The notes under the pieces were generated by a model. The model saw only the letters and a list, made by a program, of their open reading frames with translations. It ran no database searches and was not told the DNA's origin. A stretch of 64,000 nucleotides of DNA from Planctomycetota bacterium (GTDB lineage: Bacteria; Planctomycetota; UBA8108; UBA1146), in the NCBI GenBank assembly GCA_014240375.1, contig JAAZXB010000001.1:240110-304109 (forward strand). Direction: 5' to 3'. The translations under genes and the position numbers were made by a program. Shown here piece by piece: positions 1 through 64,000 of this stretch; positions within the stretch are counted from its first letter, which is position 1, and each line of letters starts with the position of its first letter.

Positions 1-630
1 GTCTCCCGCGGCGAGGTCGAGGCGATGATCGACATGGCCAGGACCGATGGAACCCTCGCTCACCATGAGGAGATGCTCTACGGAAATATCCTGCGACTCG
101 ATGAGATTCTGGTCGGCGACATGATGACTCCGCGCACCGTGGTCTGGGACATGTGGCAAGCAGCCACCATCGGTGACCTTCTGGCAGAAAATAAGCGCAC
201 TCAGTTGCCAAGTCGGATCCCGATTCACGCCAAGACTCGCGACGAGGTGACCGGCTATGTCTTGCTCCGTGAGATCCTCACCGCCAGCATCGGTGGGTTG
301 GAGGATTCCACGCCACTCTCCCACTTCAGGAGGGACATCCGCTTCGTTCCCGAAGTGGCGACCTTGCGTCAGGCCCTGAGCGACCTGACCAGTGGCCATG
401 ACCCCATCGCCATGGTCGCAGATGAACACGGTGGAACCTGTGGCCTTCTCACCACCGAAGACCTGTTCGAGACAATTCTCGGTATCGAGGTGGTCGACGA
501 ACACGATCGAGTGGCAGATCTCAGAGATCTGGCCCAGGGGCTTCGCGAAAAGCGACTCACCAGACTGAAGGAGACACGGGCATTTCACACCTCGTCTGAT
601 GATGGTGACCCGAACCAAGGAAACGAGTAA
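1..630 (+). CDS. CNNM/CorC (hemolysin C)-type CBS-pair protein, 5' truncated
   Basis: The reading frame is open from the first base, so the gene begins upstream of the window and only the last 209 codons are present. The visible part starts with the conserved tail of the CNNM membrane domain (VSRGEVEAMID) and runs through EMLYGNILRLDE to VGDMMTPRTVV, the junction that precedes the CBS pair in CorC/HlyC and YfjD-type proteins. Two CBS motifs follow (about residues 45-110 and 115-170). The C-terminal CorC_HlyC transporter-associated domain found in many relatives is missing; the protein ends in a short charged tail. The family is linked to Mg2+/Co2+ efflux and sits in the inner membrane. Substrate is not deducible. 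The stop at 628-630 lies 32 bases before a tRNA gene. Confidence 0.85.
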   Translation, partial: VSRGEVEAMIDMARTDGTLAHHEEMLYGNILRLDEILVGDMMTPRTVVWDMWQAATIGDLLAENKRTQLPSRIPIHAKTRDEVTGYVLLREILTASIGGLEDSTPLSHFRRDIRFVPEVATLRQALSDLTSGHDPIAMVADEHGGTCGLLTTEDLFETILGIEVVDEHDRVADLRDLAQGLREKRLTRLKETRAFHTSSDDGDPNQGNE

Positions 631-662
631 CCTGAAGCGGCCTGGAGCAATCTCGCAACGTG

Positions 663-752
663 GGTGGGGTGGCAGAGTGGTCTAATGCACCGGTTTTGAA
701 AACCGGCAGGGTGTAACAGCCCTCGTGGGTTCGAATCCCACCCCCACCGCCA
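663..752 (+). tRNA. tRNA-Ser (anticodon UGA)
   Basis: A complete class II cloverleaf can be folded by eye. The acceptor stem pairs GGTGGGG (663-669) with CCCCACC (742-748), followed by discriminator G and an encoded CCA at 750-752. The anticodon stem CCGGT/ACCGG closes the loop TTTGAAA, giving anticodon TGA. The T stem GTGGG/CCCAC encloses TTCGAAT. A long variable arm lies between the anticodon and T stems, as expected for serine. It lies in a short gap between two plus-strand genes. Confidence 0.97.
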
Positions 753-784
753 ATGCGTGTTCCTCATGCCGGAAGGAAATGTCG

Positions 785-1375
785 ATGAAACTCCTCAATG
801 TCCTCGTCATCATGATTATAGCTCTGGTCATCTCATTCTTGTGGGCTGGATCCAAGCACCAGCAACAGATCGACAACATCGAAAAGCAGCAGGCAAATTT
901 CCAACTGGAGGACGAGCGACTCTCTGGCGAAGTGAACCGGATCGATGAAGAAGTCATCATCATCAAGACCGATCTTGCGGGAGTGCGGACCGGGGTGGAC
1001 AAGCTCGATGAACGGATCACCAGCACCACCAGCGAGTGGACCGGAAAACTCGATGCTCACTCGATCCGCTTCGATGCTCTCCAGTCAAAGCTGGAAGAGT
1101 TGGACAGTGCATTTTCCGGGTTCGATGGAATCACCAGTTCCGATCTGGAACAGATCAAGTCAACACTCTCCGCCGAACTGGAAGAGATCAAGTCAACACT
1201 CTCTGCCGAACTTCAAAAGAGCCAACAATCGCTGGATTCCGCCCACCAGAATCAACTGGAACTGGTCCGACGACAGCAGGAGACGGAACAAAGACTCCAA
1301 GATGTAACCACCCAGATGCAGGAGATTCTGCTGCGCCTGATCGAGCAAGACGGCACACCACCCGATCCCAGATGA
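785..1375 (+). CDS. Membrane-anchored coiled-coil protein of unknown function
   Basis: The predicted protein has 196 residues: a hydrophobic N-terminal segment (about residues 3-20, LLNVLVIMIIALVISFLW), then an almost entirely charged, heptad-rich helix with no cysteine. I chose the ATG at 785 because GGAAGG at 771-776 lies 8 bases upstream; the in-frame ATG at 779 is too close to it. The topology suggests a single-pass protein with a long periplasmic or cytoplasmic coiled coil. A perfect 11-residue motif (IKSTLSAEL core) is repeated back to back near residues 122-143. No family was recognised. It sits between tRNA-Ser and metH, with 90 bases before metH. Confidence 0.75.
   Translation: MKLLNVLVIMIIALVISFLWAGSKHQQQIDNIEKQQANFQLEDERLSGEVNRIDEEVIIIKTDLAGVRTGVDKLDERITSTTSEWTGKLDAHSIRFDALQSKLEELDSAFSGFDGITSSDLEQIKSTLSAELEEIKSTLSAELQKSQQSLDSAHQNQLELVRRQQETEQRLQDVTTQMQEILLRLIEQDGTPPDPR
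1148..1213 (+). repeat. 33-bp tandem duplication inside the coiled-coil gene
   Basis: Two adjacent 33-base units (1148-1180 and 1181-1213) encode E-Q/E-I-K-S-T-L-S-A-E-L twice. They differ at only a few positions. Eleven residues is a hendecad, so the duplication lengthens the coiled coil without breaking its register. Confidence 0.85.
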
Positions 1376-1465
1376 CTGCTCCTCTTCCTTCACGATTGGT
1401 ATCCCCGGCCCCTTCACAGCCCTATACTCGGGCACTCACTTACCCTTCCCGGAGGCCCTGAAAAG

Positions 1466-4400
1466 ATGTCTTTCGATCCAGCCAAGATCAGTAAGGAACA
1501 GGTCAGAGATCAGTTTCTCGCTCACCTACGGGAGAGGATTCTGGTGCTGGATGGAGCCACTGGCACCGCACTCCAGGAGCTGGACCTCACTGCAGAGGAT
1601 TTCGGTGGTGAGGATCTCCTCGGCTGTAACGAAAACCTGGTCCTCACTCGCCCGGAAGTGATCGGCTCGATTCATCGGCGGTACCTGGAAGCGGGAGCCG
1701 ATTGCATCGAGACCAACACCTTCGGAGCCACTCCCTTGGTCCTCGACGAGTACCAACTCGGAGAAAAAACTGAGGAAATCAACATCCTTGGGAGCCAGAT
1801 CGCTCGTGCTGAAGCGCAACGATTCGCCACCCCGGAGAAACCTCGTTGGGTCATCGGTTCGATGGGTCCGACCACCAAGACCCTTTCCGTTACCGGCGGG
1901 ATCACCTTCGATGAATTGAAAGAACATTTCCGCGTTCAGGCTCGAGGATTATTGAGAGGCGGATGTGATGTATTGCTGCTGGAAACAGTGCAAGACACTC
2001 TCAACCTGAAAGCCGCTCAGTTCGGAATCGCAGCCGCATCGGATGACGTCGGATTCTCCAGACCTGTGGCGATCTCCTGCACCATCGAACCGATGGGTAC
2101 GATGCTGGCCGGCCAGGCGATCGATGCCTTTTACACCAGCGTCGAACACTTCGAGCCGCTCTTCATCGGAATGAACTGTGCCACCGGTCCTCGCTTCATG
2201 ACCGACCACCTGAGAACTCTCGCAGCGATCTCCGCATTCCCGGTGTCGGTTTACCCCAATGCCGGACTTCCCGATTCGGACGGGCTGTACGAGGAAACTC
2301 CCGAGATCCTGGCCGACCATGTCCAGCCGTTCCTCGATCAGGGTTGGATCAACATTCTCGGCGGATGTTGCGGAACCACTCCAGACCACATCCGCTCGAT
2401 GGCGCAAAGCGCCTGCGCAGCCACACCTCGCCGATGGGAGAAAACTTCCCAGGCGATGATTTCCGGCATTGAAGTGGTCGAGGTCAATGAAGACACCACT
2501 CCGCTGGTGGTCGGAGAAAGAACCAATGTCATCGGCAGCCGACGATTCAAGAAGATGATCGGTCGAGAAGAATTCGAGAAGGCAGCGGAAATCGGGAGAC
2601 GTCAGGACAAGGGGGGCGCACACATCATCGATGTTTGCATGGCTGATCCTGACAGAGAAGAACTAGATGACATGATGCAGTTCTTACCGATGCTGAATCG
2701 GATGACCAAGGCTCCCCTGATGATCGACTCCACCGATGCCGATGTCATCGAAGAATCCCTCAAATTATGCCAGGGGAAATCGATCATCAACTCGATCAAC
2801 CTGGAAGACGGAGAAGACCGCTTCGAAGCAGTGGTTCCGCTGGCTAAAAGTTATGGAACGGCGCTCGTGGTCGGCTGCATCGATGAGGACCCCGAAGATG
2901 GAATGGCCGTCACTGTCGCAAGGAAATTGGAGATCGCTGAACGATCTCACGATTTATTGACCAAGAAGTACGGAATACCGGAGTCCAACATCATCTTTGA
3001 CCCCCTGGTGTTCCCAGTGGGCACGGGCGATGCGAAGTACAGTTCATCGGCGAGTTCTACCATCGACGGCGTCCGTGCAATCCAGGAGCGCTTCCCGCAG
3101 TGCAGTACCGTGCTTGGAATCAGTAATGTTTCCTTCGGATTACCACCTGCGGGTCGTGAAGTCCTGAACTCCGTGTTTTTGTATCATTGCGTTCAAGCCG
3201 GCCTATCGATGGCGATCGTCAACTCGGAACGAATGGATCGCTACGCCAGTATCCCTGAGGAGGAACGCACTCTGTGCGAAAACCTCATCTGGCAACGCTC
3301 CGCCGATCCCATCGCAGAGTTCACGGAACACTTTCGCGGCCGAAAAGTCGCCACTGAGGGGCAGTCGCCTCTCCTCGACCTGCCGATTCCAGAACGACTC
3401 GCACGAAATATCATCGAAGGAACCAAGGAAGGACTCGATGACGCACTCCAGGTCGCACTGGAGATGTACGATGCTCCGCTGGCCATCATCAACGGCCCCT
3501 TGATGAACGGAATGGCAGAAGTTGGCCGGCTCTTCAACAACAATGAACTGATCGTTGCTGAGGTCTTGCAGAGTGCTGAGTCGATGAAGGCTGCCGTCGC
3601 ATTCCTCGAACCACACATGGAATCATCGGATTCCATCTCCAGGGGAAAAGTGATGCTGGCGACCGTCAAGGGTGACGTTCATGACATCGGAAAGAATCTG
3701 GTACAGATCATCCTTTCCAACAATGGCTTCGATGTCATCGACCTCGGAATCAAGGTTCCTCCGGCTCAGCTCATCGATGCCGTTCAGGAACATCAACCTG
3801 ACATCATCGGACTCTCTGGATTGCTGGTCAAATCTGCTCATCAAATGGTAGTCACCGCAGAAGATCTGCACTCCTCCGGAATCGATTTGCCCATTCTGGT
3901 CGGAGGAGCGGCACTTTCCGAGAAGTTCACCGCGCTGAAGATACAGAAGAAGATCGACTCCCCCGTGATCTACGCTCGGGATGCCATGGATGGATTACGC
4001 ATCGTCAGCGAGATCATCAATGAGAGCAAACGAGATGCCTTCTTCGCCGAGGTCAAACGAAGCCAGAATCGTATTCTCAGCGGAGGATCCCCCGCGACGA
4101 GCACGGCAGTAGCCCAGATCACTCTCCCCGACCGATCCCCTGCGATCGCCATCCTCGAAGAAGTCCCTGCGATCCTTGACCACGAACTGCACATCCGATC
4201 GCAGATCGATCCGCGTGAGATTTTCCCGTTGATCAATCCACAGATGCTATACGGCAGACATATGGGCTTACGGGGAAACTTTACCAAGAAGATCGAAGCC
4301 GGAGACGACAAGGCCCAGAGTCTTCAGCGATTGATGGAAGAGTTGCTGGAAGAGACGATTCAACGGGAACTTCTGATGCCCAAGGCGATGTGGAAGTGTT

Positions 4401-4981
4401 TCCCGGCGAGTGCCACGGCCACGGATATCACCATTCACGATCCAATTTCACTGGAGCCCGCCGAGAAGATCACCTTCCCTCGCCAGGTCAAAGTTCCTCA
4501 TCAGTCGATCTGTGATTACATCTTGCCGCTTTCCGATGATGGAACTCCGCAAGATCATCTCACGATGCTGGTGACCACTGCAGGTTCAAAGGTACGGGAA
4601 CAATCCCGTGCATGGATGAACTCCGGAGAGTACTTGAAGTCTCACGCGGTGCAGGCTCTTGCCGTTGAAATGGCCGAAGGTCTGGCAGAATTTGTTCACC
4701 GAGAGATCCGGGCCGGCTGGGGCTTCCCGGATCCCGCTGGAATTACAAATCTCGATCTGTACAGGGCGCGCTACCGTGGAAAGCGCTTCTCTTTCGGGTA
4801 TCCCGCCTGTCCCGACCTCTCCTGCCAGGAAGTGATCTGGAGATTGCTCCAACCTCAGGAGCACCTGGGTGTGGAGTTGACTGAAGGATTCATGATGGAT
4901 CCTGAAGCAAGTGTCTCGGCGCTCGCCTTCCATCACCCGGACGCCACATACTTCGGCGTCGGGGGCAGAGAAGAAGCGTAG
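1466..4981 (+). CDS. metH: Cobalamin-dependent methionine synthase MetH
   Basis: The 1171-residue protein has the full MetH architecture. It transfers a methyl group from 5-methyltetrahydrofolate to homocysteine through methylcobalamin. Homocysteine/zinc domain: residues 20-320, with zinc cysteines C238 (GMNCATGP) and C301-C302 (GGCCGTTP). Pterin-binding barrel: about 347-620 (VVGERTNVIGSRRFKK). B12 cap: about 640-720. Cobalamin domain with the axial histidine in GDVHDIGKN (H739). C-terminal reactivation domain with the SAM-binding RFSFGYPACPDLS. GGAGG at 1451-1455 supports the ATG. No cobalamin or SAM riboswitch fits in the 90-base leader. A 6-bp hairpin (4973-4988) overlaps the stop codon but has no U-tract. 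A BtuCDF-type importer at 36-38 kb could supply the cofactor; that link is inference. Confidence 0.98.
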   Translation: MSFDPAKISKEQVRDQFLAHLRERILVLDGATGTALQELDLTAEDFGGEDLLGCNENLVLTRPEVIGSIHRRYLEAGADCIETNTFGATPLVLDEYQLGEKTEEINILGSQIARAEAQRFATPEKPRWVIGSMGPTTKTLSVTGGITFDELKEHFRVQARGLLRGGCDVLLLETVQDTLNLKAAQFGIAAASDDVGFSRPVAISCTIEPMGTMLAGQAIDAFYTSVEHFEPLFIGMNCATGPRFMTDHLRTLAAISAFPVSVYPNAGLPDSDGLYEETPEILADHVQPFLDQGWINILGGCCGTTPDHIRSMAQSACAATPRRWEKTSQAMISGIEVVEVNEDTTPLVVGERTNVIGSRRFKKMIGREEFEKAAEIGRRQDKGGAHIIDVCMADPDREELDDMMQFLPMLNRMTKAPLMIDSTDADVIEESLKLCQGKSIINSINLEDGEDRFEAVVPLAKSYGTALVVGCIDEDPEDGMAVTVARKLEIAERSHDLLTKKYGIPESNIIFDPLVFPVGTGDAKYSSSASSTIDGVRAIQERFPQCSTVLGISNVSFGLPPAGREVLNSVFLYHCVQAGLSMAIVNSERMDRYASIPEEERTLCENLIWQRSADPIAEFTEHFRGRKVATEGQSPLLDLPIPERLARNIIEGTKEGLDDALQVALEMYDAPLAIINGPLMNGMAEVGRLFNNNELIVAEVLQSAESMKAAVAFLEPHMESSDSISRGKVMLATVKGDVHDIGKNLVQIILSNNGFDVIDLGIKVPPAQLIDAVQEHQPDIIGLSGLLVKSAHQMVVTAEDLHSSGIDLPILVGGAALSEKFTALKIQKKIDSPVIYARDAMDGLRIVSEIINESKRDAFFAEVKRSQNRILSGGSPATSTAVAQITLPDRSPAIAILEEVPAILDHELHIRSQIDPREIFPLINPQMLYGRHMGLRGNFTKKIEAGDDKAQSLQRLMEELLEETIQRELLMPKAMWKCFPASATATDITIHDPISLEPAEKITFPRQVKVPHQSICDYILPLSDDGTPQDHLTMLVTTAGSKVREQSRAWMNSGEYLKSHAVQALAVEMAEGLAEFVHREIRAGWGFPDPAGITNLDLYRARYRGKRFSFGYPACPDLSCQEVIWRLLQPQEHLGVELTEGFMMDPEASVSALAFHHPDATYFGVGGREEA

Positions 4982-4988
4982 CCGCTTC

Positions 4989-5156
4989 GTTGATTCAGCA
5001 CAGTTGATTCAGCACAGTTGATTCAGCACAGTTGATTCAGCACAGTTGATTCAGCACAGTTGATTCAGCACAGTTGATTCAGCACAGTCGATTCAGCACA
5101 GTCGATTCAGCACAGTCGATTCAGCACAGTCGATTCAGTCCGGCCGAATCAGTCCC
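4989..5156. repeat. 14-bp tandem repeat array, 12 units
   Basis: Ten exact-length units run head to tail from 4989 to 5128. Units 1-7 are GTTGATTCAGCACA and units 8-10 are GTCGATTCAGCACA, a single T-to-C change fixed in a block. Two decayed units follow (5129-5142, 5143-5156). Units 1-7 contain TGATTCA, which matches the palindrome TGANTCA. The array fills nearly all of the space between the convergent metH and acyltransferase genes. The acyltransferase stop codon (5149-5151) lies inside the last decayed unit. Fourteen is not a multiple of three, so the array is not a coding repeat. Function unknown. Confidence 0.97.
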
Positions 5157-5793
5157 ATGCCGGCCGCTTGCAATGATCTCCCAAGCTTTCAATCTCTCGC
5201 TTCAGTTTTTCGACGAATTCCGTACGGTCTCCACTCCATGTCATCGGCTGCCCCACCACCGCATCGACGAAGAAGGGCACGAAGATAGCTTCCCCGCGCG
5301 GCAGTGCTTTCCCACACCCATGCAAGAAGAGTGGATAAACCGGGACCTCTGGATGTCTCTGTGCGAGGTGAGCCACTCCTGTTTTGAACTCATCCATCAT
5401 TTCGGCCTCTCCCCGGCTGCCTTCAGGAAAAATGATGAGAATGTCGCCCGCTTCAAGCGCCTCACTACAAGAGGATAGAGGATCTCCCTCGCTGTGGCGC
5501 ACCTTTCGGTGCACAGGAATGATCCCGATGATCTTCAGTGAGAACCAAGCGATCCACTTGTTCCGGAGGAAGTAGTCCGCTGCTGCCACAGGACGAACCT
5601 TGTTCATCAGCTGCAGTGGAAAGAGGGACTGCAAGATGAAGGAATCGAGATGGCTGTTGTGATTGGCAGCAATGATGGCTGGACCGCGATCGGGAATCCT
5701 CTCCCGAAACCGAACATTCAGACCGATCAAGATCAACACCAGTGGCCGGACAAACAAGCACTGGAACATCACCTTCAGCAGTGAACTCATCAT
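5149..5793 (-). CDS. plsC: 1-acyl-glycerol-3-phosphate acyltransferase (PlsC-type)
   Basis: The 214-residue protein carries the PlsC motifs in order: NHNSHLDSF (the HX4D catalytic motif), GIIPVHR, FPEGSRG and a late VPVYPLFLHG. Such enzymes acylate lysophosphatidic acid at the inner membrane to give phosphatidic acid. The ATG at 5793 is one base after the cdsA stop codon and has no Shine-Dalgarno of its own, so translation is probably coupled. An open frame extends upstream into cdsA but adds only out-of-frame residues. The last two codons and the stop lie in decayed units of the 14-bp array. As third gene after a CDP-alcohol phosphotransferase and cdsA it fits a phospholipid operon; the exact acyl acceptor is not provable here. 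Confidence 0.88.
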   Translation of the reverse strand: MMSSLLKVMFQCLFVRPLVLILIGLNVRFRERIPDRGPAIIAANHNSHLDSFILQSLFPLQLMNKVRPVAAADYFLRNKWIAWFSLKIIGIIPVHRKVRHSEGDPLSSCSEALEAGDILIIFPEGSRGEAEMMDEFKTGVAHLAQRHPEVPVYPLFLHGCGKALPRGEAIFVPFFVDAVVGQPMTWSGDRTEFVEKLKREIESLGDHCKRPAWD

Positions 5794-5794
5794 C

Positions 5795-6739
5795 TTAATA
5801 GTACAGCCAGAAACTGAAGTGGAAAAAGATCGGTGCAGTGTAGATGAGACTGTCGACACGATCGAGAACTCCGCCATGCCCCGGCAAAGTGCCGCCTGTG
5901 TCCTTGATGTTGAGGTCTCTCTTGATGGCCGACATCACCACATCCCCGATGAAGCCCGCCGTACCGACCAACCCCCCCGCGATCAGTGCTTGTTGGGTGG
6001 TGAATGGTGAAAGGTACGGGCCAATCCAATAGGACAGTGCCACCGTGGTCGCCAACCCTCCGATGAAACCCTCCCAGGTCTTGTTGGGGCTGACCTTGGG
6101 AATGATCTTGGTCCGACCAAAAGTCTTTCCCCAGAAATACTGCGCGATGTCATTTCCTTCGGTGAGGATCAACAGCATCACCGTCAGACCCGGCCCACCC
6201 GCAATTCCCACATGCTCCACATCCAGGGTTCCGAGATAGGCGATGTGGCCGATGCAAAACACACATGTCATCAGGCCCCACTGGGTGGTACTCGCAGCCC
6301 TCAAGAATCCTTGGTTGGCTCCGATGAACACCATTCTCATCGGCAAGAGTAGGAACAGATAAACTGGAATGAAGATGATAAACATGTCGTACCATCGATC
6401 ATGAATCCAGTAGTACTGGATGGGTATCGCAAGGTATGCCCAGAAGAGTACGCGCCGATCTGCACGGCGCGTGGGTATCATCGAATAGAACTCCTTGAGA
6501 CCCAGAAAGCTGACCAGTGCGAAGAACATGATGGAATATGGTTCTTGAAGAACCAGTGCGACCGTCACCATGGAGACGATGATCCACCACGAAAATAATC
6601 TCGGCGGAAGATCCCCAAGATCCTTTTCAGGCTTCAGCCAACCGATCAGTTTCACGATGAAGGTGGAAAGGATCAGCACCGAAAAGATGGCCCCGAGGGA
6701 GTACTCTACCGCTGATGAGAGGTTACTGAACCAGTTCAC
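5795..6739 (-). CDS. cdsA: Phosphatidate cytidylyltransferase (CDP-diglyceride synthase)
   Basis: The 314-residue polytopic membrane protein makes CDP-diacylglycerol from phosphatidate and CTP. The C-terminal CdsA signature is complete: SAIKRDLNIKDTGGTLPGHGG followed by LDRVDSL. Upstream is the conserved VSPNKTWEGFIGG. About eight hydrophobic segments are visible. I place the start at the GTG at 6739, which overlaps the upstream TGA as GTGA; a longer in-frame start would overlap the preceding gene by about 120 bases. The neighbouring YnbA-like gene makes this more like the YnbB branch of the family than a stand-alone housekeeping CdsA, but the reaction should be the same. Confidence 0.92.
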   Translation of the reverse strand: MNWFSNLSSAVEYSLGAIFSVLILSTFIVKLIGWLKPEKDLGDLPPRLFSWWIIVSMVTVALVLQEPYSIMFFALVSFLGLKEFYSMIPTRRADRRVLFWAYLAIPIQYYWIHDRWYDMFIIFIPVYLFLLLPMRMVFIGANQGFLRAASTTQWGLMTCVFCIGHIAYLGTLDVEHVGIAGGPGLTVMLLILTEGNDIAQYFWGKTFGRTKIIPKVSPNKTWEGFIGGLATTVALSYWIGPYLSPFTTQQALIAGGLVGTAGFIGDVVMSAIKRDLNIKDTGGTLPGHGGVLDRVDSLIYTAPIFFHFSFWLYY

Positions 6740-7383
6740 TGGCACTCCTGAAGCGCTTTTCTCGACCGATTCCAGATGGTCAGCACACCCAATCCGATCA
6801 GCACCCCAAGAATCGTATCGAGCCAGTTGGAAACATCGTATCCGAGCCCGATGACCCCGCAAAGGAGGCCCACCACGAGCGCTCGATCACTTTTCCCCAT
6901 TGGCCCATCGTATCGTCGGCTCACCCCGATCTGGACTGCAATGACTCCGGCCATCTCTGCAATGATTCCGACGATCACCATTGCCACGACCAGTACAGCG
7001 TTGAATCCTTCGACGTATGCCAGGGGCAGATAGAGAGCGGCATCCGAGATGACGTCTCCCAGCTCATTGAGCACTGCTCCGAGACTCGACTTCATGTCGT
7101 GCTCTCTGGCCAGCATTCCATCGATGGCGTTGAGCGCCATCCTGAGCAACAGGACCACCGGGATTGCCAGCAGCAGACAAGGGCTCGAAGTCGAGTCTGA
7201 ATTCTCTGCCGACAGAAATGGTAAAGGGCGATGATCATCGAGAATCCAGATTCCCGTGGCGATCGACAGCAACATCGCTGCAACGGTGACCTGATTGGCG
7301 GTCACTCCGATGCGAGCCAACATCTTCACAATCGGTCTGAGCAGATTTTGAAATACCGGTTTGACGTCATAGACGCTGACCAA
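6736..7383 (-). CDS. CDP-alcohol phosphatidyltransferase family protein, YnbA-like
   Basis: The 215-residue membrane protein contains the CDP-OH-P core NAIDGMLAR, eight residues, GAVLNELGDVISD. The usual motif has four aspartates (DxxDGxxAR...GxxxDxxxD). Here the first and third are Asn and only the second and fourth are Asp. The opening YDVKPVFQNLLRP and VTANQVT resemble E. coli YnbA as I remember it. The start is a TTG at 7383 with GGAGG four bases upstream; no better start exists before the conserved YDVKP. It begins a three-gene coupled operon with cdsA and an acyltransferase, matching the order of the E. coli ynbAB pair. The head-group alcohol it transfers is unknown. Confidence 0.85.
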   Translation of the reverse strand: MVSVYDVKPVFQNLLRPIVKMLARIGVTANQVTVAAMLLSIATGIWILDDHRPLPFLSAENSDSTSSPCLLLAIPVVLLLRMALNAIDGMLAREHDMKSSLGAVLNELGDVISDAALYLPLAYVEGFNAVLVVAMVIVGIIAEMAGVIAVQIGVSRRYDGPMGKSDRALVVGLLCGVIGLGYDVSNWLDTILGVLIGLGVLTIWNRSRKALQECQ

Positions 7384-7459
7384 AAATCCTCCAGATCGAT
7401 CGAAGCATTGCTTCCTCGGGTGAAAGTCTAATCACCCAGGGAAATCTGATCAATTGAAT

Positions 7460-10400
7460 TCAACGTTTTCTCAGCACCACATTCACCTCGAAGGTGTCAC
7501 CCTTCCGTTCGATCAACAGCAACACGGTATCTCCCGCTTCCAACTGTTTCAGAAGGTTCGAGTAGCCCCGGAGGTCATCGATGACGGTACCGTCCAGCGA
7601 AAGGAGTCGATCTCCCTCTCGCAGTCCTGCTTCCTGAGCAGGAGAATCTTTCACCACTCCTTCGATCCTGACACCCGGACCCGTGTCAGCGAAATCTGGA
7701 ATCGTGCCCAGAAATACCCTTCTCCCGGCGGTAGGCGTTGTGGTTTTGGTTCCCGCCGCCCCATCGAGGGTCGAGGTCAGCGGATCGGTACGATCCGATA
7801 GATACAACAGCGCTTCCCGCAACCATGTCGCGACCTCAACCATTCCAGCAGTGTCGACCTTGTCGGCAGTATCTCCTGGACGGTGGTAGTCATCGTGTGG
7901 ACCGGTGGTCAGTTGAATCCCCGGTACACCTAACTCGTGGAAAGGCACCTGATCCGATCCACCGGGATCATCCTTGACCGCCGTGGCTGCAACACCGGTG
8001 GTGAAGCCGATCCCACGGGCGATGTGAATCCATTCGGTCGCGGTGCCGGTTCCCAGTGCCAGCAACCTCCCCTGCGAGAGACGCCCGACGGCATCGATGC
8101 TGATCACCGAAATCGCATCCCTGGCTGGCCACTGCTCCATCGATTCGATGTACCGACGAGCCCCTCGCAACCCCCACTCCTCGGCACTGGTGGCGACGAA
8201 GATGACGGTCCGTGCGGGACGATGGGTTCCCGCCATCATCCGCGCTGTCTCGAGCATCACCGCCACACCGGAGGCGTTGTCGTCGGCTCCGGGGTGGATC
8301 TTGCCCTCATTTCCTGCCCTGACATCGGGCCACCCTCGGCCGAGGTGATCGACGTGAGCGAGGACCACGACCGATTGACCCGACAGCGCTGGATCGTTTC
8401 CGGGGATGACTCCGATGACATTTCGAAGCCTCACACCCTTCTTCAATCGATCGTCGAACTCATCCACGCTCCAGGAATCGAAGTAACTTCCGTCCGGGGC
8501 CCCCGGCTGCAGTCCGATCCCGGAAAACCGATCCGCCACCCACTGGGTCGACTGATGCAGTCCTGCTGAACCATTTCCCCGCCCCTCCCGTTGTGGATCG
8601 GCCAGCCAACCGACATCCGAGATCATTCGATCCGCATCGAGGACGGGACCCGGTCGTGCGAGAGGCTCTCGCGCATCTTCCGGCCCTGCGACCGAAACTC
8701 CCTTCGCCGTCCAGGAGAGGGGGGAAGTGTCAGTCCCCCATTCACCCTTGGCCACGTTGGTCGGTTCCTCCCCTTCGAACAGCAGATAGGAATACTTGCC
8801 GTAGTGAGGCAATTTTCTGGCCAGTCCTGGAATCGCCGCTTTGTTGTAACAACGGATCAAGCCCACGGTGAGATCTTCGTCGGCGGGATGCCGTGCCACC
8901 TGGATCCCGGAGTGATCCTCCGAGATCAAACCTGGCTCTACCCCAGGCGACTGCATCGCCGGGAGTTTCCATATGCCATCGGTCAGGCTGAACTTCTCCT
9001 GCAGCCCCTTGTGAAGGACCGCATTCCGCAAGGTTTCATTCGCCATACCCACCGTCGACTCGCCGAGGATCCACACCGCCCGATCGTGCGAGATCTCTTC
9101 CAGTTCGGTGTCGAGGACGATGTCAACATCTCCATCGGTAGCCCAGGATTCGGCCAGCGCTCGCCATGCCTCGAGCCTCGGACTCCGCGAGGGCAGGATG
9201 ATCAACAGTGATGAGGCGCCGAAGATATCGCCGATGGTCGGTGGAGTCTCCGAACGATCGAGTCGCCGAAACACATCGAAAAACGGGTCGACCCTCACCG
9301 CAGCCACAGTTCCTACCACCTCGAAGGACTGCTGTCGGGGAACGACCCCCTCGTCTCCGGGAGTGAACTCCACCATCTGCTGTTGCCACCAAGATGAAGT
9401 CGTCAGTTGATAATGAACGGGAATCCCAACCTGGTACGGTTCCTGGTGCTGAACCTGGTCGATGCTCACTCGCGAGCTTCCTTCCCCGGATTCCACACTC
9501 AGCTGGAACTCAGGTGCTCCTGTCGTTTCAATCCAGGTTTTCATCCAGTTCACCAGTTCGATCCCAGCCACTTCTCCGATGGAATCGGCAATATCCTCGA
9601 AGGACGCACTCTGAAAAGAAAAGGACGAGTAGAACTCCTGAAGCCCTCGCTTGAATGCATCCTCACCAACCTTCAAGCGGATCATATGCCACAGCATCAG
9701 ACACTTTCCGTAACCCACCGCTTCGGTAGCCCCGGAATGACGACTACGAAATTCACTCAAGGGGAAATCGAGGCCATCCTGGACATAGGATCCGAACTTT
9801 TTCAGGACATCTCGGCGGTACTCTGCTCCCCTGCCCTCACCTTCCTTCATCAGGTGATCGGCGAGGTAAGCGGTGAGTCCCTCGCACCAGTTGCCTGTCT
9901 GATAATCAACATACACAGAGTTGCCCCACCAGTTATGCAGGACCTCGTGCGGGTAGGATGACCTGAGGATGAAGGGGAGCCGGATCACCTGTGGTCCGAG
10001 CAATGTGAACGAAGGCATCCCGTATCCGCTCTCCCAGAAATTCTCCACCAGTGCAAACTTGGAGTACGGATAGGGTCCGATCAATTTCGAGTACATCTCG
10101 ACATATTGAAGAGTCGCTTCGAGGTACTTCGATGCCAGGTTTGGCTCAGCGTCTCGCAAGAATACCTGAGCCTCGAATTGCGGTGTCCCCCTGGAATACT
10201 CGTGAAACTGAGCTGCGATGAGAAAGACCTCTTCCTGCAGCATTCCTTCTTCACTGCTCCAGCGAACCCGGCTCCTGCCCTCTTTACTCGGCAACGACTC
10301 TCTTTTCCCCTGGCTGACCGCAGTCCAGCCCTCGGGTAGGTCCACCACCAGCGAGAAGGACAACTTCCTTCCCTCTGGACGAGGTAACCAGGATGTCGCA

Positions 10401-10855
10401 CCGCCGAGAAAGACTCCTTGATCTTCGATGGTGCCCGGAGTCGAGGAAAAGGATCTACCCGCACCTGAGCCGACCTGCTTCAACTTTTCCTGGATGACAC
10501 CTGCAGCACTGAGTATCACTGGAGAGTTCTCTGGATGCTGCTGCTCGAACTCCACTCTCCACCAGCGACGCGCTACCGGTCGCTGGGGATCGAGTGCGGC
10601 TCCAGATCCATCCTCTGTCGCTTCCTGGATCTGCGTCAAGGAACCCGGCGACTCGAGTTGGGGCGTCAAGCCGGCATGCAGAGGGAACTCGAAGTGGCTC
10701 TGCTCCATACCTTCTGTGGACAGGGTGACGCGCCAGGCGATCGCTCCGGTCGAGGGGTGGAGAAGCACCTCAGCATCGAGTTGAGGCTCCCACCCGGGGG
10801 AATTCACCGCCGGCTGAATGGATAAGATGCTGCTGAAAATCAGGATGAGGTACAT
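7460..10855 (-). CDS. Secreted M1 aminopeptidase - M28 peptidase - PDZ fusion
   Basis: The 1131-residue protein starts with a signal peptide (residues 1-16) and an SD-like AGAGGAG upstream of the ATG. An M1-type gluzincin domain follows: HEVLH at 303-307 and a third ligand Glu325 in WCEGL, with 17 rather than 18 intervening residues, preceded by LVENFWESGYGMPS in place of GAMEN. A linker region (about 450-800) leads to a complete M28 domain with zinc ligands H834 and D858, E892/E893, D921 and H991 (HRPGDT). A PDZ domain (about 1046-1128) ends the protein. It probably degrades peptides outside the cytoplasm. It is divergent from the kinase gene and has no operon partner. Confidence 0.9.
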   Translation of the reverse strand: MYLILIFSSILSIQPAVNSPGWEPQLDAEVLLHPSTGAIAWRVTLSTEGMEQSHFEFPLHAGLTPQLESPGSLTQIQEATEDGSGAALDPQRPVARRWWRVEFEQQHPENSPVILSAAGVIQEKLKQVGSGAGRSFSSTPGTIEDQGVFLGGATSWLPRPEGRKLSFSLVVDLPEGWTAVSQGKRESLPSKEGRSRVRWSSEEGMLQEEVFLIAAQFHEYSRGTPQFEAQVFLRDAEPNLASKYLEATLQYVEMYSKLIGPYPYSKFALVENFWESGYGMPSFTLLGPQVIRLPFILRSSYPHEVLHNWWGNSVYVDYQTGNWCEGLTAYLADHLMKEGEGRGAEYRRDVLKKFGSYVQDGLDFPLSEFRSRHSGATEAVGYGKCLMLWHMIRLKVGEDAFKRGLQEFYSSFSFQSASFEDIADSIGEVAGIELVNWMKTWIETTGAPEFQLSVESGEGSSRVSIDQVQHQEPYQVGIPVHYQLTTSSWWQQQMVEFTPGDEGVVPRQQSFEVVGTVAAVRVDPFFDVFRRLDRSETPPTIGDIFGASSLLIILPSRSPRLEAWRALAESWATDGDVDIVLDTELEEISHDRAVWILGESTVGMANETLRNAVLHKGLQEKFSLTDGIWKLPAMQSPGVEPGLISEDHSGIQVARHPADEDLTVGLIRCYNKAAIPGLARKLPHYGKYSYLLFEGEEPTNVAKGEWGTDTSPLSWTAKGVSVAGPEDAREPLARPGPVLDADRMISDVGWLADPQREGRGNGSAGLHQSTQWVADRFSGIGLQPGAPDGSYFDSWSVDEFDDRLKKGVRLRNVIGVIPGNDPALSGQSVVVLAHVDHLGRGWPDVRAGNEGKIHPGADDNASGVAVMLETARMMAGTHRPARTVIFVATSAEEWGLRGARRYIESMEQWPARDAISVISIDAVGRLSQGRLLALGTGTATEWIHIARGIGFTTGVAATAVKDDPGGSDQVPFHELGVPGIQLTTGPHDDYHRPGDTADKVDTAGMVEVATWLREALLYLSDRTDPLTSTLDGAAGTKTTTPTAGRRVFLGTIPDFADTGPGVRIEGVVKDSPAQEAGLREGDRLLSLDGTVIDDLRGYSNLLKQLEAGDTVLLLIERKGDTFEVNVVLRKR

Positions 10856-10914
10856 TCACTCCTCTTTCTCGGGTTGGTAGAGGATCTTATCTGCTGAACT
10901 CGGTTCGGTCCATG

Positions 10915-10943
10915 TTGACTCTGGTGGCTGGAAACCTTCTCAT
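10915..10943 (+). promoter_or_regulatory. Candidate sigma70 promoter for the Ser/Thr kinase gene
   Basis: TTGACT (10915-10920) is separated by 17 bases from TCTCAT (10938-10943), 48 bases before the kinase ATG. The -35 matches 5 of 6 and the -10 4 of 6 consensus positions. Confidence 0.4.
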
Positions 10944-10990
10944 CCAGGGTACCTTCAGCGGACCATGCAGCCTGTACAGGAGAGCCTCAG

Positions 10991-13402
10991 ATGAACAAGT
11001 TGGATCAGTTATTCCTGAAATCGGCGCTCAAGAGTGGGCTGCTCGACGACGCTGGGGTAAAGGCCATCGCTGCGGAGATCCAGAATGACAATGGAGATGC
11101 CAGTAGACACGCGGTGGCTCTCGATCTACTGACTCAGGATCAATCCAACCGACTCATCTCCAGTATCGAGGCCAAGATTCCCCCCGAGGGAATACCTGGA
11201 TTCGAAATCCTCGGCCCCATCGGCAGAGGTGCAACCAGCACCGTGTGGAAAGCAAAACAGGAATCTCTGGGCAAGGTCGTGGCGCTGAAGGTGTTCTCCT
11301 CGACAGTGAGCAAAACTACTAGACCCGAAGATTTGATCACAGAAGCGAGGAATGCTGCGCGCTTGAACCACCCTCACATCGTTCATGCCCTCGATGCGGG
11401 GATCAGTGAGGGGAAGTGCTGGTTCGCCATGGAACTGGTGGAGGGGGAAACTCTTCAGCAAAAGTTGGTCAGAAGAGGATCACTTTCAGAAAGAGAGCTG
11501 GGAGAACTAGCCCTGTGCATCACGCAAGGCCTGTCCCACGCTCATTCTGCAGGCTTGCTCCATCGCGATCTCAAGCCCGGCAACATCCTGATCTCCGATG
11601 AAGGCGTTCCCAAGATCACAGACCTCGGTCTGGCCCTTGCCGAAGATGAAGCCGGTTCACTGAACAGTTCTGATCGGCGTAAGGGAACTCCTCTCTACAT
11701 CTCGCCAGAACAGGCTCTGGGTCAAGATATCGACGCCAGGAGCGATCTTTACTCGCTCGGAGCAACCCTCTACCACTGCATGACCGGTAGGCCGCCCTTC
11801 CAGGGGAATAGCAATCGTGAGATCCTTCAGAAGCATGTGCAAGAACAGATCATCCCGGTTGCCACCCTGACCGGAGTCGATTCTCTACTCGATGAGGTAG
11901 TGGAAAAGCTGCTCGCTAAGGCTCCAGAGGAACGCTATCAGGATGCAGAGGCATTGCTCGCTGATCTTCATCTCGCCAGCGAATCATCGAATGAGAAAAA
12001 CTCGATCAGTTCTCCCAGGCCCCGGAAACGACCCGCACGATCTTCTGGATCCTCCGGTACATCCCGCCAGCGGAAAAAGTCAGGGAGTTCCCAAGCTGCA
12101 ACCCACAGCAAAAACACTCTGATGACCAAGATCGGGATGGGCGTCGGAATGGGCATCGCCGCCTTGATGGTTCTCTCTGCCGCGTCCAAGATGAATCAGG
12201 GTACACCTCAGTTTGATGAACGGTTGGAGCAACATCAAAACGAAATCGCAGCAAAGAAGATCGTGGAGCGAATGGCAACGGCCAAGATCGATTTCGACAG
12301 ATCCGAGGCGCTCGCTGAATCTCATCTGAGTTCTATCTTGTCACAAGACCAAGATTTACAGGTTCGAGCACTCAAACTCGCACTCCCAACTCATGGAGGA
12401 ACGCGAGCTTCGGCCAAGATGAGCACCGCTCTGGATAATATCAGGGTATCGATAGTGCAAACGAGGCAAGCGGATGGTCGAACGGTCATGGCTGAAGCCA
12501 ATCTACTGGCCAGCGATGGTAAGTTGTGGGCCGCCATCACTCGCCTCGATGATCGCCCTTCTTCTGCGCGAAAAGACGAGGATCTCAACCGTGACATCGA
12601 GATCTTGCTCTCGAACTGGGAGGAGGAAATCGACTCCAGATTCGAAGCAGACCGTCAGAAGGTCACATTTCACAGGGATCGCCGAGAGTTCGTCGAAGCG
12701 CTGGCACTGATCGATGAGATCGAACTCTACGCAGATCCAGATAACACCAGCAGTGCCGTCAAGTGGCGAGAAGAAATCGTCATGGCTCGAAGTAAACTGG
12801 CGAAGGAAGAGTCGAAGAAGAGACTGGTCGAGGAAAACAGACTGTACCTGGCCCTCTGGACCGAATATCGGGAGAAAGCTCTCCAGCGAGACATCAAGGG
12901 AATGGTCAGCAGTGCAGTTTCCCTCGATGCCGAGTTGATGGTGGACGAGGTGAAGGCACTGCTCGAAACCGACCTGCTCGCCTTCGGCTTGCTCGATCAA
13001 TTCATCAAGAGCGCACTTCAGGAACTGAAGGAAATGGGACAGGACGGAAAGGAAGTGACCCTCGAAAGGGTCCCACTGGAAGGCCGAAACAGGAGTCGCA
13101 AGGACCGAGGAGTCGTCGATCGAATAGACAGCGAGAGTGTCTGGCTTCGACTATCTTCCGAGAACGCCGTGATGCCGATGAAGATCAGCGAACTCACCGA
13201 CTCCTTCCTGTTTGGCCTGGTTTCCCAGCGACACGGAAATTCGAGCGTCGAATACCGAATCCCTCTGGGGCTGATCAGCATGTACCGAGGTCTCAATGAC
13301 ATCGCACAGGAGAACTTCCGCATCGCCGAGGAAAAAGGCACCAGACCAGACACCTGGTTACAGCATCTGCAGTGGGCGAAGAATAACGTGTCCGGTTTCT
13401 GA
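10991..13402 (+). CDS. Membrane-anchored Hanks-type Ser/Thr protein kinase
   Basis: The 803-residue protein has a kinase domain at about 71-325. Visible motifs are glycine loop GRGATST (78-84), VAIK-type lysine K100, HRDLKPGNIL (D193), DLG in place of DFG (D211) and the activation segment GTPLYISPEQ. All catalytic residues are present. A basic Ser/Arg-rich linker (340-375) leads to one transmembrane helix (about 380-399). The rest (400-803) is a helical, partly coiled-coil extracytoplasmic region without PASTA, WD40 or TPR motifs I recognise. GGAGAG at 10979-10984 supports the ATG. The gene ends on the base before the stop of the convergent nucleotidyltransferase gene. Substrates are unknown. 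Confidence 0.93.
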   Translation: MNKLDQLFLKSALKSGLLDDAGVKAIAAEIQNDNGDASRHAVALDLLTQDQSNRLISSIEAKIPPEGIPGFEILGPIGRGATSTVWKAKQESLGKVVALKVFSSTVSKTTRPEDLITEARNAARLNHPHIVHALDAGISEGKCWFAMELVEGETLQQKLVRRGSLSERELGELALCITQGLSHAHSAGLLHRDLKPGNILISDEGVPKITDLGLALAEDEAGSLNSSDRRKGTPLYISPEQALGQDIDARSDLYSLGATLYHCMTGRPPFQGNSNREILQKHVQEQIIPVATLTGVDSLLDEVVEKLLAKAPEERYQDAEALLADLHLASESSNEKNSISSPRPRKRPARSSGSSGTSRQRKKSGSSQAATHSKNTLMTKIGMGVGMGIAALMVLSAASKMNQGTPQFDERLEQHQNEIAAKKIVERMATAKIDFDRSEALAESHLSSILSQDQDLQVRALKLALPTHGGTRASAKMSTALDNIRVSIVQTRQADGRTVMAEANLLASDGKLWAAITRLDDRPSSARKDEDLNRDIEILLSNWEEEIDSRFEADRQKVTFHRDRREFVEALALIDEIELYADPDNTSSAVKWREEIVMARSKLAKEESKKRLVEENRLYLALWTEYREKALQRDIKGMVSSAVSLDAELMVDEVKALLETDLLAFGLLDQFIKSALQELKEMGQDGKEVTLERVPLEGRNRSRKDRGVVDRIDSESVWLRLSSENAVMPMKISELTDSFLFGLVSQRHGNSSVEYRIPLGLISMYRGLNDIAQENFRIAEEKGTRPDTWLQHLQWAKNNVSGF

Positions 13403-14002
13403 TCACTCCTCGATCAAGGCTATGACCCTTTTCCAGTCGGCCAGATCGTCCACATCCTCGAGAACCAAGGGGTTCTTCGTGACGACATGATCGACCATCA
13501 GATCCGGAAGAGCTAACAGAGCCCTGAGGTGCTGCGGGCCATCGACTTGCAGAAGAGTTTCGATCTTATCCCTGGTCACGATCACCGGATGACCACGGCG
13601 CATCGAATAAGAGATGATCCAGGCATCGATACTCGAATGGCTTTGACGGGCGGTCTCGGTCAGTTGTTCGACATCCGATTGCCTGACACCGATGACATCT
13701 ACCGGATGAATCAGCATTGCATCCCACTGCCCTGCCACAGAGATTGCAGTCCTGATACTGCTGACCGGCCCATCACTGGGATCATGATTGATCACCAGTG
13801 GAGTTCCAATTCGATCCGCCTCTTCCTGCACTGCCGCACAATGAGTGCCTCCAGCCACCACCATCACTTCATCACATCCACCACTGTGCAGAGTCTGATG
13901 TAGACGATCGAGAATCGATCGGCCGTGAATATTCAGCAAAGCCTTGGGTGAACCGAGCCGACTCGACTCTCCTGCTGCGATGATGACTCCTCGAATCTTC
14001 AC
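13403..14002 (-). CDS. MobA/MocA-like nucleotidyltransferase
   Basis: The 199-residue protein opens with IIAAGESSRLGSPKALL, the nucleotide-binding signature (AAGxSxRxGxxK) of MobA-like NTP transferases. DGPVSSIRTAI and the metal-binding HPVDVIGV follow. Relatives transfer CMP or GMP to molybdopterin, or activate sugars. No Moco biosynthesis or molybdoenzyme gene is in the window, so the acceptor is open. The GTG start at 14002 overlaps the stop of the upstream helicase gene as GTGA, implying coupled translation. Its stop directly abuts the kinase stop on the other strand with no spacer base. Confidence 0.82.
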   Translation of the reverse strand: MKIRGVIIAAGESSRLGSPKALLNIHGRSILDRLHQTLHSGGCDEVMVVAGGTHCAAVQEEADRIGTPLVINHDPSDGPVSSIRTAISVAGQWDAMLIHPVDVIGVRQSDVEQLTETARQSHSSIDAWIISYSMRRGHPVIVTRDKIETLLQVDGPQHLRALLALPDLMVDHVVTKNPLVLEDVDDLADWKRVIALIEE

Positions 14003-16560
14003 CCGGTGTGCTCCTCTACATCCGATTCCGAGAAGAAAGCTTCCAGTCCTGTACGAACTTCATCCCACGTGCCAGCGATGCGTCTGCAATCGGGCAAACT
14101 CGCGAGAAACCGTTTTCCGTAGGGCTTGTTGACGATCCGTGCATCTCCGATGACCACGACACCCCGGTCATCGAGGGTGCGAATCAACCGGCCGAATCCT
14201 TGACGCAACCCCAACACCGCTCGGGGCAATGCGAGGTGAGCAAATGGGCTCTTTCCTCTCGCTTCCAGTTCCTCCGCCCTACCTTGTTCGAGCGGGTGAT
14301 TAGGAACTCTAAATGGCAACCTGGCGATGATCACACAAGACAATGCCGCTCCAGGAACATCGATTCCTTCCCAGTACGACTGATTTCCGAAAAGCACTGC
14401 ATGACCGGAGTCGACGAATCTCCTCAGCAATTCACTCCGGGGGGCTTCACCCTGTACCAGAAGCGGCATGCCAAGCGCCTGCAGACCAGAACGAACCATC
14501 TCTGCCGTTCGCCGAAGCGCTTGATGTGACGTGAACAGGACAAAGGTTCGGCCGTCTGCCGCACGGGCGGTGTCGAGCACCATCTCTACAATCTTCTGGT
14601 CATATCCAGAACTACCCGGATCGGGGATGTCACCCGGCAATCCAAGCAAGACCTGACGCTTCCAATCAAATGGAGAAGAGAAGTCCTCGCGACGAATTCG
14701 CTCCCGCTCGACATGATCCCAGCCCAGCCGATCGCTGAGAAAGTTCCACGATTCCCCGACCCTCAACGTGGCACTGGTCTGGATCACTGTAGAAACCGGG
14801 CCGTATAGGTACTCGGCGAGGAGTTCATCGACGCGTAAAGGGGCTGCACGAAGGACCAGTTGCTTGACAGGTTTCGATGCCATCTCGATCCATGGCTGGA
14901 TTCCACCTGCGGCTCCCAGAACGAAATCGATCGATGAGATCTGCTCGACCACAGAACGAAGTGCCGAACGCATCTCCACCAGGCCTGCCTGAAATTCTAG
15001 TTCCGGTTCGAAGGTCTCCTCTTCAAGAACATCGAAGCAATTTTGCAACTCACCTCTCAACCCATCGAGGCTCTCCCTCACGTCCGCCAGTGGAGGAGAA
15101 ACCACGGTCATCGGAAGCAAACCTTCACGATCCCCGATTCGCGCCATCAACGACCCGTTTTGCCCCGAGGAATCTCCCACCAGATGAGCCGCAGAGAGAA
15201 CCCTGACCTCCAGCCGATCGAGTGCCGCCTCGATCTCCCGTCGGGCGACTCGTACCCGCGGGAGAACATTCATCGACAACAATTCGTGAGCGTGACCCTG
15301 GTGATGGCGAGCGAGGTGGCTGCGTAGCCAGGGAAGACGACCACTCTCTTTTCTACTGCTCTTGCCACGACTGGACACCAGTCGGCCCAGCACCTGGAGA
15401 GCACCTCGGCGAGATACTTCCGCCCCCAGGTGGTGACAGGCCACCTCCTCCAGGTGGTGACCCTCATCGAAGATGAGCTTCTGATATCCAGGAATCACCA
15501 GGTCACTATCGAAATCTCCGGTCGATCTCCGCAGTTTCAGGTCGGCAAAGAGCAGGTGATGATTGACCACCACGATATGTGCACCGAACGACTTTCGCCT
15601 TGCCTCGTAATAGAAGCACTCACGGTAATGCGGGCATCGCGCCTTCAATGATTGATCGGAAGTGGACTGGAAATCGGACCAGATCTCAGCAGGAACCTCG
15701 CCTAGCATCTCCTGGCGAGTGCCATGCTTTGCCTCGCCGAGACGGTCGATCACATCCGCTACCCAGCTCGCTCGCTCTTCATCATCGGAGAAGATCTCGG
15801 GTTCCGTAGCCACCTGCTTGGTCTTTCTCCGGCAAGCATAATTGCCACGCCCCTGGATCAAGGCGAATCGGAAATCGATTCCCAGCACTCTTTGAAGAGC
15901 AGGCAGATCCTTGTGAACCAGTTGTTCGCCAAGCGGAATCGTAGCGGTGGAGACCACCACCCTGCTGCGATTTTTGACCGCCCATAGAATCGCGGGCACC
16001 AGATATGCATAGGACTTCCCGATCCCGGTTCCTGCTTCCAGAGCAGCGATGTCGCCTTGATTGAGAGCCCTCGCGACAGACTTCGCCATCTCCACCTGCC
16101 CGGGGCGTTGCTCATATCCGGGGAAGGATGTGGAAAAGACTCCTCCGTCAGCAAAGATCTGTTCGATCTCGACGGGATCCACTACCACTTCCTCGCGCTC
16201 GGGAAACGGCTCGACGACTCGATTCATCTTGCTGCCATCATTACTGACGATGAAGAATCCGAGACGTCGGCCACCCGCTTCCGAGGCGATCGAAAGGTCG
16301 GCGGGACTGGGAGTGAGATCTCCCCCCGGATGATTGTGGATCAACACCTGAAATCCCTCATCCGCGCGGGAAAGGAAGACAGGCACCTCTGAAGAGCGAC
16401 CTCGTGCGACCGCCTCGACCTGATGGAGTCGGCCCTGGTCATCGACTCGACCGAGGAAGAAGACCTCATTCTGGCCAGCGTCAGCGATCTCGGAAGCGAT
16501 CTGCTGTCGAATAGCAGGAGTCATCCACTGTGCAGTGTCGATTCCTTCGGTACGGCCCAA
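13999..16560 (-). CDS. JAMM/MPN-domain - DinG-type helicase fusion
   Basis: The 853-residue protein joins two enzymes. Residues 1-115 hold a complete JAMM metalloprotease motif: E32, H75-N-H77, seven residues, S85-P-A-D88 (RadC/JAB type). Residues 145-853 are an XPD/DinG superfamily 2 helicase with Walker A AGTGIGKS (176-183), a DEGH box (365-368) and motif VI QGFGRLIR. In the iron-sulfur region I see C243, C309 and C315; a Ser (S304) stands where I would expect the fourth cysteine. The start is a TTG at 16560 with AGAGGA eight bases upstream. Likely role is DNA or RNA:DNA unwinding in repair, with a metalloprotease or deubiquitinase-like activity in cis. It is coupled to the nucleotidyltransferase gene. 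Confidence 0.88.
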   Translation of the reverse strand: MGRTEGIDTAQWMTPAIRQQIASEIADAGQNEVFFLGRVDDQGRLHQVEAVARGRSSEVPVFLSRADEGFQVLIHNHPGGDLTPSPADLSIASEAGGRRLGFFIVSNDGSKMNRVVEPFPEREEVVVDPVEIEQIFADGGVFSTSFPGYEQRPGQVEMAKSVARALNQGDIAALEAGTGIGKSYAYLVPAILWAVKNRSRVVVSTATIPLGEQLVHKDLPALQRVLGIDFRFALIQGRGNYACRRKTKQVATEPEIFSDDEERASWVADVIDRLGEAKHGTRQEMLGEVPAEIWSDFQSTSDQSLKARCPHYRECFYYEARRKSFGAHIVVVNHHLLFADLKLRRSTGDFDSDLVIPGYQKLIFDEGHHLEEVACHHLGAEVSRRGALQVLGRLVSSRGKSSRKESGRLPWLRSHLARHHQGHAHELLSMNVLPRVRVARREIEAALDRLEVRVLSAAHLVGDSSGQNGSLMARIGDREGLLPMTVVSPPLADVRESLDGLRGELQNCFDVLEEETFEPELEFQAGLVEMRSALRSVVEQISSIDFVLGAAGGIQPWIEMASKPVKQLVLRAAPLRVDELLAEYLYGPVSTVIQTSATLRVGESWNFLSDRLGWDHVERERIRREDFSSPFDWKRQVLLGLPGDIPDPGSSGYDQKIVEMVLDTARAADGRTFVLFTSHQALRRTAEMVRSGLQALGMPLLVQGEAPRSELLRRFVDSGHAVLFGNQSYWEGIDVPGAALSCVIIARLPFRVPNHPLEQGRAEELEARGKSPFAHLALPRAVLGLRQGFGRLIRTLDDRGVVVIGDARIVNKPYGKRFLASLPDCRRIAGTWDEVRTGLEAFFSESDVEEHTG

Positions 16561-16641
16561 AATTGTTTCCTCTCCGGGTAGATGGAATCATCGACCCAGA
16601 TCACCCACTCGGCAAGCCCACCGACGCAGTACCGATGAGAA

Positions 16642-16680
16642 AACTCCCCGCCAGGAACCCATGGTTCCTGGCGGGGAGTT
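16642..16680 (-). terminator. Intrinsic terminator downstream of the dockerin gene
   Basis: A perfect 17-bp inverted repeat (16642-16658 with 16664-16680) encloses a 5-base loop. On the minus strand it is followed by a short T-rich tail (TTTTCTC with the stem end). It lies 37 bases past the dockerin gene stop. Confidence 0.85.
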
Positions 16681-16717
16681 GTAAGCCACTGAAAGCAGCG
16701 ACAGATTCGCTACAGAA

Positions 16718-18478
16718 TTAGCAGCCACCCGTCGGTGTCGCACAATCGAGAGGATCGGTGTCTGTCGGGTCGATTCCACAGGTTCCTCCTGGTGCCGGAG
16801 GTGCCGCCCCTCCCGAGAAGAGGAATCCAAGCTCGTAGACCGCATCTCCGATGTTCATCGATCCGTCATCGTTGACGTCTGCAGAATCATCACAGCCAGG
16901 AGCGACACCACCAGAGAAGAGGAACCCGAGCAGGCTCACTGCGTCACCGATGTTGATCGCCCCATCTGCGTTGACATCTCCACGACGGAACTGAATCCCT
17001 CCGACATTACAAGCAGGATCGCTGAAGCAGTCGGGGTCATCGCAGTCTGCCAGGGTGTCGCCATCGTCATCGACTCCATTGCTGCAGTCCTCACTCGGCC
17101 CCGTGCTCGGAGCTGCCCCGGTGTGGTAAAGACCGCAGGAGATGCCGCCGAACTCGAAGACCGCAGAGTAGGACTCGTTGACTCCGTCATTGTCGGCATC
17201 GATATCGGGGAAGATATTGAAGGTGTTGAGCAGATCCACCAGGGTTCCTGCGAAGGGTGCGGGAGCGGGCTGGGTGATGAGGAAGGACTGAGTCAGGAAC
17301 GCACTCGTCGGAGTACTCTGGAACTCATAAACACCGGTAAGAGAGCCAGGGAAGAAGTCTGCCTCGACGGTCAGTCCGTTGAGTGGGATTCCCGAGACGT
17401 AGATGGTTCCGGGGCCGGCAATCAGGTGACCACCGGTGAGTGATCCGCCGGGGAAACTTGAAATCGGCTCACCTGTCATCGGATCGTAATCGAGCGGATC
17501 GATCACGAAGTCATTGAACCCGTCGCCGTTATTCGTGAAATCACCATCCAGGTCGAATCCACCGAAGGCGTTCAGTGTGATGTCTCCATCATCCTGGTAG
17601 GTGGGATCGTCGAGATCCGCAACCTCGAGGAGGAACGGGAAGTTATCGAGATTAGAAGCCAGTAGAGAGTTGAGTCCGGCCGCGATGGTCGGGTTGGAAC
17701 CGAGGATTCCGCCGGTCACCACCTGAGAGGTCGCCACAAAACCCTCGGCTCTCGGATGGTAGGAATAGTAGAGATCGCAGGAGATTCCGCCGAACTCGAA
17801 GACTGCTGAGTAGGACTCGTTGACTCCGTCACTGTCTGCATCGGTGTCGGGGAAGATGTTAAAGGTGTTGAGCAGATCGACCAGGGTGCCTGCAAAGGGA
17901 GCAGGAGCTGGCTGAGTAGCAAGGAAGTCCTGGGTCAAGAAGGCGTCGGTCGGAGTACTCTGGAACTCGTAGACCCCGGTCAAGGTTCCCGGAGTGAAGT
18001 CCGCCTCGACGGTCAAACCGTTGAGGGGGATGCCCCCGACAATGATGGTTCCAGGCCCGGCGACCATGTGTCCATCGACGATGGTTCCATCAGGGAAACT
18101 AGAAACGGGTATCCCGGTGTTCTCATCGAAAGAAGTCGGATCAATCGCGAAGGCGTTGGATCCGGAACCGTTATTCGAAGAATCGCCGTCCACGTCGAAT
18201 CCACCGAAGGCGTTGAGTGTGATGTTGTCGTCATTGGTGTAGGTCGGGTCATCCAGATCCGCCACTTCCAGAAGGAAAGGAGCGGTCAGAAGACGCTCTG
18301 CCAGCAGCTCGTTCAAACCCGCTGCGATGGTCGGGTTGGAACCGAGAATTCCTCCAGTGACCACCTCGGAGGTGGCGACAAAGCCAGGCCTGGAATTCTG
18401 CGCCTGAACTTCTACACCGATCAGAAAGGTAAGAATGACTGCAATGGTGGTAAAAACGCTAGACGTGTGCCGCCTCAT
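16718..18478 (-). CDS. Secreted protein with duplicated domain and type I dockerin pair
   Basis: The 586-residue protein has a signal peptide (residues 1-26, VQA cleavage site). Two homologous domains follow at 32-245 and 246-452, each opening with GFVATS and closing with YSAVFEFGGISC. An acidic cysteine motif (CSNGVDDDGDTLADCDDPDC, 465-484) resembles the calcium-rich repeats of MopE-like and other Planctomycetota surface proteins. Two F-hand dockerin repeats follow (RGDVNADGAINIGDAVSLL at 499-517 and ADVNDDGSMNIGDAVYEL at 533-550), then a cysteine-containing tail. Dockerins normally bind cohesins; no cohesin is in the window. Function of the duplicated domain is unknown. GAGGAGG lies four bases before the ATG. 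The gene is monocistronic, bounded by terminators on both sides. Confidence 0.88.
   Translation of the reverse strand: MRRHTSSVFTTIAVILTFLIGVEVQAQNSRPGFVATSEVVTGGILGSNPTIAAGLNELLAERLLTAPFLLEVADLDDPTYTNDDNITLNAFGGFDVDGDSSNNGSGSNAFAIDPTSFDENTGIPVSSFPDGTIVDGHMVAGPGTIIVGGIPLNGLTVEADFTPGTLTGVYEFQSTPTDAFLTQDFLATQPAPAPFAGTLVDLLNTFNIFPDTDADSDGVNESYSAVFEFGGISCDLYYSYHPRAEGFVATSQVVTGGILGSNPTIAAGLNSLLASNLDNFPFLLEVADLDDPTYQDDGDITLNAFGGFDLDGDFTNNGDGFNDFVIDPLDYDPMTGEPISSFPGGSLTGGHLIAGPGTIYVSGIPLNGLTVEADFFPGSLTGVYEFQSTPTSAFLTQSFLITQPAPAPFAGTLVDLLNTFNIFPDIDADNDGVNESYSAVFEFGGISCGLYHTGAAPSTGPSEDCSNGVDDDGDTLADCDDPDCFSDPACNVGGIQFRRGDVNADGAINIGDAVSLLGFLFSGGVAPGCDDSADVNDDGSMNIGDAVYELGFLFSGGAAPPAPGGTCGIDPTDTDPLDCATPTGGC
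17123..18385 (-). repeat. Tandem 642-bp coding duplication in the dockerin gene
   Basis: Codons 32-245 (18385-17744) and 246-452 (17743-17123) encode two copies of the same domain with a 214-residue period. Long blocks are identical at protein level, for example GGILGSNPTIAAGLN and APAPFAGTLVDLLNTFNIFP. Confidence 0.9.
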
Positions 18479-18598
18479 GAAACCTCCTCATAATTTGGTT
18501 CGAAATAGATCACTCTGAATTTCAGTATCTCTTCAATCTTCCCGTATGAGGTCGAGTACCGATAGCCCCAATTCACACTTCTCGACAGTTATCTGGCT

Positions 18599-18636
18599 AA
18601 AAAAAAGTGGCGGTCCCAGCACCGGGATACCGCCAC
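18599..18636 (-). terminator. Intrinsic terminator of the atp operon
   Basis: Reading on the minus strand, an 8-bp stem GTGGCGGT...ACCGCCAC (18636 to 18607, with extra CCC/GGG pairing in the loop) is followed directly by eight T residues (18606-18599). It lies 27 bases after the atpC stop. Confidence 0.93.
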
Positions 18637-18662
18637 AAGTCTTATTCCTAAAGGACTTTAGG

Positions 18663-18929
18663 CTAAGTCTTCTCGCGCAAGCCCTCCGCCACCACCGAAA
18701 CATGATTGGCCAGAACCTCGAGGAATCCCCCCGAAACGCTCCAGTTCCGATCCTCCGAGTTCTCAAGGGTGACTCTCAGAGGACCCTTTCCCAGTGCAGT
18801 GATCAACGGAGCGTGCCCCGGCAAGATCCCGAGACGGCCATCCAGAGCGTGAGCCTCGACGAAGGAAACCTCGCCATCGAAAACCTCGCCATCGGGCGAA
18901 AGCACCGTGCAGCGTAGAGTGCCGGCCAT
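18663..18929 (-). CDS. atpC: ATP synthase F1 epsilon subunit, short form
   Basis: The 88-residue protein matches the N-terminal beta-sandwich of epsilon: LRCTVLSPDGEVFDGEV, LGILPGHAPLITAL, VSGGFLEVLANHVSVVAE. It stops after the sandwich and lacks the C-terminal two-helix domain that inhibits ATP hydrolysis in E. coli and Bacillus (usual length about 130-140). The stop codon is followed at once by the operon terminator, so the short length is not a sequencing artefact downstream of a frameshift that I can see. It follows atpD with four bases between the genes. Confidence 0.93.
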   Translation of the reverse strand: MAGTLRCTVLSPDGEVFDGEVSFVEAHALDGRLGILPGHAPLITALGKGPLRVTLENSEDRNWSVSGGFLEVLANHVSVVAEGLREKT

Positions 18930-18933
18930 CGGC

Positions 18934-20391
<1,458 letters not shown>

Positions 20392-20430
20392 TCATCCGAC
20401 GGCATCTGCTCGCCGGAATATCCAGTTAGA

Positions 20431-21315
20431 TCAGTTCAACACCTCGGCGCCACCGATCACTTCCAGGATCTCCTGGGTGATGGCTGCCTGACGCGTACGG
20501 TTATAGAGCTGAGTGTATTTCGTCGCCATTTCCTCGGCATTGTCGGTCGCATTCTTCATCGCCATCCGACGAGCAATCTGCTCGCTGGCCGCGGCTTCCA
20601 CCAACGCCTGGAAAAATTGCATTTTCAATGAGAGCGGCAACAGCCGCCCCAGAATCAGTTCCGGACTCGGCTCGAGGATGAACTCCCCGCCTCCGCCCTT
20701 TGCACTGCTTTCGTCACTCGAATCCTCATCTGTGATCGGCAGCAGGGTGCGCACTACCGGCGCCTGACGAGCCGCATTGATGTAGTGCGTGAACACGACT
20801 GACACTCCATCAATCTCACCCTGTTCAAAACTTGTCATCACAGGTTCCAGGACCGCTTCAGCCTCCTCGAAGGTGGGGCGATCCTCGAAGTGAATCATCG
20901 ACTCGACCGTGTCACGACCCAGGTACTTGAAGCGGCTGATCCCCTTCTTTCCCAGCATGTAGACATCGACGGCGATCCCATTTGCCGCCTGAGTGTCGAT
21001 GAACTGCTCGGCTAACTTCAGGGTATTGGTGTTGTAACCACCGCAAAGACCACGATTGGCCGTAACGATGAACAGCACCTCCCGGGTCGGCTTCTCGACC
21101 TCTCTGAGCAGCGGAAAACTACCTGAAAGGCAATCCCCGCTGCTACCGAGATCTCGCAGAATCTCTGCCAGTTTATCTCCGTAGGGCTGGGTCGCTTCGA
21201 TCCTTCTCTGACACACCACGGCCTTGGCGGTGGAGATCATCTCCATCGTCCGCGTGATCTTCTTGGTGTTATTCACCGATCGGATCTTATTTTTCAGCTC
21301 TCTCGAGGTGGCCAC
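20431..21315 (-). CDS. atpG: ATP synthase F1 gamma subunit
   Basis: The 294-residue rotor-shaft subunit opens with the conserved MATSRELKNKIRSVNNTKKITRTMEM and contains NRGLCGGYN. The C-terminal helix ends TRQAAITQEILEVIGGAEVL, as in other gammas. The central region (around residue 200, DEDSSDESSAKGGGGE) carries an acidic, Gly-rich insertion. It is 17 bases downstream of atpA. Confidence 0.97.
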   Translation of the reverse strand: MATSRELKNKIRSVNNTKKITRTMEMISTAKAVVCQRRIEATQPYGDKLAEILRDLGSSGDCLSGSFPLLREVEKPTREVLFIVTANRGLCGGYNTNTLKLAEQFIDTQAANGIAVDVYMLGKKGISRFKYLGRDTVESMIHFEDRPTFEEAEAVLEPVMTSFEQGEIDGVSVVFTHYINAARQAPVVRTLLPITDEDSSDESSAKGGGGEFILEPSPELILGRLLPLSLKMQFFQALVEAAASEQIARRMAMKNATDNAEEMATKYTQLYNRTRQAAITQEILEVIGGAEVLN

Positions 21316-21332
21316 GCTATCTCCTCGCCTCG

Positions 21333-22856
21333 CTAGCCTTGCGGCAACTTGGCACTGAAGTCCTTGTTGAAGTCAGAGACGACCTTGGTGAGATTCGCCT
21401 CTTCCTCTTTGTTCATCTCTCCTGCATTGACAATGCCCTCGAGAATCTCGGGGAATTCGCTGCGGATGTGATTGAGCAACTTGTCCTCGAAATCTGCCAG
21501 CGAACTGACCGGCAGATTATCGAGGTGTCCATTGGCGCCGCACCAGATCACCACCACCTGTTCGGAGATGGGCATCGGCTTGTACTGCGGCTGCTTGAGA
21601 ATTTCCACCATGCGGAAACCTCGGTCGAGTTGGGCTTGTGTCGCCTTGTCGAGGTCGGTTCCCAGTTGAGCGAAGGCTTCCAGTTCCCTGAAGGCAGAGA
21701 GGTCGAGTCGCAGTGAACCTGCAATCTTCTTCATCGCCTTGATCTGTGCGTTACCACCCACCCTGGATACCGAGATTCCAACGTTCACCGCAGGCCGCTG
21801 GCCGGCAAAGAACAGGTTTGGCTCCAGGTAGATCTGACCATCGGTGATCGAGATCACGTTGGTCGGAATGTACGCAGAAACTTCACCTTCTTGCGTCTCG
21901 ATCACCGGAAGAGCAGTCATCGATCCTCCGCCGAGATCGTCGGAGAGTTTCGCGGATCGTTCCAGCAGGCGAGAGTGCAGGTAGAAGACGTCTCCAGGGT
22001 ATGCCTCACGTCCCGGAGGACGACGCAGAAGCAGAGACAGCTGACGATAGGCAGCCGCTTGCTTCGACAGGTCATCGTACACGCAGAGGGTGTGCCCACC
22101 TTTGTACATGAAGTACTCGGCCATCGCAGCACCGGAGTAGGGTGCGATGTACTGCAACGGTGCGGGACTGGATGCCGGAGCGCTGACCACGATGGTGTAA
22201 GCCATAGCACCCTCACGCTCGAGACGATCCACCACGCCCGCAATCGTCGACCCCTTCTGCCCCACCGCGACATAGACGCAGATCACGCCACTGTCTCGCT
22301 GGTTGATGATGGTATCGATGGCGACGGCGGTCTTGCCGATCCCCCGGTCACCGATGATCAACTCTCGCTGACCCCTTCCGATGGGGATCGTCGAGTCGAT
22401 CGCCTTGATCCCGGTCTGAAGCGGCTCGTGAACCGATTTCCGGTCCGCGATTCCCGGCGCAGCGGATTCCACTGCACGGAAATGTTCCGTCTTGATCGGA
22501 CCCTTGCCATCGAGAGGATTCCCGAGCGGGTCGACGACCCGTCCGAGCATCGCCTCTCCACAAGGTACCTGCATGACGGTTCCGGTTCTCTTGACTTCGT
22601 CCCCCTCCTTGAGGGTCGCGAACTCACCGAGGATTACAGCTCCGATGGAGTTTTCTTCGAGGTTGAACGCGAGACCGTTGGCGCCGTTTGAGAACGCCAG
22701 CATTTCACCTGCCATGCAGTTTGAAATACCGTAGATCCGGGCGATTCCGTCTCCCACCTCGAGAATGGTTCCGACCTCATCTACTGCGAGGTCAGACTGG
22801 TAATTTTCGATCTCCTTCTTGAGAACAGAGGAGATTTCGTCGGCATTAATTTTCAT
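21333..22856 (-). CDS. atpA: ATP synthase F1 alpha subunit
   Basis: The 507-residue subunit has the nucleotide-binding loop GDRGIGKT (169-176); the usual alpha sequence is GDRQTGKT, so two positions differ but the essential lysine and threonine are kept. [13 protein letters not shown], the catalytic-site arginine region ([11 protein letters not shown]) and the C-terminal domain are present. The start overlaps the end of atpH by 11 bases, which suggests coupled translation. Confidence 0.98.
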
Positions 22857-23430
22857 CGATCAGGTCTTTCCCGAATCGAGTTAACGAAACTTCTTGACGG
22901 ACCTTCCGCAATTGGGTGCGAAGGCTACCGTCGACAACCAAGTCACCGATCTGGATGGTCACTCCAGACAAGAGGCCAGCATCCACCAGTTCGGTAGAGA
23001 CCACCTCCTTGTTCAATTTCTTCTCGATCGCTGCTTTCAGTGCGTCCGTTACCTCTGCAGAGAGTTCTACTGCAGAAGTGATGGTCACATTGACCCTGCC
23101 AGCAACTTCATCAATCTGTTCCCTGTAAGCCTGTGCGATGTCCTCGATCAGGGCCTGCCGATTGCGGTCGATCAGAATCCGTACCAGGTTCAAAACCGGG
23201 TCCGAGACCTTTCCCTGCAGAGCCCGCTCCAACGCTTCCTTCTTGTCCCCACGACGAATCTTGGGGCTTTCCAGAAAAACCTTGAAGCTGGCCTCGGATT
23301 CGACCGCTTCTGCCAAAGCATCCAGCTGGTCACCATAGAGTTCAGCCTCGCCGCTGGCGGAGCCCACCTCCATCAGCGCACGGGCATACGCCTGTGCGAC
23401 CGGGTGCCGTTGTTTGATGCCGACTGCCAT
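22846..23430 (-). CDS. atpH: ATP synthase F1 delta subunit
   Basis: The 194-residue stator subunit shows the OSCP/delta pattern: [12 protein letters not shown] near the N-terminus, [15 protein letters not shown], and a C-terminal sandwich with [22 protein letters not shown]. The ATG at 23430 is favoured because AGGAG lies six bases upstream; a GTG one codon earlier is too close to it. It follows atpF by nine bases. Confidence 0.95.
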
Positions 23431-23439
23431 CACAAACTC

Positions 23440-24063
23440 CTAATTGATCTTCTCGTACTCGGAAATGGTTTCGCGGGCGATTCGTTCGTGATCATCGCCT
23501 GTCACCGAGTGACCGATCAGCTTCTCGGAAATCGAGATGGAAAGATCAATCGCACGGGTGTTGATCTCGTCGACGGCCTTTTCCTTGGCCTGATCGATCT
23601 CTGACAACACCTTGTTCTTGATGTCCTCAGCCTGACTACGAGCATCGGCGACTACCTGGTCGCGAACGACCTCGGCATCTCGTTTACCCTCCGCAACGAT
23701 GGCGCTGGCTTCCTTGCGAGCCGCGGCGAGCACCTTCTCCTGTTCTGCCTGAAAGGCTTGCTGCTCCACGCGCATCCGATCCGCAGCCTCAAGAGACTCG
23801 CGAATCTTTGCGTCACGCTCATCCAGTGCAGTTGCAATCGGCCCCCAGGCCTTCTTCTTGAGCACCAGGAACGCCAACACGAAAACCACCACCGTGTAGA
23901 TGAAGGTTTCCATATCAGGATCGAGCAATCCCTTCTTCGCACCACCAGCGGCATCCTCTGCCAGTAACTGACTGGTTGAAAGCAGCAGGGATAGGATCAG
24001 AACCGAGAGGATCTGGATCACACGAGAAGCGCCGACTGCCTTACACACTGGTCGCCAAACCAA
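23440..24063 (-). CDS. atpF: ATP synthase Fo b subunit
   Basis: The 207-residue peripheral-stalk subunit has an N-terminal hydrophobic stretch that resembles a signal peptide (about residues 14-36), a membrane helix (METFIYTVVVFVLAFLVLKKKAW, in two halves) and a long charged helix with LDERDAKIRESLEAAD. The farthest start (TTG at 24063) overlaps atpE by 23 bases. Internal GTG codons at residues 6 and 15 are also possible, so the true N-terminus is uncertain. Confidence 0.94.
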   Translation of the reverse strand: MVWRPVCKAVGASRVIQILSVLILSLLLSTSQLLAEDAAGGAKKGLLDPDMETFIYTVVVFVLAFLVLKKKAWGPIATALDERDAKIRESLEAADRMRVEQQAFQAEQEKVLAAARKEASAIVAEGKRDAEVVRDQVVADARSQAEDIKNKVLSEIDQAKEKAVDEINTRAIDLSISISEKLIGHSVTGDDHERIARETISEYEKIN

Positions 24064-24337
24064 TGATCGAGTTGTAGATCATGAAGCAGATCACCACTGC
24101 AAAGAGGGCTACACCCTCGACCAGCGCCGCTGTCAGCAACATCGCACCACGAACGTCGCCCGAGGCTTCTGGATTACGTGCGATCGCCTCACAGGCAGAA
24201 CCTGCAAGTTTTCCGATACCGAGTCCAGCACCTACGGCAGCCAGTCCAGCACCGATTCCAGCACCGAGGATGCCGTTGGCAAGCATGCTTCCATCTGCTG
24301 CTGCGAGGCTCAGGAGTCCCATGAGCATTTCCATCAT
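24041..24337 (-). CDS. atpE: ATP synthase Fo c subunit
   Basis: The 98-residue hairpin subunit has TM1 with GAGIGAGLAAVGAGLGIG, the polar loop ARNPEA, and TM2 with the ion-carrying carboxylate Glu74 in LVEGVALFAVVICF. The residue after the glutamate is Gly, not the Ser/Thr seen in typical Na+-binding c subunits, which favours protons; this is inference. AAAGGGA precedes the first ATG. Confidence 0.97.
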   Translation of the reverse strand: MMEMLMGLLSLAAADGSMLANGILGAGIGAGLAAVGAGLGIGKLAGSACEAIARNPEASGDVRGAMLLTAALVEGVALFAVVICFMIYNSIIGLATSV

Positions 24338-24412
24338 ATTCCCTTTCTGATGCTCACCCGATTCTCAGATGAACCCACTTTATTGCCCCCGAAGGGGTCA
24401 AGATTTTTGTGA

Positions 24413-25189
24413 CTAATGTTCCGGATGCAAAGCTAACGACAGGAATACCGTCGTCAGGAACGCAAAAATGTAGGCCTGAATGAAGGCCACCAGTAATTCA
24501 AGAAATGTCAACATCACACTACTCAATACTGACACCACGGTGATCACCGATCCGGTCAGCATATTTTCTGCAGAAATGATCCCGGCAAACCCGAGGATCA
24601 CGGCCAGCATGATGTGTCCCCCGACCATGTTCGCAAAAAGTCGAATCGCCAGCGCACACGGCTTGATGATGTGTCCGCCGATTTCGATCGGAATCATCAA
24701 CGGCCAGAGGTATGCCGGACCGACCAGAAGATTGGCCTTGAGATATGGGATCAGTCCATTGCGCTGAACTCCGACGAAGTGGTAGGTCACCAGAGAAATC
24801 ACAGCGAATCCTGCGGTGACGCTGATGTTCCCCGTCGCAGTCGCAGACCCAGGGATCAGCCCAAGCAAGTTGCAAAACAGGATCACGAAGAAGAAGGTCC
24901 AGATCAGCGGCAGGAATCTCTGGGTATCGTCGCCGAGAAATGGTTTGACCATTTCATCGCGAATGTAGATCAGGACCACCTCGAACAGGCTCGCAGCCCG
25001 GCCTCCCGGAGCTCCGCCGGCAATCTTCTTGCCGATCATCGGGAAGATCGCGACACAGACGAGTGCCGAGACGACGAGCATCAGGACATGCTTCGTCACC
25101 TGCAAGTTGTCGGTGAGCCAGTGCAAATCGTGATCGAGCACGTGGCTCAGCGGATCACTACTTGCCAGGGTCAGCATCAACCCGTTCAT
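24413..25189 (-). CDS. atpB: ATP synthase Fo a subunit
   Basis: The 258-residue membrane subunit forms the ion half-channels. The essential arginine is R183 in LAIRLFANMVGGH. FLPLIWTFFFVILFCNLLGLIPG and the C-terminal helices are typical. The start overlaps the stop of the upstream membrane gene as ATGA. A 75-base gap separates it from atpE. Confidence 0.97.
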   Translation of the reverse strand: MNGLMLTLASSDPLSHVLDHDLHWLTDNLQVTKHVLMLVVSALVCVAIFPMIGKKIAGGAPGGRAASLFEVVLIYIRDEMVKPFLGDDTQRFLPLIWTFFFVILFCNLLGLIPGSATATGNISVTAGFAVISLVTYHFVGVQRNGLIPYLKANLLVGPAYLWPLMIPIEIGGHIIKPCALAIRLFANMVGGHIMLAVILGFAGIISAENMLTGSVITVVSVLSSVMLTFLELLVAFIQAYIFAFLTTVFLSLALHPEH

Positions 25190-25698
25190 CTACCAGCCTC
25201 TTCCTTGGCCCCTTCAGGAGCGTCTTCGGTATCGATCTTTTCGTTCGTCTGTCTTCCAACACCCACCGAGGTGGACATTTCCAGCTCTCCGCGCTTCAGC
25301 GCCTGGGCGAGTGTCGCGATCTCCACGCCCAGCACCAGCAGATACAGGACCGTGGTCGCCAGCAGCGCTCGTGGGCTCCAGAGACTTCCGGAGCCGTTGA
25401 CACTCTCGGTGATCGTGTGGGCCAAGCCCACGCTCGCAAAGAGCACAAACGCTCTTTGCACCACACCCTTCAACATCTCGCCAGCCATCTTGTGCGACTC
25501 GCAGGTGAGCGTTTTTTTCAAACTGCGAAATCCAAGGACTCCCAGCCCGACCGCCCAGAAGCAACTCCAACTGAGACAAATCAGCGCACCGTCGAGAGAA
25601 TCGTCGCCCCACTCTTCGCTCACGAAAATTGCGGCGACTCCGCTGGCCACCAGCACGGTCCCGGCACTTCTCGCCAAAAAGACCTGGAAGAGACTCAT
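25186..25698 (-). CDS. Four-helix membrane protein in the atp operon, function unknown
   Basis: The 170-residue protein has four hydrophobic segments (about residues 8-26, 38-57, 81-98, 110-132) and an acidic C-terminal tail (about 140-170). Its position between an AtpZ-like gene and atpB, with 4-base ATGA overlaps on both sides, is where atpI or atpR-type genes sit, and it may be a divergent AtpI-type assembly factor for the c ring. No AtpI sequence motif is obvious, so this rests on position and topology only. Confidence 0.8.
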   Translation of the reverse strand: MSLFQVFLARSAGTVLVASGVAAIFVSEEWGDDSLDGALICLSWSCFWAVGLGVLGFRSLKKTLTCESHKMAGEMLKGVVQRAFVLFASVGLAHTITESVNGSGSLWSPRALLATTVLYLLVLGVEIATLAQALKRGELEMSTSVGVGRQTNEKIDTEDAPEGAKEEAGR

Positions 25699-26000
25699 TC
25701 CTTCTCCTCTGCTGCTGAAGATCGAGCCTCGTCTTCACCACCGGGGGACTCTTCATCCTCCCGAACAGATCGCGGCCCCTGACCTTCTTGCAACAAGATC
25801 TTTACCATGGCAACCAGTCCCAGTCCGATTCCAGCAAGGGTTCCGAACGGAGCGATCTCGAACTTGTCATCCAACCAGTTCCCCCCCAATGCGAGGGCGA
25901 TGAAGGTCAGGACAACTTGAAATCCCAGAGTCGACAGGCGCACTATCGCCGCCGCCTTCGCTGGATCTCCTTCAGGTTTGGAACTCGAGGAATGACTCAT
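25695..26000 (-). CDS. AtpZ/AtpQ-like small subunit of the atp operon
   Basis: The 101-residue protein has two transmembrane helices (about 22-42 and 51-70) separated by a short GGNWLDDKF loop, and acidic low-complexity ends. This matches the AtpZ (AtpI-family, F0F1-associated) pattern of a helical hairpin with LGxxLD between helices. It is the first gene of the operon, 72 bases downstream of a promoter-like sequence. Proposed roles in the family include Mg2+ transport and assembly of the c ring. Confidence 0.8.
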   Translation of the reverse strand: MSHSSSSKPEGDPAKAAAIVRLSTLGFQVVLTFIALALGGNWLDDKFEIAPFGTLAGIGLGLVAMVKILLQEGQGPRSVREDEESPGGEDEARSSAAEEKE

Positions 26001-26070
26001 GCTCGACGCTCCTGATCGGCCTCTGGAAGATGATCAGGAATCCTGCTCATCGACCTCACAGCAAGGAGGG

Positions 26071-26099
26071 AAGGTAGCAACGGCCCAGAAAGAGGTCAA
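26071..26099 (-). promoter_or_regulatory. Candidate sigma70 promoter of the atp operon
   Basis: On the minus strand TTGACC (26099-26094) is 17 bases from TACCTT (26076-26071), 70 bases before the first atp gene. It is the best-spaced hexamer pair in the 172-base gap between the TPR/peptidase gene and the operon. Confidence 0.45.
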
Positions 26100-26172
26100 G
26101 GAAATCGAACAACCTAAAAACGACTGAATTCGTACTCCTGTGCCGTCTGAGAAGCGGTTCCTGTGAAACTGA

Positions 26173-29010
26173 TCAGTCTTCCGATTCCAGTGCATCCCGG
26201 ACCTGCTGAGCTCTGACCGATGCCGGGGCGAGACGCAGAGCACGGATGGAGAACTTGAGTGCCTTCTCCTTCTCATCCAACTTCCACAATACCCAGCAAT
26301 AATCGGGATAGATCTCCTTCAACGCCGGAGTCTCGGCGGCGAGTCTCAGTTCCAGTTCTCTCCTCGCCTTCCCCCACGCCTCGATTTGAATGAAAGCCCT
26401 GGCCAGTAATTCATGACCGTCATCTGCGTAAGGAGAGATGAAGGGCAGATCCCACGCAGCATCGACCACCCCTGGCCAGTCTTCCTTCTGTGCCAATCTC
26501 TGTGCCAATGCCAGTCGCGTAGGGGCATCGTCTCTATTGTTGGCTACCTGTGCTCGCAGCGAGTCGATCGACTCATCGGTCCATCCGAGATCATCCTGAA
26601 TCGTCGCCAGTTCAATCCATGGGCTACGACCTCCAACCGGTGACCGAGTGGACTTCGGAGCTTTTATTGTTGCCGCAGCGTAGAGGTCCAGCGCTTCCTG
26701 ACTATCACCACGCTTTCGCAATTGCTGCGCCAGTAGTATCTGACATCGATAGGTCCAGATCGATTCCCCCGCGATCGCTTTTCGCAGTGATTTGATGGCA
26801 CTATCCACCTTGCCTTCGCTCAGTTGCATCCAGCCCTGAACCGCGGCGAGATCTGCATTGTCTTCAGCGACCTTGCTGGCCCTTCCCATCGACAACTCCG
26901 CATCGGCCTTGCGTCCCGACCCGAGATACGCCGCCGCTAACCAGGCCCATGCCGAAGCATCGTCGGGAGAATTTTCGGCACGTTCCTTCAGGTGGTCGAC
27001 ATGCCGTTGCTGGAAACTCGGGCCCACTCCATTGGCGAGGATCCACGCGCCCAACCACGCCTTCACCTGTGCATCGAACTGCTCGGTCGATTGGCCGAGT
27101 ATTCCACGAATCACCTCAGAAGTCGTATCCCCACGGGAATAGGCCTCCAGCATCTTGCGGATCGCCGCGAGGCCGTGTGATTCTCCGATCATCTCGCAGA
27201 TCAGACCACTCTGGACGTATCCAACCATGATCTCGTTTCGCCATTTCGGGCTCATGAAAGCCCCCTGGAGATCGTCGATGCCTCGCAATGTTCCGCCATG
27301 GAATTCAGAGGCGATCAACAGGGGCTCATGGCGTTTCCAGCGCGGCTGGGTACGCCCCTCCTCGTAGACTGACAATCCTTCGCCAAACCATCTCGGGATC
27401 CGGTGCTTTGCTTTTTGCAAGGTCGCCACGTGGGCAAACTCATGCACAGCAACCGCCCCCCAATTTCCCGGAATCGCATTCGGTGTGGTAAGAGTAACGA
27501 GCCGACCAAAGCAAACTCCACTGGCCGCCAGGCCTGGTAATCCGATCGATCTCGCAGAGAAATAGGAATGATCCGAGAAATCCTCCACGGTCATGGGCCT
27601 GGCGATGGATGTTTCGTAATCACGATCCAACATCGCTCGAGTTTTCAGAAGCAAGGGAAGGATGTAAGGCATCAACCATGGCTCTTCATCACGGCGCATC
27701 CGGATGACCAGTCCGTCTTCTTCCGTGGTGGTGAACTTCTCATCGATATGAGACATCAAGGTTCGAGTATTTTTGACCCACACATTGTACTTATCTAGCA
27801 GCCACGCCTCTTCAAGTGCGACTCTGCCCTCGCTCTCGAGGCCGCTCCGCAGAGCATTGATGGAAAAGATCGCATAGGACCTGGGCAATCCGGGATCCAG
27901 TTTCATCGCCTTCTGGGCGTGTTCAGAAGATTCCCTGTAGAAGAAACGATCGACCAGCCGCTCCGCCAGCGTGACATGGAACACTGCAGGTGCTGGGTGT
28001 GCCTGCTCGACACTGGTTTGTAACTGCTCGAACTCATCGAGCCGTGCGGTGGCCCACAGTACTGCAGCGAGCAGCCCCTGGGCTTCCTGGTGCGTGGGGT
28101 CGATTTCCAGCACCGCTCTGTACAGTTGTTCCGCCTCTTCCCAGCGCTCCGAGCCAAAGGCCTGGTCACCCTCCAGGATCAACATCGCCGGGTATGCCGA
28201 GGAAACGGCCTTGGCCCTGGCGATCAAGTCATGGACCTCCTTGCCCCGTTCTCCCGGAAAGCGATAGTCCGACCAGGTCGAGCGAGCCAATCCGATCAAG
28301 GATTCGACGTGTCGTGGATTGGTGGATAGTGCATCACGGTAATGGCTTCTGGAGTCGGGGTAGTTGTACTTGCTATTGAGAGCGAGGCCGCTGGCGGCAT
28401 GGGCCGCTACCGAGTTCTTGTCGATGTATAATGCACTGTCATACATCACCTCGTAGGCATCACGGAAACGATTGAGACCTTCACAAGTTTTCCCGAACCA
28501 CACGAACTGCTCGGGACTCAATTGTTGTGCTTCTTCCCTCGACATCTTCTTGTAGAGGTCGAGCACTTCACGAAGTTTCTTTTCTCCTTCAGTTCGTTTT
28601 CCTTGCTTGATCTTCAACAATCCAAATCTGCTGCCGGCTTCGATGTGCTTTGGTTCCGCTGCTAACGCCTTGAGTAAGTAAGCCTCGGCAACGCCATCTC
28701 TTCCTCGATCCATCTCCAGTCCGGCAGCGGCCACCAGAAGATCGGGAGTTTCTCCAGCGAACAACGCATGCGAGGTCAAGGATTTCAGCGCTTGCTCTGA
28801 GCGACCTGTTTCCCGGAAGAGACGCGCCTCGAGTAACGGAAATATTCCTGGCTCTTCCTCAACCCAATCGCCCGCTTCCTGGTATTGGCCCGTCTCGATC
28901 AGATGAAGGAGTTCCGCTCGCTCATCGAGATCGAAACTGAACAGTTGCACGGTGGCCAGCAGCAGGATCGCCGCCGAACAGATCAAGGAACGGGCAAATG
29001 GAAATTTCAT
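26173..29010 (-). CDS. Secreted TPR protein with peptidase-MA-like domain
   Basis: The 945-residue protein starts with a signal peptide (residues 1-25). TPR-like helical repeats occupy about 30-420 and 660-945. Between them lies a gluzincin-type domain: HEFAH at 523-527 and Glu544 in [11 protein letters not shown], matching the peptidase_MA-like family. The protein probably acts in the periplasm; whether it is an active protease is not shown by sequence. It is transcribed away from clpC and toward the atp operon, 172 bases from the first atp gene. No terminator was seen between them, so some read-through is possible. Confidence 0.85.
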
Positions 29011-29133
29011 CGGTGATCCAACTCCTGGCTATGGGAATCCGTCGGTCCAATTTGCGATATCTTACACCAGGTACCATCCAAGGGGAGTATTCGGCCCATA
29101 TCCACACTTCCTAAATCGCCCCATGGGCCTGAT

Positions 29134-29163
29134 TTGTCGTCATCGACCTCAGCATCCTAGACT
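29134..29163 (+). promoter_or_regulatory. Candidate promoter of clpC
   Basis: TTGTCG (29134-29139) and TAGACT (29158-29163) are 18 bases apart and lie 53 bases before the proposed clpC start. The match to consensus is moderate. No CtsR or CIRCE operator was found in the 205-base divergent gap. Confidence 0.3.
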
Positions 29164-29215
29164 CCTTAGTCGGCGAATGCCGCACCTGGGAGTGTCTTGC
29201 AGGAGGGAGCCCATC

Positions 29216-31663
29216 GTGGCCGTGAAGTTCACTGAGAAAGCCGAGAAGGTCTTGCAGATCGCCAAGAGTGAGGCCAAGCGTCTCGGTCATGGGTATGTCG
29301 GAACAGAGCACATTCTATGGGCTCTTCTGCATCAACCGGACTCCGTTGCAGTCCAGGCGATCTTGCGCTGCGACCAGACCGTCAATGACTTGCTGTCGGC
29401 ACTTCAAGACAGCCTGAGCCGAATCCCTGGAAATACAGCAACTACACCTCTGGAAACTACTTACACACCACATGCAAAACGCTGCCTTGAACTGGCGCGC
29501 GAACAAGCCGTGATTCTTGACCAGTACTACATCGGCACCGAACACCTGCTGATCGGCCTGGGAAAAGAAGAAGAAGGAGAAGCCTCTCGAATACTGTCGG
29601 AGAGGGATCTAGGAAAAGACCGACTTCAAAATGTCATACAGAGGATGCTGGGAGGCGAAGTGGACCAATCACCAGGAAGTACCGTCAAGAGAAGTGGAGT
29701 GGCGACACCGACCCTGGATTCCAACGGTGTGGATCTGACTGCCGTTGCAGCTCAGAACCGCCTGGATCCGGTAATCGGACGTAACAAGGAGATCGAACGA
29801 ATCATTCAGATTCTCTCCCGTAAGACCAAGAACAACCCAGTGGTATTGGGGGAGCCCGGTGTCGGCAAAACAGCCATCGTGGAAGGACTCGCCCAGCGCA
29901 TCGCAGACAACGCCGTTCCCGATGTACTCGCGAGGAAACGGGTTGTCTCTCTCGATCTAGCCTCGCTCCTTGCGGGAACCAAGTACCGTGGAGAATTCGA
30001 GAAGCGCATCAAGGCGATCATCAAGGAGATTGCCGAGTCTGGCAATGTGATCCTGTTCGTCGATGAACTGCATACCATCATGGGTGCTGGGGCATCCGAG
30101 TCGAGTCTCGATGCTTCCAACATTCTGAAGCCCGCCCTCTCCAGGGGCGAGATCCAGTGCATCGGTGCCACCACCCTCGATGAATACCGCAAGCACATCG
30201 AAAAGGACGGCGCCATGGAGCGTCGCTTCCAACCGATCATCGTCGATCCGCCCAACCGGGACGATGCTCTGGAGATCTTGACCGGACTGCGTGACACTTT
30301 CGAGGCGCATCACCGCGTTCAAATCACTGACTGTGCCCTCGCATCGGCAGTAGATCTGTCGATCCGCTACATCTCCAACAGGTTCCTTCCCGACAAGGCG
30401 ATCGATGTTCTGGATGAAGCCTGTTCCCGCGAGCGATTGCAGCGGACCACCCGTCCACCCGACCTCACAGAGGTCGAGTCTCAGATCGAGCAACTGCAAC
30501 GCGAGAAGAACGAGGCCGTGTTCGCTCAGGATTTCGAGTTGGCTGCAGAGATTCGCGATCAACTTGAGAATCGCAAGAACTACAAGTCTCAAGTGATTCA
30601 GGATTGGAAAGACAGTTCCAAGGAAGTCGACGGCAAGGTGGATAGCTCAAGTATCTCCTACACCGTCGCCGAGATGACTGGGGTGCCGATCCAGAATCTC
30701 CAGGAGGAGGAAGCGACCCGCCTGAAGAAGATGGAAGAAACCATTCACCTCGATGTCGTGAGCCAAGATCATGCGATCAGCTCGATCAGCCGTGCCACAC
30801 GTCGTGCCAGAGCAGGTCTCAGAGATCCCCAGCGCCCGATGGGTTCATTCATATTCGTCGGCCCCACAGGTGTTGGAAAAACTCTCGTCGCCAAATCCCT
30901 GGCCAAGTTCTTGTTCGGGACTGAAGACGCGTTGCTCTCGATCGACATGTCGGAATACGCAGAGAAACACTCCATCTCGCGCCTGATCGGATCCCCTCCT
31001 GGATACGTCGGATACGATGAGGGAGGCCTGTTGACCGAGAAGGTCAGGAGAAAGCCGTACATGGTGGTCCTCTTCGACGAGATCGAAAAGGCCCACACCG
31101 ACATCTCGAATACTCTTCTTCAAGTGCTAGAAGAAGGTCGTCTGACCGACGCCTTCGGTCGCAAGGTCGATTTCCGCAACACCATCGTGGTGTTCACTTC
31201 GAACCTCGGAGTGAGAGAAGCTGAAAACCGCTCATCCCTCGGATTCGGTGAATCTCAAGAGGAACAGAGTGCTTCGAAAACTGCCGTGCTTGAAGCGGTG
31301 ACTTCCTTCTTCCGCCCAGAGTTCCTCAACCGTGTGGATGAAGTGGTGGTCTTCAACGAGTTTTCAGAGGAGGAACTGGTACAGATCCTCGATCTTGAGG
31401 TCTCCAAGCTGGAAGCCCGGATCGCAGGATTGGATCTGAAGATTCACATCGAAGAATCAGCAAAGATGCACCTGGTACGCGAAGGTTCTGGCCCCGGAAC
31501 CGGTGCCCGAGGCCTACGCAGAGTACTGGAAGATCATCTCCAGGATCAAATCGCCGACCTGATCCTCGATGGAAAACTCAACAGCGGAGGACTGGTCAAG
31601 GTCACCCTCAATTCAGACCAACAGTTGTCTGTCGATATCGAGGAGAAAGACAAGGTCAACTGA
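29216..31663 (+). CDS. clpC: ClpC-type AAA+ unfoldase
   Basis: The 815-residue protein has a double Clp N domain (1-145; [24 protein letters not shown]), AAA1 with Walker A GEPGVGKT (212-219) and Walker B VILFVDE, a middle domain with a UVR motif (about 424-456), and AAA2 with GPTGVGKT (549-556) and [11 protein letters not shown]. The short M domain with UVR identifies ClpC rather than ClpB. A SLGFG tripeptide-type loop in AAA2 fits ClpP docking. The GTG at 29216 is chosen because AGGAGGG lies nine bases upstream and the N domain starts right after it; the frame stays open for 88 more codons upstream without a ribosome site. ClpP is not in the window. Confidence 0.96.
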
Positions 31664-31696
31664 AGCGAGCCACAGGAATCCGAGACAGAGCCCGCC

Positions 31697-31735
31697 AGGC
31701 CCGAGGGTCCTCTTCCGAGGGGATCCCGGGCCTTT
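31697..31735 (+). terminator. Intrinsic terminator downstream of clpC
   Basis: AGGCCCG (31697-31703) pairs with CGGGCCT (31727-31733), with further imperfect GC pairing inside, followed by a short TTTCTC. It lies 33 bases past the clpC stop. The T-tract is weak. Confidence 0.6.
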
Positions 31736-31785
31736 CTCATGCTACGCTGAATCGGCTGTTGTCAGTCGAGTAGGAAGTTGCGGTG

Positions 31786-32106
31786 ATGGAACACGAGGAT
31801 TGCCCCCACTGCGGATCGCCGCTGTTGCCTCGTAGCATCTGCTGCAAGTCTTGCGGCAGCGATTTCGAGACGGGGTGGCAGGACCCCGCCGAGATCGAGT
31901 ACTCATCGATCGAGTTGCCCGAATCATCCTCTAGCTTTGATTCCGATCAAGCCAACAAGAGAGAGCACTTCAGAAGGATCGGCTTGCTGACCATCGGCTT
32001 GTTGATTTTGGGATTCATTTCCACGTTATACCTCCCCACAAGAGAAGTGATCCTGGTCTGGCTGGCACTGGGCCTGTTACTGCGTTTGATTCAGAAATCA
32101 GACTGA
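31786..32106 (+). CDS. Small zinc-ribbon membrane protein
   Basis: The 106-residue protein has an N-terminal zinc ribbon (CPHCG at residues 6-10 and CKSCGSDF at 20-27), an acidic linker, and two hydrophobic helices (about 66-82 and 86-101). It resembles many uncharacterised zinc-ribbon membrane proteins. The ATG at 31786 is preferred over the GTG one codon earlier because AGGAA lies nine bases upstream. It is convergent with the EamA gene, with a 28-base gap. Confidence 0.75.
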   Translation: MEHEDCPHCGSPLLPRSICCKSCGSDFETGWQDPAEIEYSSIELPESSSSFDSDQANKREHFRRIGLLTIGLLILGFISTLYLPTREVILVWLALGLLLRLIQKSD

Positions 32107-32134
32107 ATTCACTCCACGGCAATCTTCGCTCTCG

Positions 32135-33094
32135 TCACTTCAAGCCCGTCGCTGGAACCCGAGTTCCCCGCCACACCACCGTCAGGATTCCCAGCACCAC
32201 CAGTGGCCCGCCAGACCAGAACGCCTCCGGCGGAGTTTCCCTCAATCCCGGATAGATCCACACGATCATTGGAGCCACCGCCACCTCACCGAGAAATGCC
32301 GTCGAGACCACAGATGGTGGCAAGTGGCGAAGCGCAGCATTGAGCGGAGTATGCCCCAACAGGGTTGGAAACAGTGCCAGCATCGCCGCCAGCAGCCATT
32401 CATCACCATTTTCCGGAAGCAGCAATCCTCCAGATGCTCCGCGGATACCGGAGATGATCAGGTAGCCCGCCAGCACCAGCGCCGCCACCGAGTAGGCTCG
32501 ACTGGTATAGACTGCGGTGGATAGTTTCAGAGTGGCGGCCCGTCCGGCAAAGATGTAGCCGACGAAGGCCACCGATCCGATCAGCGCCAGCGCGATCCCC
32601 AGCAACGACTGATCACCGTCCCCAGGATCTCTCGCAGCCTCGGTCAGGATCCAGGTTCCGTACAGCGTCACGACCACTCCTACCAGCCGTAGTCCATCGG
32701 CTCGCGCCTGCCTCCTCATCACCTCGATGGAGTAGACGATCACCGGATGCACGTACACCAGCACTACCGATGTTGCCACCGAGAGATACTTCAGGGATGC
32801 CATCCATGCGCCAAAGTGAATCGCCAGGCAGACTCCGGCGATGAAAACCGATCGGCTCGCCGTCCGCAGCGACGGCTGCTTACCACTCTTCCATGCAAAC
32901 CACCACAACACCGGAGCCGCCAGCAGCAGCCGGCGGAATGCCAGATTGATCTCATCGCTATCGGAAAGACGGATCCACAATGTCGATGTGGAGACACCGA
33001 AGATACCGAGAGCCAGCAGCCACCAGACTGTTGCTCCCTGAGGCTTCAAAGAGTTCAACGGTGGATTCGATGGCGAATTCGATGACTGGCTCAA
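32135..33094 (-). CDS. EamA-family (DMT) transporter
   Basis: The 319-residue protein has about ten transmembrane helices arranged as two EamA repeats (about 20-155 and 170-310), with LAIHFGAWMASLKYLSVATSVVL-type and TLLGHTPLNAALRHLPPSVVS sequences typical of the family. EamA proteins usually export or import small metabolites such as amino acids. It is the last gene of the minus-strand run. Its TTG start overlaps the dehydrogenase stop as TTGA, which ties it to the hydroxyproline genes. Substrate is unknown. Confidence 0.9.
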   Translation of the reverse strand: MSQSSNSPSNPPLNSLKPQGATVWWLLALGIFGVSTSTLWIRLSDSDEINLAFRRLLLAAPVLWWFAWKSGKQPSLRTASRSVFIAGVCLAIHFGAWMASLKYLSVATSVVLVYVHPVIVYSIEVMRRQARADGLRLVGVVVTLYGTWILTEAARDPGDGDQSLLGIALALIGSVAFVGYIFAGRAATLKLSTAVYTSRAYSVAALVLAGYLIISGIRGASGGLLLPENGDEWLLAAMLALFPTLLGHTPLNAALRHLPPSVVSTAFLGEVAVAPMIVWIYPGLRETPPEAFWSGGPLVVLGILTVVWRGTRVPATGLK

Positions 33095-34674
33095 CGGTTA
33101 CCGGGATCGTGCCAGACTCCATCGACCCGGCGTCTACCCTGGACCGTCGACCGTAGATCGACAGGAAGTAATGAATCTGGAAAACCTTGCCAACAAACCG
33201 GTCGAACAAATCGCTGTATCGATGCCGCACCAACAGATGTCCAGCGCGAGTCGGTGGTTGCTGGCCATGGACCTCCGTGGTGCATCGCCTCCCCCACTTC
33301 GACTCCGGTAGGCATCCCGTTGAACAGGATCCGTCCCACTCGATCCTCCAGTAGGTCGAGCAATGGTGTGCACTGCTGCAACTCTTCGGTCGTGCCTTGC
33401 ACGGTGGCGGTCAACTGCCCCTCGAGAGAGCGAGCCACCTGGAACATCTGTTCCATACTGGAACACTCCACCAGCATCGTACTGGGGCCAAACACCTCTC
33501 CCTGTATACTCTTGTCCCCGATGAAACTGCTGGCATCGGTCTTCAACAACGCCGCCTCGGCATCGCAGGGCCCAGTTCCCGCAGGACCTCGAGTCACCAC
33601 CTCAACACCATGGCTGGCTGCCAGTTGCTCCAGCGCCCCCTGGTATCCCTTGCGGATTCCCGGATGAAGCATCGTTCCCGGTGGCTCATCGCAAAGCGCT
33701 GCGGAGAGCGCATCCTTGAATGATGCGCCCTGATCTCCAGCGACGGTGACGACGATCCCCGGAGAGGTACAAAACTGTCCGACTCCCAACCTGACACTGG
33801 CTGCGATCGAGGTCGCGATCTCCTCGCCGCGACTGGCGAGAGCCTCCGGCAGGATGAAGACCGGGTTCGCACTTCCCATCTCTGCGAAGACCGGCACCGG
33901 AACTTCGCGGGCAGCCGCCAATTTCCACAGCGACATCCCACCGGAGCGAGAACCGGTGAATGCGACCGCGGCGATGGAGGGATGCTCGACCAGCTGAGTC
34001 CCGACATCGAAGGACTGGCCCTGCAGGAGGCTGAAGATACCCGCAGGCATTGCTGCATCTCGAGCCGCCTCCTGGAGTGCCTTGCCGATCAGTTCACAGG
34101 TTCCCGGGTGTGCCGGATGCCCCTTGGCGATCACCGGGCAACCCGCAGCCAGCGCACTGGCGGTGTCTCCGCCGGCGATGCCGAAAGCGAGCGGGAAGTT
34201 ACTGGCCCCGAAGACAGCGACCGGCCCCAGGGCTCTCATCCTGCGACGAAGGTCAGGTCGGGGAATCGGCTGTCGATCGGGAAGGGCAGTCTCGATGATG
34301 CTCTCGGTGAAAAGACCTTCTCGCAGCATGCTGGCAAACATTCGCAACTGGTTACAAGTACGACCCCGCTCCGCCTCGAAGCGACCTGCAGGAAGTCCGG
34401 TCTCCTCGACTCCCCGCAGGGTGATCGCATCTCCTGCTTGCTCGATTCGGGCGGCGGCTGCGTCGAGGAATCGAGCTCGTTGCTCGGCGTCTCCCGCTCC
34501 ACGCGATTCATGAACCTGCAGAGCGGCCTTGACCGCAGCATCGATCTGATCTCTGGTCGCATCGGGAAACTGCGGCGAGAGCTGCTGGCCACTCGCTGGA
34601 TTGGTCGCCTCGAAGGTACCCTGCCCTGCGACCGATTCCCCTGCAATCAGGTGTACTCCATCGATGCCCATCAC
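33091..34674 (-). CDS. Aldehyde dehydrogenase, probable 2-oxoglutarate semialdehyde dehydrogenase
   Basis: The 527-residue protein is an aldehyde dehydrogenase with catalytic cysteine in GQFCTSPG, the glutamate in AEMGSANP, and the cofactor region VAFTGSRSGG. FGASNFPLAFGIAGGDTASALAAG is the pattern I associate with the NADP-type ketoglutarate semialdehyde dehydrogenases used in hydroxyproline, glucarate and arabinose breakdown. Coupling to a DapA-family gene (GTGA overlap at 34671-34674) supports the final step to 2-oxoglutarate. Function by context is inference; the family call is firm. Confidence 0.9.
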   Translation of the reverse strand: MMGIDGVHLIAGESVAGQGTFEATNPASGQQLSPQFPDATRDQIDAAVKAALQVHESRGAGDAEQRARFLDAAAARIEQAGDAITLRGVEETGLPAGRFEAERGRTCNQLRMFASMLREGLFTESIIETALPDRQPIPRPDLRRRMRALGPVAVFGASNFPLAFGIAGGDTASALAAGCPVIAKGHPAHPGTCELIGKALQEAARDAAMPAGIFSLLQGQSFDVGTQLVEHPSIAAVAFTGSRSGGMSLWKLAAAREVPVPVFAEMGSANPVFILPEALASRGEEIATSIAASVRLGVGQFCTSPGIVVTVAGDQGASFKDALSAALCDEPPGTMLHPGIRKGYQGALEQLAASHGVEVVTRGPAGTGPCDAEAALLKTDASSFIGDKSIQGEVFGPSTMLVECSSMEQMFQVARSLEGQLTATVQGTTEELQQCTPLLDLLEDRVGRILFNGMPTGVEVGEAMHHGGPWPATTDSRWTSVGAASIQRFVRPVCWQGFPDSLLPVDLRSTVQGRRRVDGVWHDPGNR

Positions 34675-35618
34675 TTCTCCTTCACATCTGCAAACGGGTT
34701 GGTCGCCAGAGATGACTGGATCACCTCCATGGCATCCTCACGAAGAGCACCCATCGCCGGAAAGCGGGGGGCACGAACCGTGTCAGTTCCCATTCCCACT
34801 TGCTGCTGCACCAACTTGATCAACTGGACAAACTCCGGAATGCAGTCGAGTCGCAGGAGTGGCAAGAACCACCGGTATATGCGATCGGCTTCGCGAGCGG
34901 CGACAGGATCCTCGATTCCCGCTACCGCCTTGTCGAACAGTTCCACCGATTCCATCGGCAATGCATTGACCAGTCCGGCAATCCAGCCCACGGCTCCCTG
35001 CCTGACCGCTTCCACCACCATGTCATCGAGCCCGGCAAACAACGCAAGTCGATCTCCGACCAGCGAATGGACTGCGGTGATCCGCCTCGAATCACCACTG
35101 GAATCCTTCACCGCCTTGAGGTTGGGAGCCCGCTCCGCGAGGCCGGCAATCCAACCCGGTGCAAAATCGACTCCATAGGCGATGGGATTGTTGTAGAGCA
35201 TGCAGGGCAAGTCTGTGGCTCCTATCACCGCCTCGATATGAGCCTCGACCTCAAAAAATGGTCCCCTGTGGATGTAGGGTGGTAAGACCATCAATCCGCT
35301 GGCACCCATCACGCTGGCACTTGCAGCCAGGCGGCCCGCCTCCCGGGTCGAAGCAGCAGCGATTCCTGGTACGACCGGAACCCTTTCATCGGCGGCACGT
35401 ACCACGGTATCGATGACGCGCTCCTTCTCCTCAAAAGAGAGAGTCGCACCCTCTCCGAGGGACCCGCAAGGGACGATTCCAGTCACACCTTGATCGATCA
35501 TCCAGCGACAGTGTTGCGAAAGGAATGCGAAATCCACCTGCCCCGATTCATCGAACGGTGTGGTGATGGCAGGCATCACTCCTGCCCATGTCATCGATCG
35601 CTTTGACTCCATACTCAT
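34671..35618 (-). CDS. DapA-family lyase/deaminase, candidate for hydroxyproline catabolism
   Basis: The 315-residue TIM-barrel protein has the family residues: Schiff-base lysine in LKAVKDSSGD, the tyrosine in CMLYNNPIAYG, and GSLGEGATL at the phosphate-loop position. Members include dihydrodipicolinate synthase, N-acetylneuraminate lyase and 1-pyrroline-4-hydroxy-2-carboxylate deaminase. A semialdehyde dehydrogenase directly downstream and a hydroxyproline-type epimerase in the same run favour the deaminase. The ATG at 35618 has GGAGAG seven bases upstream. A promoter and repeated operator-like element lie 25-100 bases upstream, so this begins a transcription unit. Confidence 0.88.
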   Translation of the reverse strand: MSMESKRSMTWAGVMPAITTPFDESGQVDFAFLSQHCRWMIDQGVTGIVPCGSLGEGATLSFEEKERVIDTVVRAADERVPVVPGIAAASTREAGRLAASASVMGASGLMVLPPYIHRGPFFEVEAHIEAVIGATDLPCMLYNNPIAYGVDFAPGWIAGLAERAPNLKAVKDSSGDSRRITAVHSLVGDRLALFAGLDDMVVEAVRQGAVGWIAGLVNALPMESVELFDKAVAGIEDPVAAREADRIYRWFLPLLRLDCIPEFVQLIKLVQQQVGMGTDTVRAPRFPAMGALREDAMEVIQSSLATNPFADVKEK

Positions 35619-35642
35619 CGAGTACTCTCCAATGCCGGTTCA

Positions 35643-35690
35643 GTTCCATCTACAACACATCTGTACATCTACAACACATCTGGTTCCATC
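35643..35690 (-). promoter_or_regulatory. Repeated operator-like element upstream of the DapA/dehydrogenase genes
   Basis: Two identical 17-base copies of CATCTACAACACATCTG (35647-35663 and 35666-35682) lie 19 bases apart. This gives four CATCT boxes at 11, 8 and 11 base steps. The whole block is flanked by GTTCCATC at 35643-35650 and 35683-35690. TGTACA, a palindrome, sits at the junction. In transcription direction the block starts right after the -10 box and would cover the transcription start, as a repressor site often does. Confidence 0.6.
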
Positions 35691-35717
35691 ATATTCACGC
35701 AGATACGGGGCAGACAA
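35688..35717 (-). promoter_or_regulatory. Candidate sigma70 promoter of the DapA/dehydrogenase/EamA unit
   Basis: On the minus strand TTGTCT (35717-35712) and TATGAT (35693-35688) are 18 bases apart. The -10 matches 5 of 6 consensus positions. The pair lies in a 185-base gap, the largest break in the minus-strand run. Confidence 0.55.
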
Positions 35718-35803
35718 ACCATCTTGTCTCCCCCCTCTCTCGCCAGCGCACCATTCCATCCTCAGATCGGTGCTGCCCAGCCAGCCAACGGAACGGAGAG
35801 GAT

Positions 35804-36766
35804 TCACCTTTTCGAGTGAGTTCGACCCCGACGAACCACGATCATGAACAGCACCGGGGCGCCCAGTGCCGCAGTGATGACCCCGACAGGAATCTCGCGT
35901 TGTTCCCAGATGACCCTGCCGATCGAATCGCACAGCGGCAAGAACACCGCCCCGAGCAGGATCGAGGCCGGGAGCAAGGTTCTCGGAGCAGAGCCCACAA
36001 CTCGTCTCACCAGGTGAGGACAGATCAGCCCGACAAATGCGATGGGACCGCAGGTCGCGACGCAGGCCGCCACTCCGAGTGATGCGAGCCCGAGTCCGAG
36101 GGTCCTCACCCGAGTCACCTCGACCCCGCGAGTCCGCGCTCTCTCGATGCCGGAGATCAGAACCTCGAGGGGCCGGATCAACCACAACATGCCCGCCAGT
36201 GAGATCACCACGAAGGGAGCCAGCATCGAGATTCGGTCGGGTCCGATGATGGTCAGGCTGCCGAGTGACCAGCGCAGGGCACTGAGAGAGGTGACCTGAT
36301 CGACCCCCAGGCGTAATCCCGACGCGATCGCGCCTGTCGCCAGCGTCAAGGCGATGCCTGCCAGCAAGACATCCTCGGTGCGAGCACGATCGCGTGCCGC
36401 CACCGAAGCGATGATCAACGTCACCAGCAACGCTCCGGCGAAGGCGGCAGCGGGGAGAATCGGCAGTCCCATCCAGGTACTGCCACTTCCGAGCACCAGT
36501 ACTGCCAGCACTCCGAGGGTCGCTCCTGCGGTGGTTCCGATGGTACTCGGCGTCGCCAGCGGATTGCGTAGCAGGATCTGCACCACCGCTCCAGCGGCAG
36601 ACAGAACCGCTCCGACCATCGCACCCGCGAGAGCACGAGGGAGTCGCAATTCTTGCAGGATCCACTGCCCGTGCGGATCATCGAGAGGAGGACCGATCCA
36701 TGCGGTCGCCACCGCGATGGGGATCGCCAGCGCGACCCAAGGAAGCCAGCGCATCAGAGCCATCAT
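35804..36766 (-). CDS. FecCD/BtuC-family ABC importer permease
   Basis: The 320-residue membrane protein has about nine to ten helices and the FecCD signatures LRLPRALAGAMVGAVLSAAGAV, NPLATPSTIGTTAGA and CGPIAFVGLICPHLVRR. The family imports cobalamin, haem or ferric siderophores. The start overlaps the stop of the ATPase gene by four bases. With the neighbouring ATPase and binding protein it forms a complete importer. MetH in the same window uses B12, which makes corrinoid a reasonable but unproven substrate. Confidence 0.93.
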   Translation of the reverse strand: MMALMRWLPWVALAIPIAVATAWIGPPLDDPHGQWILQELRLPRALAGAMVGAVLSAAGAVVQILLRNPLATPSTIGTTAGATLGVLAVLVLGSGSTWMGLPILPAAAFAGALLVTLIIASVAARDRARTEDVLLAGIALTLATGAIASGLRLGVDQVTSLSALRWSLGSLTIIGPDRISMLAPFVVISLAGMLWLIRPLEVLISGIERARTRGVEVTRVRTLGLGLASLGVAACVATCGPIAFVGLICPHLVRRVVGSAPRTLLPASILLGAVFLPLCDSIGRVIWEQREIPVGVITAALGAPVLFMIVVRRGRTHSKR

Positions 36767-37542
36767 TCGAGTGGCTCCTCACCAGGGATCCAGTACTCCC
36801 GATCCCCTGCAACGGCGCGCTCGAAGGGGATGCCATGAACCGTTTCCAATCCTTCACCAAGATCTTGGTCGGACAGTCTTCCCTGCCATGCGATCTTGCC
36901 CTGGCGAAGACCAACCACCCTGGTCTGGGCAGCCTCGATGTGTCCCAGCAGATGAACATCATGGAGCACCACCAGCACGGTATTGCCCTGCTCAAGACGC
37001 CTCGACAAGAATTTCAACGTCCGCGCACGCCACACCGGGTCCAGATGATTGGCCGGTTCATCGAGCAGCCAGCACTTCGATTCCTGTGCGACCATCGAAG
37101 CCAGTTCAATGCGTTGTCGTTCACCGCCGGAGAGTTCATTGATCCAGCGATCCGCGAGCGAATCTGCACCTGCGTCCTCGAGTGCACGATACGCAGCAGC
37201 GAGACAGTCTTGGCGCGATTCGTTGAAGCGAAAGCGCGCCGCAGCTACCACATCCTCGACTCGCAACCTTTCCGCAGAAAGACCGTCCTGAGGGAGCCAC
37301 GCCATCGATGCGGCTCGCTGTCTCGCCGTGAGAGTCGTCAGTGGTCGCCCTTCGATCCGAGCCGTGCCTTGATCGAGTGGAGCCAGTCCCAGCAGTGCCC
37401 TGATCAGGGTGCTCTTTCCCGAGCCGTTGGGGCCGATGATGGCGACCAGTTCCCCTTCGCTCACCTCCAGTGACAGGTGATCGAGGATCGGGATTTCACC
37501 CGCGAGTACCGTGGCCTGATCCAGTTCTAACAGCGCTACCAC
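36763..37542 (-). CDS. ABC importer ATPase (BtuD/FecE-type)
   Basis: The 259-residue protein has Walker A GPNGSGKST, Q-loop region AWLPQDG, the ABC signature LSGGERQ and Walker B CWLLDEPANHLD. It pairs with the FecCD permease downstream (4-base overlap) and the binding protein upstream (7-base overlap). Confidence 0.94.
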   Translation of the reverse strand: MVALLELDQATVLAGEIPILDHLSLEVSEGELVAIIGPNGSGKSTLIRALLGLAPLDQGTARIEGRPLTTLTARQRAASMAWLPQDGLSAERLRVEDVVAAARFRFNESRQDCLAAAYRALEDAGADSLADRWINELSGGERQRIELASMVAQESKCWLLDEPANHLDPVWRARTLKFLSRRLEQGNTVLVVLHDVHLLGHIEAAQTRVVGLRQGKIAWQGRLSDQDLGEGLETVHGIPFERAVAGDREYWIPGEEPLE

Positions 37543-38432
37543 TGGGCCCCCCCAGCCGCCAATCGAGTCACTTCGGCTCGAATCGCCCGCACCAGGTCGA
37601 GAAGTTCCGGTCCTTCATCGAGAATCCTCGGCCCGGTGACTTCCCCCACCGCACCGCCGATCACAGCCTTCAACCCGGAGAGTTTTTGATAGTGATCGAG
37701 CAGTGACTGCTCTGCGGTGGCCCCTCGTCCACCATTCAGGTGGAGGATGATGTCAGGATCGATCGCCAGCAGTCGCTCATAGGAGATCTGCGGCGTGCCG
37801 CTCATCGCCTGATCGATGGCGTTTCGAAATCCTGCGGCATTCAGTACCGCACCGTGAATCGAGTTGGGCTTGATGACCCAGGGGCCGCCTGAGGCATCGA
37901 GGTCGCTTCCAATCACCAGTAGCACTCGAGGTGCATCCTCAGCCACGACCGGATCCGCCAGTAGTTTCTCGAATCGATCGGCAAGTTGGTTCGCTGAAGA
38001 TTCACGATGCACCACGACACCGATAGCACGGATACTGGCGACCACCTGCTCCACCGATGACCAGGGCAACTCGATGGTCTCCCCGACTCTTGCCAGTTCA
38101 TCCCTTGGCAATCCTGCGGCACTTCTGACCAGCAAGATTCGACAACCGCTGCGAACGATTCTTTCCAGATCAGGAGCCAGTGCCGTTCCACCCCTCGCCA
38201 CTCCAGCGATTTGCGGACAGTAGTCACTGATCATCGAGATGGCTGATTCCGCACCGATCGACTGCAAGGTACCGGTGATGCAAGGAGCCAGCGAGACGAC
38301 CCCACTCCCTGAGTTGGTAGCCGAAGACTCCACTACAGCATTCCCTGTGAACCCATCGGTAGACAAGAGGCCGGAGATGGCGACAGCCAGGGAGGCTAGG
38401 GCGATGATGATGAAGATGGATCCACGGTCCAA
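37536..38432 (-). CDS. ABC importer substrate-binding protein (BtuF-type)
   Basis: The 298-residue protein has an N-terminal hydrophobic segment (residues 6-23) acting as signal or anchor, then the helical-backbone periplasmic fold: VVSLAPCITGTLQSIGAE, DLERIVRSGCRILLV, a central long helix and RLLAIDPDIILHLNGG. This is the cobalamin/siderophore-binding class III fold. The TTG start at 38432 has GGAG seven bases upstream. No lipobox is evident. A 66-base gap separates it from the fused dehydrogenase; no cobalamin riboswitch is visible there. Confidence 0.88.
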   Translation of the reverse strand: MDRGSIFIIIALASLAVAISGLLSTDGFTGNAVVESSATNSGSGVVSLAPCITGTLQSIGAESAISMISDYCPQIAGVARGGTALAPDLERIVRSGCRILLVRSAAGLPRDELARVGETIELPWSSVEQVVASIRAIGVVVHRESSANQLADRFEKLLADPVVAEDAPRVLLVIGSDLDASGGPWVIKPNSIHGAVLNAAGFRNAIDQAMSGTPQISYERLLAIDPDIILHLNGGRGATAEQSLLDHYQKLSGLKAVIGGAVGEVTGPRILDEGPELLDLVRAIRAEVTRLAAGGAQW

Positions 38433-38498
38433 GGTCTTGCTCCGTACTGGGGTGATTCCGCAGAAGATAACCGATCCGGAGACGACAACATCCCACGG

Positions 38499-40037
38499 TC
38501 ACTGCGAGATCTCACCTTTCCCCGGGCTGGTCGTCCACGGCGGTCGCACAGAATCGGCTCGATCCTCCCCCTGGGCCTCGAGGATCGGCATGCAGACCCT
38601 TCCCTGACAGGGTCCCATGCCGATGCGGCACAATAACCTCGCCTCCCGGATGGAGCCGATTCGATCCGCTGTCGCGACGGTCACATCCTCACATCGACAG
38701 AGCATCACTTCACCACGCCCCTGATGAAACAGTTCCGGTCGCAGGGAATGCGCCGCTTCAAGTGCCGACCCCCACGCCCGGTGCCGCCTCACGCGTGCCT
38801 GCAGGTGTGCCCGGGGAGTCCGACCTGCCGCACTGATCCCCGCCGCCAGGCCGCTATCGATGGCCGCATCGCAACCGGCGATTCCGGTCGGCTCTCCTGC
38901 GCAATACACTCCCTCGACTCCGGTCCACTGCTGGTGATCCACCGCCACGCAACCATCATCGAGGATGCGACACCCGAGTCCTTCAGCGACCCGCGTCTCC
39001 GGCACCAGTCCAAATCCAACCGCCAGTCCATCCACTTCTTCGATACGAATCCCCTTCTCGGTTTGCAGATGAACCCGCTCCACTCGCTGATCACCTTCCG
39101 CCTGGACTGGCCAGGAGCAAGATAACTTCTCGACATCCCGCAGTGATTTCCACAACGCCAGCGACTGTCGAATGCGAGTTCTCGATTGCAGTACTCCAAG
39201 AAGCAGTGGAATCCGATTGAAGTTGGAAGCTTGCTCGACCAGCAGCACCCTGGCTTGCTGCTGCCGAGCCAGTTGGGCCACCGCCAGTAGCAATGGCCCG
39301 GTTCCCGCCACCACCAGGCGTTTCCCCTTCACATCCAATCCGCCCTTGATGAGCGATTGCAATGCTCCGGCACCAACCACTCCGGGAAGGGTCCAGCCAG
39401 GAAATGGCAGGAAGCGTTCCCTCGCTCCGGTGGCGATGACGATCTTGTGGCACTCGATCTCGATCGATTCTCCACTGGTAACCGAACTCGCCTGTAACCG
39501 CCCCGGCTCACCGTCGATGACGCTGTAGCCATGAAGCCTGCGCACTCCGGCTCGCTCGGCTCGCTCGATCCAACTGCGAACCTCGGCCGGGATCCGATCG
39601 CGGTGAGCCCAGATCCTCCCACCCGGACCGGGAGATTCGTCGACCACCAGGACATCGAGCCCCAGTTCTGCCGCAGCGATCGCTGCAGCCAACCCTGCCG
39701 GGCCGGAACCGACTACCACCAGGTCTGCGGTATCTTTCTGTTCAGCGGAGATCTCCAGCGGCGGTAGCGGTGACGGTTGCAGCTCTCGTTCCGTCTCCAC
39801 CTGCATCTGATCACGAACCCGAACCAGGCAACTTCTCACACCCCGGTGACCGTCGACCACCACACGACACTCGTGGCAACTTCCCATTGCACACAGGGCT
39901 CCCCGTGGCTCCCCTGTGGGAGATCTTCTCAGCGACACTACTCCCAGATCGAGCAAGGCTGCAGCGAGCTGGGCATCTTCTGTGACCTCGACCCAGAGAC
40001 CATCGAGGCGAATCTTGACCTTTCGATCGTCGCTCAT
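38499..40037 (-). CDS. Fused 2Fe-2S / FAD-NAD / BFD-type amino acid dehydrogenase subunit
   Basis: The 512-residue protein combines three parts. Residues 5-80 hold a ferredoxin-like 2Fe-2S domain with C49, C54, C57 and C70. Residues 103-430 are a pyridine nucleotide-disulfide-type FAD domain (VVGSGPAGLAAAI). The C-terminal part has a BFD-like cluster motif (LCRCEDVTV and GPCQGRVC). In D-hydroxyproline, octopine or nopaline dehydrogenases these are separate subunits (LhpE/LhpF-like or HcnA/HcnB-like), so this is a subunit fusion. They normally work with a DAO-type subunit, and one lies at 45.6-46.8 kb. The ATG at 40037 overlaps the DUF993 stop as ATGA. Substrate is inferred from the neighbours. 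Confidence 0.88.
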   Translation of the reverse strand: MSDDRKVKIRLDGLWVEVTEDAQLAAALLDLGVVSLRRSPTGEPRGALCAMGSCHECRVVVDGHRGVRSCLVRVRDQMQVETERELQPSPLPPLEISAEQKDTADLVVVGSGPAGLAAAIAAAELGLDVLVVDESPGPGGRIWAHRDRIPAEVRSWIERAERAGVRRLHGYSVIDGEPGRLQASSVTSGESIEIECHKIVIATGARERFLPFPGWTLPGVVGAGALQSLIKGGLDVKGKRLVVAGTGPLLLAVAQLARQQQARVLLVEQASNFNRIPLLLGVLQSRTRIRQSLALWKSLRDVEKLSCSWPVQAEGDQRVERVHLQTEKGIRIEEVDGLAVGFGLVPETRVAEGLGCRILDDGCVAVDHQQWTGVEGVYCAGEPTGIAGCDAAIDSGLAAGISAAGRTPRAHLQARVRRHRAWGSALEAAHSLRPELFHQGRGEVMLCRCEDVTVATADRIGSIREARLLCRIGMGPCQGRVCMPILEAQGEDRADSVRPPWTTSPGKGEISQ

Positions 40038-41230
40038 CGATGCACGCCCGCCATCATGAGTTCGATCCGTTCCGCCGCCACTCCGGCATCGACGATGGCT
40101 CCCGCCTTCGAGGCGAGCCGCGCCACATCTAACAGATGATCCAGATCGCGATCGAGGTCGATTCGATCGAGTAACAGCGGTTGCCGCTGGTGGCCATTGA
40201 GCCAGGAGGTGAAGGCAAGGCCCGCCTTGTAGAGATGAGTCGGAGCTTCGAAAACTTTCTGACCATATTTTTCGCACGGTTCCATCCAGCGTCGGTACCC
40301 CTCGACATCCCCCACGGCCAGGTGTCGCAGCGCCCGACCTGCCGGTACCGCCACCGCATCGAGGACTCCCAGCAGGGCGTGACTGAAGTCGCCGGTGGGT
40401 ATCTGTCGATCCCCCAGGGGCACCGACCTGGTGGGGGTGGTTCCCGCCCCTTCCATCAGCGAGCAGAAGTGGAAGTCGTCACCGGTCAGGACGATCTGAT
40501 CCCGCTCGCTACAGCGGCGGCGAACCTCCAGTTCGAGGTCGTGGTCCAGCATCGACATCTTGACCCCTCGAACCTTGTCGGGGTCGATGTCGAGGATTCG
40601 TTGCAGTGAATCTCCGGGAAAGTACCCCGCCAGTTCCGCCAGAAACATCGGACCGAGCCAATGAAGAAGCACTGGCCCCTCACTCTGCTCGATGATCGAG
40701 CGGTAGATCTCAAGATACTGCTGCTCGTCACAGTTCCAGCGACAGAGCCACGGCATCGGCAAGATGATCGCGATCCCTCCTGCTTGCTGGATGATGCGAA
40801 CTTGCTCGACCACTGCCTCGACCAGCATCGTGGTATTCACCACTTCATCGCACTGGTCCGCTCCGGCTCCTGCGATGAATCCTGTTTCGAGATCCAGTTC
40901 CCCGCACTGCTCGATCAGCCGCCTTGCGGCGGGCCAACCCAGTTCGAATCGCTGTGCGGTATCCATCGCTTCTGCGATGCCAAATCCATGCGAGGCGAGG
41001 TGCTGACGAAACGCCATCGTCTGATCCCAGTCGACCATCTCGATGGCATCTGCACTGCTCGATCCAGCCGCACCGTTCGATCGTTGGGTGGCGTCATCCT
41101 TCAAGATGATGTGAGCCGCAGCATAGGCGACCCTGACCGGCGCTGCGGCAGCGGGTTCCGGCTCACTGGAGAGCGAGCCATCTTCCAGCCAGATCGGTTC
41201 TCCATCAGGATTTGGCAGTTCGATCTTCAT
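40034..41230 (-). CDS. DUF993 family, DapA-like TIM-barrel protein
   Basis: The 398-residue protein matches the DUF993 pattern as I recall it: KIELPNPDGE near the N-terminus, VRVAYAAAHI, DWDQTMAFRQHLASHGFGIAEAMDTAQR, PVLLHWLGPMF, KVRGVKMSMLDHDLE, TGDDFHF, and APTHLYKAGLAFTSWLNGHQ. DUF993 is a distant relative of dihydrodipicolinate synthase with no reaction I can name. The ATG at 41230 overlaps the transporter stop as ATGA. A frame extending 95 codons upstream has no support. It is the second TIM-barrel lyase-like gene of the run and probably acts on the product of the linked enolase-family or OYE-family enzyme (inference). Confidence 0.85.
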   Translation of the reverse strand: MKIELPNPDGEPIWLEDGSLSSEPEPAAAAPVRVAYAAAHIILKDDATQRSNGAAGSSSADAIEMVDWDQTMAFRQHLASHGFGIAEAMDTAQRFELGWPAARRLIEQCGELDLETGFIAGAGADQCDEVVNTTMLVEAVVEQVRIIQQAGGIAIILPMPWLCRWNCDEQQYLEIYRSIIEQSEGPVLLHWLGPMFLAELAGYFPGDSLQRILDIDPDKVRGVKMSMLDHDLELEVRRRCSERDQIVLTGDDFHFCSLMEGAGTTPTRSVPLGDRQIPTGDFSHALLGVLDAVAVPAGRALRHLAVGDVEGYRRWMEPCEKYGQKVFEAPTHLYKAGLAFTSWLNGHQRQPLLLDRIDLDRDLDHLLDVARLASKAGAIVDAGVAAERIELMMAGVHR

Positions 41231-42660
41231 CCGGTCAGTTTTTCCAACCAGCCAGGCAAGGCCGTGACCGTCTTCCAGATCAGGAACACACTCAGCACCA
41301 CGGTGGCCAGCAGGATCAACCCCTGCCACAGGGTCGCGCGGAATCCCTGCGGTCGATCCTCGCCGAGATACTCCTTCGAACGCTGCATCTTGAGGATTCC
41401 GATGTACACCGCGGGAAGCAAGAAACCGGTCAAGATGGTGGTCGGCACTGCGATCCAGAAGGCGATGTCTCCCCAGTAGACCGCTCCCAGAAAACCGGGA
41501 GCAGGGAGCAAGCATGCCAGGCGGAAGCGAGTCGATCCGACCTTCCAGCCGAAGGTCTCACAGGCAGCAAACCCGCAGCAGACCATGTGCATCGTGATGC
41601 TACTGGTGACCATACCGAGCAATCCCAGATCGAAGAGAATTCTCGAACTGTCGGCTCCGAAGGTGGTCCCGAGGATCTGCGCCGCATCGATCGGCTTGAA
41701 ACCCTTTCCCGGGAACGGGATTCCATCGGGCCCGAAAGTATTTGCCGCTGCAATGACGATCAGTGAGGTGGTCAGTAGATAGGGCAGGAACATCCCCACA
41801 AACAGATCGAACCTCGCCAGAGAACGATGCTCCTTCCCCCAGCCCCGCGCCAGCAGCGAGTATGGATAGAGGAATACCATGTTGGCACCGATCGCCGCCG
41901 CCAGGCCTGCAACAACGATGCTGAGTGCATCCATCGACTTCGATTCATCTGCCGCTGGGGTGTAAACCTCTCCGACTCCTCCAGGAATGAAACCGGAGAG
42001 GAATCCGCCCGGATCGGCAATCCCTGTCTTGACCACCACGGCGGCGAAGCAGAGCACGATCAACCACACCATCACCTGCATACTTCGCTCGAACAATTTC
42101 AGTAACGCAGGGGAACGGCCATAGGTGAAGGACCAGGTCACCGCCCAGGCCAGCACCAGCAGTCCGCCACCCCAGCGCGGAATCTGATTGCCGGTGACGG
42201 CACCGATGTCCTCGATGGCAGCAGAAGCGAGGGCGTACTGGGCGAAGTGCCAGATGACACTGGAGAGAACCGCACCGGCGATGAAGGCATGAGCGTAGAA
42301 CGGACCGGCGTGCTCACGGATCGCCGGCAACGGGCGTTTGCCGGTGGACAGCGTCTGATGCGCTACCGCCGACAGAACGGCCAACCCCAGCAGCATCGAG
42401 ATGGGGAACACCCACAACAGCTGGTATCCGAAGGCACCTCCCGCCAGCAACGTGGCCGCCGCCGTGCCGCCGCCGAGGGTCAACGAACTCTGCAGGTATC
42501 CCGGTCCCCCACGCCTGAGAAAGGCACCCCACCGTCGAATGATCGGTGCATCCTCGAGGGTGGTGAGCCACCGTTTCTCCTCGGCCAGTACCTCGGGATC
42601 CGGAGGGGCCACCATCGGTAGTTCTATCTTCTGGGGAGTTTCTCCTTCGATATCACTCAA
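41227..42660 (-). CDS. Divergent Nramp-like membrane transporter
   Basis: The 477-residue protein has about eleven to twelve helices. GPGYLQSSLTLGGGTAAATLLAGGAFGY (in two parts) aligns with the first helix of Nramp proteins, but the metal-binding DPGN is replaced by GGGT. The TM6 MPH motif is also absent; FLYPYSLLARGWG stands in that region. Thus canonical transition-metal binding is unlikely. It is coupled on both sides (TTGA with the OYE gene, ATGA with DUF993), which points to uptake of an organic substrate of the same pathway; that is inference. Confidence 0.8.
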   Translation of the reverse strand: MSDIEGETPQKIELPMVAPPDPEVLAEEKRWLTTLEDAPIIRRWGAFLRRGGPGYLQSSLTLGGGTAAATLLAGGAFGYQLLWVFPISMLLGLAVLSAVAHQTLSTGKRPLPAIREHAGPFYAHAFIAGAVLSSVIWHFAQYALASAAIEDIGAVTGNQIPRWGGGLLVLAWAVTWSFTYGRSPALLKLFERSMQVMVWLIVLCFAAVVVKTGIADPGGFLSGFIPGGVGEVYTPAADESKSMDALSIVVAGLAAAIGANMVFLYPYSLLARGWGKEHRSLARFDLFVGMFLPYLLTTSLIVIAAANTFGPDGIPFPGKGFKPIDAAQILGTTFGADSSRILFDLGLLGMVTSSITMHMVCCGFAACETFGWKVGSTRFRLACLLPAPGFLGAVYWGDIAFWIAVPTTILTGFLLPAVYIGILKMQRSKEYLGEDRPQGFRATLWQGLILLATVVLSVFLIWKTVTALPGWLEKLTG

Positions 42661-44105
42661 CGGATTTCCCTCTCCTTCGCCCTCGCCTTTGCCGATTTCA
42701 ACTCGGCAGCAGCGGGGTGAGACTTGTAGTGGTCATCGAGCGGGAAACAGCCGCTCAACAATCCGTTTCTCGGTGCAGTGGTACAGTCACTGAAGGTCCT
42801 GCACACCAGTTTCTTCGGCATCGAACGACCGTGAATGATATCCCGCGGCAACTCCGGGTAGGAAAGCATCGATCTTCCGAGACCGATCACATCCTGGAAC
42901 CCGTTGCGAATCTCATGCTGTGCCACCGCCGGCAACCACTCCTGCAGATAGGTCCAGCCGGTGCCGACCAGCCCGAGCTGGGGAAAGGACTGTCGAACCG
43001 CCCTCGCCGCCTGGAGATGTGCTGCGACTCCTACCAGCGGATCCTCCGGAGGTGGATATCCATCACTGGGAGGATACTGCGCCGGTCTCTGACGATGGGG
43101 ACACCAGTAGGGCGAACCGATGGTCAGATTGAGCCATTCGATGCCCACATCTTGCAACATCTGGATCAGCTGCATCGGTTCGGTCCAGCTCGGGTTCTGC
43201 GGATCTGCCGGATCGAGACCAAAGCCATGCGGGTAAAGCTCGCCCTCGGGCCAGTCGGGTTCACCCTCTCCCTGATGCGATTTCTTGAAGGGGATCACAT
43301 CGGTCACCGACAGGCGCACCGCAACTCCCAGCCCCGGTGCGGCGCTACGAACCGCAGAGATCATCTCCCTCAACAGGCGACTGCGACCCTCCAGATCTCC
43401 ACCGTATCGACCCGGACGGGTTCTCGCCGACAGTAACTCGTGCAACAGATATCCGTGACACGCTTTGATGTCGACGAAGTCGAAGCCCGCCTTCTGTGCA
43501 CAGACCGCAGCTTCGATATACCTCTCAGCGATCGATTCCAGTTCACCATCGTCGAGCAGCTGTTCGGAAGTGGCGGATACTCGCTCATCGAGAATCGGAT
43601 GCTGAAAGGCGATCCTTGGTGAAGGGCCCGCCACGGTCGGGCGCGACCAGCGTCCGGAGTGAGTCAGTTGCAATCCCACCACTGAAGCAGTGGGTGCTTC
43701 GTTTCCGATCGAATCATGGCCGGCAGTGATCGCCTGTCGCAGCGACTCCAGTGTTCGGCAACTCCGATCTGAATCACGATGGAACAGTTGATTCGGGTTG
43801 GCCCGACCATCCTCCACCACTGCAAATGCTTCACCACCCCAGATCAGGGCAGCGCCACTCTCTCCAAAACGACGCCAGCGCCGGAATGTCTCTTCGGAAG
43901 GAGATCCATCGGCATGGGCGTCCCAACCTTCCATCGGCTGCACGGCGAATCGATTGGAAAGGGACCAGCCCCCCTTCTCCAGTGCAGATCCAAGTGGTCC
44001 GGGAGATTCCACCTCATCATCGAGGTCCAGTTGTCCATCGATCTCCTTCCATCGAGCGCGAAAGGAGTCTTTATCCTTGAACTTATTCGGAGATCGAATC
44101 TTCAT
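42657..44105 (-). CDS. NADH:flavin oxidoreductase / Old Yellow Enzyme family protein
   Basis: The 482-residue protein is an FMN TIM barrel: NRFAVQPMEGWDAHADG, GLQLTHSGRWS (substrate/FMN histidine region), FDFVDIKACHGYLLHELLSARTRPGRYGG and a C-terminal phosphate-binding DVIGLGRSMLSYPELP. It lacks the extra FAD/NAD domain of 2,4-dienoyl-CoA reductase or trimethylamine dehydrogenase types and ends in a charged tail. OYE-family members reduce activated alkenes or demethylate N-methyl amines. The ATG at 44105 overlaps the enolase-family stop as ATGA. Confidence 0.9.
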   Translation of the reverse strand: MKIRSPNKFKDKDSFRARWKEIDGQLDLDDEVESPGPLGSALEKGGWSLSNRFAVQPMEGWDAHADGSPSEETFRRWRRFGESGAALIWGGEAFAVVEDGRANPNQLFHRDSDRSCRTLESLRQAITAGHDSIGNEAPTASVVGLQLTHSGRWSRPTVAGPSPRIAFQHPILDERVSATSEQLLDDGELESIAERYIEAAVCAQKAGFDFVDIKACHGYLLHELLSARTRPGRYGGDLEGRSRLLREMISAVRSAAPGLGVAVRLSVTDVIPFKKSHQGEGEPDWPEGELYPHGFGLDPADPQNPSWTEPMQLIQMLQDVGIEWLNLTIGSPYWCPHRQRPAQYPPSDGYPPPEDPLVGVAAHLQAARAVRQSFPQLGLVGTGWTYLQEWLPAVAQHEIRNGFQDVIGLGRSMLSYPELPRDIIHGRSMPKKLVCRTFSDCTTAPRNGLLSGCFPLDDHYKSHPAAAELKSAKARAKEREIR

Positions 44106-45511
44106 CCCTGTTCTTTCGTTCTTCGGGAGAGTACCGATCGACGCTGATGGCTCGCAGGTTCGATGGTGCAACCATAGCCTTCGCAATCAAGAGATCGAAT
44201 CGAGAGGTTACCCGATTCGATGTGAAGTTCGACTCCATCTCCGAGTGTTCGATAGAGATCTGGATGATCCTTCACCAGCGAAGCCGCTTCCGCTGAAGGA
44301 AGATGATCGAGACCCCTGAAGTAATGGTGACCGTTTCGCTCGACATGGTGCAACCCCAGTGCCGCCACCGTCAGCAGATCCTGATGCAACCCCCACGGTG
44401 GCAGATTGGTCAGATCCTCGCCGCTGATGAAGGCACCGCCTTGGTGATGATCGCACAGGCCCTGATGGGCGATGGAGCGCGATACGCCCTTGCAGTTCTT
44501 GGCTGAGACCCCTCGATAGCCGATACGTAACGCCTCAGGAAAAGCCTCCGGACCATGGTCCGCCTCGTCGATGATGACGGGAGCGTACCTTGCCAGTTCG
44601 CTGGGGCTGGCACTCTCGTCAAAGGTCAAGGATCGTGGCACCGGTTGTTCGATGCTGACGATCGCATCGACAAAGGTGGAGCCGGGCCCCTTTGCTGACA
44701 ACTGCTCCAGCACCTGCGCCAGCTGCGAGGGATCGGCATACTGCTCGTTCCCATCGAGAGTCACCCGGTAACCGGTAGAGGCTTCATCTTCGAGAATCCG
44801 AGCCACTTGACCCAGTCGCTCCAGATCCTGCTGCGGATCTCCGCCGACCTTCACCTTGAACCATGCCAGACCGTGACGACGGATATCCTCGACCAGCGTC
44901 ACCGGTAGGCCATCTTCAGGAGATCCCTCAGACGCCACCTCCAGATCATCGAGCAACCCGATCGTGTGACGGACCGCAATCGTCGAAGGCAGAGGTGCAG
45001 GATGAAACTTCCACCCTGCGGGAATGGAGGAGTGAAAGCGATCGGGCTGGATCTTGAACAGATCACAGTCGAGGGCGTCGATGAACGGTATCCCGACACC
45101 TCGACAGGTCGCGTCCATCATCGCTCGTTCCCAGATCGCACAGCCGAATCCTCGAGTCAGTCGATCGGCTGCCGTGACGGGAACAGACAGGACCCGGTCT
45201 TCGAGGGTTCTCCAGTAATGATCAAAAACTGAGGCCTTGGTACCATCGAGTAGGATCTGTCCGGCGATCTGAATGCTCTCGACCAGCGATTCGATATCCG
45301 CTTCGACCGATCGATCGAGATTCTTCTCGAACCAGCGCGGTACCAGTAACTCCGATGTGTAGCCGACCATCGGAGTGCCATCGGATGTTTCGGCATGAAG
45401 AGTAGCCACCGCCATCGGTGCCTCGGTGAGTGTATGCACACCGAAACGAAATGGGATGCGCGTATGGCACTCCTTCAGTTCCAGTTCGATCTCCGTCACC
45501 GTGATCTGCAA
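44102..45511 (-). CDS. Enolase-superfamily enzyme (mandelate racemase / muconate lactonizing type)
   Basis: The 469-residue protein has the superfamily residues in order: KVK (K219, K221), metal ligands D253 (TLDGNEQY), E288 (SIEQPV) and D315 (IIDEADHG), and a second lysine K338 or K341 in SAKNCKG. Lysines on both faces fit a racemase/epimerase or dehydratase. It is longer than the usual 360-400 residues, with extra sequence around 150-205 and at the C-terminus. The start is a TTG at 45511 with AGGAAGG eight bases upstream. It heads the five-gene overlapping block. Substrate is unknown. Confidence 0.88.
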   Translation of the reverse strand: MQITVTEIELELKECHTRIPFRFGVHTLTEAPMAVATLHAETSDGTPMVGYTSELLVPRWFEKNLDRSVEADIESLVESIQIAGQILLDGTKASVFDHYWRTLEDRVLSVPVTAADRLTRGFGCAIWERAMMDATCRGVGIPFIDALDCDLFKIQPDRFHSSIPAGWKFHPAPLPSTIAVRHTIGLLDDLEVASEGSPEDGLPVTLVEDIRRHGLAWFKVKVGGDPQQDLERLGQVARILEDEASTGYRVTLDGNEQYADPSQLAQVLEQLSAKGPGSTFVDAIVSIEQPVPRSLTFDESASPSELARYAPVIIDEADHGPEAFPEALRIGYRGVSAKNCKGVSRSIAHQGLCDHHQGGAFISGEDLTNLPPWGLHQDLLTVAALGLHHVERNGHHYFRGLDHLPSAEAASLVKDHPDLYRTLGDGVELHIESGNLSIRSLDCEGYGCTIEPASHQRRSVLSRRTKEQG

Positions 45512-45606
45512 GACTGTTCCTTCCTGAGATGAAGTCGATTCACCTGCTGCCTGATTCTCTGGATCCGCGGCTCAACGGCTGCATCGTGCCCGTTGCTCTG
45601 CCAGGA

Positions 45607-46752
45607 TCAAGAAGTGGTCATCGCTCGAGCCGGATCCCAGGCTCGGGGATCGATGGGACCGGTGGTCCCGTGCATCGAGTGCGCGATCAACTGGGCCGCC
45701 GCAGGGGCCTGGGTGATCCCCAGCCCCTCGAAGCCTGCAGCGATCCAGACCCCTGGCTGAGCGGGCACCTTGCCGATCAGCGGTCTCGAATCTGCGGTCG
45801 CCGCCCGAGTACCACTCCAGTAACGAACGATGGGCAACCTGCAGATCCCTGGCAGGAATCGATCACTTCGGGCGACAATTCGATCCATCAGCTGCCGATC
45901 GACCACTGCCCCATGACGGGGCCGGCGACTCGACCCGATACACAGCTGGCCGGTAGATCTGGGCAGGATGGCGCAGGCCACTGCTTCTTCCTCTTCACCG
46001 TGAGCGCCCTTCTGGTATCCCGCCTCGACAACATGGTGGGTGAGAACCTGAGTTCCTCGTGCGGTGATGGCAAGTTGTCCTTCACGAGGGACGATCGGCA
46101 CTTCGATCCCCGATTCATCGAGTAGGTCGAGCGCATTCAATCCGGAGGCGATCAAGATGGCATCGGCTCCGATGCTGTTTCCATCATCGAGGCGAACCAC
46201 TCCCGACTCCACCGAAGAAACCCTCACCCGTGGACGAAAGGTCGCTCCCAGCTGCTTTGCCTGATCCACCATCGCTGCGGCAACCACCGGCGCGTACAAC
46301 ACCCCATCCTCCGGCACTCGAAGACCGCCGACCAGATCCCTCGCCAGTGCTGGCTCTGCATCATGGAACGACTTTCCTACCAGTAACTCCGCATGGATGC
46401 CTTCCGCCTCAAGCCTCGCTGCAGAATTGGCGAGTTCGTTGAAAGCGTCATCGTCTTCAGCCATCCAGAGGGTTCCGGTTTCACTGAAACCGTCCGCCCC
46501 AGCGAGTTCTGGGCAATCCTCTCGCCAGATCGATCTCCCCAGCTTGCAAAGTTGCAAGCCAGCTTCATCCCCATCATTGATGACGATGTGTCCCATTCCC
46601 GCAGCAGTCCCCCCTCGAACTCCGACCGCCTCACCCTGGTCCACCACCAGCACGTCGGCCCCGCAGCGAGCCAGCGTTCGAGCACAGCAGGCGCCGACCA
46701 CTCCTGCACCGACGATCACCACCTTGAAATTTGCCATCAGGAAATTTGCCAT
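45607..46752 (-). CDS. DAO-family FAD-dependent oxidoreductase
   Basis: The 381-residue protein starts with a Rossmann FAD motif VVIVGAGVVGACCARTLARCGADVLVVD (in parts) and ends with the DAO-family GVWIAAGFEGLGITQAPAAAQLIA. Members oxidise glycine, sarcosine or D-amino acids, including the catalytic subunit of D-hydroxyproline dehydrogenase. The fused 2Fe-2S/FAD protein of the same run would be its partner. Two start codons are possible: ATG at 46752, overlapping the glycosyltransferase stop as TGATG, and ATG at 46737, in an exact 15-base duplicate of the same junction. Confidence 0.88.
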   Translation of the reverse strand: MANFLMANFKVVIVGAGVVGACCARTLARCGADVLVVDQGEAVGVRGGTAAGMGHIVINDGDEAGLQLCKLGRSIWREDCPELAGADGFSETGTLWMAEDDDAFNELANSAARLEAEGIHAELLVGKSFHDAEPALARDLVGGLRVPEDGVLYAPVVAAAMVDQAKQLGATFRPRVRVSSVESGVVRLDDGNSIGADAILIASGLNALDLLDESGIEVPIVPREGQLAITARGTQVLTHHVVEAGYQKGAHGEEEEAVACAILPRSTGQLCIGSSRRPRHGAVVDRQLMDRIVARSDRFLPGICRLPIVRYWSGTRAATADSRPLIGKVPAQPGVWIAAGFEGLGITQAPAAAQLIAHSMHGTTGPIDPRAWDPARAMTTS

Positions 46753-46755
46753 CAG
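46726..46755. repeat. Exact 15-bp tandem duplication of a stop/start junction
   Basis: GAAATTTGCCATCAG occurs twice in a row (46726-46740 and 46741-46755). On the minus strand each copy contains TGATGGCAAATTTC. The upstream copy carries the glycosyltransferase stop and the first possible DAO start; the second carries a second in-frame ATG. Confidence 0.95.
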
Positions 46756-47840
46756 CGGGTACCGCCAGCCGCTTCGATCGCATGCCGATAAACATCGGTC
46801 GTTTCTCGGGCGCAGGTTTGCCAATCAAAGGTCGTTGCATGCTTCCGGGCCAGATCCTGTCTTCTTTGGTCGTGACCTAGCGCCCTCTGGAGCGCCTCGG
46901 AGATCGATATGGGATCATCTGGATCACAGATCTGAGCCAGTTCCCCGGCGATCTCTGGTGCGGCACCGCTATTGGAAACCACCACCGGCGTACCACAGGC
47001 CATCGCTTCCAGAACTGGCATTCCAAATCCCTCGTAGTGAGTGGGGTACAGCAGTGCCAGAGCCGAGGAGTAGAGGGCGGGCAGAACATCGTCACCCTGC
47101 CATCCGATCAGCTGGATTCGACCCCGTCCTTCTCGCTCGATCAAACCGAGAATTTCATCGCCTCCAAATGAAGGCTCACCGGCGATCACCAGCGGAATCT
47201 CTCCCAGATCTGCCGCAAGGAACCCCTCGATCATTCCGGGGATGTTTTTGCGGTTCGAAAGATCCCCAACGTAAATGACAGCACCAGATGGAATGTTACG
47301 GGCAGCGAGAATGCGTGCCGCTTCATCGGACGGGATCGGCTGGAACACCGGATCGATGCCATGATGTACCACGACAACCTTGCTCGGGTCACAATCGACA
47401 CCTTCCAGGAAATCGCGCCGTGTCGTTTCACTGACTGCGATGATGCGATGACATTCACTCGCCAGCGACTGGTAGGCAGCGATCTTCCTGTCCCGAAATT
47501 CCCTGGTCGATATGCGGAAGTCTTTCTTCTTCTGCGGAAGCAGATGCACCACGTCATGCAGCGTCGCCACTCTTGGTGACCTCCATCGTGGCACTCTCGA
47601 ATCGGTCACATGGACCACATCGGGTCGAGTCAACGCTGGCCACCACGGCTCCTGGATCCAGAAGTTTCGGATCGTGGGTATCTTCAACCGATATCGATGG
47701 CGGTGCAGATGAGAACAACGAGTTCCGAGTGAAATCGTCGATCCAATCTGGTCGAGCGCCCGCGCCAGTTGGGCGGTGTATCTGCCGATCCCTGTGGGTC
47801 GGGGAGTGCATGCAGCGGTGGCGTCTATGGTGATGCGCAC
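46752..47840 (-). CDS. GT4-family glycosyltransferase
   Basis: The 362-residue protein is a GT-B fold glycosyltransferase: an N-terminal domain with RPTGIGRYTAQLARAL, and a C-terminal nucleotide-sugar domain with VIYVGDLSNRKNIPGMIEGF and YEGFGMPVLEAMACGTPVVVSNSGAAPEIAG. Such enzymes build polysaccharide, LPS or glycolipid chains in the cytoplasm. It has no obvious metabolic link to the amino acid catabolism genes on either side, though it overlaps the DAO gene by one base and follows the epimerase by 33 bases. Confidence 0.92.
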   Translation of the reverse strand: MRITIDATAACTPRPTGIGRYTAQLARALDQIGSTISLGTRCSHLHRHRYRLKIPTIRNFWIQEPWWPALTRPDVVHVTDSRVPRWRSPRVATLHDVVHLLPQKKKDFRISTREFRDRKIAAYQSLASECHRIIAVSETTRRDFLEGVDCDPSKVVVVHHGIDPVFQPIPSDEAARILAARNIPSGAVIYVGDLSNRKNIPGMIEGFLAADLGEIPLVIAGEPSFGGDEILGLIEREGRGRIQLIGWQGDDVLPALYSSALALLYPTHYEGFGMPVLEAMACGTPVVVSNSGAAPEIAGELAQICDPDDPISISEALQRALGHDQRRQDLARKHATTFDWQTCARETTDVYRHAIEAAGGTR

Positions 47841-47873
47841 GAGACCTCCGAGAGAAGGATAGGTCAGGATCTG

Positions 47874-48821
47874 TTACAGGTCGATGCCATGCCGAAAGGG
47901 ATCATCCGGAGGGAAGTAAAGTGTTCCCTCTCCACACAAGGAGGCCTGTCCGCGAATCGTCGGCACGATCCCCTGGTCCGCCACCACGAAGGACCCGACG
48001 AAGCGAGTCCCCAGCACTCCGATCTGGTGCCACAGATCCCCCTCTTTCAGCGTCCCTTTCTGATACTCGCACGCCATCGTGGCACTGGTGCCGGTCCCGC
48101 AGGGTGAACGATCCCATTCTCGACCCGGGCAAAGAACGAACGACCGGGTTCCTTGGCCCTGACCCGCCGGCAATGACTGATGCAATTCGATATGATCGAT
48201 TCGCTCACCGTTGGATCCACGGATTCCTGCGCCATCCAGAGCGTCTCGAATTCGACTGGCGGCTTCAGCCAATGCAGAGACATGTTTGGAATCCACTTCG
48301 ATGCCAGGAGTCTCTGTGATGAAAAACCAGTTTCCGCCCCAGGCAATATCTCCGGTCACCGAGTTGCCATCGGCGAGAGTCACCGTGCAATCTGCCGAAG
48401 ATCGATGACTGGCGACATTTTGCAGTGAAATCTCGCCAGTTTCTGCCAGATTCAAGCCGACAACTCCCGCAGGAGTTTCCAGCTGGCAATCCCCCGGCTC
48501 GATGCGCCCCATGTGCCGGAGAGCTTCGACAACTCCCATCGCTCCATGGCCACACATTGCCAGAGCACCGACGTTGTTGAAGAAGATCACTCCCGCCTTG
48601 CAGTCTGGCAGAGAACTCTCGAGCAGAAGTGCTGCGACCATCGCCTCGTGACCTCGTGGCTCGCGAACGATTCCGGCTCGAAGCGAGTCATGATCTCGAA
48701 GCAACACATCTCTCTGATCGACCATACTGCCCGATCCGAGATCTGGAAAACCACCTGTGATCACACGGGTCGGCTCCCCGGCAGTGTGAGTGTCGATGTA
48801 GTGAATCGGAGAAGTTGCCAT
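47874..48821 (-). CDS. Proline racemase family, probable 4-hydroxyproline 2-epimerase
   Basis: The 315-residue protein has both catalytic cysteines of the racemase/epimerase type: C90 in ALAMCGHGAMG and C241 in DRSPCGTGTSA. The trans-3-hydroxyproline dehydratase subfamily has a Thr in place of the first, so this is an epimerase or racemase. It would convert trans-4-hydroxy-L-proline to the cis-D form. The ATG at 48821 is two bases past the methyltransferase stop; a longer open frame upstream runs into that gene. The neighbouring DAO, DapA-like and semialdehyde dehydrogenase genes support hydroxyproline over proline. Confidence 0.9.
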   Translation of the reverse strand: MATSPIHYIDTHTAGEPTRVITGGFPDLGSGSMVDQRDVLLRDHDSLRAGIVREPRGHEAMVAALLLESSLPDCKAGVIFFNNVGALAMCGHGAMGVVEALRHMGRIEPGDCQLETPAGVVGLNLAETGEISLQNVASHRSSADCTVTLADGNSVTGDIAWGGNWFFITETPGIEVDSKHVSALAEAASRIRDALDGAGIRGSNGERIDHIELHQSLPAGQGQGTRSFVLCPGREWDRSPCGTGTSATMACEYQKGTLKEGDLWHQIGVLGTRFVGSFVVADQGIVPTIRGQASLCGEGTLYFPPDDPFRHGIDL

Positions 48822-48823
48822 CG

Positions 48824-49513
48824 CTAGAGAACCCGTGCCACCAGTAGACCCTGACGCATCGGCAGGATGGTCCCCTGGAGCCTGGGATCTGTCGCCACCA
48901 GCCGGTTGAACCGGTCGATGGCGACCCGGCTGGGCTCGCCATCGATGGCATCCGGAATCCACCCTTCTCCAGCCCCCAATACGTTGTCGGCAACGACCAG
49001 GCCACCGCTTCTCATCAGAGGCATTCCCGCCTCCAGGTATCCCGGGTACTCGGTCTTGATCGCATCGAGAAATAACAGGTCACAACTCCCCACACCGAGT
49101 TCTTCGACCAGTCGAGGCAGCAGTTCCAATCCTTCACCGAGACGGACATCGATCCTCGATTCGCCTGCGCGCTCGATCGATTTCCTGGCAAAATCGGCAT
49201 GATCATCCGAGGCTTCGATGGTCACGATTCGACCATCTGCTTCGAGGCCCTGCGCCAAGGCGATGGCACTCGCACCCCCGAGAGTTCCCACTTCCACAAT
49301 CAGTTTCGCTCCACCAGATCTCGACAATGATGCAAGCAAGGAGAGCCAACGTCCGACTCCGGCACCGACCGAAATCGCTGGAAGTCCCGCTTCCATTGAA
49401 GCTTCATGCTCTCGATCCCATCGATCCGTGTCATCACTGAAGAGTTGATCGATGTACTGATGGGTCCGTTCCCAGCGTTGCTGGGTCATTCCTTCACTGG
49501 AAGAATCGACCAT
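48824..49513 (-). CDS. SAM-dependent O-methyltransferase (COMT/CCoAOMT-type)
   Basis: The 229-residue protein has the class I methyltransferase fold: KLIVEVGTLGGASAIALA (SAM loop), GRIVTIEASDDHADFAR, CDLLFLDAIKTEYPGYLEAG (metal/catalytic aspartate) and GGLVVADNVL. This is the small metal-dependent O-methyltransferase family. The acceptor is unknown. It lies between icd (22 bases) and the epimerase (2 bases). Confidence 0.9.
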   Translation of the reverse strand: MVDSSSEGMTQQRWERTHQYIDQLFSDDTDRWDREHEASMEAGLPAISVGAGVGRWLSLLASLSRSGGAKLIVEVGTLGGASAIALAQGLEADGRIVTIEASDDHADFARKSIERAGESRIDVRLGEGLELLPRLVEELGVGSCDLLFLDAIKTEYPGYLEAGMPLMRSGGLVVADNVLGAGEGWIPDAIDGEPSRVAIDRFNRLVATDPRLQGTILPMRQGLLVARVL

Positions 49514-49535
49514 CTCTTCACTTCTCCTTCGTATC

Positions 49536-50768
49536 TCAGAGAACTCGCTTCGCTTGCAAATTCTCGTCGAGTTTGGCCAAGAATTCTTGCGTGGTCATGA
49601 ATGGAGTTTCCGGCCCGACCAGCAGCGCCAGATCCTTGGTCATGTGCCCCGACTCCACGGTCTCGATGCAGACATCCTCCAGATCCGATGCGAATTTCCG
49701 GAGATCATCGTTTCCGTCGAGCTTCGCCCTATGGGCAAAGCCTCGGGTCCAGGCGAAGATGCTGGCGATCGGGTTGGTCGAGGTCGGATTGCCCTTCTGA
49801 TGCTCTCGGTAGTGGCGGGTCACTGTCCCGTGTGCTGCCTCCGCCTCGACCGTCTTGCCGTCCGGAGTCATCAAAACGCTGGTCATCAGGCCCAGTGAGC
49901 CAAATCCCTGCGCCACGGTATCCGATTGAACGTCGCCATCGTAATTTTTGCACGCCCAGACGAATCCACCATTCCACTTCATGGCACAAGCCACCATGTC
50001 ATCGATGAGCCGGTGCTCGTAGGTGATCCCCGCATCTTCAAAGGCGGGCTGGAACTCCTCGTCGAACACTTCCTGGAACAGATCCTTGAACCTCCCGTCA
50101 TAGGCCTTGAGAATTGTGTTCTTGGTTGAGAGGTAGACGGGCCACTTCCTCTGCAATCCGTAATTCATGCATGCACGAGCGAAGCCGCGAATCGATTCAT
50201 CGTAGTTGTACATTCCCATGGCAATCCCTGGTTGATCGAATTGCATCACCTCGTAATTCTGGACTTCTCCCCCCTCGCTCGGGGTGAAAGTCATCGACAG
50301 CGTTCCAGCACCGGGGACCAGAAAATCTGTCGCCCGATATTGGTCACCATGTGCGTGGCGACCGATGACGATCGACTGGGTCCAGCCGGGAACCAGGCGA
50401 GGTACATTTTCACAGATGATGGGTTCGCGGAAAACGGTGCCGCCGATGATGTTTCGAATGGTTCCGTTGGGAGAACGCCACATCTTCTTGAGGCTGAACT
50501 CCTCCACCCTCTGTTCATCCGGTGTGATGGTGGCGCACTTGACTCCAACGCCGTACTTGAGAATCGCACGGGCGGCATCGATGGTGATCTGATCGTCGGT
50601 CTGATCGCGGCTTTCCACACCCAGATCGAAGTACTTGAGGTCGACATCGACATAGGGAAGGATCAGGCGCTCCTTGATGAACTGCCATATGATGCGAGTC
50701 ATCTCGTCCCCATCGAGTTCGACGACAGGATTCTCCACCTTGATCTTCTCTACCTTGATCTTTTCCAT
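49536..50768 (-). CDS. icd: NADP-dependent isocitrate dehydrogenase, eukaryote-like homodimeric type
   Basis: The 410-residue protein interconverts isocitrate and 2-oxoglutarate. [13 protein letters not shown], the phosphate/isocitrate site [29 protein letters not shown] (metal aspartates) and [18 protein letters not shown] mark the type II homodimeric NADP enzymes typical of eukaryotes and some bacteria, not the E. coli type. The N-terminus carries a duplicated KIKVE from a 15-base tandem repeat. It begins the long minus-strand run, after a 110-base gap below mutM. Its product is also the end point of the hydroxyproline pathway. Confidence 0.96.
50737..50766. repeat. Imperfect 15-bp tandem duplication at the icd N-terminus
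   Basis: ACCTTGATCTTCTCT (50737-50751) is followed by ACCTTGATCTTTTCC (50752-50766), 13 of 15 bases identical. It produces the repeated KIKVE of the protein start. Confidence 0.85.
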
Positions 50769-50784
50769 CGAACGCTCCTGACAT

Positions 50785-50799
50785 CCCGGATCATCCGGG
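50785..50799. promoter_or_regulatory. 15-bp palindrome in the icd leader
   Basis: CCCGGAT (50785-50791) and ATCCGGG (50793-50799) are perfect inverted halves around one base, 17-31 bases before the icd ATG. It could be an operator or a small RNA hairpin near the ribosome site. No factor can be named. Confidence 0.4.
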
Positions 50800-50878
50800 G
50801 AGTGGCTAGTTATGATTCTCCAGATGCTCCGATTCTAGGATCTGACTGCAGCCGGGGAAAGCGGACCCGAACGGTATC

Positions 50879-51694
50879 CTACTTCTGGCACCCCGCGCAG
50901 AAAAAGAGCGATCGCTGGCCCTTCACGACCCGGCGGATCGAGCCTTCACAGCGACTACAGGCCTCTCCCGCTCTCCCATACACCTCGAAGTGATGCTGGA
51001 AATATCCCGGTTCTCCATCCGGCTGGACATAGTCATTCAAGGTGGTGCCCCCCTGGATCACGGCCCTCGAAAGTACATCCTGGATCGCTTCACCCAGCCG
51101 TTGGTATCGCTGGAGAGAAATGCGTCCGCAGCGGCGATCGGGACGGATCCCCGCCTGCCACGCCGCTTCATTGGCATAGATGTTACCGACCCCTGCGACC
51201 ACCTTCGGATCGAGCAGAAAGTCCCTCAATCGAATATTTCTTGCGCGCGAGCGCTGAAAGAGGATCTCTCCCAACTGCTCCTGTTCAAGCGGCTCCGGTC
51301 CAAGATCCCTCAGTAACGGGTGCTGGCTCGGATCATCTCCCGCCCAGATTACCAATCCAAATCGACGGGGATCGTGATAGCGCAACTGTCGACCACCCTC
51401 GAGAAACCAGATGACATGATCATGAGTCCGCTGTTCCTCCTCCTCGGCGACGATTCTCAAACTTCCCGACATCCCGAGATGGATCAACAATTGGCCTGCT
51501 GTGGTTTCCAGCAGCAGGTACTTGGCACGTCGTTTGGTCTCCTGAAAGGTGGATCCCCGTAATCTCTCATCGAGGTCCCCTGGAACCTGTTGGCGCAGGC
51601 GCGAATTTCGAACCACCACTTCCTCGATGCGGCAGCCGCGGATCTGCTCGGCAATCCCCCGTCGGGTCGTCTCCACCTCTGGCAGCTCTGGCAC
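50879..51694 (-). CDS. mutM: Formamidopyrimidine-DNA glycosylase (Fpg/MutM)
   Basis: The 271-residue base-excision repair enzyme removes 8-oxoguanine. The GTG at 51694 is chosen because it puts the catalytic proline at position 2 (PELPEVET), as the chemistry demands; a longer frame upstream would bury it. The lysine in RRAKYLLLET, the asparagine-rich VVAGVGNIYANEAAW, and the C-terminal zinc finger (CSRC, sixteen residues, CAGC) with GQRSLFFC are all present. It diverges from topA across a 225-base gap. Confidence 0.96.
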   Translation of the reverse strand: MPELPEVETTRRGIAEQIRGCRIEEVVVRNSRLRQQVPGDLDERLRGSTFQETKRRAKYLLLETTAGQLLIHLGMSGSLRIVAEEEEQRTHDHVIWFLEGGRQLRYHDPRRFGLVIWAGDDPSQHPLLRDLGPEPLEQEQLGEILFQRSRARNIRLRDFLLDPKVVAGVGNIYANEAAWQAGIRPDRRCGRISLQRYQRLGEAIQDVLSRAVIQGGTTLNDYVQPDGEPGYFQHHFEVYGRAGEACSRCEGSIRRVVKGQRSLFFCAGCQK

Positions 51695-51919
51695 GAGAAT
51701 CGCCCCTTTCTGGAGATCCCGACAATTGATGAGCAAAATTTCTCAGTCGCCTCGGGAGGGGCTCAATCGCTAGCATGACCATGATTGGAGTGGTTTCCAG
51801 CGTTCGAAATCTGCCTTCCACAGAAAAGAGGGGTTGAAACCGAGGCCCATTGCCGTGTACCCGTAAACCACAACACCAGTTGCCGAGCGCCCGGCAACGG
51901 AGAGAGGGCCGATAACATC

Positions 51920-54613
51920 ATGCCTAAACGGCTCGTGATCGTAGAATCTCCGACCAAGGCCAAGACCATCGAGAAGTACCTCGGTGACGATTACGTGGTC
52001 GAAGCCAGCGTCGGACACATTCGCGATCTCCCCTCGAAAGCCAGTCAGGTTCCAACGGAACTGAAGGACAACCAGGTGGTCACCGGCATCACCAAGGATT
52101 TCGAGGCGATCTACATCCTCGACGAGGACAAGAAATCGACCGTCAGCGCGATTCGAAAGCAGATGAAATCGGTCGATGAATTGTATCTCGCGACCGATGC
52201 AGACCGCGAGGGAGAGGCGATCTCCTGGCATCTACTCGAGGTCCTCAAGCCTCCCAAGAGTATGCCGATCAAACGTCTTCGCCTCGGTCAGATCACAAAG
52301 AGTGCGCTGCAGAAGGCCATCTCCGAGCCAGAGGAACTGGACACCCAGCTGGTCGAGGCACAGGAAGCCAGAAGGCTGGTCGACCGATTGTATGGCTACC
52401 CCGTGTCGAATCTGCTGTGGCGCAAGGTGGCTCAGGGCTTGTCTGCAGGTCGCGTTCAAACCGTGGCGATTCGTCTGCTGGTCGACCGAGAGAAGGAGCG
52501 GCTGCTCTTCGTTCCGGCTGTTTTTTGGGATCTCGATGCGGTCTTCAGAACTGGATCCGGAGATACCATCGAGACCAAGTTGCTTGGACTCGGCGGCCAG
52601 CCTGTGGCACAGAGCAAGGATTTCGGCGACGACGGACAGTTGAAAAAAGAATCCGCCGGTTGCCGGGTGCTCGATGGCACCGAGGCCGAGGCCTTACGCG
52701 ATCGATTCAACACCTCTTCATTTTCCATCTCCTCCCTCGAAGAGAAGCCCTACTCGCGGAAACCACCGATCCCTTTCATCACCAGTGGACTGCAGCAGGA
52801 AGCGAGTAATCGACTCGGATATTCCCCTTCCCGAACGATGCGCTCGGCCAGTGCGCTGTTCCAGAAGGGATACATCACCTACGTCCGTACCGACAACTAC
52901 GTGCTCTCCTCTGAAGCGTTGCAGGCGGTCGAGAACCTGATCCACCAGCGGTTCGGAGCGAAGGAACATGCACCAAGGAACTTCCAATCCCTTTCGGAGG
53001 GTGCCGGCGGTGAACATGAACCGATTCGCCCGGCAGATTTCGTCGATCCTGAAGAAGTCGCGAAAAAGGTCGGTGAGGATGAAAGGCGCCTCTACGACCT
53101 GATCTGGAAACGTACCGTGGCTACCCAGATGAAACCGGCGACCGGCCGAACCGTCATCGTCGAGGTCGAGGAAGACCATGCCGATGCGGCGCGCTATCAA
53201 GCGAGAGGCACCGTGATCGACAATCCGGGATTCCTCAGGGTCGATCCCGCTGGAACCAAGGAGACCATCCTCCCCCCGGTGACTGTCGGTGAACCGGTCG
53301 AGGTGGCAGAACTGAATCCAGAAGAGCACCGAACCCAGCCGATTGGACGCTACACCGAGGCGGGGTTGATCAAGGAGATGGAAAAACGCGGCATCGGTCG
53401 CCCCAGTACCTATGCAGCGATCATCGACAGGATCCAGTCTGCGGCATACTCCTTTCGCAAGAACAAGGCGCTGGTCCCGACCTGGACCGCCTTTGCCGTG
53501 GTGCGATTGATGGAAGAGCACTTCGCTCACATCGTCGAATACAGTTTCACCAAGAAGATGGAAGACGACCTCGACCAGATCGCCAAGGGAGAGCGAAATG
53601 GCCGGCAGTATCTGAAGGCCTTCTGGTCTGGCAATGGATCGAAAGGACTCGAAGGACTCCTCGAGTCCGGCCTCGAGAACATCGATCCATCGCAGATCTG
53701 CCGCTTCCCGATGCCCTTTGGAGCCGGAGATCCATGGAAGTTCCGTGACCTGGAAGTCATTCTCCGGGTCGGCCGATACGGCCCCTACCTCGAAGCAGGG
53801 GAGGTGCGAGGCAACATTCCAGAGGAGCTGTGCCCCGATGATCTCGACCTCAGTAAGATGGGCGAAATCATGGAAGCGGGAGCTCGCAAGGATGAACCGA
53901 TCGGGCAGTGCAGTGCCACCGGCAAACCCATCTTCATCAAGAGCGGTCGCTTCGGCCCCTATATCCAGCGCGGAGATTCCGAGTCGGAAGAGAAACCCGA
54001 GTTCGCATCGCTGCTGAAGGAGATGGAGCCGCAAAATGTCACCACCGAAATTGCGATTCAACTGCTGCAGTTGAAAGAGGGTCGTGCCTGTGGCTCGACC
54101 GTCGAAGGCGAAGAGATCCGAGTCTTCAATGGTCGCTACGGTCTCTACATCAAGGCGGGAAAAGAAACTCGTAGCCTTGCCGAGGGAGATGATCCGTTCG
54201 TCGTGGATGAAGAGCGCTGCCGGGCGTTGCTGGCACAGCCGAAGCAACGAGGCCGAGCGGCAGCCAAGCCACCGATCCAGACCTTCGAGAACGTCATCGA
54301 ACTCGAAGGGGCCACCATCATGATCAAGGACGGACGCTTCGGTCCGTATGCCACCGATGGCGAGACCAATGCAACTCTCGCCAAGGATCAGGATCCACAG
54401 AAGATATCCTCCTCCCAGGCAGCCCAACGCATCCTCGACAAGCGCGAGCGTGATGCCAAGAAGGGCAAGAAGACCCGGAAGAAGACCGCAAAGAAAAAGA
54501 CTGCAAAGAAGAAGACCACAAAGAAGAAGACCACAAAGAAGAAGACCACAAAGAAGAAGACCGCAAAAAAGAAGACCGCAAAGAAAACCACCAAGAAGAA
54601 AAGCAGCGAGTGA
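51920..54613 (+). CDS. topA: DNA topoisomerase I with Lys-rich tail
   Basis: The 897-residue type IA topoisomerase relaxes negative supercoils. Toprim domain: MPKRLVIVESPTKAKTIEKY and ATDADREGEAIS (D93, D95, E99). Catalytic tyrosine Y321 in ITYVRTDN; the usual motif ends RTDS. Instead of zinc fingers the C-terminal part has four topoisomerase C-terminal repeats (RYGPYLEAG, GRFGPYIQRG, GRYGLYIKAG, GRFGPYATDG). The last 51 residues are a lysine tail of KKKTT/KKKTA units, as in actinobacterial TopA, probably binding DNA non-specifically. The ATG at 51920 precedes MPKRLVIVES; upstream frame is unsupported. Confidence 0.97.
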   Translation: MPKRLVIVESPTKAKTIEKYLGDDYVVEASVGHIRDLPSKASQVPTELKDNQVVTGITKDFEAIYILDEDKKSTVSAIRKQMKSVDELYLATDADREGEAISWHLLEVLKPPKSMPIKRLRLGQITKSALQKAISEPEELDTQLVEAQEARRLVDRLYGYPVSNLLWRKVAQGLSAGRVQTVAIRLLVDREKERLLFVPAVFWDLDAVFRTGSGDTIETKLLGLGGQPVAQSKDFGDDGQLKKESAGCRVLDGTEAEALRDRFNTSSFSISSLEEKPYSRKPPIPFITSGLQQEASNRLGYSPSRTMRSASALFQKGYITYVRTDNYVLSSEALQAVENLIHQRFGAKEHAPRNFQSLSEGAGGEHEPIRPADFVDPEEVAKKVGEDERRLYDLIWKRTVATQMKPATGRTVIVEVEEDHADAARYQARGTVIDNPGFLRVDPAGTKETILPPVTVGEPVEVAELNPEEHRTQPIGRYTEAGLIKEMEKRGIGRPSTYAAIIDRIQSAAYSFRKNKALVPTWTAFAVVRLMEEHFAHIVEYSFTKKMEDDLDQIAKGERNGRQYLKAFWSGNGSKGLEGLLESGLENIDPSQICRFPMPFGAGDPWKFRDLEVILRVGRYGPYLEAGEVRGNIPEELCPDDLDLSKMGEIMEAGARKDEPIGQCSATGKPIFIKSGRFGPYIQRGDSESEEKPEFASLLKEMEPQNVTTEIAIQLLQLKEGRACGSTVEGEEIRVFNGRYGLYIKAGKETRSLAEGDDPFVVDEERCRALLAQPKQRGRAAAKPPIQTFENVIELEGATIMIKDGRFGPYATDGETNATLAKDQDPQKISSSQAAQRILDKRERDAKKGKKTRKKTAKKKTAKKKTTKKKTTKKKTTKKKTAKKKTAKKTTKKKSSE
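54477..54603 (+). repeat. 15-bp-class coding repeats in the topA tail
   Basis: The end of topA is built of AAGAAGACC-type repeats with a period of about 15 bases, encoding KKKTT or KKKTA. Three units near 54509-54554 are identical. Such a tract is prone to length change. Confidence 0.85.
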
Positions 54614-55593
54614 GAGGTACCCTGGCCACTTCACTGCTCTTCTGCCTCGGGGTGGGATCACTTCTGGGATGTTCAGGAGGGCCCAGAAAAACGATAGAAG
54701 CGCCGGTCCCCATCTCCCCCATCGAGATGCAATGGAACGAATCCAGGGATCAACTGGTGATCCGGACTGAAGAGGGTCCCATCTCGACCTTGAGACTCGA
54801 TCAGTCGCGTCCCTGTCTTTTCCCGCTCCATTCACCCTCGGGCTCGATGGTTCTGCGTCGCCATCCGATCGAACCCGCTGCCAGTGACGAGCAGCAAGAT
54901 CATCCCCATCACGCCGGAGCTTGGATCGCCCACGGCTCCATCGATGGACACGATTTCTGGCATGGACAGGAGACCCGGCAAGTCCCCCGTGATTGGTCAT
55001 CCTTCTTGCTCGACGATGGTCAAATACTGGTGGCTTCGGGCAAACTGGACTGGATGGCCGGAGATAAAAAAGTCATCGAGGAAATTCGCACCTACGACAT
55101 TCGTGTCGAGGATCGTCTCCATCGGATTGAAATCTGGAGCCTGTGGAAACCCGGGGGTGAAGAGGCGGTCCGAATCGGAGACACGAAGGAGGGCACCTTT
55201 GCCCTTCGACTCGCCCCGACCCTGCGTGTCGATGGACCTGTGGCCGCTGGAACTAGTTTCAATTCGAACGAGCAATCGTGCGGGCAGATCTGGGGAAAGC
55301 GTGCTCGCTGGGTTGCCTACACTGGCCCCGTGAATGGCCAGCGGGTCACCGTGGCATTACTCGATCATGAGGATAACCCGAGACACCCGACCTGGTGGCA
55401 CGCACGAACCTACGGACTGGTCGCCGCCAATCCCTTCGGACAGCACGATTTCGAGAACAAGTCCGCCGGATCAGGAGATCTGGTGATCGGTCCTGGAGAA
55501 GATCTTTTCTTTCGTCATCAGCTGCTCATCTTCGAGGGGTCGGTGACTCCTGAAATGATCGACAAGGAATGGGACCAGTTCTCTAACCACTAG
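54610..55593 (+). CDS. DUF6807 (PmoA-like) lipoprotein
   Basis: The 327-residue protein has a lipoprotein signal (LLFCLGVGSLLGCSGG, lipobox LLGC at residues 18-21). The body has the DUF6807 hallmarks DHPHHAGAWIAHGSIDGHDFWH and HPTWWHARTYGLVAANPFG. This family is widespread in Planctomycetota and named after methane oxygenase PmoA in old annotation, but is unrelated to the membrane enzyme; its function is not established. The GTG start overlaps the topA stop as GTGA, so the two are translationally linked, which is unexpected for these functions. Confidence 0.85.
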   Translation: MRGTLATSLLFCLGVGSLLGCSGGPRKTIEAPVPISPIEMQWNESRDQLVIRTEEGPISTLRLDQSRPCLFPLHSPSGSMVLRRHPIEPAASDEQQDHPHHAGAWIAHGSIDGHDFWHGQETRQVPRDWSSFLLDDGQILVASGKLDWMAGDKKVIEEIRTYDIRVEDRLHRIEIWSLWKPGGEEAVRIGDTKEGTFALRLAPTLRVDGPVAAGTSFNSNEQSCGQIWGKRARWVAYTGPVNGQRVTVALLDHEDNPRHPTWWHARTYGLVAANPFGQHDFENKSAGSGDLVIGPGEDLFFRHQLLIFEGSVTPEMIDKEWDQFSNH

Positions 55594-55649
55594 CAATCCC
55601 CCCTTCTCATATATTGCTTGCCGCTCCTGTCACCTCTATCATTCGCTTC

Positions 55650-57413
55650 ATGATGAAAATCACTTCCTTCTTGCTCTGTATTGCGCTGTTGCTGATCGCT
55701 CCTTTCCTTTCTGCAGCAACCGATGACACCGCTGCAAAACTCACCGGATCCTGGCGCGGGATCATCGATCCTGACGATGCCTCCATCGAGCTGATCTTCC
55801 ACATCCACTCCTCGACAGATGATGGCTGGAGAGGAACCGTAGATACTCCCGCCCAGAACTCCTTCGGGCTTCCTCTCAGTGGAATCTCCATCGATGAAGA
55901 TGGTCGCGTGATGATCTCGGTCGCTGCCTCTGGTGCGGTGTTCGAGGCGAAGTTGACTTCGAAGGGCGATGAGTTGCAAGGCACCTGGAAGCAACGCGGG
56001 GCCGAACTGACTCTCCACTGCCAGAGAATAGATAAACTTCCAGCGATGCCTGCTGAGATCGCCATGGCGCTCTCTGGTTCCTGGGAAGGTGTACTCCCGG
56101 TGGGCACCGTCCAGTTACGAATCCACCTTCATCTCGAACGCACCGAGGACAATTCATTTTCCGGGTTCATGGTCAGCCCCGACCAATCTCCGACGCGGCT
56201 CTCCGTGACCCGAGTCGACTTCCTGCAGGATCGGAGGGTCCGAATCTGTGTCGGTGAAGCATCTGTGAGGTTTGAAATGAATCTCTCCGGATCCGGAGAT
56301 GAACTCCAGGGCTCCTTCCTGCAAGGCCGCTCAAAGTTCGACATGTCGCTGACAAGAGTGGAACAACTCCGCGAGTTGCGCCGTCCCCAGCAACCGAAAC
56401 CACCCTTCCCCTATCGATCGGAAGATGTCACCTACGTCAATCCCGCCGCAGGAATCACATTCGCCGGAACCCTGACGATACCTCAGGGTCAGGGACCCTT
56501 CCCCTGTGCTCTGCTGATCACCGGCTCGGGATCCCAGGACCGCGACGAGATGATTTTCGAGCACCGCCCCTTCCTGATCATCGCCGACCACCTCACTCGA
56601 AAGGGGATCGCAGTTCTGAGGGTAGATGATCGCGGCGTGGGGAAATCCACTTCCGGAAGCGAGCCTGGAAAGGCCACCACGGAGGACTTTGTCGGCGATG
56701 TGCTGAGTGGATTCAAATATCTCAAAGAACACCCCGAAATCGACGGCTCCAAAATCGGCCTGATCGGACACAGTGAAGGCGGGGTGATCGCACCGCTGGC
56801 TGCCGTGAAGAATCCGGAGATTGCTTTCATCGTCCTGATGGCCGGTACCGGTATCCGTGGAGACCTATTGCTGGTGAAACAAAATGAACTGATCTCTCGT
56901 GCCAGCGGTGTCGAACAGCAAGTGATCGACCGCGGGCTGAAACTCTCGCGACAGTTGTTCGCCGTGCTGCGAGAAGATGACATCTCGAAAGAAGTGACTC
57001 GATCGAAAATTGAGGAACTGGTGCGCAAGTCTCCTGATCTACCCGGAGGAGAAGCAGGAGATGGGGAGGTGGCCAGGGTGATCGCAGAGTTGGAGATCCC
57101 CTGGATTCGCTGGTTCGTTCGCCACGACCCCGCTCCAATCCTCGAAAAGGTCCGCTGTCCGGTACTTGCAATCAACGGTTCCCTCGATCTACAGGTTCCT
57201 TGCAAGGATAATCTCGCTGCGATCGAAAGTGCCCTGAAACGAGGTCGGAATCCTGATTACGAGGTGGTCGAATTCCCTGACTTGAATCACCTGTTTCAAC
57301 ACTGTAAGACTGGATTGCCATCGGAGTACGGCGAGATCGAGGAGAGTTTTTCAGTGGAAGTGCTGGAGAAGATGACGCAGTGGGTCCTTCATCGGTTCGG
57401 AAAAACGAACTGA
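55650..57413 (+). CDS. Secreted alpha/beta hydrolase with duplicated N-terminal domain
   Basis: The 587-residue protein has a signal peptide (1-21). Two homologous beta-rich domains of about 100 residues follow (about 31-128 and 141-239), each starting with L-S/T-GSW-x-G and ending GDELQGxxxQ. The hydrolase domain (about 255-587) has an oxyanion region LLITGSGSQDRDE, VDDRGVGKS, nucleophile Ser375 in GHSEGG, a late Asp in INGSLDLQVP and His in PDLNHLFQ. This is an esterase or peptidase-like enzyme of the S9/S33 type. The ATG at 55650 is favoured because the signal peptide begins there. Confidence 0.88.
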   Translation: MMKITSFLLCIALLLIAPFLSAATDDTAAKLTGSWRGIIDPDDASIELIFHIHSSTDDGWRGTVDTPAQNSFGLPLSGISIDEDGRVMISVAASGAVFEAKLTSKGDELQGTWKQRGAELTLHCQRIDKLPAMPAEIAMALSGSWEGVLPVGTVQLRIHLHLERTEDNSFSGFMVSPDQSPTRLSVTRVDFLQDRRVRICVGEASVRFEMNLSGSGDELQGSFLQGRSKFDMSLTRVEQLRELRRPQQPKPPFPYRSEDVTYVNPAAGITFAGTLTIPQGQGPFPCALLITGSGSQDRDEMIFEHRPFLIIADHLTRKGIAVLRVDDRGVGKSTSGSEPGKATTEDFVGDVLSGFKYLKEHPEIDGSKIGLIGHSEGGVIAPLAAVKNPEIAFIVLMAGTGIRGDLLLVKQNELISRASGVEQQVIDRGLKLSRQLFAVLREDDISKEVTRSKIEELVRKSPDLPGGEAGDGEVARVIAELEIPWIRWFVRHDPAPILEKVRCPVLAINGSLDLQVPCKDNLAAIESALKRGRNPDYEVVEFPDLNHLFQHCKTGLPSEYGEIEESFSVEVLEKMTQWVLHRFGKTN

Positions 57414-57480
57414 ACAAGCGAAGCCGATTCACAAGATTTCGTTGCTTGAGAGCTCAAAGATAGAAAGTAAAGGAACTGAT

Positions 57481-58005
57481 ATGAAGATAATGCCGTTGTC
57501 GATTCTCTTCTTGAGTGTGGTGGTCGTGCACCCGGGTTGTTCCACGACTCCCAGCATTTCGTATTCACCAGAGTCCGCTGCTGAAGCGTTTTCTCGATTC
57601 AGCTCACTGGAAGGGGACTGGAACTCGACTCCCGATCCATCGGACATGCCTCCATCCATCGTCAATTACCGCACCATCGCCAACGGCAGTGCCGTGGTGG
57701 AGACGGTCTTCAAGGGCACACCCTTCGAGATGAGTACGGTCATCTTTCTCGACGGAGACCGTCTTCTCATGACGCACTACTGTGCCGCCAGGAATCAACC
57801 ACACATGAAGGCCAGCGAGGTCACCAAGGGCAGCGTGTACTTCGTGACTGATCATGTGACCAATCACCTTGACCCCGGCGATCTTTACATGGGGGAGGCG
57901 GAGTGGATCTTCACCGATGAAAATCACCTCACCACCAGATGGCGCACATTCCAGGATGGCGAGGCAGGGGACCCCCACGTCTTCAACATGACGAGAATCG
58001 ACTAG
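57481..58005 (+). CDS. Small putative lipoprotein, DUF1579-like or unknown
   Basis: The 174-residue protein has a hydrophobic leader (residues 5-18) ending HPGCST, a weak lipobox. The rest is a beta-rich domain with LEGDWNSTP near its start and TRWRTFQDGE near its end, a pattern seen in small lipocalin-like secreted proteins. No specific function is supported. AAAGGAA precedes the ATG. It follows the hydrolase by 67 bases on the same strand and is convergent with the DUF1501 gene, 11 bases away. Confidence 0.75.
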   Translation: MKIMPLSILFLSVVVVHPGCSTTPSISYSPESAAEAFSRFSSLEGDWNSTPDPSDMPPSIVNYRTIANGSAVVETVFKGTPFEMSTVIFLDGDRLLMTHYCAARNQPHMKASEVTKGSVYFVTDHVTNHLDPGDLYMGEAEWIFTDENHLTTRWRTFQDGEAGDPHVFNMTRID

Positions 58006-58016
58006 CAGTCGTATCG

Positions 58017-59480
58017 CTAGCTGAAGAAGTCGTCGACCGCCTCCGCCTTGACCAGTTCCCGCGGCTGCTTCAGGTGGTTGAGCACCATCGTCTCCGGCTC
58101 GATGCCAAAGGAATGGTAGATCGAGGCGAGCAGTTGCTTCGGATGGACCGGGTCGCTCAGAGGTGCCGAACCGGTCTCGTCCGATTCCCCGTGGACGTAA
58201 CCGCGCTTGATCCCGGCGCCGGCCATCACCGCAGTGTAGCAGTAGGGCCAGTGATCGCGTCCGTCGTCGGTGTTGGCATTGCCCGAGGTGCTGACCCCTC
58301 GCTGGGGACTTCTGCCGAACTCCCCCACCGCCACCACCAGGGTTTCATCGAGCATTCCTCGCTGATCCAGGTCCTCGATCAGTGTGGCGAGCCCTGAATC
58401 AAGCATCGGAGCCGATTGAGTCTTCATTCGCTTGGACAGGTCGACATGCACATCCCATGAATGATTATCAGAGTTGGCGACCTTGGGCCAGATCACCTCG
58501 ACCACACGGGTACCAGCCTCGACCAGTCTCCGTGCCAGCAAGCAACTCTGCCCGAAGGTATTTCTGCCATATCTCTCTCGAAGTTTAAATGGCTCTTGAT
58601 CGAGATCAAACGCCTCGCGCGCCTTGCCAGACACGATCAGGTTGATCGCCTTCGAGTAATAATCGTTGAGTTGATAATCCTCCACAGCCTTGTCGATCTC
58701 TGGCATCGCATCGTTGATGGCATCTCTGATCCGGGACCGTCTCTGTAGCCGATGGGCGAAGACGCCGGGAGCCATCGAGAGATCATCGACCTTGATCTTG
58801 TCCATCTTGGTCATGTCCAGATCATCCCCGGGTGGAAACAGATTGTAGGGTTCATAAGACTTTCCGAGGAACCCTGCCGTGCCCCCTTTTCCCACCACAT
58901 TGCTCTCTTGAAGTGGCCTCGGCAGCATCACAAAGGGAAGCATTGGAGCCTCTGGTGGCCGCATCCTGACCAGTTGAGATCCGAAATTGGGAAAGTCCTT
59001 GGGACTGGGCGGTTCCAGTTGTCCCGATGGACTGACCTTGTCCGTGGTGTATCCAGTCATCATCTGATAGATCGCAGCGGTATGGTTGAAGAGCCCCTTG
59101 GGTGTGTAACTCATCGAGCGAATCATCGTCATCTTGTCATTGATCTGGGCGAGCCGCGGGAGCAACTCGGTGAAGTGGACCCCAGGAATCTTCGTCGGGA
59201 TGGTGTCAAACACACTCTTGACGTTATCGGGTACGTTTTCCTTCGGATCCCACAGGTCGATGTGACTCGGTCCCCCTTGCAGGTAGACCATGATGATACT
59301 CTTCGCCTTGGCCCACCCGGGGGCACTCTTGACCGCCTCCCTGGCCATCGCCTGCAACTCAAAGACCGAGCCCAGCGTCAAGCCCAGGAATCCAGCACCG
59401 CCGATACGCATCAGATCTCGGCGTGTGATCTGCCCTGAATCACAGAGGTCGGAACAATCATCTCCTGGTACTCGTAGCAT
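58017..59480 (-). CDS. DUF1501 family protein with Tat signal
   Basis: The 487-residue protein has a twin-arginine signal ([19 protein letters not shown], residues 19-37) and the DUF1501 sequence [21 protein letters not shown], followed by DNHSWDVH and GEFGRSPQ near the C-terminus. DUF1501 is related to the alkaline phosphatase/sulfatase fold and is exported folded. In Planctomycetota it is nearly always encoded next to DUF1549/DUF1553 proteins, as here (27 bases upstream). Its reaction is unknown. Confidence 0.93.
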
Positions 59481-59507
59481 CTGGGCCCCTTTCGGGCACG
59501 GGTCCGC

Positions 59508-62500
59508 TCAGTGGTTAAAGAGAAATGCCGGACTGTTGATCAGCGCCCAGGCGATGTCTTGCACCAGCGTGAGTCGTCGGCTCTTCAATTGCTCTTCACT
59601 CAGTTTCATCGCTCGTTCGAGTCGAATCAACTTCGAATCTGGAGATGTTGGAACCTCGACTCGAGCCAGCTTCTTGCGTAATTTCAACAGTCCAGGATCA
59701 ACCGGTCGTGGCATTTTCGCATCCGAGACCTTCTTCTGGTGCTCTTGAGAACCTGGATCGTTCTCTGTGAAGTATCCAAGCAACTTCCCGCGCTGATCCT
59801 CACTGCGAGCGTCCTCCGAGATGTCAACGATGCTGGCGATATCGATCGGCAATCCGATCTCCACTGGGACCTGGGAAGTGGTCACCCAGATCCGAAATTT
59901 TCCCAGTACATGATTGGCATCGTAATTCTGATGAAGGGTGAAGGTCAGAGTCGAACCTACGGCGCCGATCGGCCGTGTCAGTTGATAGGTAGCGTTCTTG
60001 TCCGATCCCATCTTTGGCGAGATCGCCCACCCAGAGTTGTCGATCTTTCCATCGATGGAGAATCCAACATCGTAACTGGACTGGCTGAAATCGGCCTTGG
60101 GATGGTGCAAGGCCACTCTTGTGGGCTGCGGGACATCATCCCCCACTGCTGCTGGAGTCCAATCGAGTTGGAGTTCGGAGAGAACAAAGTTGCCGTTGCC
60201 CCGACCCGGTCCGCCTGCCGGTAAACCAGGATCAGACAGCGCTTCGATGCGAATTGCAGTGATCGCCTCCATGTCAGTCGGGGCTGTGAAGGTGTAGGTT
60301 CCCATCCCCAGCTCGCCGGTGGCACGGACCGCTCCATCTTCTTCGAGGGTCAAGGTCGCACCACTCGATGCCTGCAACTTCTCCGGCATCAGCAACTCCC
60401 AGCGGGTCGACTGCGCCTGCATCTTTTCCCACTCCAGTAGCTTCTCGGGAATCGTCTTGCCATAGGCCAGCTGCTCGGTGGTGGCCAGTGCGATCGCTTG
60501 CTGCTGCTTCCGGTCGAGCTCTTCTTCTCTCGGTGCGATGCTCAGTTCGAACTCTGTCACCTCGCCTTTCGCATCGGCGATGTCCGACTGTCGAGAAACT
60601 TCTCTCGCCGCGGCGAGTTCTGCGGCCACCAGCTGGTACGACTGGTAATCTCGCGTCAATGCGATGTGATCAGAATCGATCTCGCCTAGCAGTTTCAGTA
60701 CCGCATCGATTTCCGCCGCCTTGGCCGGGCGGTTGAGGATTCTCAGATACAACTGTTCGATCAGAGTTCCGTCATCTTCATGCTGATCGACCAGATGTTT
60801 GATGACATTAGCAGGATCACTGATCGCCTGATCCACAGTCGGTCCAGTCACCAGAGCCATGACACTATCGAGACCCAATGCATCGGAGCGATCGCATTCA
60901 CAGGCGCTTTCTCGCGCGGATCGACCGAGCGTGCTCAGAAAACCGTCCTTCAACTGGATTCCTACATCGGGTAACGCTGCCGCACGGGTTCCTTCCGGAA
61001 CACCTGGGATCTTGGCGCTCGCCCCCAGCACCTGGTAGATCGAATCGTAGAGTACCTCGGCGGGCAATCTGCGAGGGATCGCATGGGAGTAATTGATCTG
61101 ATCTTGCTGGTTCCATTGGTTTGCCGCGATGGAAAGTTGATAGGTTCTCGACTTGCAGATCTCCTCGATCAAGGTTCTCACATCGAAGTCGTTCTCGACG
61201 AAACGAGTGGTCAGGAACTCGAGCAATTCTGGATTCGATGGCGGATTTCCGGCTCGGATGTCATCCAGTGGGTCGATCAAGCCGACTCCGGTCAGATAAC
61301 CCCAGATGCGATTGACGTAACTCCTGGCAAAATACGGATTATTCGCAGACGTCATCCATGCTGCCAACTGCTCCCGCCGAGTCGCACCTGGATCGACGGT
61401 AAAATCCACCGGGAAGGGAAATTCTGGCGTGGTCTCCTGCCGTGTCCGGTCATGAACCACCTCTCCTGTTTCCTTGTCGGAGATGATCTCGAAGAGCGGT
61501 TTGCTTCCCTCCACTGCAGTGCCACCAATCTTTGCATCGCCACCCGCCGGATCGGGCTTCAGATCGACACGAGCAAAGTAGGCGGCCAGTTGATAGTACT
61601 GATCCTGAGTCCAGCGCTCGAAAGGATGATCATGACACTTGTTACAGTTGAATCGGGTTGCGAGGAATAACTGAGTGGTATTTTCCATCGTTTCAGCGGG
61701 CGTTCGAAGGATCTTGAAGTAGGAAGCAGGAGGATTCTCCTTGTTGGACCCATTGGCAGTAAGAATCTGATGAACAAACTGGTCGTAGGGCGCGTTGGAT
61801 TCGACCTGCTCATGAATCCACTGGCGGAAACCGGAAGCGCCCTCCTTGCCCAGATACTTGCCGTTGACCTGCAGCAGATCTGCCCAGCGATTACCCCAGT
61901 GAACCACGTAACCTTCAGATCCGATCAATTCATCAATCATCGCTTCGCGCTTGATCTTACTTTCTCGCTCATCTTCCAGAAATTCCATCACTTGCTCCAC
62001 GGTCGGAGGCAAGCCCACCAGGTCTAGCGAGACACGACGTAAGAATTCGGCATCCGTGCAAAGAACAGAAGACTGGAGTTTCATTCGCTTCCACTTGTCG
62101 GCAACAAAACCATCGATGGGATTGAAGATCTCTGGTTCCTGCCACTCGAAGCGCGATCGATCCCCCATCACCGTCAATGTGGTAGCCGCATACGCCCCCT
62201 CGAAACGAGCCAAAAGCGGCGCCTCTCCCCTTCTTTCAGTCGAAACCAGGCCCTCTGAATTGCACCGAGCGACCTCGATGTTCCCACTGCTGACAAACGC
62301 CTCAGCGGTCACATCTCTCTTCGATCCATCATCATAGAAGGCAGTGATTCGTAGCTGCTGCGTATCGCCGATTCGCTGAATCGTTGGATTCTCAGGCACC
62401 ACCTCGATCCTGGCGACCCTCGCCACTTGCTGATCCAGTGGACAACCCGCAGTAATCCAGTCTCGAAGCAACTGGTAGTACTCCGAGTCGACGGTGAATC

Positions 62501-64000
62501 GCTGTCCACCTTCATGAGGCACAGTCCCGGTCGACTTCAGCAGCATCAAACTGTCATCCGCAGAAGCAAAATTGATCCTTCGCCCTGCGTGATCATCGGA
62601 AAACGCCCTGACATCGACCAGTGGGTCGTACCCCCTGAGAGACAGTTTGAATCCGTTTTTCCCATCTTTCGAGCCATGGCAGGAGCCGCCATTGCAGCCG
62701 GCTTTGGAGATGATTGGATTGACGTCTCGGATGAAGTTTGGCTCGAAGGCCACTTCTTGACCTGTGATGGCCACCGGAATTTCTAACTTTTCACCTTCAT
62801 GCACGATTTGAATGCTGGTCTGTCCATCGGAGAGAGCCCTGACCAGCCCGCCAGAGACCGAAGCGATCGAATCGGACAACTCGTAGCGCACTTGATGTGT
62901 CAGGTCGATGGTGTGTCCCGAAGCGAGCACTCCGGTGACCAGCAACTGCTGATATCGATACTTCTCGGAGATCTCGACCGTCGGTGGGTCGACCACCATT
63001 CCAATCAACTTCTTTCCTCGATCTCCAGACATCGGCGCAGACATCACCATTCGCAACACGGTCCCTTTCTCTCCATCGAGAATGCGGACCACTCCATCCG
63101 CACTTCCGATGGCGACCTCTTGCCTCTGTGGATGCCAACAGAGCGAATATATCGGAGTGTCGAAATCGATGGTGGCAAGCACCTCGATGTCCCGAGAGTG
63201 GAACTCCTCGATTTTCTTCTTCTCCGCTGCATTGCGAGAAGTGGAGACTTTTTCGAGAATTCCCTTCATTCCCTCTGGAAGCGTTCCGTCAAAATCACTG
63301 CTATAGATCGTCACCTGGCCACGACCATCGAGGCTACTTCCAGCAGCGATACTCTTCCCATCGCCGCTGTATCCCAGGCCGAACACTCGGCCCGTCATCG
63401 GCGGAAAGGACCTCAGAAGGTTCGAGTTGTCGCCGATGACGCGCTTGACCTCACGGTGGATTCTGTAGATCTGCGGTGTCCCATCCGATCCACCGACCAG
63501 GATCTCTTCCTTGGCCGGGTGGCGATCGACTGCCGCCAGCCCGCCCTTGAGAATCGCCGGTGTGATCGAGGTGATGTTGTCGATGAATCGCTGCGTCTTC
63601 ACCTCTGTCAACTTTGCAGTCATGTCCCGTCCGACGGAGATCACATGGCTTCCATCGAGGGAGAACACAGTATCGAGAGTCCAGTCCGAGGATGCTCCAT
63701 TGAAGAGAACCTGCTGACCGCTACTGGCATCGATGGCACGGACCGTGTTGTCTCCGCAACCAAACGCAATTAACTGGCCATCAGGGGACCAGCTGGCGCC
63801 ATACACGGTGTCAAAGGTGACCGGTACCGAGACCGACAACTTCCACTTCTCGGTATTCCACACCTGCACTTCACCCATGCGACCGGGCAAGCCGCCAGTC
63901 ACGGCCAGTTTCTTTCCGTCGGGAGAGAATCGAACCGATTCGATTCTTTCCGAGAGCCCGACCAGTCGCTCGATGATGGTCGAACTCTCAACATCGTGGA
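59508..64000 (-). CDS. WD40 / Ig-like / DUF1549 / DUF1553 giant protein, N-terminus outside the window
   Basis: The frame is still open at the right edge, so the N-terminus is missing; about 1496 residues are visible. From the truncated end: WD40 repeats (RIESVRFSPDGKKLAVTGG, APIYSLCWH-like blades), a bacterial Ig-like domain, a CNGGSCH motif within the domain that usually precedes DUF1549, a second Ig-like domain, DUF1549 with a CxxCH haem-type motif (FNCNKCHDHPFERW), DUF1553 with ANNPYFARSYVNRIWGYLTG and RRLPAEVLYDSIYQVLG, then a coiled segment and a C-terminal beta domain. This is a Planctomycetota-specific secreted protein, probably redox-active, partner of the DUF1501 gene just downstream. 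Confidence 0.92.
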   Translation of the reverse strand, partial: HDVESSTIIERLVGLSERIESVRFSPDGKKLAVTGGLPGRMGEVQVWNTEKWKLSVSVPVTFDTVYGASWSPDGQLIAFGCGDNTVRAIDASSGQQVLFNGASSDWTLDTVFSLDGSHVISVGRDMTAKLTEVKTQRFIDNITSITPAILKGGLAAVDRHPAKEEILVGGSDGTPQIYRIHREVKRVIGDNSNLLRSFPPMTGRVFGLGYSGDGKSIAAGSSLDGRGQVTIYSSDFDGTLPEGMKGILEKVSTSRNAAEKKKIEEFHSRDIEVLATIDFDTPIYSLCWHPQRQEVAIGSADGVVRILDGEKGTVLRMVMSAPMSGDRGKKLIGMVVDPPTVEISEKYRYQQLLVTGVLASGHTIDLTHQVRYELSDSIASVSGGLVRALSDGQTSIQIVHEGEKLEIPVAITGQEVAFEPNFIRDVNPIISKAGCNGGSCHGSKDGKNGFKLSLRGYDPLVDVRAFSDDHAGRRINFASADDSLMLLKSTGTVPHEGGQRFTVDSEYYQLLRDWITAGCPLDQQVARVARIEVVPENPTIQRIGDTQQLRITAFYDDGSKRDVTAEAFVSSGNIEVARCNSEGLVSTERRGEAPLLARFEGAYAATTLTVMGDRSRFEWQEPEIFNPIDGFVADKWKRMKLQSSVLCTDAEFLRRVSLDLVGLPPTVEQVMEFLEDERESKIKREAMIDELIGSEGYVVHWGNRWADLLQVNGKYLGKEGASGFRQWIHEQVESNAPYDQFVHQILTANGSNKENPPASYFKILRTPAETMENTTQLFLATRFNCNKCHDHPFERWTQDQYYQLAAYFARVDLKPDPAGGDAKIGGTAVEGSKPLFEIISDKETGEVVHDRTRQETTPEFPFPVDFTVDPGATRREQLAAWMTSANNPYFARSYVNRIWGYLTGVGLIDPLDDIRAGNPPSNPELLEFLTTRFVENDFDVRTLIEEICKSRTYQLSIAANQWNQQDQINYSHAIPRRLPAEVLYDSIYQVLGASAKIPGVPEGTRAAALPDVGIQLKDGFLSTLGRSARESACECDRSDALGLDSVMALVTGPTVDQAISDPANVIKHLVDQHEDDGTLIEQLYLRILNRPAKAAEIDAVLKLLGEIDSDHIALTRDYQSYQLVAAELAAAREVSRQSDIADAKGEVTEFELSIAPREEELDRKQQQAIALATTEQLAYGKTIPEKLLEWEKMQAQSTRWELLMPEKLQASSGATLTLEEDGAVRATGELGMGTYTFTAPTDMEAITAIRIEALSDPGLPAGGPGRGNGNFVLSELQLDWTPAAVGDDVPQPTRVALHHPKADFSQSSYDVGFSIDGKIDNSGWAISPKMGSDKNATYQLTRPIGAVGSTLTFTLHQNYDANHVLGKFRIWVTTSQVPVEIGLPIDIASIVDISEDARSEDQRGKLLGYFTENDPGSQEHQKKVSDAKMPRPVDPGLLKLRKKLARVEVPTSPDSKLIRLERAMKLSEEQLKSRRLTLVQDIAWALINSPAFLFNH

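Follow-up and report, generated by a model that had tools for sequence, protein, structure and literature searches.

The JAMM-DinG gene and its reading frame

The locus described here lies in a 64,000-nucleotide stretch of DNA from a marine planctomycete (contig JAAZXB010000001.1, positions 240,110 to 304,109), referred to below as the window. Its minus strand carries a gene, called JAMM-DinG in this text, whose product joins a JAB/JAMM domain to a helicase in a single chain. The features of the gene and of its immediate neighbours are as follows.

13403..14002, minus strand: MobA/MocA-like nucleotidyltransferase, downstream of JAMM-DinG and overlapping it by 4 bases
13999..16560, minus strand: RadC-like DinG gene (JAMM-DinG), 853 aa, TTG start
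14026..16122, minus strand: DinG/YoaA-type SF2 helicase, residues 147-845
14179..14202, minus strand: motif VI QGFGRLIR, residues 787-794
15457..15468, minus strand: motif II DEGH, residues 365-368, with D365 and E366 invariant
15616..15834, minus strand: Fe-S region with C243, S304 (in place of Cys), C309 and C315
16012..16038, minus strand: Walker A / motif I EAGTGIGKS, residues 175-183, with E175, G177, T178, G179, G181 and K182 invariant
16201..16518, minus strand: RadC-type JAB/JAMM domain, residues 15-120 (Pfam RadC, model pLDDT 88, Foldseek)
16297..16308, minus strand: S85 and D88 of the H-x-H-x7-S-x2-D motif, invariant
16327..16338, minus strand: HNHP, residues 75-78, with metal-ligand His 75 and 77, invariant
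16465..16467, minus strand: JAMM Glu E32, invariant, aligned with the RadC Glu
16568..16575, minus strand: Shine-Dalgarno-like GGAGAGGA, read directly, 7 nt 5' of the TTG and conserved in L001-L004
16718-18478, minus strand: probable secreted protein, 586 aa, in which two halves of ~200 residues each resemble one another and a dockerin-like stretch lies at the C-terminus

The TTG start is supported by the GGAGAGGA element 7 nt upstream and by the close relatives, in which TTG or GTG is aligned with it. A promoter scan at the gene gave nothing exceeding chance. There is next to no chance that an error of gene model or assembly, or a frameshift, created the fusion: the open frame runs unbroken, with no stop codon, in assemblies made independently for many genera, the start and the linker position are conserved, the fused relatives are spread across genomes with helicase parts that form one clade (98/97), both domains are under purifying selection, and no point in favour of such an artefact was found. 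Compared with the congeneric L002-L005, the JAMM part shows a dN/dS of ~0.11-0.24, against 0.04-0.07 in the helicase part, so that both domains are retained, the JAMM part less strictly.

Two further assignments of the gene were rejected. No phage record spans 80% of the query and, among the matches listed, those from phages are helicase-only. The strong PADLOC matches are CRISPR type IV DinG/Csf4 helicases, reached via the helicase part, in a search that covered JAMM-DinG itself; the genes that recur beside it include none recognised as a defence gene.

Two domains in one chain

An earlier note, made from the letters of this DNA, had described the protein as a JAMM metalloprotease domain fused to a DinG/XPD helicase, with all JAMM residues and main helicase motifs present and one iron-sulfur cysteine apparently replaced by Ser. 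This description was borne out by Pfam, NCBIfam and the 853-aa ORF, down to the exact numbering of the JAMM residues. Across 99 related full-length ORFs, not one departs from E32, H75, H77, S85 or D88; this set holds some species twice via two collections and thus does not amount to 99 independent genomes. The five residues are equally constant in a thinned set of 38 sequences (<80% identity). The Glu and the H-x-H-x7-S-x2-D signature together constitute the JAMM peptidase motif. Pfam RadC scored 25 bits, above its cut-off, at residues 20-92 (Prok-JAB was weak) and matched all 38 thinned members.

The nearest PDB sequence to the domain is RadC 2qlc (E 1.3e-7) and the match to AfJAMM is insignificant (E 0.12), which by sequence places the domain closer to the RadC clade than to the deubiquitinase clade. 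The earlier note would have given up its reading had a structural model failed to bring the JAMM residues together; the AlphaFold2 model of the domain (mean pLDDT 88) has a predicted JAMM-like fold, and among the Foldseek matches listed are RadC 2qlc as well as the JAMM/MPN proteins PfJAMM1, Rpn11, CSN5 and AMSH. The JAMM/MPN+ deubiquitinase-type peptidases (PfJAMM1, CsRpn11, AfJAMM) have the same fold, the same H-x-H-x7-S-x2-D and the upstream Glu, but differ from JAMM-DinG in sequence, and for JAMM-DinG a Ubl partner was not detected.

With RadC (UPF0758) the domain has in common the JAB core E...HNHPSGD..PS..D, whose HNHPSGD..PS..D part reads HNHPGGDLTPSPAD in JAMM-DinG. RadC, however, also has a HhH region, the HPREVF block and the DHIIIG motif. 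The latter two are absent from every JAMM-DinG row shown in the alignment with RadC, and a HhH region is missing too, as only ~14 residues precede the JAB domain. The domain carries an invariant Arg-Gly pair (R53, G54). Judged from these alignments, the N-terminal domain is RadC-type yet not RadC, and a separate true RadC is encoded elsewhere in the same genome.

In the helicase part, Pfam recognised DEAD at residues 162-230 and Helicase_C_2 at 663-824 (140 bits), and the MD1, Fe-S, Arch and MD2 domains are present with conserved ATP and DNA motifs. Sequence matches in the PDB are E. coli DinG, S. aureus DinG, XPD and FANCJ. The top NCBIfam helicase model is YoaA, which scores 558 bits where the curated cut-off is 680. 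In the tree the helicase is placed near YoaA on a long branch, but JAMM-DinG differs from E. coli YoaA by staying under that cut-off, by its extra JAMM domain and by having no HolC partner. The full-length AlphaFold2 model (pLDDT 88, pTM 0.84) has as its top structural matches the DinG crystal structures (6fwr, E 3.5e-41), including DinG bound to ssDNA, from which helicase activity and 5'-to-3' translocation on ssDNA are expected by homology. JAMM-DinG is the only strong DinG/YoaA match in its genomes, and this fits a housekeeping role.

Of the four cluster cysteines, C243, C309 and C315 are kept and the fourth is S304, the equivalent of C194 in EcDinG. Among the 99 ORFs, 59 have Cys at this position, 38 have Ser and 2 have Thr (L081, L089); Cys is found in the members from Desulfuromonadales and Spirochaetota and in the planctomycetes L021-L023. 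All Ser rows form one planctomycete clade on the tree (99/95), which argues for a single fixed Cys-to-Ser change and not a local mutation, and no other Cys that could substitute is kept throughout that clade. Three-Cys variants were noted by Cheng 2025 and still counted as Fe-S domains (PMC11981726); by its sequence the Fe-S domain of JAMM-DinG is such a variant, with a putative [4Fe-4S] cluster site. As a side observation, among stand-alone DinG/YoaA-like helicases of other planctomycetes the first Fe-S Cys is replaced in L116, L117, L122 and L127, and the third is Ser in L129. In all five the missing Cys is thus another one than in JAMM-DinG, so that loss of Fe-S ligands looks recurrent in Planctomycetota.

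The existence of a RadC-DinG fusion is already published. In the review of Cheng 2025, 'RadC-like DinG' is one of ten DinG subgroups, stated there to be without any research, and it was modelled by AlphaFold3 with zinc (PMC11981726). JAMM-DinG is the planctomycete orthologue of this protein. The order of domains is the same as in the published model protein from Desulfuromonas soudanensis (RadC-like domain with E, H, H, D, then MD1, Fe-S, Arch, MD2), the architecture is nearest to YoaA, and HolC is missing from the genome in both cases. A further mark of the subgroup, which it has in common with YoaA, is the alpha-7 helix at the C-terminus of MD2; the JAMM-DinG model is closed by a helix at residues 832-852, a possible counterpart. 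Planctomycetota are unnamed in the main text of that paper (PMC11981726), and the planctomycete clade differs from the published protein by the fixed Fe-S Cys-to-Ser change and by a lineage-specific MobA-like neighbour. What is added here is a planctomycete member, a tree with a single origin, the motif differences from RadC, the fixed change at S304, the standing of the protein as the main DinG/YoaA-type helicase of its genomes and the lack of linked Ubl genes.

Distribution, origin and genomic surroundings

The spread of the fusion, for which the earlier note had proposed a domain search, extends over several phyla. The fused frame is present in 16 of 16 genomes of the same family, in the same-order genome and in every same-class genome with a match covering the N-terminus; one same-class genome, 62% complete, gave no match. 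It also occurs in a few families elsewhere in Planctomycetota, and an even draw of the phylum showed the domain in 36 of 246 genomes, always within a long open frame. When species genomes of bacteria and archaea were scanned, 262 relatives came up, the best 80 of which are mainly from Planctomycetota, Desulfuromonadales (Geobacter, Geomonas, Oryzomonas, Desulfuromonas), Myxococcota and Spirochaetota, and the domain is joined to the helicase wherever the contig is long enough. Three loci are titled Bacillota, Proteobacteria and Chloroflexi (L034, L044 and L087); their genes look planctomycete or Desulfuromonadales, and these are probably mislabelled or mis-binned assemblies.

The helicase parts from Planctomycetota, Desulfuromonadales, Myxococcota and Spirochaetota form one clade (98/97), so a single old fusion explains them, and common descent of the planctomycete and Desulfuromonadales proteins is supported by the tree. 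In the planctomycete relatives L121 and L130 a DnaQ-type exonuclease occupies the same N-terminal place.

The MobA-like gene lies downstream of JAMM-DinG in all own-family loci checked, mostly overlapping it, and more loosely in a few same-class planctomycetes (L018-L020, L053). It is absent outside Planctomycetota among the loci checked, and therefore is not part of the core mechanism; as a functional clue this lineage-specific neighbour was rejected. On the 5' side are the secreted repeat protein, which keeps its place next but upstream to JAMM-DinG in 13 related loci at a distance of one gene, and ATP synthase genes. Clustering of the flanking ORFs of 80 loci gave lineage-specific neighbours only, with no Ubl, E1, E2 or proteasome gene recurring across phyla. 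HolC was not found in the genome, which is 95% complete, by a search that detects HolC in E. coli as a control.

A true RadC stands ~0.7-1.3 kb downstream of JAMM-DinG in three loci of Desulfuromonadales type (L084:5819-6608, L087:4664-5270, L088:3303-3993), the only non-planctomycete loci with such a neighbour; an adjacent match in L098 turned out to be a spurious ORF. Elsewhere in the window, 7460-10855 of the minus strand encodes a predicted 1131-aa protein with M1 aminopeptidase-like, M28 peptidase and PDZ parts in one chain.

Possible roles of the fused domain

The account that we favour, as quite possible if not yet probable, is strand processing coupled to the helicase, at stalled forks or at crosslinks. 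JAMM-DinG, whose RadC-type JAB domain has its catalytic residues intact, would be a vertically kept housekeeping 5'-to-3' helicase of YoaA/DinG type. The helicase would load on ssDNA at stalled forks or crosslinked DNA and then open the duplex. In other DinG proteins an exonuclease holds the place of the JAB domain, which would here hydrolyse the nucleic acid that has been displaced, in strand or end processing. A role in crosslink or fork repair is suggested by analogy with SaDinG and YoaA, and nucleic acid as the substrate of the JAB domain by its position and by the argument made for RadC.

The closest guide to this arrangement is ExoDinG (S. aureus and B. subtilis DinG), which has an enzyme domain at the same N-terminal place and a helicase of the same kind. 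There the domain is a DEDD exonuclease, which Pfam and NCBIfam searches show to be absent from JAMM-DinG, and the Fe-S domain of SaDinG is a pseudo one. In the S. aureus protein the single strand is contacted by motor domain 2 and then by the exonuclease, and both activities are required for mitomycin C and formaldehyde resistance (PMC12345164). Given the N-terminal exonuclease place and this strand path, the simplest mechanism would be that the helicase feeds the strand to the JAB domain. Fusions of RadC to DinG/RAD3 helicases were among the reasons for Iyer et al. 2017 to predict nucleic-acid processing (PMC5512222). However, the literature searched held no report of a RadC-type JAB domain that acts as a nuclease, a DALI search with the RadC-like domain gave metalloproteases and zero nucleases (Cheng 2025, PMC11981726), in agreement with the present Foldseek matches, and E. 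coli radC mutants, according to Attaiech 2008 as cited in PMC11981726, have normal DNA-damage sensitivity. As the domain of JAMM-DinG is without HPREVF and DHIIIG, RadC-based arguments may not carry over to it. The substrate is the weak step of the strand-feeding mechanism, since the structural neighbours of the modelled domain are proteases.

The most interesting alternative to strand processing is a protease acting on DNA-protein crosslinks. The helicase would run into a DNA-bound or crosslinked, possibly tagged, protein and unfold it, and the JAMM domain would cut the protein or the tag. We regard this peptidase role as rather unlikely, and its likening to a one-chain analogue of FANCJ and SPRTN as doubtful to the same degree. 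The characterised JAMM enzymes named in the literature searched are (iso)peptidases, and the structural neighbours PfJAMM1, Rpn11, CSN5 and AMSH agree with the metalloproteases reported in PMC11981726. FANCJ, a relative by sequence, translocates into crosslinked protein and unfolds it, and SPRTN cuts (PMC12279946); loss of ExoDinG in S. aureus causes formaldehyde sensitivity, which its authors, however, read as DNA crosslink repair (PMC12345164). Removal of a protein or ubiquitin-like tag, as suggested by the earlier note, found no support: the nearest sequence is RadC, whose type of JAB domain is argued to be without the ubiquitin-tail groove (Iyer et al., PMC5512222), the neighbourhood suggests no substrate, and JAMM-DinG has no fixed Ubl, E1 or E2 partner. 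Ubiquitin-like (ThiS/MoaD-like) partners, which the note had proposed to seek near orthologues, do not recur across phyla in the 80 clustered loci, and a ThiS search of the genome placed its two ThiS/MoaD-family genes on contigs other than that of JAMM-DinG. That JAMM-DinG could be a bacterial one-polypeptide DNA-protein-crosslink repair machine, built from an XPD/FANCJ-family helicase and a fused metalloprotease, we consider an improbable though attractive analogy; if true, one chain would do what FANCJ and SPRTN do as two proteins in animals.

Third after strand processing and the protease stands a non-catalytic role, which also seems unlikely to us. The domain would bind metal and serve for docking or regulation, with SSB, a polymerase subunit or the Fe-S region as its partner, in place of HolC-type recruitment, and would have no hydrolytic task. 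HolC recruits YoaA in E. coli and its absence from the genome, reported likewise for the subgroup (PMC11981726), means that recruitment would have to come about in some other way. The JAMM domain also evolves faster than the helicase among congeners. Against docking may be set the invariance, in 99 of 99 ORFs, of the five residues of an active JAMM site, which include the catalytic Glu and Ser besides the metal ligands. Pseudo-enzymes of MPN- type normally lose JAMM active residues.

RadC is a common bacterial protein without agreed function. JAMM-DinG has a RadC-type metal site in one covalent chain with a helicase of guessable DNA substrate, which makes this a good family in which to learn whether such sites cut nucleic acid or protein, and its members include those of cultured Geobacteraceae relatives (Geomonas, Oryzomonas).
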